Below are positions 1-64,000 of a stretch of DNA of 64,000 nucleotides, one piece after another. This DNA comes from Monilinia fructicola (lineage: Eukaryota > Ascomycota > Leotiomycetes > Helotiales > Sclerotiniaceae): the NCBI GenBank assembly GCA_008692225.1, contig VICG01000001.1, positions 248,001 to 312,000 of the forward strand. Direction: 5' to 3'. The notes beneath the pieces were generated by a model, which was not told the DNA's origin, searched no databases, and saw only the letters and a list, made by a program, of their open reading frames with translations. The position numbers and the translations under genes were made by a program. How positions within the stretch are numbered: position 1 is the first letter of the stretch; the number at the start of each line of letters is the position of its first letter.

Positions 1-3000
1 CATTTTTCCATAATATCCCCTACAAACAACATCATCGGAGTCTCCCAAATTACGAGTCGTTTTCGAAGGTAAATTTGCCCTTGGATATGTTTTAATTGAC
101 CTGAGGGGATGTTCTTACAGCTGAATATTGAGAATTATGAAAGTTAGAATGGATTTGGGGGAAGAGAAGAGGAGGCAAGGGGTTGATAGAAGTGTGAGTG
201 GCTTTGAACGTAAGCCGAAACTTATCAAAACCTGAAGTTTAACGTAGATTTCTGAATTCTCTAATCATATACTCAGAGATCAATCATCTGATTTACCAAT
301 TTCAGATCTTATCTCGGGAAGGCATCTCCAACGGAATACCAATGCCGTGAAAATACTAATTCGTATACCATACATTTACCAAGCAGATTTAGCATCGACA
401 CTGTGAACCTTTCTTTCTTTATTACCGAGCTATAGGGATATCCGTTGTCCCGTCGTTCTCGTTACTGCCCATTTTTCATTAATGAGATGAGATGAATGAA
501 TGGAACAGCATCGATAGCTATGAGTTTTTCACAAGAGTCAGGGAGCCCTAAGTTGGAGAACGAAGGAGAGGAGTGCTAGCCGATGAGAATTTGCTTGCCG
601 TGCATATCCGGTGATCTAGTCTTATATTTGGAATTTAGCCTTATTGCTCTTTTGTCTGGAGTTTAAAGCTGGCCTGTAAAGATGTTCAAAGATGAAATCC
701 TTATGGATAGATTGTAAAGCCCAGATACGTACAAAGTAGGGTGTGAAGGGGTAAGTAAGAGAGCAAGAAAATCAAAAGTTGATGGATTGGAGAAAAGTGG
801 AATAGATGACGATCGGGGATTGCCAGAGCTTTAGGGCGAAGGAATAGCCGAGAATCGAAATTGATTACTGAATTAACTAGTTGGCTGAGTATATGAACTG
901 CTTGAGAGACTGGCTTAGAATTGATCTCTCTTCTTCCATAACAGAGTCAAGGAGACACACCTGGTAAACTACAATGTCACATATCAGGAAATTCGAATTT
1001 ATGTTGAAAGCAAGTTGAATATCTGAAGGCTGAGTGGTGCTCTGGCTTTCATAATCGATTGGAGATCTCCAGACTGAGCAGTCAGCTGTGAAAAATATCG
1101 CATGCCTCAAGAAATCAAGTTGAGTAATGCTCATGCGCTTACGAGGAGTTGAAACTACAGTGAGCTACGAAGTTAAATATTTAAAAACAACTGGTTTCTT
1201 CTGCCTTTTGCTCCATGGCTTTCATATCCGACATAAAGATGCAAGTAAAAATGTGAAACAGTGATCTACAAACATGGGTGATGAGGCTAAGGGCATGGGC
1301 AAGATAGAGAATGCGACTTTGAGATGAGTGGAATGACTGAGCATCATCATGCCCTTTTATTCGAAATATTGATGGAAAGTATAAGAACATATCCTTAACA
1401 TCAGAAACAAACCCAGTTGTTGGTGGAACTGTGCAAATTAGAAGCATCATCAAGGATGATAAAATATAAATTAGTCCGCACAATACTTGCAAAGAAGGTA
1501 CTTTCTTTCTCCTCGGGGCTCCTTTTCTCTGTAAGAGACTTTGAGTACTTAGTATCAGTAAACAGCGAATCGTAATTCATAAACGCCCAAACATCAAACA
1601 TCAAACATCAAACTGTAAAGATATCATGATTTACCGATTCACCACTTGACAAAAGACGAATAAACAGTGTCATTCGCACATCAAGTTCCAAAACTATAGA
1701 GGATTCAATGTGAATCATAGCCCCAGCAAACCACTCAGTTTTATCAAGTTAGAATTCACAGCCCTTTTAGATTTCTCTTCGTTTCAGACAATGATAAGAG
1801 TGCGGTCACCACTTATTACTTGCAAACCAGGGGAAAAATAACTTTCCCCGCTTCACAAGATCACAACTTGCTCTGCTGTTCTCCCAGTCTGTTTGTGTCT
1901 TGATATATGGATTTCTGATCACATGGAAGGCAAATTAGAGTAGACATATTCCATGCTTGATTCAGGACTGTTGTCACCGTCAAGTATTGAACCTTCGCTC
2001 TCTTTATGATTTTTACCCATCTGGTGATGTACATAATTTAATGACGGTGGGTATTGCCTGCTTGTTAACAAAGGCAAACAAGAACTCTGGTCGTAAAATC
2101 AATACATTAATTTGTAAACTAGAACATCCAAATGGAGGGGTCTACACTCTCCAACGCCGTTCTACAACCTTCATCATCCAATACAGGAGTTTGATCATCT
2201 GAAGAAGCGGCGAGCTGATTATGTTGAAGACACGAAATTGAAATAGTAAGAGATGATGGAGCAAAAAATGAATTATTGTTGATCACTCAACGGGTCTGAA
2301 GTAAATGAAACTATTCACAGCCATATGAAGGGGATGGAGAGGTTGTTGTAGATCATGGGTCCATTGAGTGGTGATCATCAAATCAGAAGCCCCTATGCTG
2401 CAATTCTATCGCTGGACAATTTACAGACGGCTTCGAGAGTTATTTGTAGTCTTCCAATCAAAATCAAAATAAGTATCAGTCAGAAGTATTCACAAATATC
2501 ATCATGAGTAGCTGGAACCTTCAATACTGGATTTAAGTTTAATGTTCCATCATTCTGTTCAGTGGTGACAAGAGCTCTCGAATATTATAATCCAAAGAAT
2601 AAAAGGTATTGCAATGATTTCCGTTGGTCGAAATCTCAGCACATTCTCGCCGTCTCTAAGCCCCCCTTTTGAATCTGAGCACTAATCAATAATTGGAACT
2701 CCTCGGCCCCAACATGATCCATGAATAAGCTTTATACGGGATGTATTTCTTTCTTTCCCTCCTAATGATGTGAGGATTGATTAACTACAGAGAAAACCGA
2801 TAGGGGTACTTCAGGTCTCGCATCAGTGAGCTTGCACCAACTCAATAGTAAAACATTTTATACTGAAAGGAAAGAAAAGAAAAGAAGAAGGAGAAGTAGA
2901 AAATTGGGATGTGAAAGGTTAAAATGAGGAAGGGTAATTTCTGGAATCTCACTACATTGATTGTAGATAGATATCAGAAAGAGTGCTTTTAGGGTCAGGC

Positions 3001-3188
3001 TCTTGGTATTATTATATTGCTTGTTCCATGACTTCATGAGATCTCTGCTTTATGTTCTCTGTGCAGTCCAAATATCCGCTCCATCGATCCAAAACCCAGA
3101 ACGTGCTAAAACTCGTATCTATTTCTCTCGAAGAATATAAAGGGCAAATGATATAATTACGAAGTGAATTAAAAGATCCGCAAATTCG
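1..3188. other. No confident gene
   Basis: Moderately AT-rich DNA with only short ORFs of 60-100 codons on either strand. None shows a recognisable domain or a convincing chain of exons. It may hold distal regulatory sequence or a long UTR. Given the indel rate seen elsewhere in this window, a broken small gene cannot be excluded. Confidence 0.5.
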
Positions 3189-4511
3189 TTACTTCAACCT
3201 CCCAAAATCTTTACTCGTCTCGTCCCCCCATTCCTTACTCTCATTCCATCCTGTCTCAAACCCTACCGTGCCGTCCACTCTGACAACTTTCCCTCTATCC
3301 CACTCTCTACTCTCTCCCTTTCCCCTCCACTTGACATCCTCTTCCCTTTTCTCACCCAATCCACCCCTCTCCCACTTTTTAACCTCCTCTTCCGAAAATC
3401 CTGCATCTCTTAATCTGTTCGCTCCTTGCGTTTGCCATTTCTGTCGATCACGTAATGCCTCGAGCGCTTGATCCCAATCATCTTCTGCTGCATCTTCAAG
3501 CTGTACATCAGTTTTTGGATCGTAGTCGGCGTGGAAACGAGAATCCATGATAGAGGTAGTTCCAAGAGAAGCCGCACCACGGCCACGAATTCGAAGGGGC
3601 TGTCTTTCGCTGGCGAGACGGGGGCCAATTATGGAATCTAGGGGGTCAGAATCGGATTCTTGTTCCGGTTCTGATTTCTTTTTAGGTCGCGAGGAGGAAG
3701 GTTTGTGTGGTCGATGGGAGGATTTCCTTTCATCTTCAGAGGCTGGTGAGAGGGAACGCTTTGATCTGCGACGGGGTGATCGATCTCTTTCCCTATAACC
3801 TGATTCCTTGCTACGGTATTCTCTCGGCGAACGTGACCTTTCTCTGCGCCTTCTCCTCCTCCCCTCCTCCGTGTGCTCTTTATCTTCAGAAATACTCCGT
3901 CTCCGTCTATGCTCTCTTCTCTGGGATTTATTATCTTCCTCCGAATCATCCTCCTGATATTTATTCCTCCTATCCCTAGAACTTCGTTTATCCTCGTTGA
4001 AGTATTTGTCATCTTGTTTCGTCTCAGTACGTCTTGACTCCCGCCTTCGATGGCCTATTAATTCCGCAGAAATATCTATATCTTTCCTGCGGTTTCTGCG
4101 ATCAACATCATCTGCATCTCTCGACTTCAGTATATTCCCTTCAGCCACTCGTCCAGAATCCTCCCGTTTCCTCTTTGCCGGGCCCCCCAAAATCGCCTTG
4201 ATATCCCCCAACTGCCTCCTCCTAATGTCAACCGGCGCAATGTTCCTTTGTCTTCCCCCATTCGATAAACTCTCTAATCTAGCCCGTGCCTCTGCTGCTT
4301 CTTTAGCCAACAATGCGCTATTATGATTATCCGTATCTCTTATAATATTTCGTAGGAACCGGGTATTGGGTTTAGGTTTGTTGGCTGGTGGCTTTGATTC
4401 TTTGGCATATGCTTCCAGACCCATTGAGGAGTATTTGATGGAGCTAACTTTTGCATCTTTAGCTAGGAGATCAGCGACATAGTCATCAGTTAGGTAGGTA
4501 TCGTTTGCCAT
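3189..4511 (-). CDS. RS-rich nuclear protein, possible pre-mRNA splicing factor
   Basis: Intronless 440-residue ORF. Residues 1-75 form a conserved-looking start (MANDTYLTDDYVADLLAKDA, then a GLEAYAKESK stretch and PNTRFLRNIIRDTDNHN). Residues about 150-290 are dominated by Arg, Ser, Lys and Glu, with many RS, RR and RE pairs and several potential nuclear localisation signals, as in splicing-associated proteins. A second ordered block follows (DPLDSIIGPRLASERQ, then a C-terminal segment with DDWDQALEALRDRQKW and GFSEEEVKKWERGG). I recall fungal proteins of this form being annotated as pre-mRNA-splicing factor 38B, but the name is from memory and the family is poorly characterised. The role in splicing is inferred mainly from composition. 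The ORFs on the opposite strand here are shadows of the RS codons. Confidence 0.8.
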   Translation of the reverse strand: MANDTYLTDDYVADLLAKDAKVSSIKYSSMGLEAYAKESKPPANKPKPNTRFLRNIIRDTDNHNSALLAKEAAEARARLESLSNGGRQRNIAPVDIRRRQLGDIKAILGGPAKRKREDSGRVAEGNILKSRDADDVDRRNRRKDIDISAELIGHRRRESRRTETKQDDKYFNEDKRSSRDRRNKYQEDDSEEDNKSQRREHRRRRSISEDKEHTEEGRRRRRRERSRSPREYRSKESGYRERDRSPRRRSKRSLSPASEDERKSSHRPHKPSSSRPKKKSEPEQESDSDPLDSIIGPRLASERQPLRIRGRGAASLGTTSIMDSRFHADYDPKTDVQLEDAAEDDWDQALEALRDRQKWQTQGANRLRDAGFSEEEVKKWERGGLGEKREEDVKWRGKGESREWDRGKVVRVDGTVGFETGWNESKEWGDETSKDFGRLK

Positions 4512-5105
4512 AGTTGTGATCGGCCGTGATGAGTTGCGATTATGGTACTAGGCTGTGAGGTGATAGGAGGAGATGCGAAGGAAATGGATAACGAGAGTTA
4601 AGTTGTTGCACTTCCAAAAATTCTAGGTCAACTTCGACGCTGAGGTCATGAGGTATGTAATGAAGCGTAAAGATAGAATGCAAAGCGAAGTGAAGAACCA
4701 AATGTGACATGAATGTTGAAATGGGGTTTGGAGCCTTACGAAGTGTGTTGACGGTTGCTATCTCACTTTCTGAGATATGATGTAGAGACACCCTAATCGG
4801 ATAATGTAGCATAATTGTCAGCAAGCAACGCTGAAACGGAACCCAGATATCCAAAAAGAGGTGTGATCTTATATAAAATATTCACCGCTCGGCAGAATAA
4901 TTCGAAGTAAACAATGAATGCGACAACCCCTCTGGTTTCCAAACCGTCAAATCGCAAAATCTGCAATTGCAGTCGCATTGATCAACAAACATCTTACTTT
5001 TCAGATAACCTGCGCTACATCAACACTCTGCCGTATACTTTACCATTTTCTCTCGCCTAAATCCTCAACAAGTCCTCATTGTAAACACATTCCAGGTCTC
5101 ACAAC

Positions 5106-6069
5106 ATGGCGCAATCACCCCAAACCGTGCTCACCACCCTCCACAAACTTCAGAAATCTCACGAGCTCAGTATAATAAAACTGAGCGAACCAGTCTCCGC
5201 GCCCTTGAAATCGGGCGATCGTACATCCAATGGTTCGGCAGCAGATCCACTCGAGAACCCCTCTCCTGCAAGTTTGGAGGCCGATCTGGAGCATTATAAA
5301 GTAAAATTTATCTTTCCCTCCTCCTTTCTACCCACTCCTTTATTCCTTCGCCCATTGAATCATACCCCCAAATGCGACCCTCGTACTAACACTCCATCCC
5401 CAGGAACTCTTCTCCAAACTCCGCTTCTCCTACCTCGAACAAGTAACCAAAGAAAAGTTCATCCGTGCCATTGTCGGGGACCCCCCCCTCGTCGTCGAAC
5501 ATCAAGAAAACATCGATTTGGAAGCCACATTACTCAACTCTAAATCCGCACTCAAGGCGCAGAAAGTCGAGGTCGCGGAGCTCGTCGAGGAGCTCGAGAA
5601 GAGGGGCCGAGAATTGTGCAGGAAATATGAGCATGTCCAGCTGCAAACCAAACAACTCGAGGAGCTACCCAAGAAAATCGAAGGACTGGAAGAAAGCATT
5701 CAAAAATTAAAAGGGGAGCAGAATGCCGGGCCGGGGGAAGAAGGGGGCCATCCGAATCTCCGACTAGGACTTGATAAAACGAGAGAATTGGTAGCACAGA
5801 GAGAAAAGGAGAAGAGAGATTTGGATAGACAGCTTGAGCAATTACAAGTACTTGTTCCGAGGAAAAACAAGGAGGCTGAGAGGTTGAATGCCGAGTTGGT
5901 CGTGTTAGAAGCGAAGAGAACGACGAGCATGGCAGCAGCCAGAGAGGCGAAGAGGAGAAAGGAAGAAGTTGCAGGGGGTGTAGGGGACGATTTGGAGGAA
6001 AGAGGCAGATGGTGGAGGGGGGTTGAAGTGGGATTGAGAGGCATGTTAGGGGTAGGGGACGAGGCGTAG
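5106..6069 (+). CDS. Coiled-coil protein, possible Sim4/CENP-K-type kinetochore subunit
   Basis: Two exons, 5106-5300 and 5404-6069, with a 103-nt GT-AG intron (gtaaaa donor, cccag acceptor) joining in phase 0 to give about 286 residues. The N-terminus is polar. The exon junction creates the block ELFSKLRFSYLEQVTKEKFI, followed by a long charged coiled coil (residues about 100-260) rich in Glu, Lys and Leu, with heptad-like LVEELEKRGRELCRKYEHV and QLEELPKKIEGLEESIQKLK. The LRFSYLEQVTKEKF segment reminds me of fungal inner-kinetochore Sim4-complex subunits (CENP-K class). Length and architecture fit, but I cannot separate CENP-K from other Sim4/Fta subunits by eye. The coiled-coil assignment is secure; the kinetochore role is inference. 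Confidence 0.75.
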
Positions 6070-7384
6070 AATGATTTTCAACCCGGTGCTGCAGAGACGG
6101 ATTTTCGTAGGAGTTTAGGTTGGTCTTCTGAAATACGGGAAGGCGAAGGAATGGAATCGAATGGCGAATTTGGATAACCCAGGAGTTTACGGTTAAGTCA
6201 GTTAGTCTGTTGGTTAGTTGGTTAGCTTGGGATTTGAGATATCCTTTACAGAAAGAATACCACATCTTCATCATCTTCATCTTCTTCCCCTTCTTCTCAT
6301 CCTTAAAACTCAACTCTAATAAAGCGCTACCTAGATCCTATACTATAATAGGTATATAGGTATTATTCGAGTATATCATATCCTACCTAACCTTCACCTA
6401 CCTACCTACCTACCCCATCTCAAAAACTCCACCACCAAAGAAAAAAGCCATCGCATCGCATTACATTACATTATATCAATCAACGACATCGTGCGATGAT
6501 GATAATTGTAATTCAAATACTTTGTAGAGACGGGGGAGGGGATTCGTCTACACTACCTACCTATTTGTCTACCTGCCTGTCTCCAGGGCCAGGTAGGTGT
6601 AGAATATTTTGGTTAGGGATGGCTGGTAGATTTCTCTTGATTATTTACTAGTGTATATCACTCACTCGCTGCCTATATACTGTATCGGTCTATATGATGG
6701 ATGGGTGGATGCATTGGAAGTTCGAGGCCTGTGCACAGATTCACCGTTCGGTCAACATCAAACATTCAAATTCGCAATGAAGCTGTGGAGTGGTTATCAC
6801 TTTGTGTTCGTTCTTCTCTCTCTTCATTCTCCATCAGTCGTTCGCTCGTCTGCCCTTTATCACTCTTTGATCCATACAGCCTAGAACGCATCGTATCGTC
6901 TAATCTCATGCCATGGATTTCATCCCATCCCGTACCGTCCCGTACCGTCACCAGAATAGAATACAGGACACACCCGACCCTTTCCATGTTCCCTTTCCCT
7001 TTCCCCGCCCATTCATACAACTCAATCCTTCACCCAGCCATCCATCCCTCATGTATTAGTAACAAAGTAAGTATCAAGGTAAAGTAAAGTTATTTTCTCC
7101 CATTCCTTTTTGAAGATTCGATTTGCTCGCGCCTCTGTGCTAGACAAACACCAACCCTATCCCCGAGAAAATGAAATACGCCTCGTCTCGTCTTCATCGC
7201 TCAACGAGGCATGCATGCAGAAGGATTGTATTCGCAATAAGAAACTTGTTTGTGTATGTTCCAAAGTCAAAGGCAGAAACAAGAAAGAAATGCACAAAGG
7301 TACTGTGTTGTTGTTACATGGAATTGGAACTTGAGGAACCCGGAACAGAAGAAAAGAAACAAAAAGGCTGTTGGATAATTAAGC
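6070..7384. other. Intergenic, shared 3' region
   Basis: Tail-to-tail spacer between the coiled-coil gene and GDT1. It contains a CTAC/CCTA tetranucleotide tract around 6390-6415 and another near 6550-6600, but no convincing gene. The ORFs of up to 128 codons here lack domains. Confidence 0.6.
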
Positions 7385-9189
7385 TCAAGCGTAGTATAAA
7401 GCTTCGACAAGATAGATGACTCCGAAGATTAAAAAGGCAATTGCACCTCCCAATGTTACTGTGAAATGATTAGCATTAGATGGTTCGTGATGTGATTCCA
7501 ACAACATTCGAACTTACCAACTCTTAAGCTCACTTTCCCGGCAATAGCTCTTCCTCCAATAACGGCCACACCAGTACATACAGCATGACCACTAACTGCA
7601 CCACCAGTCACCCACCAGTAATCTTGACCGGCAGCCATGGCAATCGTTGCAATTTGACTACGGTCACCCCATTCCCCAAGGAAAGTCATAACGAAGGTTT
7701 GTACCCAAGCTGGACTTAAGAGTAATGAAAGAAGGTTGTTCAAGCCACCTGCAATACCTTTCAATGTGGATCGTTTAGGAGAAGGAGATCGATCTGGTGA
7801 TGATGAGGGGCTTCGTGGTGGAGATGGAAGACGGGATCCTGATCTGGATTTTCTTGTGCTGGCCCGCTGTCCCCCTCCAAGACCCATCTCGAGGGCATAT
7901 GGGGAGACAGATGATCGTCTTCGTCCCTGCTGCTTTGCCAAATGTTCTTTCTCTTCGAGTTCCATTTCTACCTCTTTCAATTCTTCCGTCACACCCTCGT
8001 CTGGACTCATAGCTAGACCTTCTTTCAATAAACGTCCTCCAAAGACCAAGAATAATCCAGCGGCAAGGAAATTTGTGAATCGTTTTGGAATCAAGGTAGG
8101 CACTGCATGGCCTAATACGGCGGAAAGAACAGTCATAGCTATTAATGCGGAAAAGGCGGCAGAGAATACCAGGAGACGATCATGCTTCATGGCCATTAAT
8201 GCTGCGATCAAAAATGTTTTGTCTCCAATCTCGGAAAACAGAATCATTGTGAGCGAAAGAAGATATGAATGTAGAGGCTGAATAAGACCCTCATTGCCCT
8301 CTCCTTCTAATTCAAGCTTTGTAGCAGCCTTTGAATCCGGTTTCGTAATATCTAGGTGGTCCTTATTGGCCGAATTAGGAATTGGGTGAGGATCATTATT
8401 TGTCTTGTCTGGAAGATCTGTAGGTTTGTCCAGGCCGGCGAGATTATCGGTACTATCAGTTATCTTGTCATCAGTCTCCTTGTTCTTCTTCGTCGTCGGA
8501 TCCTTCTTCTGCGAATCCTTAGTATCACCCTGTAGTTTTTGTTCGGTATCGTGAGGTATCGGAGGTGCCTCTTTGGGTGACGCTGGTTTATTTTCCGCCT
8601 TCTCCCCTGTTTGACTTTCTTGACCCTTTCGCGTCTTTTCTTTCTCACTCACACCTCCCTCGGTACCTGTTGTGCCCTGTTTAGGTAATGCTCGACTTGG
8701 ATCATTCATAACTCCATCATTGCTCTGGGGGATCTTGGTGCCATCTGCAGCAAGCATAATCACCTCTTTTGGCGCGGATGGTTTCACTTTAGGTGGCACA
8801 ACCAATTCTCCATCATTAAGCTTGGAATTGGAGTTCTTCGAATCTTTGGAATCTTTGGAGTCTTTCTTGTCCGTTTTATCACCTGCCGTAGCATCCTTCT
8901 CCGGGTCACCTTTGGTGGTATCTACGAATGGTCCAGCATGTGGTTTTCCATCTCTACCATCGACCGGCGCATCTTTTGTACCAACGTCATATTTTGGTTT
9001 ATTATCGGTAACACCAGTGACAGCCGATGATGCACCGTATCCAGAATCGACCTTGTTCTTTCCAGTTTGCGCATCAGTGTCTTTCGAGAGGGTTGATTGT
9101 ATATTATCTTGTGCCGCCGGAGATAGAGCTAGAGCCAATGATGGCAATAAAAGTAAAAGGAATGAAGATTGCTTTCTCCGGAATCTCAT
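7385..9189 (-). CDS. GDT1: Gdt1/TMEM165 (UPF0016) Golgi Mn2+/Ca2+:H+ transporter
   Basis: Exon 1 is 9189-7518, an intron covers 7517-7459, and exon 2 is 7458-7385; splicing gives about 581 residues ending in a typical Gdt1 last helix (AIAFLIFGVIYLVEALYYA). Residues 1-22 are a signal peptide (LLLLLPSLALALS). Residues about 23-290 are a long hydrophilic, probably lumenal segment rich in Lys, Asp, Ser and Thr. The two family signatures follow: EIGDKT at about 320-325 and EWGDRS at about 506-511, each starting a three-helix half of the transporter. Between the halves lies a Ser/Arg-Pro-rich cytosolic loop. Known members supply Mn2+ to Golgi glycosylation enzymes and help Ca2+ homeostasis. The yeast protein is roughly half this length, so the lumenal extension is unusual. 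Confidence 0.93.
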
Positions 9190-11092
9190 CTTGAATCTTA
9201 TACCTTTCGATTGAAGTTGACAGATGTAATGGAATGAATGGTAGTTGAGAGGGTGAAAACCGGCTTGGTCAGGGGCAGAGAGGGATTATTGGAAGGGATT
9301 ATTGGATAGGAAATGTGAATCCTCTATTGTATGGGCCAAGTTCGAAATGACGTGTCTATATCTTTTGAATGTAAGAAGCTGTCAGGTATTTTTGTAAGGT
9401 TAAACAACATACCTCTTGAAGATGTATGTATCATGAAAGAGATGTATTGGGGGGAGGGGGAAATGAGTTGAAATGGTAGAGTTTTGGATGAAAGTATAAC
9501 AGATTATTTGTTCGTTCTAGGAGCATCGAAAGAGGGAGGAAATGGGATCCGCTCTACTCCGTACAGTATGGATGTGGCTTTGGGTGTGGCTTTAGATGTG
9601 GCTGTGGAAGTGGTGTTGTATCTTGACTTGTGATTGGTTACCTGGGTACGTCCAAGGCACTACTTGGTAGGAATTGCATTTATTAATAGACATTTTCCTC
9701 TTATATCAATTCTTTTGGTTAGCAGATTGCAGAATCCGTCGGGTTTGAGGCTTTAGCTAGTCCCAGAACGGTTCAATACATGATCCCCGTGGACCTACTT
9801 GATAGCCCTAGTTCGGATAGAGAACTTGAAACCCCCTGAGTAGATTAATTACAAGACTATCGATAAGTATCTGAAGTATCCGATCCATCTACTCCGTAGA
9901 TACTAGTAGTTGGAATATGTATCAAATTTTGCCGTACATGAGGAGACTCTGGGTAATGTTAGTTGAACTGATTACATCTGTCCAGATAATACAGGTAATA
10001 TGTAAATGTCATTAGGAAATACATAGGTAGCCAGCTGAGGGGATAAGAAGAAGATAAGTAGAGGATACATACCAGTACAATAACCTTACATACAATACTT
10101 GAATCCTTATTACCTACTGTCCCTAGTACTCATCCAGTCATTCGCTTGTTTGCCATGGATGAAATGAATACTAGACATCTATTATTATTAGGTAGGTAGG
10201 GAAGTACCCAGGAGGGAAGGGGTAGAACCCGTATCTCTTTATATCCCTTCATCTAGACCGTTCCTCAAAAGGGGAAAAGGATCAGAACTACCTAGGTACC
10301 TAGTAGGTGCCTAGGCAATTCCCAACTTCCCTTCATTATTTGACTTTGATCGATCAATACGCTCCAATAGAATGAAGATCCAAGGTGAGTTAGTTGTGTA
10401 GTATATTTTGGATTGGGGTTGAGCATATTCTTAATGGTGTCGAGCTGAGGGCTAGGGTTGTATTAATCACTTCAAAGTTCATACGTACCCGATCAGATAG
10501 AATCTCCCGTATCCATGGATCCACGGATCCACGGATATTACAAGTGGTTCAGACGTTACTATACCATATATTGATTGTACTGGCACCATCATACAGTGAG
10601 ACTGCGGGTTGTTTGTCTGAAAGCTTTGATACCTCAAATTCCAATTCACCAAGCCTGATAAAGAGAAACCATCGAGCGAGTTCTTTTGCAATCAGCCTTG
10701 AATCTACCTGTAACTTGAAAAATCATGTTTATCATTCTCATTCTCCAATTTAGCCCAAACTGGACGAGATCCTTGCCCCGGGCCATCATTACAAGGGATA
10801 TTTCGTCAACCGATCAAGAGCGAATGTCATAAGCACGTGATCGCGTGATTTTATTGCCTCGACTATCAGGTTCCAAGGCAGTTTCCCCGCTTCCGTCTGG
10901 ATCTCTACCCAGCAACCCAAATGCAACACAAAACAAAGCGCGTCTGCTCATCCACACCACACTACGACATCAACTCCACCCACCCACGCTTTCGATCCCC
11001 ATCAAAAGATTGACGATAAGATACAATACTGACTGTGCGAAACTACTTGGGCTCGGTCGGCTATTGTTTAGGATCATATTGGGATCTTCAAT
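9190..11092. other. Intergenic region between divergent promoters
   Basis: Head-to-head spacer between GDT1 and the TRF-like gene. It contains GGATGTGGCTTTGG-type short repeats near 9570-9620 and TAGG/CCTA tetranucleotide clusters near 10190 and 10290-10310 (cctaggtacctagtaggtgc). The 10394-10753 ORF has no recognisable domain. The stretch just upstream of 11093 is probably the promoter of the telobox gene. Confidence 0.5.
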
Positions 11093-14000
11093 ATGCCTCG
11101 AACTACCGCTCGGTCTGTATCGCGAGATTTACCTCCTTCATCACTAAAGCATGAAGCTCCTACCCAAAGAAACACTCGATCGACACGTAGCCAGAGCATA
11201 GACTTAGATGCAAATCGATACCGTCAAGAAAGTGTCGAGAGTACGGGAAGTAACAACAAACAAAGAAGTCGCAGAGCCACTCGCAAACCCGCCGCCGAAA
11301 GAGGTTAGCTTTGTTTATATTGCGTTTAATGATTATTACTTACAACGTTTAGCCTTGTCTGTAGTCGAAGAAGACAGAGAAGTCTCGTCTCAGGGAGAGG
11401 AGGAAGAAGAGGAAGAAGATGTCCAAAATGTAGAGGAAGAAGAAGTAGAAGAAGACGTCCAAGACGTAGAGGAAGATGATGAGGATCCAGACGCTACCAA
11501 GGTCGCGGAGCCGTCAGATATCGAACTTCAAGCAATCGATCGACAAGAAAATGATCTCGAAGGTAACGAACCACACTCTCCCGCCTTAACTTCCATGTCG
11601 GCCACAACCGTTCATACGATGCACACAGAAAGGGTATTGGAAACCATAGATTCCAACTCGGCAGTCGAAGCTCTTCCTGATCTCTACGATACAGCTCGTC
11701 GGATCATCAACAAGTCTGCAAATAAAAAGATTCGTCCGAAGGATATGGAACGCCACTCTAGAGTTTTGAATTCTCTTTGCGAAGCTTTCGAAGTAATGAA
11801 AGAACCATACGGCACGGAACAATTCATTGAGGTTGATATTGTATTAAGAAAGCTCTTTGGGTCAAAGGCTCCCGCAAACAGGGAAGTTCCTCTTTCTGCT
11901 ATTCTAAATTCGGCGAATCTTGCAACTTTGACATGTGTAGTAAAAGAACAACGCCAAACTGGTCAAAATCTGGATAAGTCTGGGCGGCAAAAACTGAAGG
12001 TATTCCTCCAGTCGTTAGAAAAAACGTTCCCAGGTCCATTTGTGTCTAAATTCACTGCGCTATCAGGCCCCAAAGATTCTGAAGATAGCAAACTTATACA
12101 GGAGAGCTTCAATTTGTTCTTGGACATACGAACTCAGCTATTTATAACTGTCTCTCGATCCTTGGAGGCCGAGGAACTGGGTTTTGATCCAGATCGAGCC
12201 CTAGGTACTTTATTGCTCCAAGGTATCGATGAGAAAGGAATTTTTGGTAGCATTGGCTTGGATGAACGGGAAGAAAGAGCCGGCGCGAGGATCGATCAAA
12301 TCCGTAACACATTCAAGCCTGCAGGGCAGGCTACAGGCCCCGGTAAATATGTCGACTTTGAAAGATTGGAGAATCTGTACCCCAAGGCCGAGTTTTACGA
12401 TAATCTTGTCAGCTACGCCGAGAAGCGTTTGGCCGAGGTCGAGGACCTTGTAGAAGCTCGGGGCGGTATCGAGAACGTGGTCGAATCTTTTCAAGACCTT
12501 GCTCAAGATATCGAGTCCGACCCCGAACCCGAAATTGAAGTGAACTACAGCCCACCCAAGAGTGTCACAGAGCCTGAAGACAATTCAGCCACAAAGGCAG
12601 CGGTGCCAAAACAACCGTAAGACCCCAATTGTTATTTTGAATGCACGACTGAACGATGAATACTCACCATTAGTTCTAGGCCTCACAAGGACCCACGCGC
12701 TTTGAAAAAGCTTGCGGAACTCAAGAATAAAGTAGGAAGTCAGCAATTGGATGATAGGGAAGGCTCTCCTAGGTCCAACCCCAGCGCAAATGCTAGGTCT
12801 GGCTTTGCAGATTCATCACTATCACCAGCAGAAGTACAACAGCAAGACTCTGAAATAACAGAGGCTGTCAAGGCATTCAATACTTCACAGAACAAGGAGA
12901 ATCAACGACCCGACCAACACCAAGGTTCGCGAGGTCGTCCTTCCTCCAAAAATACTGCAACGCGAGGGATTTATAAACGCCACCCCAATGCTGTGAAAGA
13001 AACGTGGGATGAGAATAGTCAAGGTTTTCCAGATCCTCCTTTGCCTAGAATTAACAAACGCAAAATTCTACCTCAAGAAGTTCAAACGGACGATGAGGAA
13101 GCCCCTCAGCCAAAAAACAACAAGCGCAAGAACCCTCCTTCTCCGGAGATTGAGTTAGATGAAGAGGATTTTAGCTCTGATCAGGGCTTTCAAAGAGACA
13201 AGAGAAACATGCCTTCTCCTCGAAGAACTGCTACGTCTAGGTCTCCTATCCGCCCACTTAAACGAGTTCGTGCCCAAAGAGCTGAAATTCCTCGAGGACA
13301 AAGTTCACGTGACGAAGACAGATCTCGAGAAGTTTCTTCCCAGTTCATCAGTCCTGATGACGATGATGGTGAGGTACAGAGTCAATCCGCCTCTGAAGAC
13401 CAAAGCCAACAAAGACGAGAGCGCTCACCATCGCAAGATGTTCCGTCAATATCACAATCACAAGAAAGACGAGAGCGTTCGCCATCGCGTCAAGTCCCGT
13501 CAGTCTCACAAGAAAGACGAGGACGGTCTAAATCGCAGCAAAACCCGCCAAGGTCACGAACACAGCAAGCCCGACGAAGATCACAACCTCCACCAAGCGT
13601 ACATAGCGTGGAAATGAGCGATGATGACTCACCACCCCCTGTTCCTTTTGCACAAACCCAAGCTGTCGCTCGTATCAACGCTAGAACACAAGCAAACAGA
13701 ATTGGCACCAAGGTTCTCCAAACTCGCGAAGTGTGGTCTGATGCTGACACAAAGCGGCTCATTCGATACATCGAAAAACACGGTGCGGATTGGTCAATCA
13801 TTGAAAAAAACTACGGTGAAGAATTTGATCGTGACAACATTACCCAAGTAAATTTGAAGGATAGGGCGAGAAACATTAAGGTGTCTATGTTATTGTAAGT
13901 ATAATAACCCTAACCTTAACCCTAACCCTAACCCTAGTCCTAACCCTAACCCTAAATCTTAAAGCACCCTGGTACTAATGTTGAGAAATACATCACAGAG

Positions 14001-14149
14001 CTGGAGAGATGCTGCCAAGACACTTCAATGAGGTCAAGCTGAATGCTGCCTTAGTTGCAAGGGTGCAGACTACATGGCCTGAGTATGATTCATACACTGA
14101 TACTGGGTATGCGAAAATCACCCATCAAATCAACTACGCCCAACGGTAG
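11093..14149 (+). CDS. TRF-like telomere-repeat binding protein with C-terminal telobox Myb
   Basis: Four exons: 11093-11303, 11353-12616, 12674-13894 and 13999-14149, all joining in frame, about 948 residues. After a short basic N-terminus and a Glu/Asp-rich acidic stretch, residues about 150-435 form a predicted all-helical region that could be the TRFH-like dimerisation domain of TRF/Taz1/Tbf1 proteins. Residues 492-840 are disordered, rich in Ser, Arg, Gln and Pro, with repeated RRERSPS motifs. Residues about 843-905 are a Myb domain (REVWSDADTKRLIRYIEKHG) ending in a telobox helix (VNLKDRARNIK), close to the VDLKDKWRN consensus that reads TTAGGG. The last exon supplies LPRHFNEVKL, which matches the segment after helix 3 in telobox proteins. 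Expected role: binding duplex telomeric or subtelomeric TTAGGG repeats. I cannot tell a Taz1-like shelterin protein from a Tbf1-like general factor. The last intron carries telomeric repeats. Confidence 0.85.
13902..13962 (+). repeat. Interstitial telomeric repeat tract (CCCTAA)n in an intron
   Basis: About 60 nt of CCCTAA units (TTAGGG on the other strand), eight to nine units with a few variants (ccttaa, cctagt). It lies immediately after the donor (13895, gtaagt) of the last intron of the telobox Myb gene and ends before the acceptor at 13998. The repeats therefore sit between the exon coding for most of the Myb domain and the exon coding its tail. Confidence 0.95.
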
Positions 14150-15381
14150 AAGGTAGCTCCGAGTGGGTGCGAAGCTTGCTATCCTGTTGGGCTAGGAAAG
14201 CATGTCTAGGTAAGAAGGACTATGGTGTATTTTCTCAACTTCGAGTCCATCTTCACAGTATCTTTTGATACTAGGAATTCGTTGATGTCCACTGTATAAT
14301 ATGGCAGAATTGAGGTGGAGTTCAGGAGTATCCGTGGATGTAAATATGAAAACAGGAATGATTATTGGGTGTTATTGATGCATATGAATAAATTGGGGAG
14401 TTGGGTGGATCTTGGTGATATCCTGGGTTATGGCGAATCAGATGGTAATGGGTATATGGAATAGGGATGAGTACAATGATGAGAAGTCCGTTTATGTTCT
14501 TTGGTATTTGATATCATATCGTAATACATTTCACAACAAGCTCAATACATGTTTACAATAGCTGAAGAAAGTGATGTTTATGATAATCCCTCGAAATAAC
14601 AATACTCACCATGCTCGTATTCAAGAGCTTCATGATAACATTGAACGCACGCCTATTTCTGCATAGTAGCTGGAGATAGACGCATCTAGATATCACTAAT
14701 TTTCAATGTGATCTCGCTCATGATTACCTACCTAGGTCCTTGGAAGTTGAAATCGATCAATTTCTTCTGATGTCCCCCCTCAGTTCGCGAACAGAGTCTC
14801 GTCGCTTAACCAATCTATTCTAGAGACGGGATAGATCTAGGTACATATCTCGGCTTGGACTAGAATGGATGGGGATGGAAGGGTGGGCACGACAGATCGT
14901 AAGAGGATGGCTGGATTTTATCTGGATGGTTTTCTCTCTGGGGTGGATGGGTAGTTATGGAAAGGACTTGGGGGATTTTGGTTAGGGTGGGATGGGATGG
15001 GATGGGATGATGATTTTTGATATTGGGCTATTATGAAGTTTGTTTGGGTATCTAGTTGGTTAGATGGTTAGATATTCCTCAGATACCCGTGGACCTATAG
15101 GGTATGGCATATCCATGGATACGTATATATATACATATATATACATATATATACCTAGTATATATACCTACCTAGGTAGGTAGGTATATATATATTGAGA
15201 CATCGGAGTGGGTGGGTCGCAGCTCCGGATCTACGAAACAGATCTAGATGATACGCTCGGGCCACATTACGGCCAATGAATATTCACAATCTACTTGTAT
15301 CACTCGTAAGGCTGAGAACCCCAATAATTTTCTTACCCTCACCTCAGCCTTACCATCAGCTTCTACCATGAACCCCCAGCC
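14150..15381. other. Intergenic, with an AT/TAGG palindromic tract
   Basis: No gene seen. Positions about 15120-15196 hold alternating TATATA with TACCTACCTAGGTAGGTAGGTA, which can fold into a long hairpin (arms tatatacctacc / ggtaggtatata). It lies about 190 nt upstream of the IMP2 start. Confidence 0.6.
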
Positions 15382-16032
15382 ATGTCGCAACGCCTATTCT
15401 CCTCCCTGAAGAAAGGATCCCCCACCCGGCAATTCCTCAAAGACTTTTCCTACTGGAGTTTTGTCATTGCATCGTGGGTGCCCGCCGTCATATTTTTCAA
15501 AGAACATGTCGCCGAACTCCACACCATCAAAGGCGCTTCCATGTACCCATTCCTGAATACGGGGTACGACGAGAGTCTCACGAGAGATGTATGCTTGGTT
15601 GATAAACGCAGCCCCACCCAGGGCTTGGAGAGGGGAATGCTGGTTTCTTTCCGGTTCGCGCCTCTGTCTACTTCCCCCGCACTGCGTCAACGATGAGGGG
15701 AATCCGTATCTCTAACTGTCGTCAGATCTCCATACCACCCCGAAACCCTCGTGGTGAAACGCATCATCGCACTGGAAGGTGACCGCGTCTACACGCATGC
15801 GCCGTATCCGTATCCGATCGCCGATATACCAGCAGGACATGTATGGGTTGAGGGCGATAACGCAGATGCCAGAAAGACACTGGATAGTAATCATTATGGG
15901 CCAATTGCGGTGAACCTGATCACAGGGAGGCTGACGCACGTTCTGTGGCCTTGGAGGAGTAGGGGGGCTATTCACTGGGAGATGTGGAAGGGGAGAACGA
16001 GGGTTGTGCGGGGGTGGAATCAGGGCGGGTGA
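15382..16032 (+). CDS. IMP2: Mitochondrial inner membrane protease subunit 2
   Basis: Exons 15382-15653 and 15726-16032 with a 72-nt intron (donor gttcgc, acceptor cgtcag) give about 192 residues, the usual Imp2 size. It belongs to the type I signal peptidase family (S26). The N-terminal membrane anchor is FSYWSFVIASWVPAVIFF. The catalytic serine lies in IKGASMYPF (about Ser53), and the general-base lysine follows the splice junction in ETLVVKRIIALEGD (about Lys102). Next come the GHVWVEGDNA and DSNHYGPI boxes typical of the family. The enzyme acts with Imp1 at the outer face of the inner membrane to remove sorting signals from intermembrane-space proteins. It is the last recognisable conserved gene before the accessory block begins. 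Confidence 0.93.
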
Positions 16033-16426
16033 AGCGCTTTGCATGTGGAGGGTGGAATGAATTTGTCCACATAGATTCAGTCTAAAAACCAACTCGGGTA
16101 AATGATGCAATGATTATGCTTGTTGATGGTGTTGTTATACTGATTTATATTTCCATTGGGTTCGATCTATCGGTACAGTATTTTCCTCGTTTGATGGTTT
16201 TATTGTTTTCCAAAAGATGCTCATGAGGTTCAAGCTCATAACTAACCCAACAAAATCGATAGTAAGAAGTCATCGTAATGAAAAGCTTAACGAAGTTTGT
16301 TATTATTGGTATTAACTTGATGGGTTAAGTTATAATAAGTATTGAAAATCTGTCGGGCGTCGCTATAAGCATTGTTGTTCCACAGAGAGCTAGCGGTCTA
16401 ATTCGTACACCTTCCTCAACTGTCAC

Positions 16427-16723
16427 ATGATCTACTCCAGACTAACTACACGAATACAAAACGCGCCAAGTTATCCGAGTAGTAAATATGTTGCATCCGT
16501 CATAGCACATTCTGTCCTTTTCAAAGCTGGTATCCATGATACGGTATTAATTCTATCTGCTTTTCTAGCTGTGTTAGGCTATTCTTTAATGAATACGGAA
16601 GTGGTGGGCAAAGGGATTAATAAGCGTGAATCAATACCTGTGAGTTTTGTGAGTGTTAATGATTTGAAGGAATTGGATTTGGTGAAACATGGAAGGGAAG
16701 GCTGTTTGAAGTTGATGAGGTGA
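16427..16723 (+). CDS. Possible small membrane protein, unrecognised
   Basis: A 98-codon ORF with one hydrophobic stretch (VLILSAFLAVLGYSL) that could be a membrane helix. No domain is recognised and no intron evidence is visible. It may be a chance ORF. It lies between IMP2 and the 3' end of the CarB-A-C gene. Confidence 0.2.
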   Translation: MIYSRLTTRIQNAPSYPSSKYVASVIAHSVLFKAGIHDTVLILSAFLAVLGYSLMNTEVVGKGINKRESIPVSFVSVNDLKELDLVKHGREGCLKLMR

Positions 16724-17094
16724 GGTGCGGGTTAAGGAGCTGATGGAGAAAGGAGACATGGAGATGGCCTGGAGATGGTGGTGGATTTGAGATATGATAG
16801 GAGGAGGAGGAGGAGCAGGAGTGGAGAGGAAGCAGTTTATTGGACGGATGATGAATATTACGTATGAGTTTGTGTTGATAAACGGGGATGTCAGTCTTTC
16901 CATATCAACGCGGATGAGTCTCCCTCCGGAGAATCTACTTGAAGAATAATTGATACGAGACTACAAATCTAGGCACTGTCAACGGTTACGTATGTTACTT
17001 GAAAGAAAAGGAGACATTAAAGACAAGTAAAGAGCTTCAATTTGAATTCATGAATAGTACCGCTAACAATTTATATAAATTCCCTCCCTGTTGA

Positions 17095-20000
17095 TCATGC
17101 TGCGACCTCCTCAGTCGGCCTGTTGACCTGGCCACGGAACAATACTCGAACACCATTTTCGCCAATAGAGGTGCGGCCATGCAGAGTATCAGAGTTATCA
17201 AAACATATGAAATCTCCCACGCTCCAGCGATGCTGGTACGTGTATCTAGGTTGAAGAAGAAATTCTTCTAGCCTTGCAATAAGCCTATCCGACTCGGGCT
17301 TCTCAGCACCAGCCACCCTAACTCTCCAACTTGCCGGAATTCCCTCTGGGAATTGCAGCGCGAAGTTCAGATACAGCTTACCTTCATGTGTTCGCAGTGG
17401 TGGGATAGGAAACCATGTATCTCCCTGCAGATCATAATGTCCCTCTTCTTGGATTTGGTATTCAAAGGTCTTGTTCTCCAGTTCGGCACGTAAATCACTC
17501 GGCATCTCCGCCAATGCCTTCAGCTGGTCGACGATGATTGTCTCGCCAGATCCGAGCTCGTCCGAGAACTCGGAAGCGTACAGGATAACCATGTCAGGGC
17601 GGTGACCGACGAAGATTCCATCTGTGTGGAGAGGTAGTGGACCACGACCGAGGACAACATTGCCTTTCTCTCGCGTTGCGCCGAGTTTCATGAGGTCGCT
17701 TCCTCCGGTTTTGAATTTGTGCACCACGGGGTTTCCGATGCCCCTGACAAGTGTCTTGAAATCATCCTCAGCGAGTGGTAGATTCCTCACGAGAATTAAT
17801 CCAGAAGTACTAGCTCCCTCGCGAATTGTTTTTGAGAGCTCGGTGAGGTTGCTAGAGTCTCCCGCTCTGTCGAGAACAATACCCAAGCCTGAGGGAGTCA
17901 GAGTCTCTCGTGCTGATCCTCCATTTGTCAGAGCACTACCATTGGTATTACTGAGCTTGGGAGCTAGATCATCGATGTCGGCGAAGGGATCTTTCAGAAG
18001 ACGGGCCGTGATATCTCTGAATATCTTGCCATAGGCCTCAATCTTACTAGTGCGACCACCAAAGGTATCATCAAGACCACCTTGCAGACCTCCCCCCCCG
18101 AGGTGGATACCAATCTTCTGTCGCCAAGCAGTGGACATAGGCACGTATGGTTCCATTGCTGACCTGAAGAACGCCTTCTCACGGCCGCCGTGGAGCTTGC
18201 AAGTTGGGTGAATATTCAGCGCTGTCTGTACAACGTCCTTATGCCAGTAAGGATGAGACATTTTCTTTCCCGCCACGCAAGCAGGAAAGTCCGTGAACTC
18301 GCCAGTATGACGTACGATATCAATGCCATCTACTATATCTCTCAATAGAGCTTCGGTCTCAGAGGAGTCTGGTGGGAGACCAAGGTTCAGTAGATCACTG
18401 CCCAACCCCGTGAGAATATGCTGCTCCTTGATGATACCGCTGCGCATCATAGCAGTGATGGTGAGCAGAATATCCACTCGGTCCCTCTCTGCCGTTCCGA
18501 GGCCGCGAATTGACTCCGGGATGGCTGCGTACAAATCTTCAGCCGAGAAGTCAACGCGCACGTGAGGGATCCCGAGGTACTTGGTCAACTCTGCGGCTTC
18601 GTCGTGTTCATTGCCCCAGGGTGAGCCGGCACTGTATGCAGTGACTTTTAGACCTTGACGAACAGCGAATGCTGTCACTGCTCCTGAATCTATACCTCCA
18701 GAGAGCAAACACGCAACGGACTCTACGCCTTCAGTCATCTCGGAGACGGCCTTCTGCAGAGAAGAGACAAACGTCAAACCCGCTTCTTTGAAATCGTTAA
18801 CCTGTGGGTTTAATCCCGCTTGTATAGGGTCGTTATGCTGTTCTATGGCAAAATTCCAACCGTCACCATCTTTCTTGATCTCTGCAGAAGAATGAGGTGG
18901 CAATAGGGATATTCCAAAGAAACTTGTTTTCTCTCATCACAACTGACCGACGTTGGGTCGGCGAAGTCGACGGGCAGTCCCCATTGCGAACGCGCACAAT
19001 TGAGCGTGAATGTGTCTGTTCCCAAAGCCCACGCATTGGTCTCAGGGTTCCGTACGACGTAGAGTGGAGGGTCGTTCATGACTCCCGTTCTCAGACGGAC
19101 AAGCTCTCCACGTACTTCGATGGAGGTTGCCCATTCTGGGAATTGCCTTAACGCCGCATTGTCGTCTAGCCAGGAATACGCATCAGAGAACAAAGCTGCT
19201 CCTTGGCCATATATGAGAACCCCGGAGTCTTTCTTCTTTTGCAGAGACTTTTCGAGGGATGGAATGGGCTTGTTTGCTATTAAAATCCACGATGGCCCCT
19301 TTTTCTGGCTTTTGGTGATGATTTGCTTCATCTTTACCTGTGCATTGCCTGCCGCGAAGTTGTTGCAGTGGGCACGCTTTGCTTCCTCACCAATTGCCAC
19401 TACGCCTTTGATGAAGGTGGAGTTGATGTGTGGCCGTGTTCCTTGGACAGCCGTTGATTGCCAAGACCCTATGGCCTGGGCTCGCTCTAGGGCTCGTGTA
19501 ACGAGATTTTTTGAAGGCACGACCTCATGGAGTAGCCCATCCCTTAACGAGCTTTGGGCATTCCATTTTTCTGAAGTAAATAACATGTTTTGCATTACTG
19601 TTCTTCCAACCACAGCCTCCAGCATGAAGCCTCCAAAGTTGCAGGCAATGCCCACTTTGAGCTCAGGCATCACAAGTTGGCACTCTTCTGAACCGATACG
19701 GTAGTCGCAACAAAGAGCAATCTGAAGTCCAAGACCAATGGCGTACCCGTCAATTGCGGCTATCACAGGCTTGGAGATGCCGGCAACTGTGGTGTAAAGA
19801 TTGGTGAAGTTATCAATCCAAGCGCGAACTTCGTCGCCGCCGTTGAACTTTGAGGTTTCGTGAAAGTCGCCACCGGCGCTGAACGATCTTCCCTCGCCTC
19901 CGGTGAGGACAATGCACCCAACGGCATCATCGGCGTCAAGCCTTTTGACCAGAGCCTCAAGCTCTTGCATTTTTGACTGGTTGAAAGGGTTGTGAATGTT

Positions 20001-20159
20001 ACCCTTTGAGAATGTCACGAGTGCTGCTCGTGACTCAACGCGGACAACGAATAAGCTCGCGTCACCGCCATTGGAAGCAGCATTGTTATAGGAGGTGGTG
20101 TGGTTATCTGAGGTGTAACCACTAGGTGTGGCATAGTCGTTGGTCGCTGAGATTGCCAT
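17095..20159 (-). CDS. Trifunctional carbapenem-type synthase: CarB-CarA-CarC fusion
   Basis: One ORF of about 1,021 codons, allowing for one missing base at about 18927-18930. Residues 35-285 are a crotonase like CarB (carboxymethylproline synthase): RSFSAGGDF and IDGYAIGLG form the oxyanion region and VMPELKVGI carries the expected catalytic Glu (about 166). Residues 289-725 match CarA/beta-lactam synthetase: a degenerate Ntn domain without an N-terminal Cys, the SGGIDS ATP loop (about 487-492), and WRQKIGIHLGG with the expected catalytic Lys (about 682). A disordered linker (about 729-757) precedes a CarC-like oxygenase: GRGPLPLHTDG supplies His845/Asp847, DTLHGR His994, and VRVLFRGQ an Arg for 2-oxoglutarate. 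By family knowledge the three would make carboxymethylproline from malonyl-CoA and pyrroline carboxylate, close the beta-lactam, then epimerise and desaturate. The start is set at MAISATND; an upstream in-frame Met (20210) would add 17 residues. The product is inferred. Confidence 0.9.
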
Positions 20160-21570
20160 CTCGGAATACTGCAAGTTCTTGATACAATCAAAGGTGACTC
20201 TGCCTCTCAAGCGAAGAGCTGTGCGCCCTCTACAAATATAAGTGAAAAAGTGAGCGGTTTATCATGCCAAGGCTCGCGACTGCGTGCGAAGAGCACGTTC
20301 ACCATTAGCTCACGATCGATCAAATACTTCCTTGGCAAAATAATGACTTCGTACCTTGATATCGGCGTGGGGGGTGAAGAACCAAGCAAATGCTCAGATG
20401 AAACGAACAGGCGCCAGGGTCACAATTGGTCCGAAATGCTGCCTACCGAATCCAATAACCTCTGCTTCTTTGTAGGAACCGGAACTCAACAATCTCGGAT
20501 GCATTTCTTGTATCATACTGTCTTATTGCGGAAATGCAGGACGATCTATAACGAGGGGTCTTTCCAGCTGGCGAGGCTTAGTCGTGTGGTATGTAATGAT
20601 TCTGACATTCTAACAATAAGATTGGCTTGACCATAAGAATCCCAATTTCAGTCCAAATAAACTTTGATAGGGAAATATTTGGTTTGTTCTCGTATATTCG
20701 AAATATTATTGATATTTGAAGTTCTTATATCTTTTTACATTCTTGATTAATGAAGTAATTATATCACTTGATTCTTATTTAAAAGTTATCCAAATATAAA
20801 ATTTTAAAATACAACTATTAGCAGCGCTAATTTTAAAGATTTCAAAATTAAAATAAAATACTTTTAAATAAGGTACTTCTATAAGTTTATTCCATCTCTT
20901 ATAATATTTCACTACTTTTTTACGTAGATTTTTAATATGAGAATACCTCTAAACATTTTCATTTTAGCGTTAGAAATATTATTCCCATATTAGATTTTGC
21001 CATACTTTGAGTCAATTAGAATATATATTTAAAGCTAAAAAGCAGAAGGGGCTAGACTTAACTACTCCTAGTAGAGAACGAGCACTTTACTTCGCACCAG
21101 ATGATTACCTCCACCTTGAATAATCCACAATAGCCTCATAGTCTGGGTCTGAATGCCCTTGCAATTGGTATATTCCATCCCCAATGCTTGCCGTTATAGC
21201 TGTCGAAAACCAAACTCTCATGTAAGATTTTAAGGAACCTATATTGTATCAGCTTTCTACTTTGTTTTGAGTGTTCGACTTTACAAAGGGGGGAAATACT
21301 AGGATATAGTACTCTTTTTTCATTCGAGTCTGGTGTAGATAAGCGTAGGCTAAGAGATTTGTATAGATTATCTCATTTTAGCGATTAAAAGTTCTAAATT
21401 CAGAATATATTTCTTATAATATTAGATGTTTATATAAGTTAAGTATTATAATAAAGTAGAATTAAAATTTTCTATTTTTCTATTAGTTTTTATATAATAA
21501 AATCATTAAGAATTACAATACATTAAAAACTATATATTAGTTATATAAAGAAATAATGCTTCTTTATTAT
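20160..21570. other. CarB-A-C upstream region and AT-rich block
   Basis: The first 450 bases upstream of the fusion gene are of normal composition and probably include its promoter. From about 20640 to 21560 the DNA becomes strongly AT-rich with no ORF of interest, as in repeat-induced-point-mutated or relic repeat DNA. Confidence 0.6.
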
Positions 21571-21576
21571 TAAAGG

Positions 21577-22206
21577 AAGATGTTTATTATTTATTATTTA
21601 TTATTTATTATTTATTATTTATTATTTATTATTTATTATTTATTATTTATTATTTATTATTTATTATTTATTATTTATTATTTATTATTTATTATTTATT
21701 ATTTTTATTATTTATTATTTATTATTTATTATTTATTATTTATTATTTATTATTTATTATTTATTATTTATTATTTATTATTATTATTATTTATTATTTA
21801 TTATTATTATTATTTATTATTTATTATTTATTTTTATTATTTATTATTTATTATTTATTATTTATTATTTATTATTTATTATTTATTTTTATTATTTATT
21901 ATTTATTATTTATTATTTATTATTTATTATTTATTATTTATTATTTATTATTTATTATTTATTATTTATTATTTATTATTTATTATTATTATTATTTATT
22001 ATTTATTATTTATTATTTATTATTTATTATTTATTATTTATTTATTTATTATTATTATTTATTATTTATTATTTATTATTTATTATTTATTATTTATTAT
22101 TTATTATTTATTATTTATATTTATTATTTATTATTTATTATTTATTATTTATTATTATTTATTATTTATTATTTAATTTTTATTATTTATTATTTATTAT
22201 TTATAT
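21577..22206 (+). repeat. Heptanucleotide tandem repeat (TTTATTA)n, about 630 bp
   Basis: Almost uninterrupted TTTATTA units with a handful of TTA-only or TTTTTA slips. Because seven is not a multiple of three, one strand reads as an open frame of repeating FIIYYLL, which is not a gene. Breaks occur about every 60-100 bp. It lies between the CarB-A-C gene and the ABC transporter. Confidence 0.97.
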
Positions 22207-23759
22207 TTCATATAATATTAAATCTAATTGCAATATTAGTAGCGATGTTATAGAAAGCAAAAAGATCGACCATAACAGCAATGAGCACATTCAAAGTATC
22301 AATACTGACAATGGTTTTAACCTTCGTATTTCGTAACAACAGGCTCGATTTCCAACACGATATCAAAATCATACCATCAATTCCGCGTCCTCTCCTGCAA
22401 CGTAGAGTTCTCCCCGAATAAATCAGAAAAAGCGCAATACGCCGTTCTTTCCCCCGCTTCGCCCCTTTCGATCCACCCATTCTCCAACCCCGGATCCACC
22501 CATTCTTCAACCCCAGGTCAATTTAGGGGCCGAGGTCTGCTGCACGCTAAAACGTTAATTAGATGACACTCCACGCTGCAGTATCATCGCGGACTTCCAT
22601 CGAAAAGTTAATTAACAGCTCGTAGGCGCCCAGTCCCGTTCTAGATGTGCTAGCCATCGTACCACGTATCCTGCCCCCTCGCCAGACGCGTTAGTAATCG
22701 TACCACGTATACTTTCCCCTCCCTTCACAAAAGGTTAAATGGCGAGCCCTCTCTAGCAGGCGTTATCTAAACATAAGCCAGATTTCGATCTTGTACTTAA
22801 TCTAGAGTGCCTAAGTAGTACATGGTAAGCTTTTAGCGTTTATTTGTAGCAAGATAAAAATCCAACGCTAAGTCATATTCGCTAGATCAATAGGGGCCAG
22901 TCCATATTTTAACCTATCTTGAGGGGAGGGGAGGATAGTAGCTGGGCGAGCTGGAAGTAGTAAAGTCAATCTGATTTTCTAAAACCTTATCATGTCGTGA
23001 TAAAAGGATTGGCTCTCGAAATCACTTTGTGTTATTTTTAGATTTTTGTGCCATTTTCACGGGTTGTTCATATTTTCGTTTTTTAGAATCCAGTACAATG
23101 AACATGTTTGAAAATATCTATATAAAATTCAATCTCCACCCTGACTCTTTTTCAGCCTTTTGGAATCAAAATTGATTAGGTGCAAGCACCTCAAAATCAT
23201 TAAACCTACACGTCATCCAACAGATTGCGTATAATCATTAATTATCAGTAGATTATTGCGCGTCCTGATTAGCTTTTTCATAAATGCTGCGACACAGTCC
23301 CGTCTTGACGATTTCTTGTTCTTCTCACAACCCCTCCCTGTACGTAAACTGAGGTAGATCCTGCTCATTTACATTTCTCGAATCTATACGGTAAGGCCTT
23401 GGGCTCGCTGACCGCCACTGCCTCGTTGCTTACTCTCCCTCGAGCCAGCTCCCCAACTGGGTCTGTTTCGTATATGGAGAGATTAAGTTTGGCCCAAGAG
23501 TTTCACCGATTCATATAACGGAATCTGCAACTTCGAGCTCGTAGCTGCTCTTTCACACGTGGCATCGGAAGTATACAGTACTGTACTGTAAGACAGTCGG
23601 GGAATCATGCAAGGCTAGAGCAACGATTCGACCCGCTTCACCGCATGCTCGCAGGAATCTGGACTCTTTCAAGGGAAGTTTCTGACGTTTCTACATTGTT
23701 CGACGGTAAACATCGTAATCGTATTACCCGCCACTGCCTGTTGCACTGCCTATTGAGCC
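22207..23759. other. Gene-free spacer
   Basis: Mixed-composition DNA with no convincing ORF. Positions 22640-22730 hold two diverged copies of a segment with gctagccatcgtaccacgta / gttagtaatcgtaccacgta, suggesting a relic duplication. Confidence 0.5.
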
Positions 23760-24160
23760 CCTCCGTATTTGGAACTTTCTTTTAACAAGGCTTGCTGAAG
23801 AAGTTAATGTCTAGAGTAGTTAGCTAGAGAGCAAGGCTCAAATGATATAAGATCCACTAATATTGGCGTGCATGCGGCTCAGGCGCTCCGCTTAATGAGC
23901 CCTCTTTTGATAAGGGTCATTAAAGAAGTTGATACATCTAGTTAGAGCAAAGCTTAAATAGGACCCATTATAGTACAGTAACAGTACCTGTACTGTTACT
24001 ACTGTAGTGGCGTGCATGCGGCTCCAGCGCTCCGCTCAGTCAAACTTTTTTTCTAACAAGGGTCATCGAAGACTCTAATACTGTATCTACTATCTACTCC
24101 GTACAGAGCTCAAATTAGATCCACTATCTTAGCGTCCATGCGGCTCCGCTTATAATTAGT
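23760..24160 (+). repeat. Diverged tandem repeat, about 120-bp unit, three to four copies
   Basis: Three to four copies of a unit containing a CTTTTnnnAAnGGnnnnnTnnAAGAAGTTnATnnnTCTAG part, a AAGCTTAAATnnnATCCACTA part and a GGCGTGCATGCGGCTC part followed by GGCGCTCCGCTTA. The clearest copies start near 23760, 23880 and 24010, with a partial one near 24100. Copies differ by substitutions, so the array is old. Confidence 0.7.
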
Positions 24161-25678
24161 CGTGGCATACTGTATAATCTCTACTCTGTATATAAATTAT
24201 GCTTATATGATATTTATATAATATCAACTCGCTATATTATGCTTATACAATGTATGAATAGCTTCAAAGTTGAGTATACTACATAATATAAACTATATGA
24301 TGTACTGGTTATGTTAGGTCTACTTCCACCAAGGTATCGCTTGATCTACTGGTAAGACTTCGTGCCAATTTCCTACTCTGCGATTCAAGCTCCTTGATCT
24401 CAGTATCGTTGCTCGCCATCGAGTAGAAAAGTTGCGTTCAACTTGACAAAATTTTTACTATGACCTCTGAAACCACAGAAACAGGCACGATCGTGGATAC
24501 CAGATGTACTATCATGACTCAAACATGAAAGCCCGAAAGCTTGTAATTGGGAAAGGCTTTCCAAGACATGTATGGATGATCTCGTTCAGCGCAACATGCT
24601 CAAAAATGAGGTACTGCACGCGGCCATTCTTCTCTTGAGAGAAACCAGTAGCAGTGATGAAAACTCCGTGGAATAGTTTACTCAACATCCAATCTATTAC
24701 TTCAAACATAATCACCATCCAAAGCCACCAGACATGACTAATCTTAAGAAACGTAAGCCCACAACCCTGCATATTCAAGGAGAGCCCAAGAACATATGAA
24801 TGCAAGTCACGGTGAACACAGAGAATCCGGGTTCATAACATTGCTTCTTTGAGACAGCAACCAGGGATTGGATTCAAGTTCCACCCATAGAAGGCGGCTT
24901 CTAGTCAACAAAGGCAATTTTCCCCAGGTTAGACAAAATGACAAGTACGTATCGAACACCTACCGAGTATTGAACCCACCCCGGCGAGGATCAATACACA
25001 ATTGCCCAACTTTTTTATGTAAGTACTCCCCCAACACGTCTCGATTTAGTGCGGGGAGAAACTGCCGACATATGCAAGAGGGCTGGCGTGTATAATAAGG
25101 TAGTTTGCGTAGGATCAAGCTTTCGATGGTGGAGGCTTTTGGGTTGACAACATCACTGTTGGAAGAAAAGAGACTTGGCTTCGAATTGTCTATGTAACAA
25201 CTTTACTCCTTATATAGAATCAGTATCAACACAAAACCTTTCCATCACATTTTTGCCAATATTCAAATGGCCTGCGTATGGAACGCGAGCCGAAAACATC
25301 AATTTCAAGGGGAAAGTCAGTAACTTCAAAGATTCATCAAGATTCCAATTTCCAATCGCTTTTATTAGAACGGATCCATGTAAAAAGAGGTTAACAGAAT
25401 ATTTGAAGACACTCGTCGAAACTGTTGTTATCAAAGACAATTACTATATATCATACAACTTTTTAGTAACTTGAGTAATGCTTTTATCCTTCGGCGTTCC
25501 ATGGATCTATACACCCGCTGGTGAGCACATGAACTACCAAAACACAGATTCTGTCGTCAATTCGCAGAGGGAAATACCTAGCAACCTCAAGGTAGAAGCC
25601 ATGCAAAATCGAGGCAAACATGTGATGCGTGCACAGTAGCCTGATTAAGGTTGGCTGGAACTCTTTCTGAGTTGCTCA
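24161..25678. other. Gene-free spacer next to the ABC transporter
   Basis: AT-rich to 24300, then ordinary composition. ORFs of 75-100 codons (24512-24805, 25175-25474) show no domain. The stretch just below 25679 is the 3' flank of the transporter. Confidence 0.5.
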
Positions 25679-28600
25679 TTAAGATTGGTCTATGTTCGTT
25701 GTAAACAGCTCGTAATATCTTGCTTTCTTTGCCATCAGCTCCGCGTGCGAGCCATATTCGACAATCTGCCCTTTGTCCAGAACGTATATCGTATCCGCAT
25801 TCTTGACTGTGCTCATACGATGGGCAATTGTTATCATTGTACGTCCCTTCTTCGCCTTCTCAAGTGCCTCTTGGATTAGAGCTTCGCCTTGGGAATCGAT
25901 GGCTGATGTGGCTTCGTCAAGGATTAGGATAGCAGGATCTCTGACGAGTGCTCGGGCAAGGGCTAGACGCTGCTTTTGACCTCCACTCAATTGATCACCA
26001 CGATTGCCGACAACGGTATCAAATCCTTCACTAAAATCTACATTAGTACCTCGTGCTTCCCAAATTTTCGACTCAAAACTCACGGTAGCGAAGAGATGAA
26101 GTCATATATATTAGCCTGTTTGGCATGCCTTCTCTAGGACAGCCTGAGGAATGACTTCGTCCTCGTTTCCAGCCAACAAGTTCATCCTTATAGACCCGCG
26201 AAGCATTGTCGGCTCTTGATTCACCAACCATCCGATACAGCGGCGGTATTCAGAAAGATTGAGGGAAGTGATAGAATCTCCGTCAACGAGGATCGTTCCG
26301 CTCTTAGGATCATAAAAGCGTTCAAGTAAAGCCACAATCGTGCTCTTACCACAACCAGTGTGTCCAACAAGTGCAATGCTTGAGCCGGCAGGAACCTTGA
26401 GTGAAACGTTCTTCAATGCAGGATGCTCAAGTCGAGTAGGGTATGCAAAGTTTACGTTCCTGAATTCAATAAACCCTTGAGGCTTTCCATTTCCGGGCTT
26501 TCCGCCTTCATCTGATGCGGGATCGATGCTCGATTTGCGATCGAGCAGCTTTTGTAGTCCAGAAGCGGATCGCTTTGCTTTGCCGATATCAGGCGTGAAG
26601 GAGAATATCAAGCCTGCTGAGTATGCACTTGTGATAATGGAGGAGTAAACCACTACAAACTGAAGAAGGGAGTACTGGCGCTCAAGAAATAGAGTTCCTC
26701 CGTACCAGAATCCCAGTGCCATACAAGCAGTGACGCCAGCTCGTGCCAGGGCAAGTACAAGTGATGCTTTCAAACTCGACTTCAACCCCTCTCGAGAAGA
26801 CGCAGTGAGGATGTTCTCGTAAATTTTAAGAACTTCGTTCTCTCTTGTGAGAGCAGCCACGGTCTGAATGGCTGCAATAGCTTCACCGGCGTATGCAGCC
26901 GATGCTTTGGTGTATATTTCGTTGAGTTTCTCAAATTCACCAACCGCCCAAACTCCAATACAGCCGCTTGCGACGAGAACGGGGATTACTGATGAACACA
27001 CAAGTGCCAATTTCCAACCAAAGACTACACCGACAACGAAAGCAGACACGAGAGTGGAGACCGCAATCAGGATCATGCCAAGAGTGCCACCGCTGATACC
27101 TGCCAAATCCGCAGCCTCGGTAGAAAGGAAGCTGACAAGCGTGCCAGCTGAGTTGGTTTTGTCGTCGAAGAATGCAATCTCTTGACGGAGCATTTGTTTC
27201 AACGCAAGCTGGCGAGCCCTGTGTATCAAGCGCTCCGAACAGTATGCGAAAACTAACCCTTGGACGCTGAATACTAGGATCATGACTAGTGCCAGCATGA
27301 AGAACATCCATGCCCAGAAGCCGGCATCCGAGCGAATTTGATTGGCAAGACTGAGGGGCTTTGATATAGCAATTACTCCTTTACCGAAAAATATAGCTGA
27401 GGCGGGCTCCTCGACGCCTGCAATAACCGAGCAGAAAAGGCCAAGGAGAATGTAGTGCCATTCTTTGGCATTCAGTCTCAGGACGAAAGTGACCATCGAG
27501 AGCAGTGAATACGAAGAGCTCTGCTCTTGGATGGAGTGTTCTCCTGGGGGAATTTCAGTGACCTCGGTGTCCGAGAATTCTCCTTTTTCGATGTCAGTTT
27601 CAGCAGTGCTTATCTGCTTGACATTTTCCTCCTCGTGATCTATATCCTCTTCTTCTTCGATTGCCCTTTGAGCTTTTACAAGGTCGTAGTATGGTCCTCG
27701 ACAATCCATCAACTCTGTGTGTGTACCTTGCTCAACAACCTTACCGGATTTCAGTACGACGATGTTATCGGCTTCGCGGACAGTAGACAAACGATGCGCA
27801 ACGATGATAGTTGTTCTGGTTGTACTCGAGGCATTCAGCGCTGATTGAACAGAAGCCTCTGTTTTTGTATCCAATGCTGAAGTGGCTTCATCGAGAATGA
27901 GTATCTTAGGCTCGGCAACAAGAGCCCTCGCGATGGCTATCCTTTGCTTCTGGCCTCCTGATAGCTTAGATCCTTTAGTACCTGTGATTGTTTGATATCC
28001 CTGCGGGAGAGCTTCAATAAACTCATGCGCATTGGCAATCTTAGCAGACTCTTCGATTCTCCTCTGTTTATCCTCGGAGGAAGCAGTTTCAAATTGAGTA
28101 CCGACAAACCCATGCGCGATGTTCTCGAATATGGTTGTATCAAACAAGAAAGGTTCCTGATTAACGAGTCGGATTTGGCGTCGAAGCCACTTCAAATTGA
28201 GATCTTGCAGGTTGTGCTCATCAAGAACGATCTGGCCAGCCATGGGTTCATAAAAACGCATAAGTAATTTTGTAATGGAGCTTTTACCAGAACCAGAGGC
28301 TCCAACGACGGCGGTAGTTTTGCAACGAGGAAATGAGATACTCAGATCGTCGGCCACCACAACGCCTGGCCGAGAAGGATATATGTGGCGAATATTTCGC
28401 AGTTCAATGTTGCCTTGAACATTGTCAAGCACAATCCCATGTTCTGACATGGAATCAATTGGAGGGATTCGCACAATCATTTGAAAGACTCGCTTTGCCG
28501 CTGCAATAGCTGTTGTGAAAGTTTCTGCATTTTGCCCCACCCCGAGAACACAAAATGCTGCACTCTTGGTGATCAATGTGATGGCTACGACAGCCCTAAA

Positions 28601-29593
28601 GGTAACCTCGCCTTCAACCAGGAACCGCGAGCCTTGCCAGAAAGCCAGTGCAACATTGAGGTAGCCCGTCCCCACGGTGATAGCAACCATTGTACCCATG
28701 AGAGTTTTCAGGGTAATCTTAGCCTTTTCAGCTACATCAAGGTATTTGTCGTAAGAATCCACAATGTGCTTTTGCAAACCTAGTGCCGTTGTACTTCTGA
28801 TTGAGCCTATTGCTTCTTCGGCGATAGAACTTCCAGTGGATTGTGCTTCCATAGATTGCCCAGAATACCGAACTGCAATCTTATTGCCAAGATAGAGAAG
28901 GAGAAGACTAAGAAAGAAAGACCATATCAGAATGAAAGTAAGTTTCCAAGACAAAGCAAAGCTGACAATATACGTAGCCAGTAGCGTTCCCAACGCGCTG
29001 ATCGTGATTGATAATTTCTGAGAAATGGCGTCCTGAATGATATTCAAGTCCGCGCCCAGCTGTGCCACCAGCTGTCCAGTGCCGATGTCATCGAAAACTG
29101 CGATATTTTGGCGCAAAACCGCTTCCATGTACCGCAGCTTGATTTGACGCGTGATCTTTGAGCCAGTATAGGCGAATCCAGCGGTAGACACGAACCAGCA
29201 TACAAACGCGCCAATTGCTATATATACAAAGTACAACGAATAAACGGAGATGAGGTGGTTGGAATGGCTCGTGACAGCGTCGCCATTTTGAATGCCGGCA
29301 AAAATGTAGGATATTTGGCCCAAGATAATCTGCACGGGTGATTAGCAGAGTGAAGTTTGCTTTTTGAGGGCGAAAATATGTACAGGAGGCAGGGGAATTG
29401 TAGCGCCAGCTATTAAAGCGCAAAACGTGCTGATAGCAATGATAATCAAGTCATTGGCTGTTGCGAATCGAAAAAGAGTGAAGAACGAGACTTTGACATC
29501 GGGGAAATGCAGTTGTCGCTGAATGATTTCCGCGTCTTCATGGCCCTTCACAACGCCGGGACTTTTTTCGTCAAGACATGATGCTGTAAGCAT
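25679..29593 (-). CDS. Full ABCB-type (MDR) ABC transporter
   Basis: Exon 1 is 29593-29384, exon 2 29329-26084 and exon 3 26030-25679, about 1,268 residues in a TMD-NBD-TMD-NBD layout. NBD1 (Walker A near residue 415) has [24 protein letters not shown] and [15 protein letters not shown]2 has [24 protein letters not shown] and [12 protein letters not shown]. This is a B-family exporter of the multidrug or a-factor-exporter type. The last intron (26083-26031, gtgagt...ttttag, with a TACTAAT branch site) is clear. One extra base at about 26115-26116 (GG in acaGGctaat) breaks the frame inside the highly conserved EKACQT-ANIYDFI block around residue 1141. Coding continues intact on both sides, so I treat it as a sequence error or a very recent mutation. 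Its place between the CarB-A-C and ATP-grasp/NRPS genes suggests it exports the cluster product. Confidence 0.9.
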
Positions 29594-31957
29594 GGCGAGG
29601 GTATCCCGGATCTAAGCTCTTATGAGGCTGCTGTAGAAGGCCTTTATGCTACAGGCTTCTTTTGAAACCGTTTCAAGAGGTAGGATTCAACGGTTGTAGT
29701 AGCCTGTGATCCAGAGGATCATTCTACAATGATTCGAGATAATGGTCGGGTTTTGCGGTCAAAACCCCATTAGCAAGTGGTGGACTTGGGTAAAATCCGG
29801 CTTCTAGCTTTGAAATGCCGTCTTATACTTGCCCCATGGATGCACGATTGCTTTAATGCCGCCTATTCATGCCGTACGTGTCCCATTTTGAAACATTGAG
29901 GCATTGAAGTGCTAAAGTGCTGAAAAGCTGGAGTTCTGAAGTGCTGATCATGAGGACCTTAGTGTTTAGATGATACAGAAAGAGGTGAGCATAAAATCCC
30001 AGTGAACTACTCGCCGCTTTTACCCCTGTTGGTCTCATAAAAGGATAGCATCTCATTTATACTGCTTATATGCGTACTAACAACCCCGGGGCCATCTAAG
30101 CCTCGGTGCGAAACGAGTTGAACTAAAGGAATTATAGGTGACCCACTTCCACCTTTATTAATAAATATACGATAATCATTATTTGAATATATAAAGATAA
30201 ATTTCAATCAACTATTTAAAGTGTATTATTAGACTTAATAAAGCCTATTAATTCTTTAAATATTTATGATATAAAGATTTAGTATTAAAGCGTTTTAATA
30301 ATATCAATCTTTTAATTAATCTTCTAATTATATATTTTATATGTTTTAAAAAGTAATAAATAGATTCTCATCATTAATCAAAATAATAATATACTTTTTT
30401 TGAATTTGATATCTTTAAAAGGTATTAAAATAATAAGCACTACCTAATTTATTATTTTCTTCCCTTTTTCTTCCGCCCTAGAAAAGCTAGACATTGTTTA
30501 CAGTACTATAGTAAGATATGAGGGACGCGGGGGAAAAGCCTGGACCACCGTTGATACAGTAGATATGATCACATAGTATCAAACTTTGAGAAAAGCCTAA
30601 TTACGGGGCGGTAAAGTAATCCACACTGCACACTGCACACTGCACAGCAATGGAGCAAACTTAAACCTACAAGGGAGGACGGAATGTTGATCTGACTAGT
30701 TCTACAGTACTGTAGTGTAACGTACTGTACATAAGCGCCGCGGATTTGATATCCACTTCAGATTAGTACTACTTCGGAGCAATTTCAAAAAAAAAACCTA
30801 AAAAACTATGCAGAGTTGGTATGTAACAAGGGTATATAGTAAACTTTCTACTATCACTTACTGGATTACTATAGGCCAGCTGTCCACAAAAATAAATGAT
30901 AATAGAAAGCTAATTGTTTGTAAACTAATCGAGTATAAATCTTATAATATCGTTGATAGTATATACTGTAGTCTTGACCTATGAAGCGAATACGGTCTGC
31001 GGTCTTGAATCGGAGTGTTGAACTCAACGTACTTATATGAAAGTATTAGCTGTCTATAATAAATAAATGAAAATGGAAAATAATATAATTAATACTAGTA
31101 TATAATTGCAAACAACGAATTTCAAACAAAGCCAGTACTGTCTGCGATCTCCAATCGGATTCTTAAACCCAAAGTACACGTATCGCCCGGAAAGTATTCA
31201 AAATAGTACGCTAAAATAAGGGGGAAAAGGCTAATTATATTACTTCCTTTTCGAAACTGAAATCTTTGAAAATACTTTCTGGCGGCACAAGTACTTATGT
31301 GGAAGTACAGAGGTTGGAACTTGGAACGGTACTGTATGTCGCGCTGAAAACCCTCACTGCCAAAAACTCGAAAAGGGTAAAGAGCACCAGGGTGTGAGAC
31401 TGGGACCGATGAAACAAGATGGTGTAAGGCTAAGCCCTTTTTGAGTGGCCTTTCCTACTGTACAGTAAGATCACACCTTGTAGTTGTCGATCTCCAGGGC
31501 ATATTTCTAGGATAATGATTACCGCGTTAAGAAGGCTAGCTATTCTTGGAGTCTAGCTATCATGTGAATCTTGCTACAGTATTACATACTTTCTTAGGTT
31601 TTTAGCTTGCCCAACTTGAACATTTAGCTGTGTTCAGCATTATTTTGAAATACAAAAACATATCTAGCTGGATAGAGTAATATACTACGCTTCAAGATCT
31701 AGGAGTGCCAGGCTTTTCTCTCTTAAATATTTCCAAGCAGCAGTGAGGTTTTGTTAGCCAAACCTTTGACTCACTGATGAGATTACAGAAGATTTTCTAT
31801 CTCTTGTGCAATTCATAAAACCCTTGCTGGTGCACTGTGAAATACTTGATTCCAATCTCATTGCTCGTCAAATAGGTTGGCTGACTGCAAGACTTCATCA
31901 ATTCGCTTCTTCAGAGCTGGAACCACCAGAGTTCCTCGGCTGTTTTTATACAACAGT
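29594..31957. other. ABC promoter and AT-rich spacer
   Basis: Divergent spacer between the ABC transporter and the ATP-grasp gene. Positions 30140-30460 are very AT-rich without ORFs. Short palindromic words such as cagtactgta and gtactgtac recur at 30705-30735. Two diverged copies of a segment with gtatagtctatgaa-like sequence and the motif caatcggattcttaa / gaatcggagtgttgaa lie near 31000 and 31150. No gene is seen. Confidence 0.5.
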
Positions 31958-34133
31958 ATGGCTTCACAGTATACGATACCTGGCTACCTTCGGCACGTGC
32001 TTGAAGTAGATGTGGACGCGAGGAAAGGTAGGCGTCAACTGCACTGCAGTATTTAATCATGAATTGCTGAGAAACATCACTAAATGTGACTTAGTTCTTC
32101 TTGAATGTTATTGGAAGCTCAATGAGCACTTGCCCTCCATCGAAGAACAGGTACCAAAGGTTGATCAGGAGGTCTCCTTTGCCACCTTGAATCTTTTCTT
32201 CGCCCCATCGCCAATATTTCCGCATGGAAAGGATTCAGACCGTGTAAACGACATACCATGTTTTGCTTTTCCCGAAAGCCTTGAAGACCCCCGTTCCAAG
32301 ATTTCGCTTTTTCTTCAAGATGTGATAAGAAAACATGTCGCTTTGTATGGTTCTTCCATCACTGCTCTCAAGCTTTTACTGCCCAAGGTCAACGGTTATG
32401 TCTGTCGTGGCGACATTATTCAGCGGCGCTTTCTCACTTGTGATCTAGCTGAGAAGGCAGCAGACTTTACCACCGTTAGACAGCAAATCCGAGCTTTTGA
32501 TTTCAAGGGAGAAAACATCCTCCAAAGGGCTCTATGTGGCGCCGTCGGTGCTGTCGTACTGAAACGACTTCCTGGCATCGATCAGTCACTCGTAACATCT
32601 GCCCTGGATCTACTAGATCATGAGATGCTCTATCGACTCTCTCTGACTTGGATTCTGGATGCCCCCTTACCAAGGAAACGGCTCGCAATGGTGGAAGGGA
32701 GGCCAAGTCCCGCTGTCTCAGCTGCTTCGATGGGTATCTATCGAGCGGCATCGGCGCTGGGTATTGACCTCGTTGTTTTGGATCATGATGGTCACTGGGT
32801 CCAAGATCCAGCCATGGAATCTCTGCGCGCCGAGTTTATTGCATGCGATATCACAATAGATGAGGGTTTACCGGATCGGATTGTACAGGCTGTATCCAAG
32901 AGCAAGGAACCAATAGATGCCATTGTAACCTTCCCAGATGCCTATCTCTTGAGTACCGCTCGAGCGGCCAAGAAGTTGGGACTTCATACTAACCCACCGG
33001 TAGCACTAGAGATGTGCCGTGATAAAAGAAAGACGCGTGAGATAGCATCGGCAGACGTGCAAGTCTTGTCCGTCACCGGAGTTGCGGACCTGAAGCAGCA
33101 GCTGCCACTTTTCGTTGATCTCATTAAATATCCACTTATTGTCAAACCTACAATGGGATGCTCCTCCGAAGGCGTTAGCAAAGTCACTTGTGAAACAGAG
33201 CTCATCGACGCCGTGTCTCGGAACGAGGAACAATTTCCTGGAGTCAACTCTCTCATCGAGCCATATGTGTCAGGTCCCGAAGTTGACGCAAACTTCGTCT
33301 TGCTAGACGGTAAACTCATATGGAGCGAAATCAACGATGATTTCCCTTCTTCTGCTGAGATGCAACTATCTAATGACATCCCTGACGAGAATTCAGCGTC
33401 AACATCATCATCATCATCATCGAAATCTTTTGCGGAGTCGTCCACGATTATTCCCTCCATACTCCCTGGGAACGAGATTGCATTGTTGAAAGCATCCTTA
33501 GCGGAAACACTTGTCAAGCTAGGCTTCAGAAATGGCGTATATCACCTGGAAGCTCGTGTCAAAGACAGCAAAAGCAACTACGCCATGACCACTACCGGAG
33601 TAGAGCTTGTAGAGTCTCCCCAGTCACCCAACGCGACTAGAGAGCCAAGCGTATTCCTCATTGAGATTAATGCCAGGGTGCCTGGACACCAGGAAACTTT
33701 CGCGGTGGAATATACCTACGGTATTGACTACTTTGCGCTCTCGATGCTGATGGCACTGTCATCCGACAAGAATTCGGGAAGCAAATCAGTGGATAACACC
33801 GCTTTGGAATCTGTTATTCATACTCTAAGCCAGCCTTACTCTGCACATGTGCAGTACCCAACGAATATTGTATTTATACCCGCTGAGCGTGGCGGCACTT
33901 TCATGTATGCAAAGCCGCTGCCAGAAGACTTGATGAGGCATGTTGTTGAATATACAGTGTTTATACAGAAGGGTGAGGTTATCAAAGACCCGGAAAAGGA
34001 AGGGAAGTGGCCTTTTGTAGCTTATTTCTTGGTTGTTGGAAGTCTGACGGGTCGGGAGGGGAGAGAGCAGGTTAGGAGAATTGGGGAGAGGATTAGGAAA
34101 GCGTTTGAGTACGAGATGAAAGCCTTAGAATGA
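31958..34133 (+). CDS. ATP-grasp ligase (carnosine synthase/glutathione synthetase-like fold)
   Basis: The main ORF is 32010-34133. A better N-terminus begins at ATG 31958 (MASQYTIPGYLRHVLEVDVD) and reaches it through a one-base slip at about 32021-32029 (aggaaaggta), giving about 724 residues. The first 225 residues form a conserved-looking N-terminal domain (TKCDLVLLECYWKL). After MVEGRPSPAVSAASMGIYRA comes an ATP-grasp fold: CRDKRKTRE, then YPLIVKPTMGCSSEGV (ATP-binding Lys and glycine-rich loop), LIEPYVSGPEVDANFV (adenine-binding segment) and FLIEINARVPGH (Mg2+ site). Such enzymes activate a carboxylate as acyl phosphate and join it to an amine, making an amide or dipeptide-like bond. In this cluster it could couple an amino acid to the bicyclic core or form a dipeptide substrate; that is inference. 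It is transcribed in the same direction as the NRPS 1.4 kb downstream. Confidence 0.85.
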
Positions 34134-35578
34134 CTGTAGAGAAAACTTGTCTTTGGAGTCGACGTTCTCGATCTTATTTTACATAATCAATAGATACAGA
34201 TATTTACACGTGATTTTTAGAGACTAACGGCCGCTAGCTCCGATTTTCCTTCCTAGCTGTTGCCATTGAACAACATAGCTTCGTCCCTCTTTCATTCTTC
34301 CTTCTATAACCTTGGAACTTTATATCCTGCTATGCCGGCTGGAGATAGCAATTCGTTTCGTTTTCGTTTCGTTTCGTTAAGTCAAGTTAGGTTATGTTAC
34401 GTCACCTAAAATCTAAGAAATTCTGGCAATCTGGTTGGTCAATACGAATGATCTCAGTTCAACGGTCATAATGTATAGCTATGGGTAGGTGGCTTGCGGC
34501 ATACGATTGATTAGGTTGGGAATTGAAATACCTAACCACAGTATCCATGGATATGGAAGAAAGCCAAATCATTCTGCCTTTACAATCCAATCCTTCCTTA
34601 CGAGAGAAAGCGGTGTAAAATGATCTAGCCCATATTGCTCAGCGGTATGCTTCCGCAGCGACCTGGAAACTGTAAAAACAGTGAACAACTGAGTCTCTTG
34701 GGTTCTAGATGATGCAATAATAATCTTGTTATTTTGGTAGCTTACGGAGTAGAGGTATAAGAAGGTACAGCTCCGGTATCGCCGAATAATAGCTCTAATA
34801 TAGGTCAACTAACGCGCCAAGATATGCATCTACTATAACAACTGCTTAAGAAGTCAGTCTCGAATCTTTAACCTTTCTTCCTACAGTATAATAATCGTTG
34901 GCTCCCAGGTCTTGAAGGCTAGTCGATTTTCTCAAGATATGTTTTCGAGATTATATCATGAATATAAGGATTCTCCATAATCGAGTTTTTATGAAAGTTT
35001 ATTAAAGCTTGGGTAGACTGTTTTCAGAAATTTTAGACTTGAATAGGTATCCATGGATAATGTAGTATTATAGTTTCGGTAACATCATACTCAATCGAAG
35101 CAAGCTTCCAAGGTTATCACAAGGATCACCAATAGATCCATATTCTCGTATGCCCGATCTAAGCAAGCTTAGGTTTGAACCTGCATGCATATAAGCGAAC
35201 AATTCAAAATAGGTTTTCAAAAAAGTGCCCAAGACCTTAAAGTGTATTTCTTGAACGGGGTCAGATGAGAATGTTTTCGATTAAACAATGATCAGCTATC
35301 GGAGGCCTGAATATTTCATTATAGATAATAATTTAGTCATGGTAGTGTGGAAAAATCTACGGTGCCCCCCGTTGCTACCACTGACTGGGGGGTGAGGTCT
35401 ATAATGCCCCGGCCGTCCATGGCACGGTATCTCGCTGAGGAACAAATATAGCTGTGGTGAAAGGAAGTGACCATTTAGTCCAGAAAGTTTCTGGACTGGC
35501 TACTAGGTACTTTCGTATGACACTGTTTGAAGATTTTCTGTTTGCAACATTCTCCAGAACCAAACTTACCTAGCATCA
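34134..35578. other. Spacer and NRPS promoter
   Basis: No gene. TTTCG repeats occur at 34350-34376 (cgttttcgtttcgtttcg). A small GC-rich inverted repeat (gccccccgttg / actggggggtg, 35362-35394) stands out from the AT-rich background about 190 nt before the NRPS start. Confidence 0.5.
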
Positions 35579-38500
35579 ATGTCAACTCCCGAAATCTCAG
35601 ATGGCTTGGAAAGAGTGTGGAAAGCAAATGCAGCCGTACCTGATGCTGTCCATGACTGTGTGCACAACATAGTTGCTCGCACAGTCGTGAGACAGCCTAA
35701 AGCACCGGCTATATGTGCTTGGGATGGAAACTTGACGTATGAAGAGCTAGATAACTTGTCGTCACAACTTGCATACCAACTAGTTGACCTTGGTATCGTC
35801 TCTGGCGATATTGTGCCTCTATGTTTTGAGAAGTCGATGTGGACACCCGTGGCCGTTTTAGGTGTTGTGAAGGCGGGCGCTGCCTTTGTATTGCTTGACT
35901 CTAATCTTCCTGATGAGCGTTTACAAGTTATAGTCCATCAAGTGAGCCCCAAGCTGGTTCTTGCATCGCTTCAAAATCGTGATCTGGGTTCGCGCCTCTT
36001 CCAGAATGTGGTCATTGTTGGACCTGAGAGCCTTGGTGGCAAGCAGCCCCTCTTACCTTCGACTCATCTTGCGACACATCCATCTTCCGTGGTGTATATT
36101 GTCTTCACGTCGGGAAGCACTGGAGTTCCAAAGGGCTGTGTCATAACGCATCAGAATTTATGCTCAGCTCTGCATCACCAAATAATAAGTCTTGGCTTCG
36201 AACCAACCTCACGAGTTTTTGACTTCTCATCGTACAGTTTTGATGTTGCGATACACAACATCTTTGCAACCTTGATCATTGGAGGTTGTGTTTGTATTCC
36301 GAGCGAAGAAGAACGGAAAGGTGACCTGGAAAAGACCATGTTTAGAATGCAAGCAACACTTGTTGACTTGACTCCAACTGTGGCACGCCTGCTTAGTCAC
36401 CAAGCAATTTCCAGCTTAAAAACCCTGATCTTGCTGGGGGAAATAGTGACAGAGCACGACAGCAAGGCGTGGTGGGGCAAAACTAGATTGATCAACGCCT
36501 ACGGACCGACTGAATGCACTTCAATCAGCACTATCAATCATACAGCAACTGGCCCCGGCATGGTGAGCAATATCGGTAGAGGTAAAGGCGTAGTAACCTG
36601 GATCGTAAATCCTCAAGATCACAATGTTCTCTTACCGTGGGGCCAAATCGGTGAGCTTCTCCTTGAAGGACCAATAGTCGGTTTGGGATATTTGAATAGT
36701 CCACAACAGACTTCAAACTCCTTCATTGAAAGCCCTGCGTGGCTCGTTGAGGGTGCGTTTGGTGTCCAGGGCAGGCAGGCCAGGTTGTACAAGACAGGTG
36801 ATCTTGCACGGTATGATGAGGCTGGAAATATTGTATGCATTGGGCGAAAGGATACTCAAGTAAAAATTCGCGGCAACAGAGTGGAGCTTGGTGAAGTCGA
36901 ATGTCGCCTTCAGGATTGTATGCCCGAGGGTACTCAGATAGTCGCTGAAGCTATCATACCAAAGGGATCGAGCGAAAGCAATGTTTTGGCAGCATTTATG
37001 AGGATCCAGGAGAATTCCCTCATGCAAAGCTACCAAATTTCTGACGATTCTGAAGTCAGATTGCTGGTGCCCAGCAAAACTGTGGAGCTTGAGCTGGCTA
37101 AGCTTTTACCAGCCTACATGATACCCAGTCTATTTTTTGCTATGTCTGAGATACCATTGACACCATCTGGAAAGACAAATCGCAAACTCTTGCGTGAAAT
37201 TGGTGCCTCTTATTCGGTCGAGGAACTAACACTGAAAGCCGGAATCGTAGCTTCAACGCCAAAAAGGCCACTGACAGAGACAGAAGAGGTACTGCAAGCG
37301 ATGTGGACACGAATATTGAACCTTGATAGCAACAATATCGGAGTAAATGACAGCTTTTTCCAGCTTGGAGGGGACTCAATCGCGGCAATGAAGCTTGCTG
37401 GCGAAGCGCGTAAAGTTGGTATGAAGCTGACAGTAGCCGATATTTTTCGTTACCCGGCTATTGAAGACTTGTCCCGGCTTATAAAAACCGAAGAGGCAGA
37501 TATCCACGAGCAAGCTTCTGTAACAACGCCTCTGCTTGAACCTAGTCTGAAGGCTGCTTTTCTTTCTGATATAGACCTATCTGATATTCCGTTACGTGCA
37601 GATGATGTCCTTGACATACTGCCACTGACAAATCTCCAAGAAACTTTCATAGCGGAAGGCATATCAGAGAATCTCCAGATCGTCGATTATTATTATCTGG
37701 ATCTCGGGCACCACTTGGACGTTGCGAAGTTTGAAGAAAGCTGCGTGAAACTTTTGGAGGGATACCCAATTCTCCGCGCGAGCTTCCTACCCTTTGACGG
37801 AAAGCAATGGATGGTTATTCCTAAGCATCTTAAACTACCCTTTGTGGTCAGCTATGTAGACTCAGATCTCCAAGATGCACTGGCGGACTTTTGCACGAAT
37901 GATATAGCATCCTTCGAGCGCAACCAGCCTATCATAGCCTTTATCCTTTTGCGGAACAAAATACAAGGAACACGGCTGGTAGTCCGCTTATCGCACGCTC
38001 AATATGATGGTATATCTATCGAAGTAATCTTCAAAGCTCTTATGGGTGTTTATAATGGTCAGGATATCCCCGAGCGAACAGATTGGTCAACTTACGTTCA
38101 GTATATCCACCACCAGAAACCAAAAGCGGAAGTGTATTGGCGAAATTTATTATACAAATCAAAATATACGAATTTTGCAGAGCACTTTCCAATATCAAGC
38201 TCCGACTCGAGGCCTGTGGCTTTTCGCGTCGGAAAGGAGACCACTTTTCCAGAAATACCCATTGGCATTACTGTTGCATCATTTATGAGCGCTGCCTGGG
38301 CTATTTTCCTCTCCCAGCTTCTGGGCAAGGAGGAAGTCATTTATGGGCAACTAGTCAACGGACGCAATGCTGCACTGCCAAATATCGAAGAGGTCGTCGG
38401 CTCATGTATCAACATCGTCCCAGTGAGGGTTGATCTTTCATCTCACCGCACTCTGGCGGAATTGGCGTTTGCGGTACAAGAGCAATTCATCGCATTGGGA

Positions 38501-38890
38501 GACTCCGATTCACTAGGATTTAGAGATATAATTGACAGCTGCACTGACTGGCCCGCGGGCTCCAGGCTTTTTTCGTGCACACAACACCAGAATATCGAGG
38601 AGGACGTAGCTTTCGAAACGGAGGGCTTCACCAGCAGGTTGCAGAGGTTCAATAATCCTCGCAGACTTCCTTATTTCTTCTTCATGATTTCATTCCCTCG
38701 AGGAGATAGACTTGGACTACAGATATTTGCTCACTCACATATGACCACTCCGGAAACAGCAGAAATACTGCTCGACAAATTTCTCCCTGTTATCGAGAAG
38801 CTGGCAGCGGGCCTAAAGAATTCTGTGTCAATTGATAATCTGGTACAAAATATTGGTAGTATTGATCTCCGAAAGAATATGGCTGTATAA
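35579..38890 (+). CDS. Single-module nonribosomal peptide synthetase, A-T-C
   Basis: Intact intronless ORF of 1,103 residues. The adenylation domain (about 20-540) has all core motifs: FTSGSTGVPKG (177-186), NAYGPTE, YKTGDLARY, KIRGNRVELGEVE and PSGKTNRK. The thiolation domain carries the phosphopantetheine site LGGDS (Ser600). A terminal condensation domain (about 680-1100) has SHAQYDG (805-811) in place of HHxxxDG, a variant common in fungal condensation domains. By-eye alignment to GrsA gives specificity positions D,V,H,D,I,L,A,S,I,K; I do not recognise the substrate, though an acidic residue at position 278 may suit a basic side chain. There is no thioesterase or reductase, so the terminal C domain probably joins the loaded aminoacyl group to an amine or alcohol acceptor. 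Close to the ATP-grasp and CarB-A-C genes, it probably tailors the same product. Confidence 0.93.
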   Translation: MSTPEISDGLERVWKANAAVPDAVHDCVHNIVARTVVRQPKAPAICAWDGNLTYEELDNLSSQLAYQLVDLGIVSGDIVPLCFEKSMWTPVAVLGVVKAGAAFVLLDSNLPDERLQVIVHQVSPKLVLASLQNRDLGSRLFQNVVIVGPESLGGKQPLLPSTHLATHPSSVVYIVFTSGSTGVPKGCVITHQNLCSALHHQIISLGFEPTSRVFDFSSYSFDVAIHNIFATLIIGGCVCIPSEEERKGDLEKTMFRMQATLVDLTPTVARLLSHQAISSLKTLILLGEIVTEHDSKAWWGKTRLINAYGPTECTSISTINHTATGPGMVSNIGRGKGVVTWIVNPQDHNVLLPWGQIGELLLEGPIVGLGYLNSPQQTSNSFIESPAWLVEGAFGVQGRQARLYKTGDLARYDEAGNIVCIGRKDTQVKIRGNRVELGEVECRLQDCMPEGTQIVAEAIIPKGSSESNVLAAFMRIQENSLMQSYQISDDSEVRLLVPSKTVELELAKLLPAYMIPSLFFAMSEIPLTPSGKTNRKLLREIGASYSVEELTLKAGIVASTPKRPLTETEEVLQAMWTRILNLDSNNIGVNDSFFQLGGDSIAAMKLAGEARKVGMKLTVADIFRYPAIEDLSRLIKTEEADIHEQASVTTPLLEPSLKAAFLSDIDLSDIPLRADDVLDILPLTNLQETFIAEGISENLQIVDYYYLDLGHHLDVAKFEESCVKLLEGYPILRASFLPFDGKQWMVIPKHLKLPFVVSYVDSDLQDALADFCTNDIASFERNQPIIAFILLRNKIQGTRLVVRLSHAQYDGISIEVIFKALMGVYNGQDIPERTDWSTYVQYIHHQKPKAEVYWRNLLYKSKYTNFAEHFPISSSDSRPVAFRVGKETTFPEIPIGITVASFMSAAWAIFLSQLLGKEEVIYGQLVNGRNAALPNIEEVVGSCINIVPVRVDLSSHRTLAELAFAVQEQFIALGDSDSLGFRDIIDSCTDWPAGSRLFSCTQHQNIEEDVAFETEGFTSRLQRFNNPRRLPYFFFMISFPRGDRLGLQIFAHSHMTTPETAEILLDKFLPVIEKLAAGLKNSVSIDNLVQNIGSIDLRKNMAV

Positions 38891-39830
38891 GTAGATGTAA
38901 CTCGCTATACTTCCCTCGTGAAGGCCAACTCCCTAAATGTAGACAGAATGAACAAGAGCTTTAAATGATGCCTTGCAATCAATGCTTGATATAGTCTAAT
39001 CTCTCTCCGTGCCATAAGGTTTGTTTATCCGTAGATACCACTTGTATATCAAAACGGATGGGTGCATTTGACACAGCAACCTGATGTTCCCATCAGCCAA
39101 GCGCAACTTGTCATTAGCTTGACCAAGACTGAGATTGCGGCCCACATACTATCTGTTTTGCGAGCCACAACGACCCGGTGTATCAAGTCCAGGATACTGT
39201 TAAAACAAGTACTCTCGGAAGTCAGTTTCTTGAGGATGTATCGATAGAATTATTGAGATGCATGGGCATTTCTCCAATACCCGCTCATTTTGAACTGAAG
39301 AACGTAAGTTTCAGACGCTGGTAAGCATAGACTATACAAGGGCTCGATGAGAAAGAGATCGTTTGTATATCGTGCTAATGCTTTCTTCATACTTTCTCAA
39401 GTATTCGAAAATGTATATTGTCGGGAGTCTATGAGTCGAAGTGGTTTGATCAGACGCAAGCCTATACATGGATACACACCACAACTAGGCAATCTGATAA
39501 TGCTCACAATCTCAAACTGAGCACTCGAAACAGATACTTTTGAAGGGAATCTGGTCAAAAACAATAGATGCATCTATTGACGTGGAGTAGCTACTAGCTA
39601 CCTAGGTAGGTAAGTAGGTACCTAGGTAATCAAAGCACATAATATATGGATTTAACGGAGCTTCTAGACTTCATCGGGAGAACATCGGCATATCACGTGT
39701 AACCCTCCTCTTCGATAACCCCACCCCCACTACCAAGACGTGCAAGCACAAACACAACTTCTACTCTTTTCAGTAGCATTGGTAACAACCAAAAGAACAT
39801 CCCGAGCCTGACAAGATCTCCATATTCAAG
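38891..39830. other. NRPS 3' flank and QNS1 promoter, with a coding-like fragment
   Basis: About 950 nt that mark the right edge of the cluster. Positions 39117-39308 read, across frames, as a protein-like stretch ending at a good splice donor (gaacgtaagt); see findings. A CCTAGGTAGGTA cluster lies at 39600-39630, about 200 nt before the QNS1 start. Confidence 0.4.
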
Positions 39831-42201
39831 ATGGGACATCTAGCAACCCTCGCAACCTGCAATCTGAACCAATGGGCTTTAGATTTTGACGGCAATCAAA
39901 AGCGCATTATCGAAAGTATTCGACGCGCAAAGGCTGCGGGTGCATCGCTACGTGTTGGGCCCGAATTAGAGGTCACTGGTTATGGATGCCAAGACCATTT
40001 GTAAGATATATATCTTCATCTTTGCACTTGATTTCAACTGATAACATGTCACACGTAGCCTAGAATCAGACACCGAACTGCACTCATGGGAATCTCTTGC
40101 TGAGATTATTGCCCATGAGGAATGTCAGGGTATTCTGTTGGACATAGGAATGCCAGTTCGACATAAAAATGTGAACTACAATTGCCGAATCATTGTATAC
40201 AATTCTAAGGTTAGTGAAGCAACTGTTCTTTGATGGTCTTCAGCGATAGTAATAGAATATAGATATTACTCATTCGCCCTAAGCTCTCTCTGGCTTCGGA
40301 TGGAAATTATCGTGAACAGAGATGGTTCACGCCATGGAAAGGAGAGAGGATCGTAGAACAGTATTACCTGCCAAGGTTGATCACCAAAGTAACTGGCCAA
40401 CACAAAGTTCCTATTGGTGATGCTGTTATCAGTACTTACGACTCCTGCTTTGGTGCTGAGACTTGTGAGGAATTATTCACTCCAAGGGCGCCCCATATAA
40501 ATATGTCGTTGGATGGCGTTGAAATCTTTACCAATAGCAGTGGCAGTCATCATGAGCTTCGTAAGCTTAATATTCGTCTCGAACTCATCAAGGAGGCTAC
40601 CTTGAAATCCGGAGGCATATATCTATATGCAAACCAGCAAGGATGTGATGGAGATCGTCTTTACTATGACGGATCAGCCATGATTGTCGTGAATGGTAAG
40701 GTTGTTGCTCAAGCAAGTCAATTCTCGTTATACGATGTAGAAGTGGTAACGGCCACTGTTGACTTAGAAGAGGTGAGGGCTTATAGAACCTTCAGATCGC
40801 GTGCAATGCAAGCAAGGGACACAGCCCCATATGAGAGAATTGAAGCAGGTATGAGTCTATCTAGTGATGCTGAGAATGTCAACCCCCTGGTACAACCTAC
40901 CAAGGAAATCTCAATCAGATACCACGTGCCCGAGGAAGAAATTGCGCTTGGGCCAGCTTGTTTCTTGTGGGATTATCTTCGTCGATCTCGCCAAGCTGGA
41001 TACTTCGTACCTCTCTCTGGTGGCATCGATAGTTGTGCGACCTCAGTTATAGTTCATTCCATGTGTCGAATCGTTTACGCAGCAGTCGAGAAGGGTGATA
41101 ATCCTCAAGTTGTTGAAGACCTGCTCAGGATTGTTGGGGAGGAAGAAGATAGCACGTGGCGCCCATCAAATCCACAGGATATCGCCAATCGCATTTTCCA
41201 CACTGCTTATATGGGTTCCAAAAATTCCTCTGCAGAAACGCGGGGTCGCGCCAAAGATTTAGGTGAAAAGATTGGTAGTTACCATCTTAACTTTGACATA
41301 GATAATGTTGTTTCGGCTGTCACCACATTATTCACGACCGTAACTAGTTACACACCTAAATATAAGATGTATGGTGGAACACCAGCATCGAATTTGGCAT
41401 TACAAAATATCCAAGCTAGGCTCCGCATGGTTTTGGCTTATCTTTTTGCCCAACTCCTGCCAACAGTTCGCGGTCGGACAAAGCCTGGATCATTGTTAGT
41501 TCTAGGGTCAGCAAATGTTGACGAATCGCTCAGAGGTTACTTCACAAAATATGATTGTAGTAGCGCAGATATAAATCCTATTGGTGCCATCTCCAAGACT
41601 GATTTGAAGAGGTTTATCCTCTGGGCCAGTACAGAATTCGAAATGCCACTTCTTCAAGATTTCATTGATGCACCACCAACAGCTGAACTCGAACCCATTA
41701 CAGAAGATTATGTACAGAGCGATGAAGCTGATATGGGTATGAGCTATAATGAGCTATCCATCTACGGTCGTCTTCGCAAGGTAGACAAATTGGGACCATA
41801 TGGAATGTGGACCAAACTCTTGCATGAGTGGGGTCATGTGCTGTCACCACGCGAGATTTATGAGAAAACTAGATGGTTCTTTTGGTGTTATTCTATCAAT
41901 CGTCACAAGATGACTACGCTTACGCCAAGTTATCATGCTGAGCAATATTCGCGTATGTCTCTTTTCCCGCCTCCCTTTTCTTCCCTTGCTTCATTTGCCA
42001 ATCCCATTCTGCAGCTCCAGTCTTCATGGGAATTGTAACTTGTGACTAACTTTTCAAGCCGACGACAATCGATATGATCTGAGACCCTTCCTTTATCCTG
42101 GCTTCTCGTTTGCTTATAGAAAGATTGAAAAGGCATTGGCTGCCATGGGTGTAGCCGCAGAGAAGAAACCAGAGGTTGACGGCGAGAAAAAGAATGATTA
42201 A
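39831..42201 (+). CDS. QNS1: Glutamine-dependent NAD+ synthetase
   Basis: Four exons: 39831-40000, 40059-40209, 40263-41952 and 42059-42201; all junctions are in frame, giving about 717 residues, close to yeast Qns1. The N-terminal nitrilase-type glutaminase starts [19 protein letters not shown] and has [15 protein letters not shown], which contains the expected catalytic Glu. The C-terminal synthetase domain carries the SGGIDS ATP-pyrophosphatase loop (about 359-364), [19 protein letters not shown] and [19 protein letters not shown]. The enzyme amidates deamido-NAD+ with glutamine-derived ammonia, the last step of NAD+ synthesis, and is a single-copy essential gene in yeast. It is undamaged here and marks the right border of the accessory block. 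Confidence 0.96.
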
Positions 42202-43430
42202 AGAAATGACTTTTGTAGGAGAACCGAAAATTTAGAGATCGAAATAGAGGCTAGCTGAAATTTTAGTCGATAGAAAGATACCGATATGAATATGAATATG
42301 AAAGACTCAAACTATCTTGCTACACCTCTCCGCGTGGGTCACTCGACAGAGAACCTTACCATTCAACCACTCTCAATCATTCCCTTACCCATCCTACTGT
42401 CAAAACAATATCACATCCCCCTTCAAATATGCAAGTGTAACAACATCATGCTTTCTTCCTCATCCTCATCCTCATCCTCATCCTCATCGTCTGAAGCGGG
42501 ACGGCGCGGCGGAGTGTGGAGACTTGAGGGAGACTTTTAGCAGTAGGCTCTCAGCTAGCTTGAAATTGCTTTATTCATTATTTATCATTTATGTCCTTGG
42601 GTTGGACTTCCGAGTCATTTGGACTTTGTAGGCGATGATTTTGATGTCTTTACATTCCCCAATGTCGAATTATTTCGATGACTCGTGCGAACTGTGAGGA
42701 TGTTAGTCAAGTCATGTGGTTCTCTCGACGACTAGAAATAGTATGCATAGGGATATCTTGAGACGGGAATATCTCCTTGGTCATCCCCTAGGTGGAGCGA
42801 AGCACATCCTTCAACTGAGTATAAACCGGAGGTATGAATAGCTGCGAACCAACGAGCCAACAACTCGACGCAGTCTTAACTCGGACTCCTGAACAGTACC
42901 TGGGCATTGGTGCAGGAAGTAAAAATCCGGGAATAAAATGGCATGGCTCGGGTATCGTGATTATCAACAAATCACTATCCTCATTGATCATAGAGATGAT
43001 GAGCCAAAACACTACCCTGACCGCACGGCAGCATCAACATCTCATCTCACCGAGATGTTCCTCGCTACGTCTGTATTTGGTGCCCTACCAACCCGGACTT
43101 TGTATCCTATAAGCCGCTAACCGAAACCCCATTTTTGCATGATTCCAGAACATACCTACCTTATATCATGAGTAAAGTTTCTAGTTTTATCAATCGTAGC
43201 CAGTATTCAGCAGATCCAAATGTGCCACCCAAAGTGTGATATCGCCATACAACGCTTATACCCAGCCCTTCAATTTCACCCCTAAGTTTAACGAGCCCCC
43301 TCATTCCACTCGAAGACAAGGAAACTGAAACTACAGCGTGAGCATGTGAGTAATAGTCCAATTAAACGATATTGCCCACAAAGCACATTACGGCCTCAGC
43401 AAAATCACTCCCATCGAAATTATCAGAACG
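42202..43430. other. Intergenic, no gene seen
   Basis: Contains a TCCTCA hexamer run at 42460-42488 just after QNS1. The short ORFs have no recognisable domain. Confidence 0.5.
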
Positions 43431-44040
43431 ATGAATAACAACAACAACAACAGCTTGAAGATCCGATCCGAATCAAAACCACGACCTCCCAACTCCCCAA
43501 ACCAGAGATATCGATATTCCCCAGCCACCAACCATCATCCCAGCCCCCCACCAAAGGCTCCTCCCTCCAAGCCAAACACACCACCACACCAGCAGCCACA
43601 GAACCATCATCGAAATCCGACCCCGAAAGAAACCCCCCCAGCATGCATCCACCAGCCCGAACGCCCTCCCCACCCTGCACCGCGCGCGCACATCCACCGC
43701 AAGACCCATCCTCGGATCAACCGGACGACGCGACGCGGGAGACGTACGAAAGCTCGACCAGCTGCAGGCTCTCGCTCGTCAAAGAGAAGGAGAGGGAGAA
43801 ACTAGGGATGCAGATGGAGTCATCAGAGAGGAGGTCAGGAGGACATGTGGGGGAGGCGAGAGATGGGGAGTAGATGATGATGCTCGATGTACAGATGGGA
43901 TGCTCGCTCGCTCTCTCGAGAGAGAGAGTAGAATGGGCAAATGGGGGATCTGGGGATCTTTCGATGAGGCATTGATTCCGATGAAGTGCAGACAGGCAGA
44001 TAGGCAGGCAGGCATGCAGGCGGAAACCCCGGCCAGCTAA
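43431..44040 (+). CDS. Possible small hypothetical protein, frame broken twice
   Basis: ATG 43431 opens a frame with an Asn run. Protein-like sequence then moves to a second frame near the AAAA at about 43477-43480 (TTSQLPKPEISIFPSHQPSS) and to a third near the C-run at 43634-43639 (NALPTLHRARTSTARPILGS, then DVRKLDQLQALARQREGE), stopping at 44038-44040. Each switch is at a homopolymer, the pattern seen in the certain genes of this window. The predicted protein of about 200 residues is proline- and serine-rich with a short coiled coil. I recognise no family, and the reading may be wrong. Confidence 0.3.
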
Positions 44041-44439
44041 AAGATCGAACGAAATCGCGCTCAATCCACAACTATTCGCAGTCATTGGTCAAGTCTAACA
44101 AAACATAGCAACAAAAGAAAAAAAAAGAAGAAGAAAAAAACATTATTTTATCATGTTTGAAATCCATGAAACTTTCTCTTTCGGATTATTTTGGTTAAAG
44201 GGAATTTGATATTCCGAAATATTAAGAATTAAACAGCCCAAGTCATTACAAAAGCTATACCGATATCCTGATAATGCGCTTAGTATAACGCAATATCTAT
44301 ACACGATCCGGCGACGTATATAGAAACGAATGCTCATAAAGCCTAACCGAGAACCGAATAAAGGAAACACCAAACTCCTCTGTCTTATCCCCAAACTCGT
44401 TTATCTGGCATAGAATTCCTCACTCTGGGCCCCAACCCT

Positions 44440-45917
44440 CTAGCCAATCCTCTGATTATTATGAGTGTTATCCCTAGCACTCCCTCCCAAGACCCCCGCC
44501 CCTTCTCCATTTGAATTTGATCTCATAGCACTCTTCTTCCCATTGTCCACCAAAGTTCCCTCACTATCCCTCTTATCTCTAACCGTGCCTTGTCCTTCCC
44601 CGCCCTTGACAAGATCATCCGCATGCAGACCCCCCTGATTCAGCCCTGCAAACTGATCATTAGGATGAGGTGGCGCAGGACTATCACTAAAAGGCCTTCT
44701 ATGCGTTCCATATTCTTTTCCATGTCCATAGTTACCCGACTCATGGACACGACTTGCCCCACTCTCATCCAACTCCCTGCCTACCATACCCTCATCTGCG
44801 AAACTGACTCGATTACGTATAGCCTGTGCTTCGGGATCGAAAGATTCACCGACGCGAGTAGCATCTTGACCTGGGTTGGCGGTTTCGTATTCGAGCATTT
44901 TTATAAATTTGTAGAAGCCGGAAGCGAGAATTGCGCCGAGGATAGGGCCAACCCAGTAGATCCAGTGATAACCAGGAAAGTTGTGGGTGACGACACTAGG
45001 ACCGAAAGAGCGGGCGGGATTCACAGAACCGCCGGTGAAATAGAGGCCTGGATAGCCCTTAGCTTGTGTTCAAGGGGCAAAGGGATGCAGGTAAAATTAG
45101 CGACGCGTACCTGTAAGTTCGGCAATAAATAGAGCCAGGCCGATGCCAATTGGCGCAATAAAAGTTCCCCTGTGTTTTTCAGCTGCCAGCATAAAGATAG
45201 TAAATACTAATTCAGCAGTGAGGAACATTTCGATAAAAAGGCCTTGAGCGATAGATGTACCGCCTGCTAAAGTGGTGTTGAATGTTACAGGTCCAGGAAA
45301 GAGACAAGAAACAATGGCAGCAGCTGTAATACCGCCAAGAATTTGAGCTATTATCAAAAGTAATCCTCGAAAATATGGTAGGGCCCCAACAAGACACATG
45401 CCCATTGTGACCTAGGGATTATTAGATTCTGTTACATTAAGGTAAGGAAAGAGGGCGAAGAAAAGGGAAAATTCTTACGGCTGGGTTAAAAAGACCACCG
45501 CTGATACGAAAGAAAACCCACGCGTTGACTGCGAGAGAAAAACCAAAACATAAAGCTGAATAAAGTAATTGGGCAGGATTACTCGGAGTTCCGACGATGT
45601 TGGAAACTGTTAGGTGGAGTTGCTAAAAGAGCCACTTGGGTACCAGAAAAAGCAAAGAAGAGAAAGAGGGTGGTTCCAGTGAATTCTGCGGATGTTGCCA
45701 CGAAGTGATTTCGTGTCTTGTCGTGTGAGTGAAGCCATCTATGGGATTTTCTGAGTGGAGTCGTTATATAGCTGACTGTGTTTGAAATCCGGCCGAGAAA
45801 TGGATTTTGATTTGACTTTAATGCATCTCTACCGGCATGAGGCTTTCGGGATTTCCTGCTATCATTGAAAAATGGTAGCACAAAACCACCACCCTGTCTT
45901 GGTTCATTGATGTTCAT
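44440..45917 (-). CDS. Aquaporin, orthodox water-channel type
   Basis: Exons 45917-45479, 45411-45111 and 45047-44440, about 448 residues. Residues 1-75 are a basic cytosolic N-tail, followed by a six-helix MIP channel. The first pore loop is GGLFNPAV, split by an intron exactly between NPA and V; the second is GGSVNPARSFGP. Ser after NPAR, rather than Asp, favours a water-selective channel over an aquaglyceroporin. The C-tail of about 180 residues is long, hydrophilic and rich in Gly, Asn and Asp, probably regulatory. The family signature FAFSGTQVA is present in helix 1. One extra base in the stretch 45605-45618 (ccacc on the coding strand) shifts the frame between LLATP and the expected LTVSNIVGTPSNPAQL. 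Excluding it restores continuous homology, so the gene is probably functional. Confidence 0.9.
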
Positions 45918-47716
45918 GATGGCTTGTCAATCGATGAAGAATTGAAGAAGCGGCAATAGAAATGGGTATAATATGGAAATTAATTTTTTTGGGGTCAATT
46001 TATATCGATTAAATTGATACAATGAAGAACGAAAACGATAGAGAGACAAAGGACGCCGAGGGGTCAACGTCAGATAAAGGAGACCCCGCACCACCGGAAA
46101 AAAAAGTCGAAAATTCAAGTACAAAGCCATAACATAACCAAATTCAGATTTACGGCTCCTTGACTGGAATGATAGATACGTCACACACGAAGGCGGAAGT
46201 CTGGAAGTGTTGAAAGTATAGTTTGCAGTTTTGATCCTTTGTACCGACATTGTGAATGAGACCACGGAAAAATGATGATGTTTGTGGCAGATTTGTGATA
46301 AATTCTGAATTTATTATTAGAACTTGATAGGCTGATCTGGGCGTCATGCAATTGCATCTCGACTTGACATGAGCTTGGTTTAGCCCAACGGGAGTGATAA
46401 TAGCTCGTAGTAGACTCTGGACAGATGAGAAGCTAAGCCATCGAACAAAGAATTGAGAGCTTTGACAAACGACGCTGGAAGCTTGTCAAAAGCATAAAAC
46501 TATACTCAGTGGAAGGATATCCGAAAAAGAACGGAATGTTTAAAGTTGGCATGTAGAATATTTCCAAAGTAGGTGTTAGCCTAAATGGGTGCTTGATGTG
46601 ACTGGAACGAGTACTTAGGACTACCAAGCGACGACAGTAATGATGCTATCAGTCTCTGCATAGAAGACAAGAGTACACGTGAAAGTATGAAGCTGTCCAT
46701 ATCAATTCAAAGTAAAGGATCAGAGCATACATGATGTTGCTGGGGATGGTGGAAATGATCTTGACATGGCCCAAAGTGATATTGTGTGAATGGTGGCAAG
46801 CCATACCAGGCGATGCAGGACCAGATTGAGTGAGGGAGGTATGGAAGAGTCGACTTCTCTACGGAGCCCTGGAGTATTGCGAGATCCATGGATTTGGAAT
46901 CTGGAAGTAAAAAGTTCCAAATCTGGACAATGCCGATACCGATGGTAACCTTGGAAGTTGGAACCTACTCTGTACTACTCGAGTAGTCTGATTAGATCAG
47001 AGATAGAGGGTTGATTGATTACATGCCCAGCAACCAGAGAATGTAGATTCCAAGGCCACGAATTCAATCAACTTATAGATAGAAGGAACTGTGAGAAATG
47101 TGAAGCAAATTCCATCACTCTCGTCATTCTAGAAAGAGCCCTGCCGTGCCGTACCGATATGTTTTGATAAAGTTGGACTATCGTGACTATCCATGGATTT
47201 TAGTTTCCGCAACGGACTTCCCAGCAAAGAACAAATAACCATGATTAGCCAACTGACAGTCAATGGGCACATGTGTCTGTGAGCGTGAGAGTGTGAACGG
47301 TTCTGATAGAGCGAGGCTGTGATGTTGTATTGACCTCTTACATTATTGGTATTGTACATGTGCTTGAGCGACATGGAATGAATTCTCGATGTCTATAATT
47401 CCCGTTCGGTAAGGTTAATCTTAAGTACTTTGAATGTTGCGGTGAATGAAGAGTGATTTTAGATGAGGAGATTCTCTATTCTCTGAGCACCTAGTTACCT
47501 AGGACCTACCTACCTTACCTACCTACCTTACCTACTCGAATACATAGTTAGACATAAGACATCCAATTGCAAAGTATAGAGAGGAATATGGATATGGAGT
47601 GTATGGAGTGTATGGAGTGTATGGAGTGTATGGAGTGTATGGAGTGTATGGAGGTATGGAGGTATGGGAGGTATGGAATGTATGAAATGTTGAACTGTAT
47701 GAACTGTATGATCGTA
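45918..47716. other. Intergenic, no gene seen
   Basis: Aquaporin promoter followed by nondescript DNA. A CCTACCTTACC tetranucleotide tract is at 47505-47536, leading into the minisatellite at 47588. Confidence 0.5.
47588..47655 (+). repeat. 9-bp minisatellite (TATGGAGTG)n
   Basis: Six to seven perfect copies of a nine-base unit, then two shortened copies (tatggagg). The nine-base period leaves an open frame of repeated Met-Glu-Cys and its opposite-strand counterpart; neither looks like a gene. Confidence 0.9.
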
Positions 47717-48450
47717 CTCGGGCGGGTTTTAAAAGAGGCATACGTAAATATACATAGATAAAATTTATAATTATTTAACGAAACCTTAATATAATTTTAT
47801 ACAATTTATAAATACTATAGATTCAGTCTTTTGATATTTACTATAAGAAGATTTTAAATTATAAAAATTAATTTTCAATGAATAATAATATAATAAAATT
47901 TATAAATATAGAAAAAATATAAATTTATAATAATATTAAATAAATAAATATTATAGATAAAGTTATAAAATTATATTAAATAATAAAATAAAAGCTAACT
48001 TATATATTGTATTTTAGAGTTTAAATATTTTTATTAATATCTAAGATATGTATAAATGAAAATAGAAATTTAAGAAAATTAATCGACTTTAAAAGAATAA
48101 ATCTATTTATTTTAATTATATAAGTAATTACGTTTGTTTATTAGAATTTTAAACTTCTACTTTTTATATTAATATATACATTAAGATAATAACTATTATC
48201 AAATTTTAAAAAATATCTAAGAAACTTTAATAAAGCTTATATTATTCTTATATAATTTTAGTTTTTAATATTTAAATATCGTTAGAATTTAAATTAATAT
48301 ATTAATAAATTACCAGATTTACTAAAATTACTAACTTTACAATATTAGTATTCTTTCGAATTGAATTTTTGTAATATAAAATTTTATTAATCTTTCGTTA
48401 AATAATTAAAGTTTTAAATTTGCGTATGCCTCTTTAAACACCCGCCTGAG
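47717..48450. mobile_element. TA-flanked inverted-repeat element (MITE-like or RIP-decayed DNA transposon)
   Basis: The left end (CTCGGGCGGGTTTTAAAAGA, then GGCATACGTAAAT) and the reverse complement of the right end (CTCAGGCGGGTGTTTAAAGA, then GGCATACGCAAAT) match over about 30 nt. After a short gap they match again for about 40 nt (AATTATTTAACGAAA and TAAT/AATTTTAT blocks). The 734-bp element is flanked by TA on both sides, the target duplication typical of Tc1/mariner elements. The interior is extremely AT-rich with no transposase ORF, fitting a non-autonomous MITE or a copy degraded by repeat-induced point mutation. Confidence 0.8.
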
Positions 48451-48629
48451 TATGAATATAAATAAGACTTATGAAATGTCTGAAACGTACGAACTGTGTG
48501 AACTGTCTGAACTGTATAAACCACATGAACTGTATAGACTATAAGAACTATCTAGGTAGTTCTATATAAATCACAAACCATATCAACCAATTGTATCAAC
48601 TATACAATCATAATCTTACAACTATATAA

Positions 48630-48740
48630 TCATACAACCATACAATCATACAATCATATAACTATACAACCATACAACTATATAATCATACAATCATACA
48701 ATCATACAACCATACAACCATACAACCATACAACCATAAT
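48630..48740 (+). repeat. 8-bp minisatellite (CATACAAC)n and variants
   Basis: Tandem eight-base units alternating catacaac and catacaat, more regular towards the 3' end (catacaaccatacaac repeated). No coding potential. Confidence 0.85.
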
Positions 48741-48961
48741 ATCTATCATATATGAACGTCCAAGATCAGCCCAAACAAGCTTTTCTATAAGGTTATACGA
48801 GTATGTGCCCATCAATAAGGTTAATACCATACCCTTCGTATACAATTAAATAAAAGTGTATTAAAGTCCGGGTATCAACATAGCCACGAAGATTTCCCAT
48901 TTGGAGCGGGGAATGAACCCTCGTTGCTTGTCGATGACATGCCGTTAATTTCATTCAATAC

Positions 48962-49026
48962 GATGTCTTGATGTCTTGATGTCTCGATGTCTCGATGTCT
49001 TGATGTCTCGAAGTCTCGATGTCTCC
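48962..49026 (+). repeat. 8-bp minisatellite (GATGTCTC/T)n
   Basis: Eight units of gatgtctt or gatgtctc, one with a substitution (gaagtctc). Confidence 0.9.
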
Positions 49027-49617
49027 ACTAGAATTGGGTCGGGAGGGAGAATAACAATGACTGTACTCTAATTACATAGTACAAGTATCCATACAAGTAA
49101 TAAGTAACCTTATGGATGGAGAGTTGGTTCGATATCATTGTTGCCTTTCGTACGTACCGGTTACTCTAATGGTTATCTCTGCTTTCAGATAACTACGTCG
49201 TCTCCTTTGTGCTGGCATGCGTAAGGTAAGGCAAGGCAAGGCAAGGAAGGTTGTTGCTCGCTGGCATTGAGAACAATGCTATGGATGGATGGATGGTGGA
49301 TGGTGGATGGATTTGTAGGTAGGTAAGGTCAAGAGACTAGGTATAAATAATAAGAGTAGATGAACCATAAAGATAAATACCTAGTAATTATCATATATTA
49401 GTATGTTGTTGAATGGATGAATAAATATATCAACCGCTCAATCAATTCATAGTATAATATAGCATAGTACAAGTATCTATGAATCTATATTTATATTTAT
49501 ATATATATGTATATATAATATCTTATATATGTATATATATATATATATATATATTTATAAATATAAATATAATTATAATTATAAATATAATTATAAATAT
49601 AAATATAATTATATATA

Positions 49618-49652
<35 letters not shown>

Positions 49653-50193
49653 AATTATATATATATTTATATTTATATATTTATATTTATATATTCATAT
49701 GTATATATTAATTATTCGAGTAATAAACTTGCTATGTCATCATCATCATCCCATCCTCCATCTCTTCTTCTCTTCTTCCTTCATCCCCTCCCTCTTCTGT
49801 TATTGTAAACAAGCCACAATCCCACACAACCTTGGAATCCCACAATCCCCTGCGTGATCGACTCATCCCGCTCGCCTACGTCGCTCAGTTCCGCCGGTGT
49901 ATCTCGACCCACGAAGCCTTTCACAACTCCAACTCTATTTTTTTTCCTTTGCAAATACAGTTTGTTTTGTATTTTGCCACAAAATAAAATCCAAAGACAT
50001 CTTTATGAAGATTCCTTTCGATCCAGTCGGATGTGATTAAGCTCGTGCGAAAAGCCAGCTGTAGAGCTGAAGGGTTGTACCGTCGGCGCTTTCTATTCAT
50101 TTGACATTCGACCTTTGACCTTTGACATTTGACATTTCATATTTGACATTTGAACATTTGAGAATACGATACCCCGATACCCAACACCCCATC
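49027..50193. other. Low-complexity promoter region of the PA-RING gene
   Basis: Contains GGATGGATGGTGGATGGTGGA near 49285, a TA/TATATG block from about 49485 to 49710, and a TTTGACAT array at 50098-50160 immediately before the gene. No gene is seen; the ORFs reading YIYIYI or IIYYL types are repeat translations. Confidence 0.6.
50098..50160 (+). repeat. TTTGACAT short tandem array
   Basis: Seven imperfect copies of a 7-10 base unit (tttgacat, tttgacct) ending about 35 nt before the start codon of the PA-RING gene, so probably in its core promoter or 5' UTR. Confidence 0.8.
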
Positions 50194-53052
50194 ATGCGAC
50201 CTCCAAGAGTTGTGATTATTGTTGCTTTTCTCCTTACTACTTTCTTTCTTACATTTTTATCTCTGCGGTCCTCGCATTCACCACAGAATGTAGCTACTTC
50301 TACAACCACTCCAAAAACAGGAATCCAGTCGTTATTCTCCTTCCGGGCTCCATTCTCGCTCTTCCCTCCCAATGCGATCATAACTCTTACGAATGATAAT
50401 ACGACTGCTTTCTTGGCACGGCCTGCTGCCTTTGGGCCTCTATTGCCAAACGAGGGATTAAAGGGACAGCTATGGATAGGGAGTGGCTTTGGAGATGATA
50501 GCATACGGCAAGGTCCGGTTGCCTCGGGGGCGGAAGGCGAATTAGGGTGTAGTGATGTACCTGGCTGGGTCGATAGCTACGCAAAGTCCGGCGCGGCAGA
50601 AGGAGCCAATTCTGGAGATGATAAATCTGCGACGACTGCGAGTAAATCGAAATCAAACAAGAGAGCAAGCGATGATGGCAATACTTTCATGGATCGGACG
50701 TCGAGTAGTTCAACGAAGAGCAAACATAATGGAGTAGGGCCTTCAGCCGATGATGGAACCGATGATTACCTTCATCATCCTTTACCAGGATCCACAGTAT
50801 CAAAGCTTACAGACAAGCAGCCCGCAGACACAAAGGCGAATCACGCAGATATTCAGTCTATACAGGAAGGTGCAGAAATCGCTGGTAAGGTGGTCCTACT
50901 GAGTCGTGGTGGCTGTGGGTTTTTTGGAAAAGGTCAAATGGGTGCAACGCAGGGGTGGAATTGCTTTAATTGTTGGGGATGATAAAAGTGGAGGACCTTT
51001 GATTCAAATGTATGCGCGGGGTGATACGTCAAATGTTACCATACCGGCGATCTTTACGTCTCGCACCACGGCACATCTACTTTCATCTCTCATCGGCCCC
51101 GGGACCTTTGTTGAAGATGCGCAGGACGAAACCAACAAGGCAACCTTGAAGGTACAGAAGAACGGAAAATCGAAGAAGGCTTTCAAAAAGAAGACAAAGG
51201 AATCTCAGCCAACGTTCACAACTACTCCAGCGACGCCCAGATCCACGCTGAAGGCCGCTGGAATGAGTTCGAAGAAAGCGGCTAAAAAACCATCTCCAAA
51301 AGCTGAGGAGAAGACCACAACACTCAAAACACAGAAGCCTGGTTGGTTTAAGTCTTTGTTTTACGGCGCAGGTGGACGAGGTTCCGTAAAGGATAGCAGT
51401 CGACCACCCAGCAGTGGTCAACTCGATTGGGTTCTTGTGGACGACTGGAAGGATGATGATAACGCTGGAACGAAGAAAATATCCACGGCCAAACTTACTG
51501 GCCAGGACAAGGCAGATGCAGATAAGAAATCACAACAATCTGGCAAGGGTGGAAGCAAACCTGCACCAGGGGATGATTTCGTTATTGGTGTCCAAGATTG
51601 GCGTGATCCAGATTTAGTAGGGTCATCCGACAATAAGGATGCCGAGAAGAACTCTAAAACAGGTATGGCGAAGACGGACGGAAAGTCTAATGCAAACAAG
51701 GCCAAGGATGAATCCCCTCAGCCAACGAAAGCTGGAATGAAGAGCTCAGGTGGTACCGCAGAAGAAAAGGCTGACGCCATTCCTAAACTACGAGGGGGAA
51801 GTATTACACCGGGAAGCGGAGAATATGCCCCTAAGCTCGCCTCTGAAGTGGACAAGGCCAAGACAAAAGCCAAGGAGATGACAGAAAAGTCCAGTTCGTC
51901 CGGGAGCAAAACAAAGGGTATTTTGACAACCATTTTCGGTGATGATGAGGAGGATTTTGAGTTCCTCCCGCCAGGATCAAGCAGTACCGGTCGTGTTGAT
52001 ATCGATGACGAAAACGAAGAAGACGACAATGAAGGGGAGGATGAAGAAGATGGGCTTTGGGTTACATTAACACCCACTAGTGGAGCTAGCCCGTTCCTCG
52101 ACACGCTGTTAGTGCTAGTAGTTAGCCCACTTGTCACCCTGACCGTGGTCTACGCATTACTGCTACTCAGATCTCGCATAAGGCGACGTCGTTGGAGAGC
52201 CCCAAAGTCGGTGGTTGAAAGATTACCCGTCAGGACTTATCAAACCATTAATAACACACCTGGTAATCGATCCCCAACGGTGCCATCTCCAACCAGCTCC
52301 TCAGCAAGCACCCCACTCCTTTCACATACCACACCGAGCAGACCGCGACCGAGATCGCGGACAACGACAGGCATCCCAGAGCCTGGAGATATCGCTCGAG
52401 TGAATTCAAATCCATTACAAGTACCTACTCTCACACCACCCCAACCTAACGAGCACGAGAAGAATTCCGGATCGCCAAGTCAGTGGAAAAAATACATGGG
52501 CAAGCAAGTCGAGTGTGTAGTGTGTCTGGAAGAATACGTGGATGGCGTTAGTCAAGTCATGAGTCTACCTTGTGGCCACGAGTTTCACGTGGATTGCATG
52601 TATGTTCTTACTCTTTTCATTCCTACTTGTTCGAGATGACTAACATATCTCCCAGAACGCCTTGGTTGACCACGCGTCGCCGAACATGTCCCATCTGCAA
52701 AGGCGATGTTGTTCGTTCCCTTGCTCGAGGGTCACCTTCTTCTCCTCGTTATGAAGCCTACCATGATGATGATAGTGAGGATGATATACAAGCTCAAGCA
52801 GCAGAAACTGTGAACACTTCCTCCTCATCCGCTCTTCCAATCTCCCGTAATCTCGAAGATGAAATTGCAGGGGATCTGGAACAAGGGATCTCACCTCCAA
52901 CACCAACGCACATCAGCAGGTCGGCTAGTAGACGAGGAGAAAGTTGGAGAAGTATGTTAGTGGATAATTCTATGAATTTATTGAGCGGGAGTCGGGGCTT
53001 TGGATCGAGGAGTAGAAGTCCTAGAAGGGGAGAAGAAGATCGGAATCGGTGA
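50194..53052 (+). CDS. PA-TM-RING E3 ubiquitin ligase, transmembrane
   Basis: Exon 1 runs to 52599, with intron 52600-52655 and exon 2 to 53052; about 930 residues. The start MRPPRVVIIVAFLL is an N-terminal signal anchor. A protease-associated (PA) domain follows in the lumenal part (EIAGKVVLLSRGGCGF, then GGIALIVGDDKSGG and NVTIPAIFTS). A long Lys/Ser/Asp-rich spacer leads to an acidic patch and a second membrane helix (DTLLVLVVSPLVTLTVVYAL). A C3H2C3 RING (CVVCLEEYVDGVSQVMSLPC, GHEFHVDC and CPIC) is completed by the splice junction. Proteins of this layout act in endosomal or vacuolar ubiquitin sorting. One extra T in the run at 50920-50925 breaks the frame inside the PA core (GGCGF/LEKVKW). 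The in-frame Met 24 codons upstream is less likely, since that sequence is the TTTGACAT array. Confidence 0.9.
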
Positions 53053-54898
53053 ATGTCTCTCTAAGGGGTACATATTGTTTTAGTCGATAAGAACGAACAG
53101 GCGATGGGAACAGGAATGGAGTCAGGCAATTTGGGGAAGTAATCTATGTACTAGGCAATCTTGTAAACATCTCCTTGGTCGTCTTCCTATTTTCATTGGT
53201 CGACAATACAGCAAGTACACTTGGAGGTGTATGGAGAACGAAATGAACGTCTCTTTTGTATGGGTATATAGGATGATGCTGGGCTCAGAAGGAAAGGAAA
53301 GGAAGGGAAGGGAAGGGAAGGGAAGGCAAAGGATGGATGGGTACTTTTGAGACCTACTTCAGGCGGGAATAGGTTTACTGGGCACGAACGGCGCATATCA
53401 CTCGTTTACTTATTTTACTTACTCATCACCCCTTATTTGCTCAGTCCATACCAATTGCTTGTGATGCGTCCACGGTGATGTTATTTATTTCCAAATGATC
53501 CTATGATACAGTAGATATACATCAAGAGATATCATCAAATGATTACTCGAGTATATAAATAAAACCTCCTCGTCAGATGCCCAACCCCGGGAAATCGGAT
53601 GATGAATTAATTAATGACTCCATTCTACAGGTGAATTTAGCCAATCGGGTAGTTTTCTCTTCTCCATGTGGCGCAGATTGTACTTGTTACATATTACTGT
53701 AATTACTCTGTACAGTAGGAGATCTGCCGAGTCAAGTGTGTGCGCGAGATGATGTAAGTTATCCGGGGTCCGATTGGGGAACGCTGAACCTTATCAAACC
53801 CCCCATCATCCCGAAGAGGAAGAAGAAGAAGAAGAAGCGCTCCTTAGGTTCATGGCTCAAGGATACTTGCTGGCGAGCAAAGAATGGACGTGTCATGTAC
53901 CGCTGACCCATCGCTCCGATTTCTTCGTGCAAACCTTCGACCGACCATTCCATCTTCTTCCCTTTAAATTTCTCCAGCCTACGACCGAGTTTTCGACACC
54001 AACGCGGAGAATCCACCTGGGTTTGCGGGTGGCTTGGCTTGGAGCCGCATGAATGAATGAATGGATGAATGGATGAATGGATGGATGGATGAATGATCGA
54101 GCGGATGATTCCATGTGCACGAGCAGGCTCTGCATGATCGATCGATCGTTCGCTGTATGCTTTTGTGCGATCCCGGTGAAACTGAGGAATACACGCGTCC
54201 TTGACATTTAAAGGAAGGGCGGAGACGCCTCGAGCGGGGTGCGTATACTGGAATTTAGTTGAGAGGCACGCGAGGGTAGGGCAAGGACGAGAACGGCGCT
54301 CCTTACTTTGCGTTTTACGACCAATTTACTATACTTTGAGGATTGACAATTACGGGCTACAAGTGGGTTGAAGGTGAAGAGTGGTTAAGTGGAGGGCGGG
54401 ATTCGATTGGATTCGATAGCGTCGTGGGTGCGCGTCGTATTGGGGTCGGCGGGTGTGTCTCGAGTCGAAGGCCTTGCGATACGGGAACGAATATCATACG
54501 GGTTAGAATATAGATCTGTCTGGAGCTGAGCACAGAGATTGGGTTTTGGATATTTCGAGTGAATTGGTCGAGCGGGCACTATGGTCGTGGACAAACCGAT
54601 CGATAGGTTAGATGAGGAGAAGGGCTGTCCGAGTGATCCGCATGCCGATGCTCCAGATGCTTGGAGGATATGTGGATGGAGGAGGGTCGTCCCAAGGAGT
54701 AGGGTGCCAGGAGCTACGATTTGGTTAGAGGTATGCCTAATGTTGTGAATCCTTTTTCGAAATCCACTATTTTCTTTCATTTGCACAAGGTGATACCAGC
54801 TGGGTACTGAGGTTCAATGTGGAGCATAGACGCTGATTCGGGTTTTGAAGATCATAGTCATAGCTCTGTTGGTTGTAACGTTATACCGACAACAACAT
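53053..54898. other. Intergenic, low-complexity tracts only
   Basis: GGGAA runs at 53295-53325, a GAAGAAGAAG run at 53815-53838 and an ATGAATGGATGG array at 54050-54095. Several ORFs of about 100 codons cover these tracts but show no domain. Confidence 0.5.
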
Positions 54899-55956
54899 AT
54901 GTTGGGGTGCTTGACCTTGTCGGCTTTGGGGTTTACTAATGTGTCTGCAAGACCCAACACTACTCTACCTTCTTTTGTGTTTGATTATGGTAAGAAAGTT
55001 CAAATGATAATCAAAAATGCATGCTACAGTATCACTAACACATGGGATCTTTAGCACCACTTGTCTGGCTGGACGAAGCAGAAATGTATTTTCCCTCAGA
55101 CATGTACGCCCAGATTCTCAATACCAAACCCTACGTCAATCTCTCTTTGATACCTGATGACACGCTTCCTTCTCCTCTCAACCTCGAGAACCTTGACATA
55201 CTCAACAATTGGGGCCCTAATGTCTTCCTGACATCTAATGTCGATGTCACCACCTCTCCCGCTTACCTAACTGGCGTTGTTCCCTCCTCAGCTACCGGCC
55301 GCACCCAAAATGCAATCTCATGTGCCGTGATTCTCTCGGATCATGGCGATGGCCTTATGGATGCATACTACATGTATTTCTATGCCTACAACCAGGGAAA
55401 CACGGTATTAGGCCAAGAGCTAGGTGACCATATAGGAGATTGGGAACACAACATGATTCGATTCGTCAACGGAACGCCCCAAGCCATCTGGTATTCACAA
55501 CATGGAAACGGCGAAGCATTCCTCTACTCGGTCGTTGAGAAGAGCGGCCAACGACCGATCGCCTACTCGGCTCGCGGCTCCCACGCGAACTATGCCATAC
55601 CCGGAACCCACGACCATACCATCCCGGACCTGAATCTCCCCGCCGGTCTCCTCCAAGATTACACATCCCGTGGCACCCTCTGGGACCCGGTCCTCTCTTC
55701 CTACTTCTACACGTACGATATCCCCAGCTCGACTTTCACGGCGGCGAGTGAAGATAGCCCATTGGGTGCAATGGAGTACAAGGGGAAGTGGGGAGATGCC
55801 CAATATGCCAAAGATGACAAGAGACAGAGTGAATTCTTTGGCTTTTGGAAGTTTGTGGGCGGTCCGACGGGTCCTTGGGATAAGCAATTGGGGAGAAGTA
55901 AGGTTTGTCCTGACAATGGCATTTTGTGTATCATTAGGGATCGGTTGGGTCCTTAG
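54899..55956 (+). CDS. VPS62-family (DUF946) protein, probably secreted
   Basis: Exons 54899-54989 and 55055-55956 (65-nt intron, gtaaga...ctttag) join in frame as FDYAPLVWLDEAEMYFPSDM, giving about 330 residues. ATG 54899 gives a short signal-peptide-like start (MLGCLTLSALGFTNVSA). Family hallmarks are the YAPLVWL start, DHGDGLMDAYYMYFYAYNQG, GDHIGDWEHNMIRF (GDWEH box), WYSQHGNGE and ARGSHANYAIPG. Fungal VPS62-related proteins are often secreted; their biochemical role is not established. The start is uncertain: the same frame is open 54 nt further upstream (hydrophobic IVIALLVVTL) but without an ATG, so an upstream exon is possible. Confidence 0.85.
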
Positions 55957-57499
55957 ATTCAGAGGGCGGGCGAGTTGATCCAGGGGCTGTTTTCCATCAC
56001 TGGGCTTTCTTCTGAGCTCTTGGGGACGGCTCATGGTAAATATTGGTTCGAGGCTTCTGCACCCCCCGAGATAGACCCTATAATATAGGTGTTTGGTACG
56101 AGCGCATCGCATCGATTTCCTCTCATCTGTCTTTTCTACCTGGAGATGGGATGGGAGGTCAGATGAGCAAATAAATTGACATGGTATACGTGTGCTGTGA
56201 GTTCTGGATGTTGGTCGGATCTGCCGCGGCTTGGAGAGTGTTTTATCGTTCGCTTTTGATGGGTGGATGCTTGGGTATTCATGTATGTATGTATACTGGT
56301 AGATAGATGGATAGATAGATAGATTGGATCAGATGAGATGAGATATCATGAGCTGGAAGGAATGGCGTTGTTGTTGTTGTTGTTGTTGTTGTTTTGTTTA
56401 AACATTTGGATTTGTGGTTGGGTGTAGGTAGGCTAGGTTGGGTTGGAAGGGGTGGGAAGGGGATCATAGGAGAAGACAGGGCGAGATATGCGATCCCAGG
56501 TGAATTTCTGGCAGATGTGGAATTTTCTCCATCTTTTGTTTTGTAGATCCATGGATGGTCTGTGTGGGATGGGGGTTTGGGTTTGGATTGGTTTGGATTG
56601 GTTTGGTTTTGCTTTGGATTGGACTGCCTTCCTTTCTCTGCATTGCTTTGCATTATATTGAGTTAGGGTATGTAGCATGAATGAATATATAAGTATGGGA
56701 CATGAGTGAGGTTTAGGATTTCATGTGAGATGAGACGAGATGAGATGAGATGATATATAACAATTCGAATACGACAATTGCTTACCTGGGCAACGTGCAT
56801 GTAGCTTATATGGATGTATGTTTTATGGATATATATGTACATGTATATGTATATGTATATCCATGGATATAGATGCCAACACAAATGCACAAATCCCCCA
56901 TCTCATCTCATCTCATCCCATCCATCCCCTTCCACGCTTCAATTTAGGTCCATGTGTTTATGGATGTACGTCGTATAAAGCTTCTTGATAGGATTTTTAT
57001 CTATTTATATATATACATGCATACATATATACATACTTCTCCTCCTCTCCTCCTCCTCCTCCTCCCTCCTCCTCCTCCTCCTCTCTCCTCCTCCTCCTCC
57101 TCCTCCTTCCTCCTCCTCCTACTACTACTAAACTACTACTAACTACTAACTACCAACTACCAAAGCACCCAGTATAGATGAATGAACAAGAGAAAGACGG
57201 GAAGACGAGACAGAAATATATACCACCACCATACCATACCATACGCACCAGGGACAATAAAAGACCGGATCCTTTCGTGAAGTGATTTAGATACATACGA
57301 GGGTAGATTTAAGGGGGGGTTAAAAGGCGGTTATTGGGTTCGAGGGGAGTAAGTATCTATCTATCCATATTTAGGGAGAGTTGTGTTTTGTCTTGGGCTG
57401 GGCTGGGTTTACTGGATAACCAACTACCTCCTCGCAAGTTTAGAGAGGATAAGTCATATCACGTGGGAAACGGGGCAGAGGTTGGAAGATAGTATTTTG
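55957..57499. other. Intergenic with simple repeats
   Basis: Includes a (GTT)n run at 56368-56393, GGTTTGGATT repeats at 56574-56605, TATATG tracts near 56830-56860 and a CTC/TCC-rich tract at 57032-57120. The short ORFs here are translations of these repeats. Confidence 0.6.
57032..57120 (+). repeat. (CTC/TCC)n polypyrimidine tract
   Basis: About 90 nt of ctcctcctc with few interruptions, followed by actact repeats; a strand-asymmetric polypyrimidine/polypurine tract. Confidence 0.9.
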
Positions 57500-57507
57500 A
57501 TGGCTCG

Positions 57508-58727
57508 TTATTTGCATATTAGGCGCTGTTCTGGCTCTAGTATGCAGACAGATCCATGACCAAATACTTTGGCTTGTTCAGAATGCTTTTTGATACCCCC
57601 CCTGTGAAACCCTTTTAACATGACCTCGACTTGATTCTCATCGCTCTCGCTCATGCTCCTCATTCCGCTGACTTCGGCGTTTTCACGTTCTCTCTTCTCC
57701 ATCAATGCCTGTAATTCGGCATCATCATTCTCGGTGACTGCCTTGGGCTCCATCTTGACGATTAAATTACCTCCTGCGGCTTCGATGTTCTTTCTGATGT
57801 CCACGATTTGCGGCTTCCAAGGTTGAGATACCAACTTGCTTTTCCAGACATGTGCTTGTGAGAACGTAGAGTGGTGGAGAGACAAGCTTGACTTTGACTT
57901 GATTATCTGCCGTGTTTCTGGCTTCAGCAGTTCTTAAGAGCCGTCTTGACTGGCATCAATTCCCTCATATCCAAAGCATGTGACTTCGACATCGGCACGG
58001 ACTTTTGTTGGTTGTGGTGTCAGACGTTTTCCAATATATGATTTTAATTCCTCGGCGACAACATTCGTTGGGGAATGAGACGTCTTGCCATGTATCAGCG
58101 TTTCTAGGTTCACGTCAGCATCCACAGAACATACAGACAATCAGTCATTCCATACGTTATCGAAAGCTTGAACGCATCAACGGCATGTCCGTATTTCTTG
58201 TTCAATGGCCACACAATCTTCTCATACAAATCCCTCAATAGGATGCTTGGTCTTCTCCGCAACGTGGCGCATAATCGAATGAACCATTTTACCCTTGTTG
58301 TATCGTTCCTCGCATCTTACAATATCTTCGGGTGAAACTCTGCGTTTGGAAAGATCGATATAACCTGCAATCGACCTAATTAGCATCCCGCGACGATCAA
58401 ACATTTACAGAGACTTCTGCATACCCTTCTCCTTGTCGACTCTGAGAACAACGACAACCTCATTACGGCCGACGCGGATCAGCTTTTTGAATACTTCTAA
58501 TACGACGTCTAGATAATTCCGAGAGGAGAATCATGCCATCGATGTTGTCATATTCGAGGAGCTTGACATAGGCACCCATCTCTGCGATCTGCGAGGCTGA
58601 ACATTAGCATATCTTCCACGCCGCGAAATGCGCCCGTGTGACACCATACCTGCTTGACATTGACCATGACGAAGCTATCGATTTCGGGGTATTTTTCTTC
58701 ATAGAAACGGCAGTTTGTGAGAGACAT
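57508..58727 (-). CDS. SUI2: Translation initiation factor eIF2 subunit alpha
   Basis: Start ATG at 58727 ([19 protein letters not shown]). Exon 1 is 58727-58650, exon 2 58588-58425, and exon 3 begins at 58364; a third intron has a gtatgg donor near 58160 and a cctag acceptor near 58110. The S1 RNA-binding domain is present ([20 protein letters not shown]), with [11 protein letters not shown], the loop carrying the conserved regulatory serine phosphorylated by Gcn2-type kinases. The helical domain ([20 protein letters not shown]) and C-terminal domain ([17 protein letters not shown]) follow. The protein carries initiator tRNA to the 40S ribosome as part of eIF2. Six single-base indels interrupt the frame, at about 58484-58488, 58228-58230, 58058-58068, 57948-57953, 57931-57936 and 57806-57808, while the amino-acid sequence between them stays conserved. 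The exact C-terminus is unclear. Confidence 0.92.
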
Positions 58728-59827
58728 GATGGCGATTGTTGCGCGGCTGAGCGCGGGGGTGAAAATTTTATGGGATCCGTTTGGCTTCGTCGCCTGGTTT
58801 TAAGAAGTTCCTTCTGGATATTGAATCTTGTGAGATGAAGAAGTAGATAGGGTTATTGAAATTGTTGTTCTTTGTAATCCAAATCTATATTTTGTGACTG
58901 ATTTCTCGGAGAGCAAAGAGAAGCTTAAGCTGAGGTCGGGTGGATGGGTGGGTGTGTATATTCTCTAAGAGTCACAATATCTCAATGAACTACAGTAGTA
59001 AGTCGATATCTCTACGGTAGTCGAGATGTGATGGTTTGGCGGTTGGGGGGTTTTGGTCTGATGGAGAGGGAGAGGAAGAGGGAGAGGGAGAGGGAGAGGA
59101 AGAGGAAGGAGCAGAGAGGGAGGGGCCTGCCTTTCTTCGCTTCTTTGGTCCTTTGGTTCTTTGGTGGGATGGAGGGATGGAAAGTTGTTCGGTTAATAAT
59201 AAAAATAATAAAATGGAGATTTATGATTGGTGCAATGACGTTGAGTGGTGGTACGGAGTAGTCAAGGTCTTATTATTATTATCAGTACTGTACTTGTACT
59301 GTACTTACTACATACAGTAATAAGTCGTAGGACTGATAGATTCCAAGTTGACGTCGATGCTCATGGAATCCGTTCCCTGTCGATTGATGGTGTGATTGGT
59401 TTACTCGAGTAATTGGTTTGATTGTCTAGATTCCAAGCTGCTACTGCTACCGTGCATCCATTTTCTCTTCTATATAAGACAAACAACACAACAATATCAT
59501 TGTCAAGATCTACCATTACCTAGCTACTGGTATCTAGCTGCTGGTATCTATCTACTAGCTACTATCTACTAGCTACTAGCTATTAGCTACTACCTATTAG
59601 CTACTACTTACTAGCTACTAGCTACTACCTACTACTCACCTACCTACCTACCCACCTTCTTACCTTCCTGCATCCTCTCAACTATGGAATTTTCTGTCAA
59701 AATGCAAAAGTAAAGTTTTTGATATATAGCAGTTGATTCTGCATACATTCATACTTTACATTCTCGAAATAAAAGAATCACCACCACCGCCACCACCATC
59801 ATCACCACCATCATCACCACCATCATC
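58728..59827. other. Divergent promoter region of eIF2-alpha and NTE1
   Basis: Contains a GAGAGG purine tract at 59057-59105, palindromic cagtactgtacttgtactgtac at 59283-59305, a CTAGCTACTA-type minisatellite at 59515-59640 and a CACCACCATCAT run at 59778-59827 running up to the NTE1 start. No separate gene is seen. Confidence 0.6.
59515..59640 (+). repeat. CTAGCTACTA-type minisatellite in the NTE1 5' region
   Basis: Imperfect 7-11 base units built from tagctac, tatctac and tattagctac over about 125 nt, about 190 nt before the NTE1 start codon, followed by a CCTACC tract. Confidence 0.8.
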
Positions 59828-62800
59828 ATGTCTTCTCAAACTGTTTCCTCCCTTGTCATGGACTCGACAATAGCCTCAACCATGACCTGGGCTACTGCTT
59901 CACCCACAAACCAAACACATTTTGACGCAACTGCATCATGGTTTGGAATCTTTGGCAGGATGACTATGTTCTTGATCAAGTTAATCCCAGGAATACTTTA
60001 CTGGCTTATAACTTTCACCACAATGACAGTGCCGACTTTTCTCTTCACTCTGTTTTCAACCAGCTTGACTTTTACCATGAATGCTACGACTTTGTATGTG
60101 CCATTCAATCTACTCGGTTATCAATGCTAACTTTTGATTCTAGGATGTTGATCATGGCGGCATTCGTATCAACCATGAGTTGGTTCGTAAGATATCGATT
60201 TCTCAATATGTACTCGCGATTACCTCCGGAACCCCAGCGAAAGGAGCCCCAGATCGATCTCTATCCAGATACACAAGAAGAAGGATCAAAATCGGGGTTC
60301 TCCAATTATTTGGATGAGTTTCTGAGTGCCATCAAGATATTTGGTTATTTAGAGCGCCCTGTATTCCACGAACTCACACGCTCGATGCAGACAAGAAAGC
60401 TCATAGCTGGTGAAACTTTGAATCTCGAGGAGGAAAAGGGCTTTTGTCTGGTAGTCGATGGATTGGTGGAAATTTTTGTCAAGTCGGCTCGGGAAGGGCA
60501 TGAATCTGATATCGATCCTGTGTCATATGAACGAGAAGATTCGGATAGCGGATATGGTCCTCACCGGGGTGGTGGACATCAGGGCTACCAGTTACTAACG
60601 GAAGTCAAAAATGGCGCACCCATGTCGTCTCTCTTTTCGATACTTTCATTATTTACCGAAGATGTCAAATTGAGACATTCTGATGACGACGACTTCGATG
60701 GAAGTAATTCAGGTACCCCTTATGACAATTCCACTCGTCATGAATTTGGTAACAGTCATGAGGCTCCCCCATCACTCCTACAAGCCCAATATATGGTGCA
60801 CCCAGTGAAGATGGCCAAAGAAATGGCCAGGATCGTCGCGCATCGACCACGACGACCAACTCAAGAATACCTCCACTGTCATTGGACGCCGCAGCTGATA
60901 TACACCCGCGTCGACCTAGACCCAAGAGATTGACGACCACCTCGGTCCACCCTGACATTGTGGCCAGAGCTACCGTTGACACAACAATCGCTATAATTCC
61001 TGCGAGCGCTTTCCGACGGTTAACGAGAGTATATCCCAAAGCTACAGCGCACATTGTTCAGGTTATTTTGACGAGATTACAAAGAGTCACCCTTGCAACC
61101 GGTCATTCTTATCTTGGTTTGACCAGCGAGGTTCTGCGCACTGAAAAACACATGAATAAGTATACGACCTACGAATTACCAAATTTCCTCCGTGGAGATG
61201 CACTGAAGCGGTTGAAGGAGAAGTTTATTCGCGAAAAGGAGAGGATAGGCGCCGAAGAAGGCAGCAAAGGTATTGCTTTACACAACGCTGGCGCCTCACG
61301 ACGACGAAGGTCTAGTTATGGCCTGAGAAAAGAGGCTACAATGCATGCATCTTCAGCCAGAGGTTCTATGTCGATGTCCAAACAAACCTTCGAAGCACCT
61401 GGTGGAGAGTCGGGCGCGAGTCCTAGTCCTGGGGATCTTCTTACAAATATCCAAATGTCACGTTATGGTGGCAGGAAACCTTCTACAAGTGTGAAGCAAG
61501 GTTCTAGTCCTCAGGTATGGCACCATGATACTCAAAGCCCCCTTTCACAAAGGGTTTCGAATCCATTCAGCGGTCCTATGAATCCACGGATCCCTCTTCA
61601 TCGTCAGGAATCTATCGATGAAGATGGTATGTTCAGGAAATCCATATTGGAATGTATATTCAAGGCGATTGGCCTTACAAACACTAGGAATGCTTTACGT
61701 ATGTCAGATTCCGTTGAAGGCTCCCCTCGATTGCTCTCATATGATCAGAAACGTCAGAAGGCAATTTTCACTAGCAATTCCTTTACGAGCAATGCCTTTG
61801 GTCTTATTGACCCTATGAAGGGTCTGTAGATGAGACCGAATCGGTGACGTCGGGTGGAGTGAGCGCGGGTGGCTATCCAAGCACACAAGGCCTCGCCCAA
61901 GAGCTCAAGGATGAAGTGGAGATTGTTTACTTCCCAAAAGGCTCAGTTCTTGTGGAACAAGGAGAGAGAAACCCTGGGCTGTATTATGTTATCGATGGCT
62001 TCCTAGATGTGAGTGTTCCTATTGATGAGAAGTCCGATGCAATGGTGCTAGGGAAATCGTTCCGACACTCTTCAAGCGACAAGAATGTCAATGATCCAAT
62101 GCCTTCACTCTCGAGGACCAAGACTGGCTCATCGCGTGCATCTGGACCTGGTTTCGGTGGCGCAGGACACGAGGGTAAAAAGCGAAGGCCAGCAGGTCGA
62201 AAAAGTTTGGCACTTATCAAACCAGGCGGTGTTGCAGGCTACATCGGTACCATCTCCTCTTATCGCTCATTCATTGATGTTGTCGCAAAGACGGATGTTT
62301 ACGTAGGATTTTTACCCCGAACTTCACTGGAAAGAATCGTTGAGAAGTATCCGGTTGTAACTCTTGACCATGGCTAAGCGTCTCACCAGTTTGTTACCTA
62401 GATTAATCCTACACATAGACTTTGCCCTTGAATGGGTCCAGGTGAATGCTGGTCAAGTTATCTACCATCAAGGCGATGATAGTGACGCGATCTACATCGT
62501 CTTGAATGGCCGACTTCGACTTGTAGTCAACAATGACGAAGCTGGCATGAAGGTCATTGGTGAGTATGGTCAAGGTGAAAGTGTTGGAGAATTAGAAGTC
62601 ATGACAGAATCCGTAAGACCTGCTACACTTCATGCGATCCGAGATACCGAACTGGCCAAATTCCCAAAGACACTATTCAATAGTCTTGCCCAAGAACACC
62701 CCGGTATCACTATCAAAATTTCCAAGATCATTGCATCTCGTATGCGAGCCTTGGTAGAAGAGCCAGTATTTGTACAAACCAAGGAGAAAGTTACTGGTGC

Positions 62801-64000
62801 CACAAACGATAAAAGTGTCTTCGACTGTCAACCTCCGTACTGTAGCTATACTTCCCGTCACCGCCGGTGTACCCGTGGTCGAATTTGGCAGTCGTCTCAT
62901 GAATGCTTTGACTCAGATCGGAGCACCAAATGGTGTGACTTCTCTTAATCAAGCGGCAATCCTCAATCACCTTGGCAGGCATGCTTTCAGTCGTATGGGA
63001 AAACTTAAGCTATCACAATATCTTGCTGACCTGGAGGAGAAGTACGGCCTGGTGTTATATATTGCTGGTACGTGACATCTTTTTGCTTGTGGGGCATGAA
63101 AATGCATGCATCTATATTTGGTATTCAAAGGATCCATCTTAACACCATTGCTAATATTCCACCCAGACACAAATGTTAACTCGCCTTGGACTCAAACTTG
63201 CATCAGCCAAGCCGATTGCATCCTTCTAGTAGGTATCGCAGACGGTTCGCCAGCGATTGGAGAGTATGAACGTTTCTTATTAGGTATGAAGACTACTGCA
63301 AGAAAAGAGCTTGTGTTATTGCACGCAGACCGATTCTCATCACCGGGTGTGACTCGCGCCTGGCTCAGAAATCGAGTCTGGATCAATGGCGGGCACCATC
63401 ATGTTCAGATGGATTTCAGAACAAGTGCTGTCCCGGTACATCCTCAAACCAGAAAATTTGGGACTGCATTGAAGCAGCGAGTTCAGGTGATTCAAGCAGA
63501 AATTCAAAAATACACTTCTCGCCGTGTCCGACAATCACCACTTTACTCGGCAGAGACTCCATTCAAAGGCGACTTTCATCGAATTGCTAGACGTCTTTGC
63601 GGTAAGTCTATTGGCCTTGTTCTTGGAGGAGGTGGCGCACGTGGTATATCTCAGGTTGGTATTATTAGAGCCATGGAAGAAGCCGGAATTCCAATCGACA
63701 TTATAGGAGGAACGTCCATTGGATCATTCATCGGCGCACTGTACGCTCGTGATGCAGACGTAGTTCCTATGTATGGACGCGCAAAGAAATTCTCAGGTCG
63801 TATGGCAAGTATGTGGCGTTTTGCTCTGGATCTGACATATCCATCTGCTTCCTATACTACTGGCCATGAGTTCAATCGTGGTATCTTTAAGACTTTTGGT
63901 AATACTCAGATTGAAGATTTCTGGCTGGAGTTCTACTGCAACACCACCAATATCAGTAAAAGTCGATCCGAGATTCATACTAGTGGATATGCATGGCGAT
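59828..64000 (+). CDS. NTE1: Lysophospholipase NTE1 (neuropathy target esterase homologue), 3' end outside window
   Basis: Start ATG at 59828; exon 1 ends 60093, intron 60094-60143, a later intron about 63071-63166, then open to the window end. The N-terminus has membrane helices ([20 protein letters not shown]). Cyclic-nucleotide-binding-like domains follow ([58 protein letters not shown]). The patatin-like domain starts with [14 protein letters not shown] and carries the catalytic serine motif GTSIGSF. The enzyme deacylates phosphatidylcholine and lysophosphatidylcholine at the ER. The CDS is truncated: the catalytic Asp region lies beyond the edge. Four small indels break the frame, at about 60789-60794 (AT duplication), 61809-61818, 62355-62372 and 62808-62815 (A-run), with conserved sequence on each side, so they look like sequence errors. 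Confidence 0.95.

What the first reader, a model, noticed from the sequence alone, without database searches (positions are those of the whole stretch)
17095..20159. A eukaryotic one-protein carbapenem pathway: CarB, CarA and CarC homologues fused in order
Seen: one minus-strand reading frame carries a crotonase with SFSAGGDF/GYAIGLG/MPELKVGI, an asparagine-synthetase-like domain with SGGIDS and WRQKIGIHLGG, and a clavaminate-synthase-like oxygenase with LPLHTDG, QPRYTYQH and VLFRGQV. Established: bacterial CarB, CarA and CarC, separate proteins, make the simplest carbapenem from malonyl-CoA and pyrroline-5-carboxylate. Inference: this fungal protein does the same or a closely related chemistry, channelling intermediates between domains. 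Fungal beta-lactams known to me (penicillins, cephalosporins) arise by an unrelated NRPS/IPNS route, and I know of no characterised eukaryotic carbapenem-type synthase. I have not been able to search the literature.
Basis: partly seen in the sequence, partly recalled or inferred. Interest (0 to 1): 0.97.

Follow-up and report, generated by a model that had tools for sequence, protein, structure and literature searches.

The report
Fungal three-in-one carbapenem-type enzyme gene
A fungus carries, as one gene, three bacterial enzymes that in bacteria build carbapenem-type antibiotics; seemingly intact relatives exist in other fungi, but this copy, as assembled, is interrupted and lacks one catalytic residue, and no product is known.

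Summary
The three domains are real and correctly named. On the minus strand of Monilinia fructicola Mfrc123 scaffold 1 lie, in order, CarB-, CarA- and CarC-type domains. They group with CarB/ThnE, with CarC, and apart from AsnB, not with enoyl-CoA hydratase, AsnB or TauD. One correction: it is not one reading frame. Two ORFs in different frames meet at 18843-18933, where relatives' protein records run on; the NCBI 996-aa model bridges this with a weak 74-nt intron. The Monilinia CarA domain also has Leu at the catalytic Tyr345 position. This copy may be decaying, or the break may be an assembly error. Ten fused proteins are in the database; 8 of 10 keep the CarB and CarA catalytic residues and CarC iron ligands. 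Actinobacteria carry the genes separately, in B-A-C order in 10 of 16 loci, so transfer and fusion is the likeliest origin. The likeliest function of intact copies is a one-protein route from malonyl-CoA and pyrroline-5-carboxylate to a carbapenam or carbapenem; the last oxidation is uncertain. Ten literature searches, seven aimed at this, listed no fungal case.

The parts
18843..20258 (-). ORF 1 (stop to stop; ATG at 20159): CarB-type domain plus N-terminal part of the CarA-type domain
19311..20045 (-). CarB/ThnE-type carboxymethylproline synthase domain (ORF 1 residues 39-283); equivalents of CarB W79, Q111, E131, H229 kept, M108 replaced by Leu
18934..19298 (-). N-terminal part of the CarA-type domain (limits approximate); internal in the chain, so no N-terminal Cys
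   Evidence: sequence; alignment; P0015 against CarA 117-463
18843..18933 (-). Frame break: the two ORFs overlap here in different frames; the NCBI model spans it with a 74-nt intron, relatives' protein records run through it
17095..18933 (-). ORF 2 (stop to stop, first Met at residue 66): synthetase part of the CarA-type domain plus CarC-type domain
18082..18816 (-). CarA / beta-lactam-synthetase-type ATP-dependent cyclase domain (ORF 2 residues 30-274 counted from 18903); P-loop SGGIDS at 18685-18702, Glu (E380) at 18298-18300, Lys (K443) at 18115-18117
18403..18405 (-). TTG (Leu) where CarA has catalytic Tyr345
17125..17892 (-). CarC-type Fe(II)/2-oxoglutarate oxygenase domain (residues 338-593 counted from 18903); HxD at 17620-17628, distal His at 17179-17181, Arg267 equivalent at 17134-17136, Tyr165 equivalent at 17434-17436

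Best explanation
The locus is the Monilinia member of an ascomycete family of fused CarB-CarA-CarC enzymes. The family most likely arose by transfer of an actinobacterial carB-carA-carC-like operon into fungi and fusion of the three genes in operon order, which is also the reaction order. In intact members the CarB domain should condense a malonyl-CoA-derived enolate with L-pyrroline-5-carboxylate to carboxymethylproline. The CarA domain should close the beta-lactam with ATP, using the Tyr-Glu dyad and Lys. The CarC domain should then oxidise the carbapenam (epimerisation and/or desaturation, or another oxidation) with Fe(II) and 2-oxoglutarate. All substrates are primary metabolites and fungi have no peptidoglycan to protect, so one gene could be a whole pathway (inference). 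Shown here: domain identity, order, residues, tree placement, presence in three classes of ascomycetes. Inferred: catalytic activity, product, direction of transfer. The M. fructicola copy, as assembled, is interrupted and has lost the CarA Tyr, so it is probably decaying, or else its assembly has an indel error.
For: Solved-structure search: CarB domain to 5o34 1.4e-97 and CarB 2a7k 2e-44, against 3.9e-28 for the best ordinary enoyl-CoA hydratase; CarC domain to CarC 1.8e-38 against 3.6e-9 for the next oxygenase; synthetase to bLS 3.9e-24 and CarA 7.1e-19 against AsnB 4.9e-5. The printed 5o34 stretch (49-293) is identical to part of the S. cattleyicolor protein P0040, so it is ThnE of the thienamycin producer. 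Trees: fungal-type CarB domains form one clade (14 rows incl. unnamed standalone P0039, 96/93) inside the CarB/ThnE clade of 50 rows (98/94), apart from ordinary hydratases; CarC: 32 rows with 1nx4 against 7tcl/PvcB, 100/100; CarA: 43 fungal and actinobacterial rows (100/97) apart from AsnB. Residues: CarB W79/Q111/E131/H229 in 13 of 13 fused-type rows, three of them partial proteins; CarA Glu380 and Lys443 in 10 of 10 fused rows, Tyr345 in 8 of 10; CarC iron ligands, R267, Q269, W202 in 11 of 11 rows, i.e. the ten fused proteins and partial P0013. Ten proteins with all three Pfam domains. B-A-C order on one strand in 10 of 16 distinct actinobacterial loci with all three genes.
Against: No product, expression or structure. 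Window copy interrupted, Tyr345 is Leu, an extra Gly lies in the loop after Lys443. P0003 shows that a gene model can bridge a break, so 'intact' for the other records is not proven at the DNA level. CarC Tyr165 position is Tyr in 5, His in 5 and Leu in 1 of 11 rows. The CarA tree does not say whether the family is nearer to CarA or to bLS (long branches), and the fungal CarA clade has only 84/61 support. In the other six of the 16 loci the order is not B-A-C. Actinobacterial clusters carry extra genes (ArgJ, argininosuccinate lyase or synthase family, AMP-binding, NRPS) not seen among the 19 window ORFs scanned, except for a dissimilar NRPS 15 kb away.
Confidence: 0.7

Rival explanations
1. 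Intact fungal fusions make a bicyclic beta-lactam of another kind than the simple carbapenem: e.g. they stop at a carbapenam, or hydroxylate instead of epimerising and desaturating, or use a different imine or acyl-CoA.
For: CarC position 165 varies, and position 67 is His instead of Tyr in all 11 fused-type rows. CarB position 108, which steers selectivity in CarB/ThnE (PMC6542682 passages), is Leu or Ile. P0157 carries a sulfotransferase piece after the oxygenase. Actinobacterial clusters have arginine-type genes.
Against: Monilinia and four other rows keep Tyr at position 165; the CarB residues W79, Q111, E131, H229 are all kept.
Confidence: 0.35
2. The Monilinia gene is a pseudogene: frame break, lost CarA Tyr, only a CarC fragment annotated in M. 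laxa.
For: Two frames. Leu for Tyr345 is a substitution, not an indel error. Extra Gly in the loop. M. laxa protein P0156 is 198 aa and covers only the oxygenase, and no named M. laxa protein for the other parts was among those listed (one search lists 120 of 457).
Against: No excess of changes at conserved positions: 14 of 325, within the range 3 of 314 to 32 of 343 of seven other fused proteins (two near-duplicates left out), so decay would be recent. The assembly was DBG2OLC plus Sparc with about 24x PacBio (PMC6795239 passages), so an indel error is possible.
Confidence: 0.55
3. A real 74-nt intron restores the frame and the gene is active (the NCBI model).
For: Gene model P0003.
Against: The excised stretch matches sequence kept in relatives; borders GTCAGT...AAG look weak.
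Confidence: 0.08
4. Ordinary metabolic enzymes (hydratase, AsnB, TauD) fused by chance.
For: Pfam names are generic.
Against: E-values, trees and residues.
Confidence: 0.02

Closest known systems
CarB, CarA, CarC of Pectobacterium (simple carbapenem)
   Same: Three enzyme families; catalytic residues of CarB; Tyr-Glu-Lys of CarA in 8 of 10 fused proteins; HxD...H, R267, W202 of CarC
   Different: There three separate proteins (PMC6542682 passage); here one chain in B-A-C order in a eukaryote; CarC Tyr67 is His; CarB Met108 is Leu; in Monilinia CarA Tyr345 is Leu
ThnE / ThnM of Streptomyces cattleya (thienamycin)
   Same: CarB domain 62% identical to the S. cattleyicolor protein P0040, part of which is identical to 5o34
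   Different: That thienamycin lacks a CarC-like oxygenase is my recall; the fungal fusion has one
Actinobacterial B-A-C gene sets (loci L016-L021, L049, L050, L052, L053: Micromonospora, Rhodococcus fascians group, Peterkaempfera, Kitasatospora, two unnamed Micromonosporaceae)
   Same: Same three families, same order
   Different: Separate genes; of these ten, four (L017, L019, L049, L050) had neighbours scanned and show ArgJ, lyase, argininosuccinate synthase, AMP-binding or NRPS genes; CarC position 165 is Phe in 17 of 18 actinobacterial-type rows
Fungal penicillin/cephalosporin pathway (recall)
   Same: Beta-lactam in ascomycetes
   Different: NRPS plus IPNS, unrelated to these domains (recall)

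Membership tests
CarB/ThnE carboxymethylproline synthase | Groups with CarB/ThnE and not with ordinary crotonases | tested here: met
   98/94
CarB/ThnE carboxymethylproline synthase | Oxyanion-hole Gly62, and W79, Q111, E131, H229 | tested here: met
   13 of 13 fused-type rows incl. P0003
CarB/ThnE carboxymethylproline synthase | Makes carboxymethylproline from malonyl-CoA and P5C | not testable with these tools
   no assay
CarA / beta-lactam synthetase | ATP P-loop SGG[IL]DS and Lys443 | tested here: met
CarA / beta-lactam synthetase | Tyr345-Glu380 dyad (numbering of 1q15; role recalled) | tested here: not met
   Monilinia has Leu-Glu; met in 8 of 10 fused proteins and 13 of 13 standalone fungal-type proteins
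CarA / beta-lactam synthetase | Closer to CarA than to bLS | tested here: inconclusive
   long branches; E-values similar
CarA / beta-lactam synthetase | No glutaminase Cys at the N-terminus | tested here: met
   domain is internal in the chain
CarC carbapenem synthase | Groups with CarC and not with TauD/PvcB | tested here: met
   100/100
CarC carbapenem synthase | His101-Asp103-His251, Arg267, Trp202 | tested here: met
CarC carbapenem synthase | Tyr165, hydrogen donor in C5 inversion (role recalled) | tested here: met
   Tyr in Monilinia; His or Leu in 6 of 11 fused-type rows
CarC carbapenem synthase | Tyr67 (role recalled) | tested here: not met
   His in Monilinia and the other ten rows
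Asparagine synthetase B | Groups with AsnB; AsnB residues at positions 345/380 | tested here: not met
Trifunctional fungal CarB-CarA-CarC protein | One uninterrupted reading frame | tested here: not met
   window copy has two frames; relatives of 968-1048 aa are single protein records, DNA not seen

The most novel reading that the evidence does not exclude
Ascomycetes possess a single-protein carbapenem(-type) synthase, obtained from actinobacteria, that makes a bicyclic beta-lactam from malonyl-CoA and pyrroline-5-carboxylate. As far as the searches made here and my recall go, it would be the first eukaryotic carbapenem-class pathway and a second, independent origin of beta-lactams in fungi.
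Probability: 0.55. Interest if true: 0.93.

Novelty: new variant of a known kind. Interest (0 to 1): 0.8.

Why it matters
If intact members are active, fungi make carbapenem-class beta-lactams by a route unrelated to penicillin. A three-step antibiotic pathway would then have moved from bacteria to fungi as one fused gene. The fusion also gives a compact, single-protein system for studying carbapenam/carbapenem synthesis. Penicillium species have seemingly intact versions in the protein database, so the question can be tested directly. The actinobacterial B-A-C gene sets point to a group of bacterial beta-lactam-type clusters that I could not match to a described product.

Tried and rejected
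Structure prediction and superposition: not possible. First scan of prokaryote contigs with the Monilinia half-protein found nothing; the second, with an actinobacterial CarB alignment, gave 20 loci. Link to the ABC / ATP-grasp / NRPS genes 5-19 kb away: the window ATP-grasp is only 24% identical to the Catellatospora L-amino-acid ligase and the NRPS 21% and 27% to two actinobacterial ones, so no shared cluster is claimed. RIP as cause of the break: the indices over the gene do not show the RIP pattern (thresholds recalled). Decay by excess substitutions: not seen.

Literature: ten searches. Seven were aimed at fungal or fused Car enzymes; the others at 5O34, Rhodococcus att and the Monilinia genome with carbapenem. 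None listed a paper on a fungal CarA/B/C-type enzyme. 'Carboxymethylproline synthase' with 'fungus' had no hit. 'Carboxymethylproline' had 11 papers; one is a yeast paper, PMC11676789, whose table lists (2S,5S)-trans-carboxymethylproline among metabolites of whey fermented with Kluyveromyces (passage), with no enzyme. The last search matched 303 papers, of which 20 were listed. Only openly licensed papers are held.

Full report
Observation. The two minus-strand ORFs were read with tools. ORF 1 (18843-20258, ATG at 20159) holds a crotonase domain and then the first part of an asparagine-synthetase-like domain. ORF 2 (17095-18933) holds the rest of the synthetase and a TauD-type oxygenase. The frames overlap at 18843-18933. 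In that place relatives' protein records have an uninterrupted stretch (DPTIINRDETTSFLGVSQLPAH in P0004), and frame-by-frame translation of the window shows its two halves in two frames. The NCBI protein EYC84_006105 is exactly 404 aa of ORF 1 plus 592 aa of ORF 2, joined by a 74-nt predicted intron that removes this stretch.

Genome. The assembly held is 44,028,109 bp in 20 contigs and contig 1 has 4,238,823 bp, the published longest scaffold of M. fructicola Mfrc123 (published total 44,047,900 bp; PMC6795239, passages seen). One place in it matched the ORF 2 protein at E <= 0.001.

Identity of the domains. CarB domain: best solved relatives are 5o34 (1.4e-97) and CarB 2a7k (2e-44), against 3.9e-28 for the best ordinary hydratase. 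The printed 5o34 stretch is identical to part of the Streptantibioticus cattleyicolor protein P0040, which is 62% identical to the window domain. Synthetase part: bLS 3.9e-24, CarA 7.1e-19, AsnB 4.9e-5; a standalone fungal relative, P0015, matches CarA over 117-463 at 1.9e-25 and AsnB at 1.6e-5. Oxygenase: CarC 1.8e-38, next oxygenase 3.6e-9.

Trees. CarB (56 rows: 13 fused-type domains, 24 further proteins, 16 bacterial-locus proteins, three solved structures; in all 26 of the 120 proteins listed were used): 50 rows with CarB and ThnE against six ordinary hydratase rows (98/94), fungal-type clade of 14 rows 96/93, one of them the standalone metagenome protein P0039 (one row that I labelled ECH, P0144, in fact groups with CarB). 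CarC (34 rows): 32 rows with CarC 1nx4 against 7tcl and PvcB, 100/100. CarA (49 rows; P0013 and P0030-P0032 were not used): 43 fungal and actinobacterial rows, 100/97, apart from AsnB-like rows, bLS and CarA; the positions of bLS and CarA are unsure because of long branches. Inside it the fungal-type rows form one clade (23 rows, 84/61), and 13 standalone synthetases form a clade (100/99) nested among the fused ones, which suggests that they derive from the fusion by loss of the outer domains. 'Fungal' for the unnamed proteins rests on this grouping; named fungal rows are P0003, P0004, P0005, P0011, P0015, P0017, P0020, P0023, P0026 and P0156.

Residues. CarB W79, Q111, E131 and H229 are kept in 13 of 13 fused-type rows; position 108 is Leu, Ile in P0012. 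CarA: Glu380 and Lys443 in 10 of 10 fused proteins; Tyr345 in 8 of 10, Leu in Monilinia, Phe in P0007; Tyr in 13 of 13 standalone fungal-type rows and 16 of 17 rows from bacterial loci; AsnB and three AsnB-like rows have neither Tyr nor Glu there. CarC: His101, Asp103, His251, Trp202, Arg267 and Gln269 in 11 of 11 rows (ten fused proteins and partial P0013); position 165 is Tyr in 5, His in 5, Leu in 1 of these, and Phe in 17 of 18 actinobacterial-type rows; position 67 is His instead of Tyr in all 11. The roles of the CarA and CarC residues are recalled; the CarB/ThnE oxyanion-hole residues are from passages of PMC6542682.

Distribution and origin. Ten database proteins carry all three domains: M. 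fructicola (Leotiomycetes), two Penicillium (Eurotiomycetes), Colletotrichum spinosum (Sordariomycetes) and six unnamed. That search reaches only relatives sharing short exact words with the query. In the actinobacterial loci the genes are separate. Of 27 loci examined, 18 hold all three genes (recounted), 16 after removing two that repeat a contig region (L051, L054). In 10 of these 16 the order is B-A-C on one strand (three of the ten are near-identical Rhodococcus loci); in five Streptomyces loci CarC lies upstream of B-A on the same strand, and in L002 CarB points the other way. At E <= 1e-30 the CarC-type gene was found in 5 of 354 Micromonosporaceae and 6 of 394 Streptomycetaceae genomes searched; all five Micromonosporaceae genomes also have the CarA-type gene beside it. 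Neighbours in the bacterial loci that were scanned include ArgJ, argininosuccinate lyase and synthase families, EamA, AMP-binding proteins and NRPS. Transfer of such an operon to an ascomycete ancestor, with fusion in operon order, is the simplest reading; transfer in the other direction is not excluded by the trees but would require the fused gene to split into three.

State of this copy. Besides the frame break, the window copy has Leu for Tyr345 and one extra Gly in the loop after Lys443. Changes at positions conserved in the other fused proteins are not in excess: 14 of 325, against 3 of 314 to 32 of 343 in seven others (P0004 and P0011 left out as near-duplicates). In M. laxa only a 198-aa oxygenase fragment is listed. 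So either the gene died recently in Monilinia, or the assembly has an indel error over a gene whose CarA step is altered. Seemingly intact copies exist in other fungi, judged from protein records only.

Mechanism and limits. Steps shown: family, order, residues, distribution. Steps inferred: condensation, ring closure, oxidation, product, channelling. The order of the domains equals the order of the reactions. Substrates are primary metabolites and fungi lack the target, which would let one gene suffice; this is inference. The final oxidation is the least certain step.

Literature. Ten searches, seven of them aimed at this question (call numbers in Tried and rejected), listed no paper on a fungal enzyme of this kind. 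Some database entries are named 'Carboxymethylproline synthase', so the homology has been noticed in annotation, but no study was found.

Noticed in passing
25682-38887: ABC transporter (minus), ATP-grasp ligase-like protein (plus) and NRPS with A-T-C domains (plus) lie side by side; looks like a separate small biosynthetic cluster.
   Followed up: partly
21549-22253: Very AT-rich simple repeat (17% GC in 21001-22000) read as long low-complexity ORFs on the plus strand, between the gene and the ABC transporter.
   Followed up: no
P0157 (unnamed ENA contig): CarC-like domain followed by the start of a sulfotransferase domain (PF13469); a sulfated product or another fusion is possible.
   Followed up: partly
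P0014-P0026: A clade of 13 standalone CarA-like proteins, five of them named (Colletotrichum, Neonectria, Fusarium, Neoarthrinium, Diaporthe), with the full Tyr-Glu-Lys set, nested inside the fused ones; partner enzymes unknown.
   Followed up: partly
L008, L009, L011: Catellatospora clusters with CarB and CarA genes but no CarC-like match in the loci; Pfam run on L008 shows L-amino-acid ligase, MFS, ArgJ, aldehyde-dehydrogenase-like protein, AMP-binding protein and B12-radical-SAM.
   Followed up: partly
L019-L021: Rhodococcus fascians-group loci with B-A-C order; the CarA-like protein keeps a P-loop SGGVDSG but has Leu/Gln at the Tyr-Glu dyad positions. May correspond to the att locus (recall; some att genes described as related to antibiotic enzymes in PMC4092121, passage).
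   Followed up: partly
17098-20159: Third-position GC of the two ORFs (0.54, 0.51) is higher than that of five other window genes tested (0.39-0.48).
   Followed up: no
PMC11676789 table: (2S,5S)-trans-carboxymethylproline is listed among metabolites in a yeast whey fermentation (passage); untargeted annotation, source unknown.
   Followed up: no
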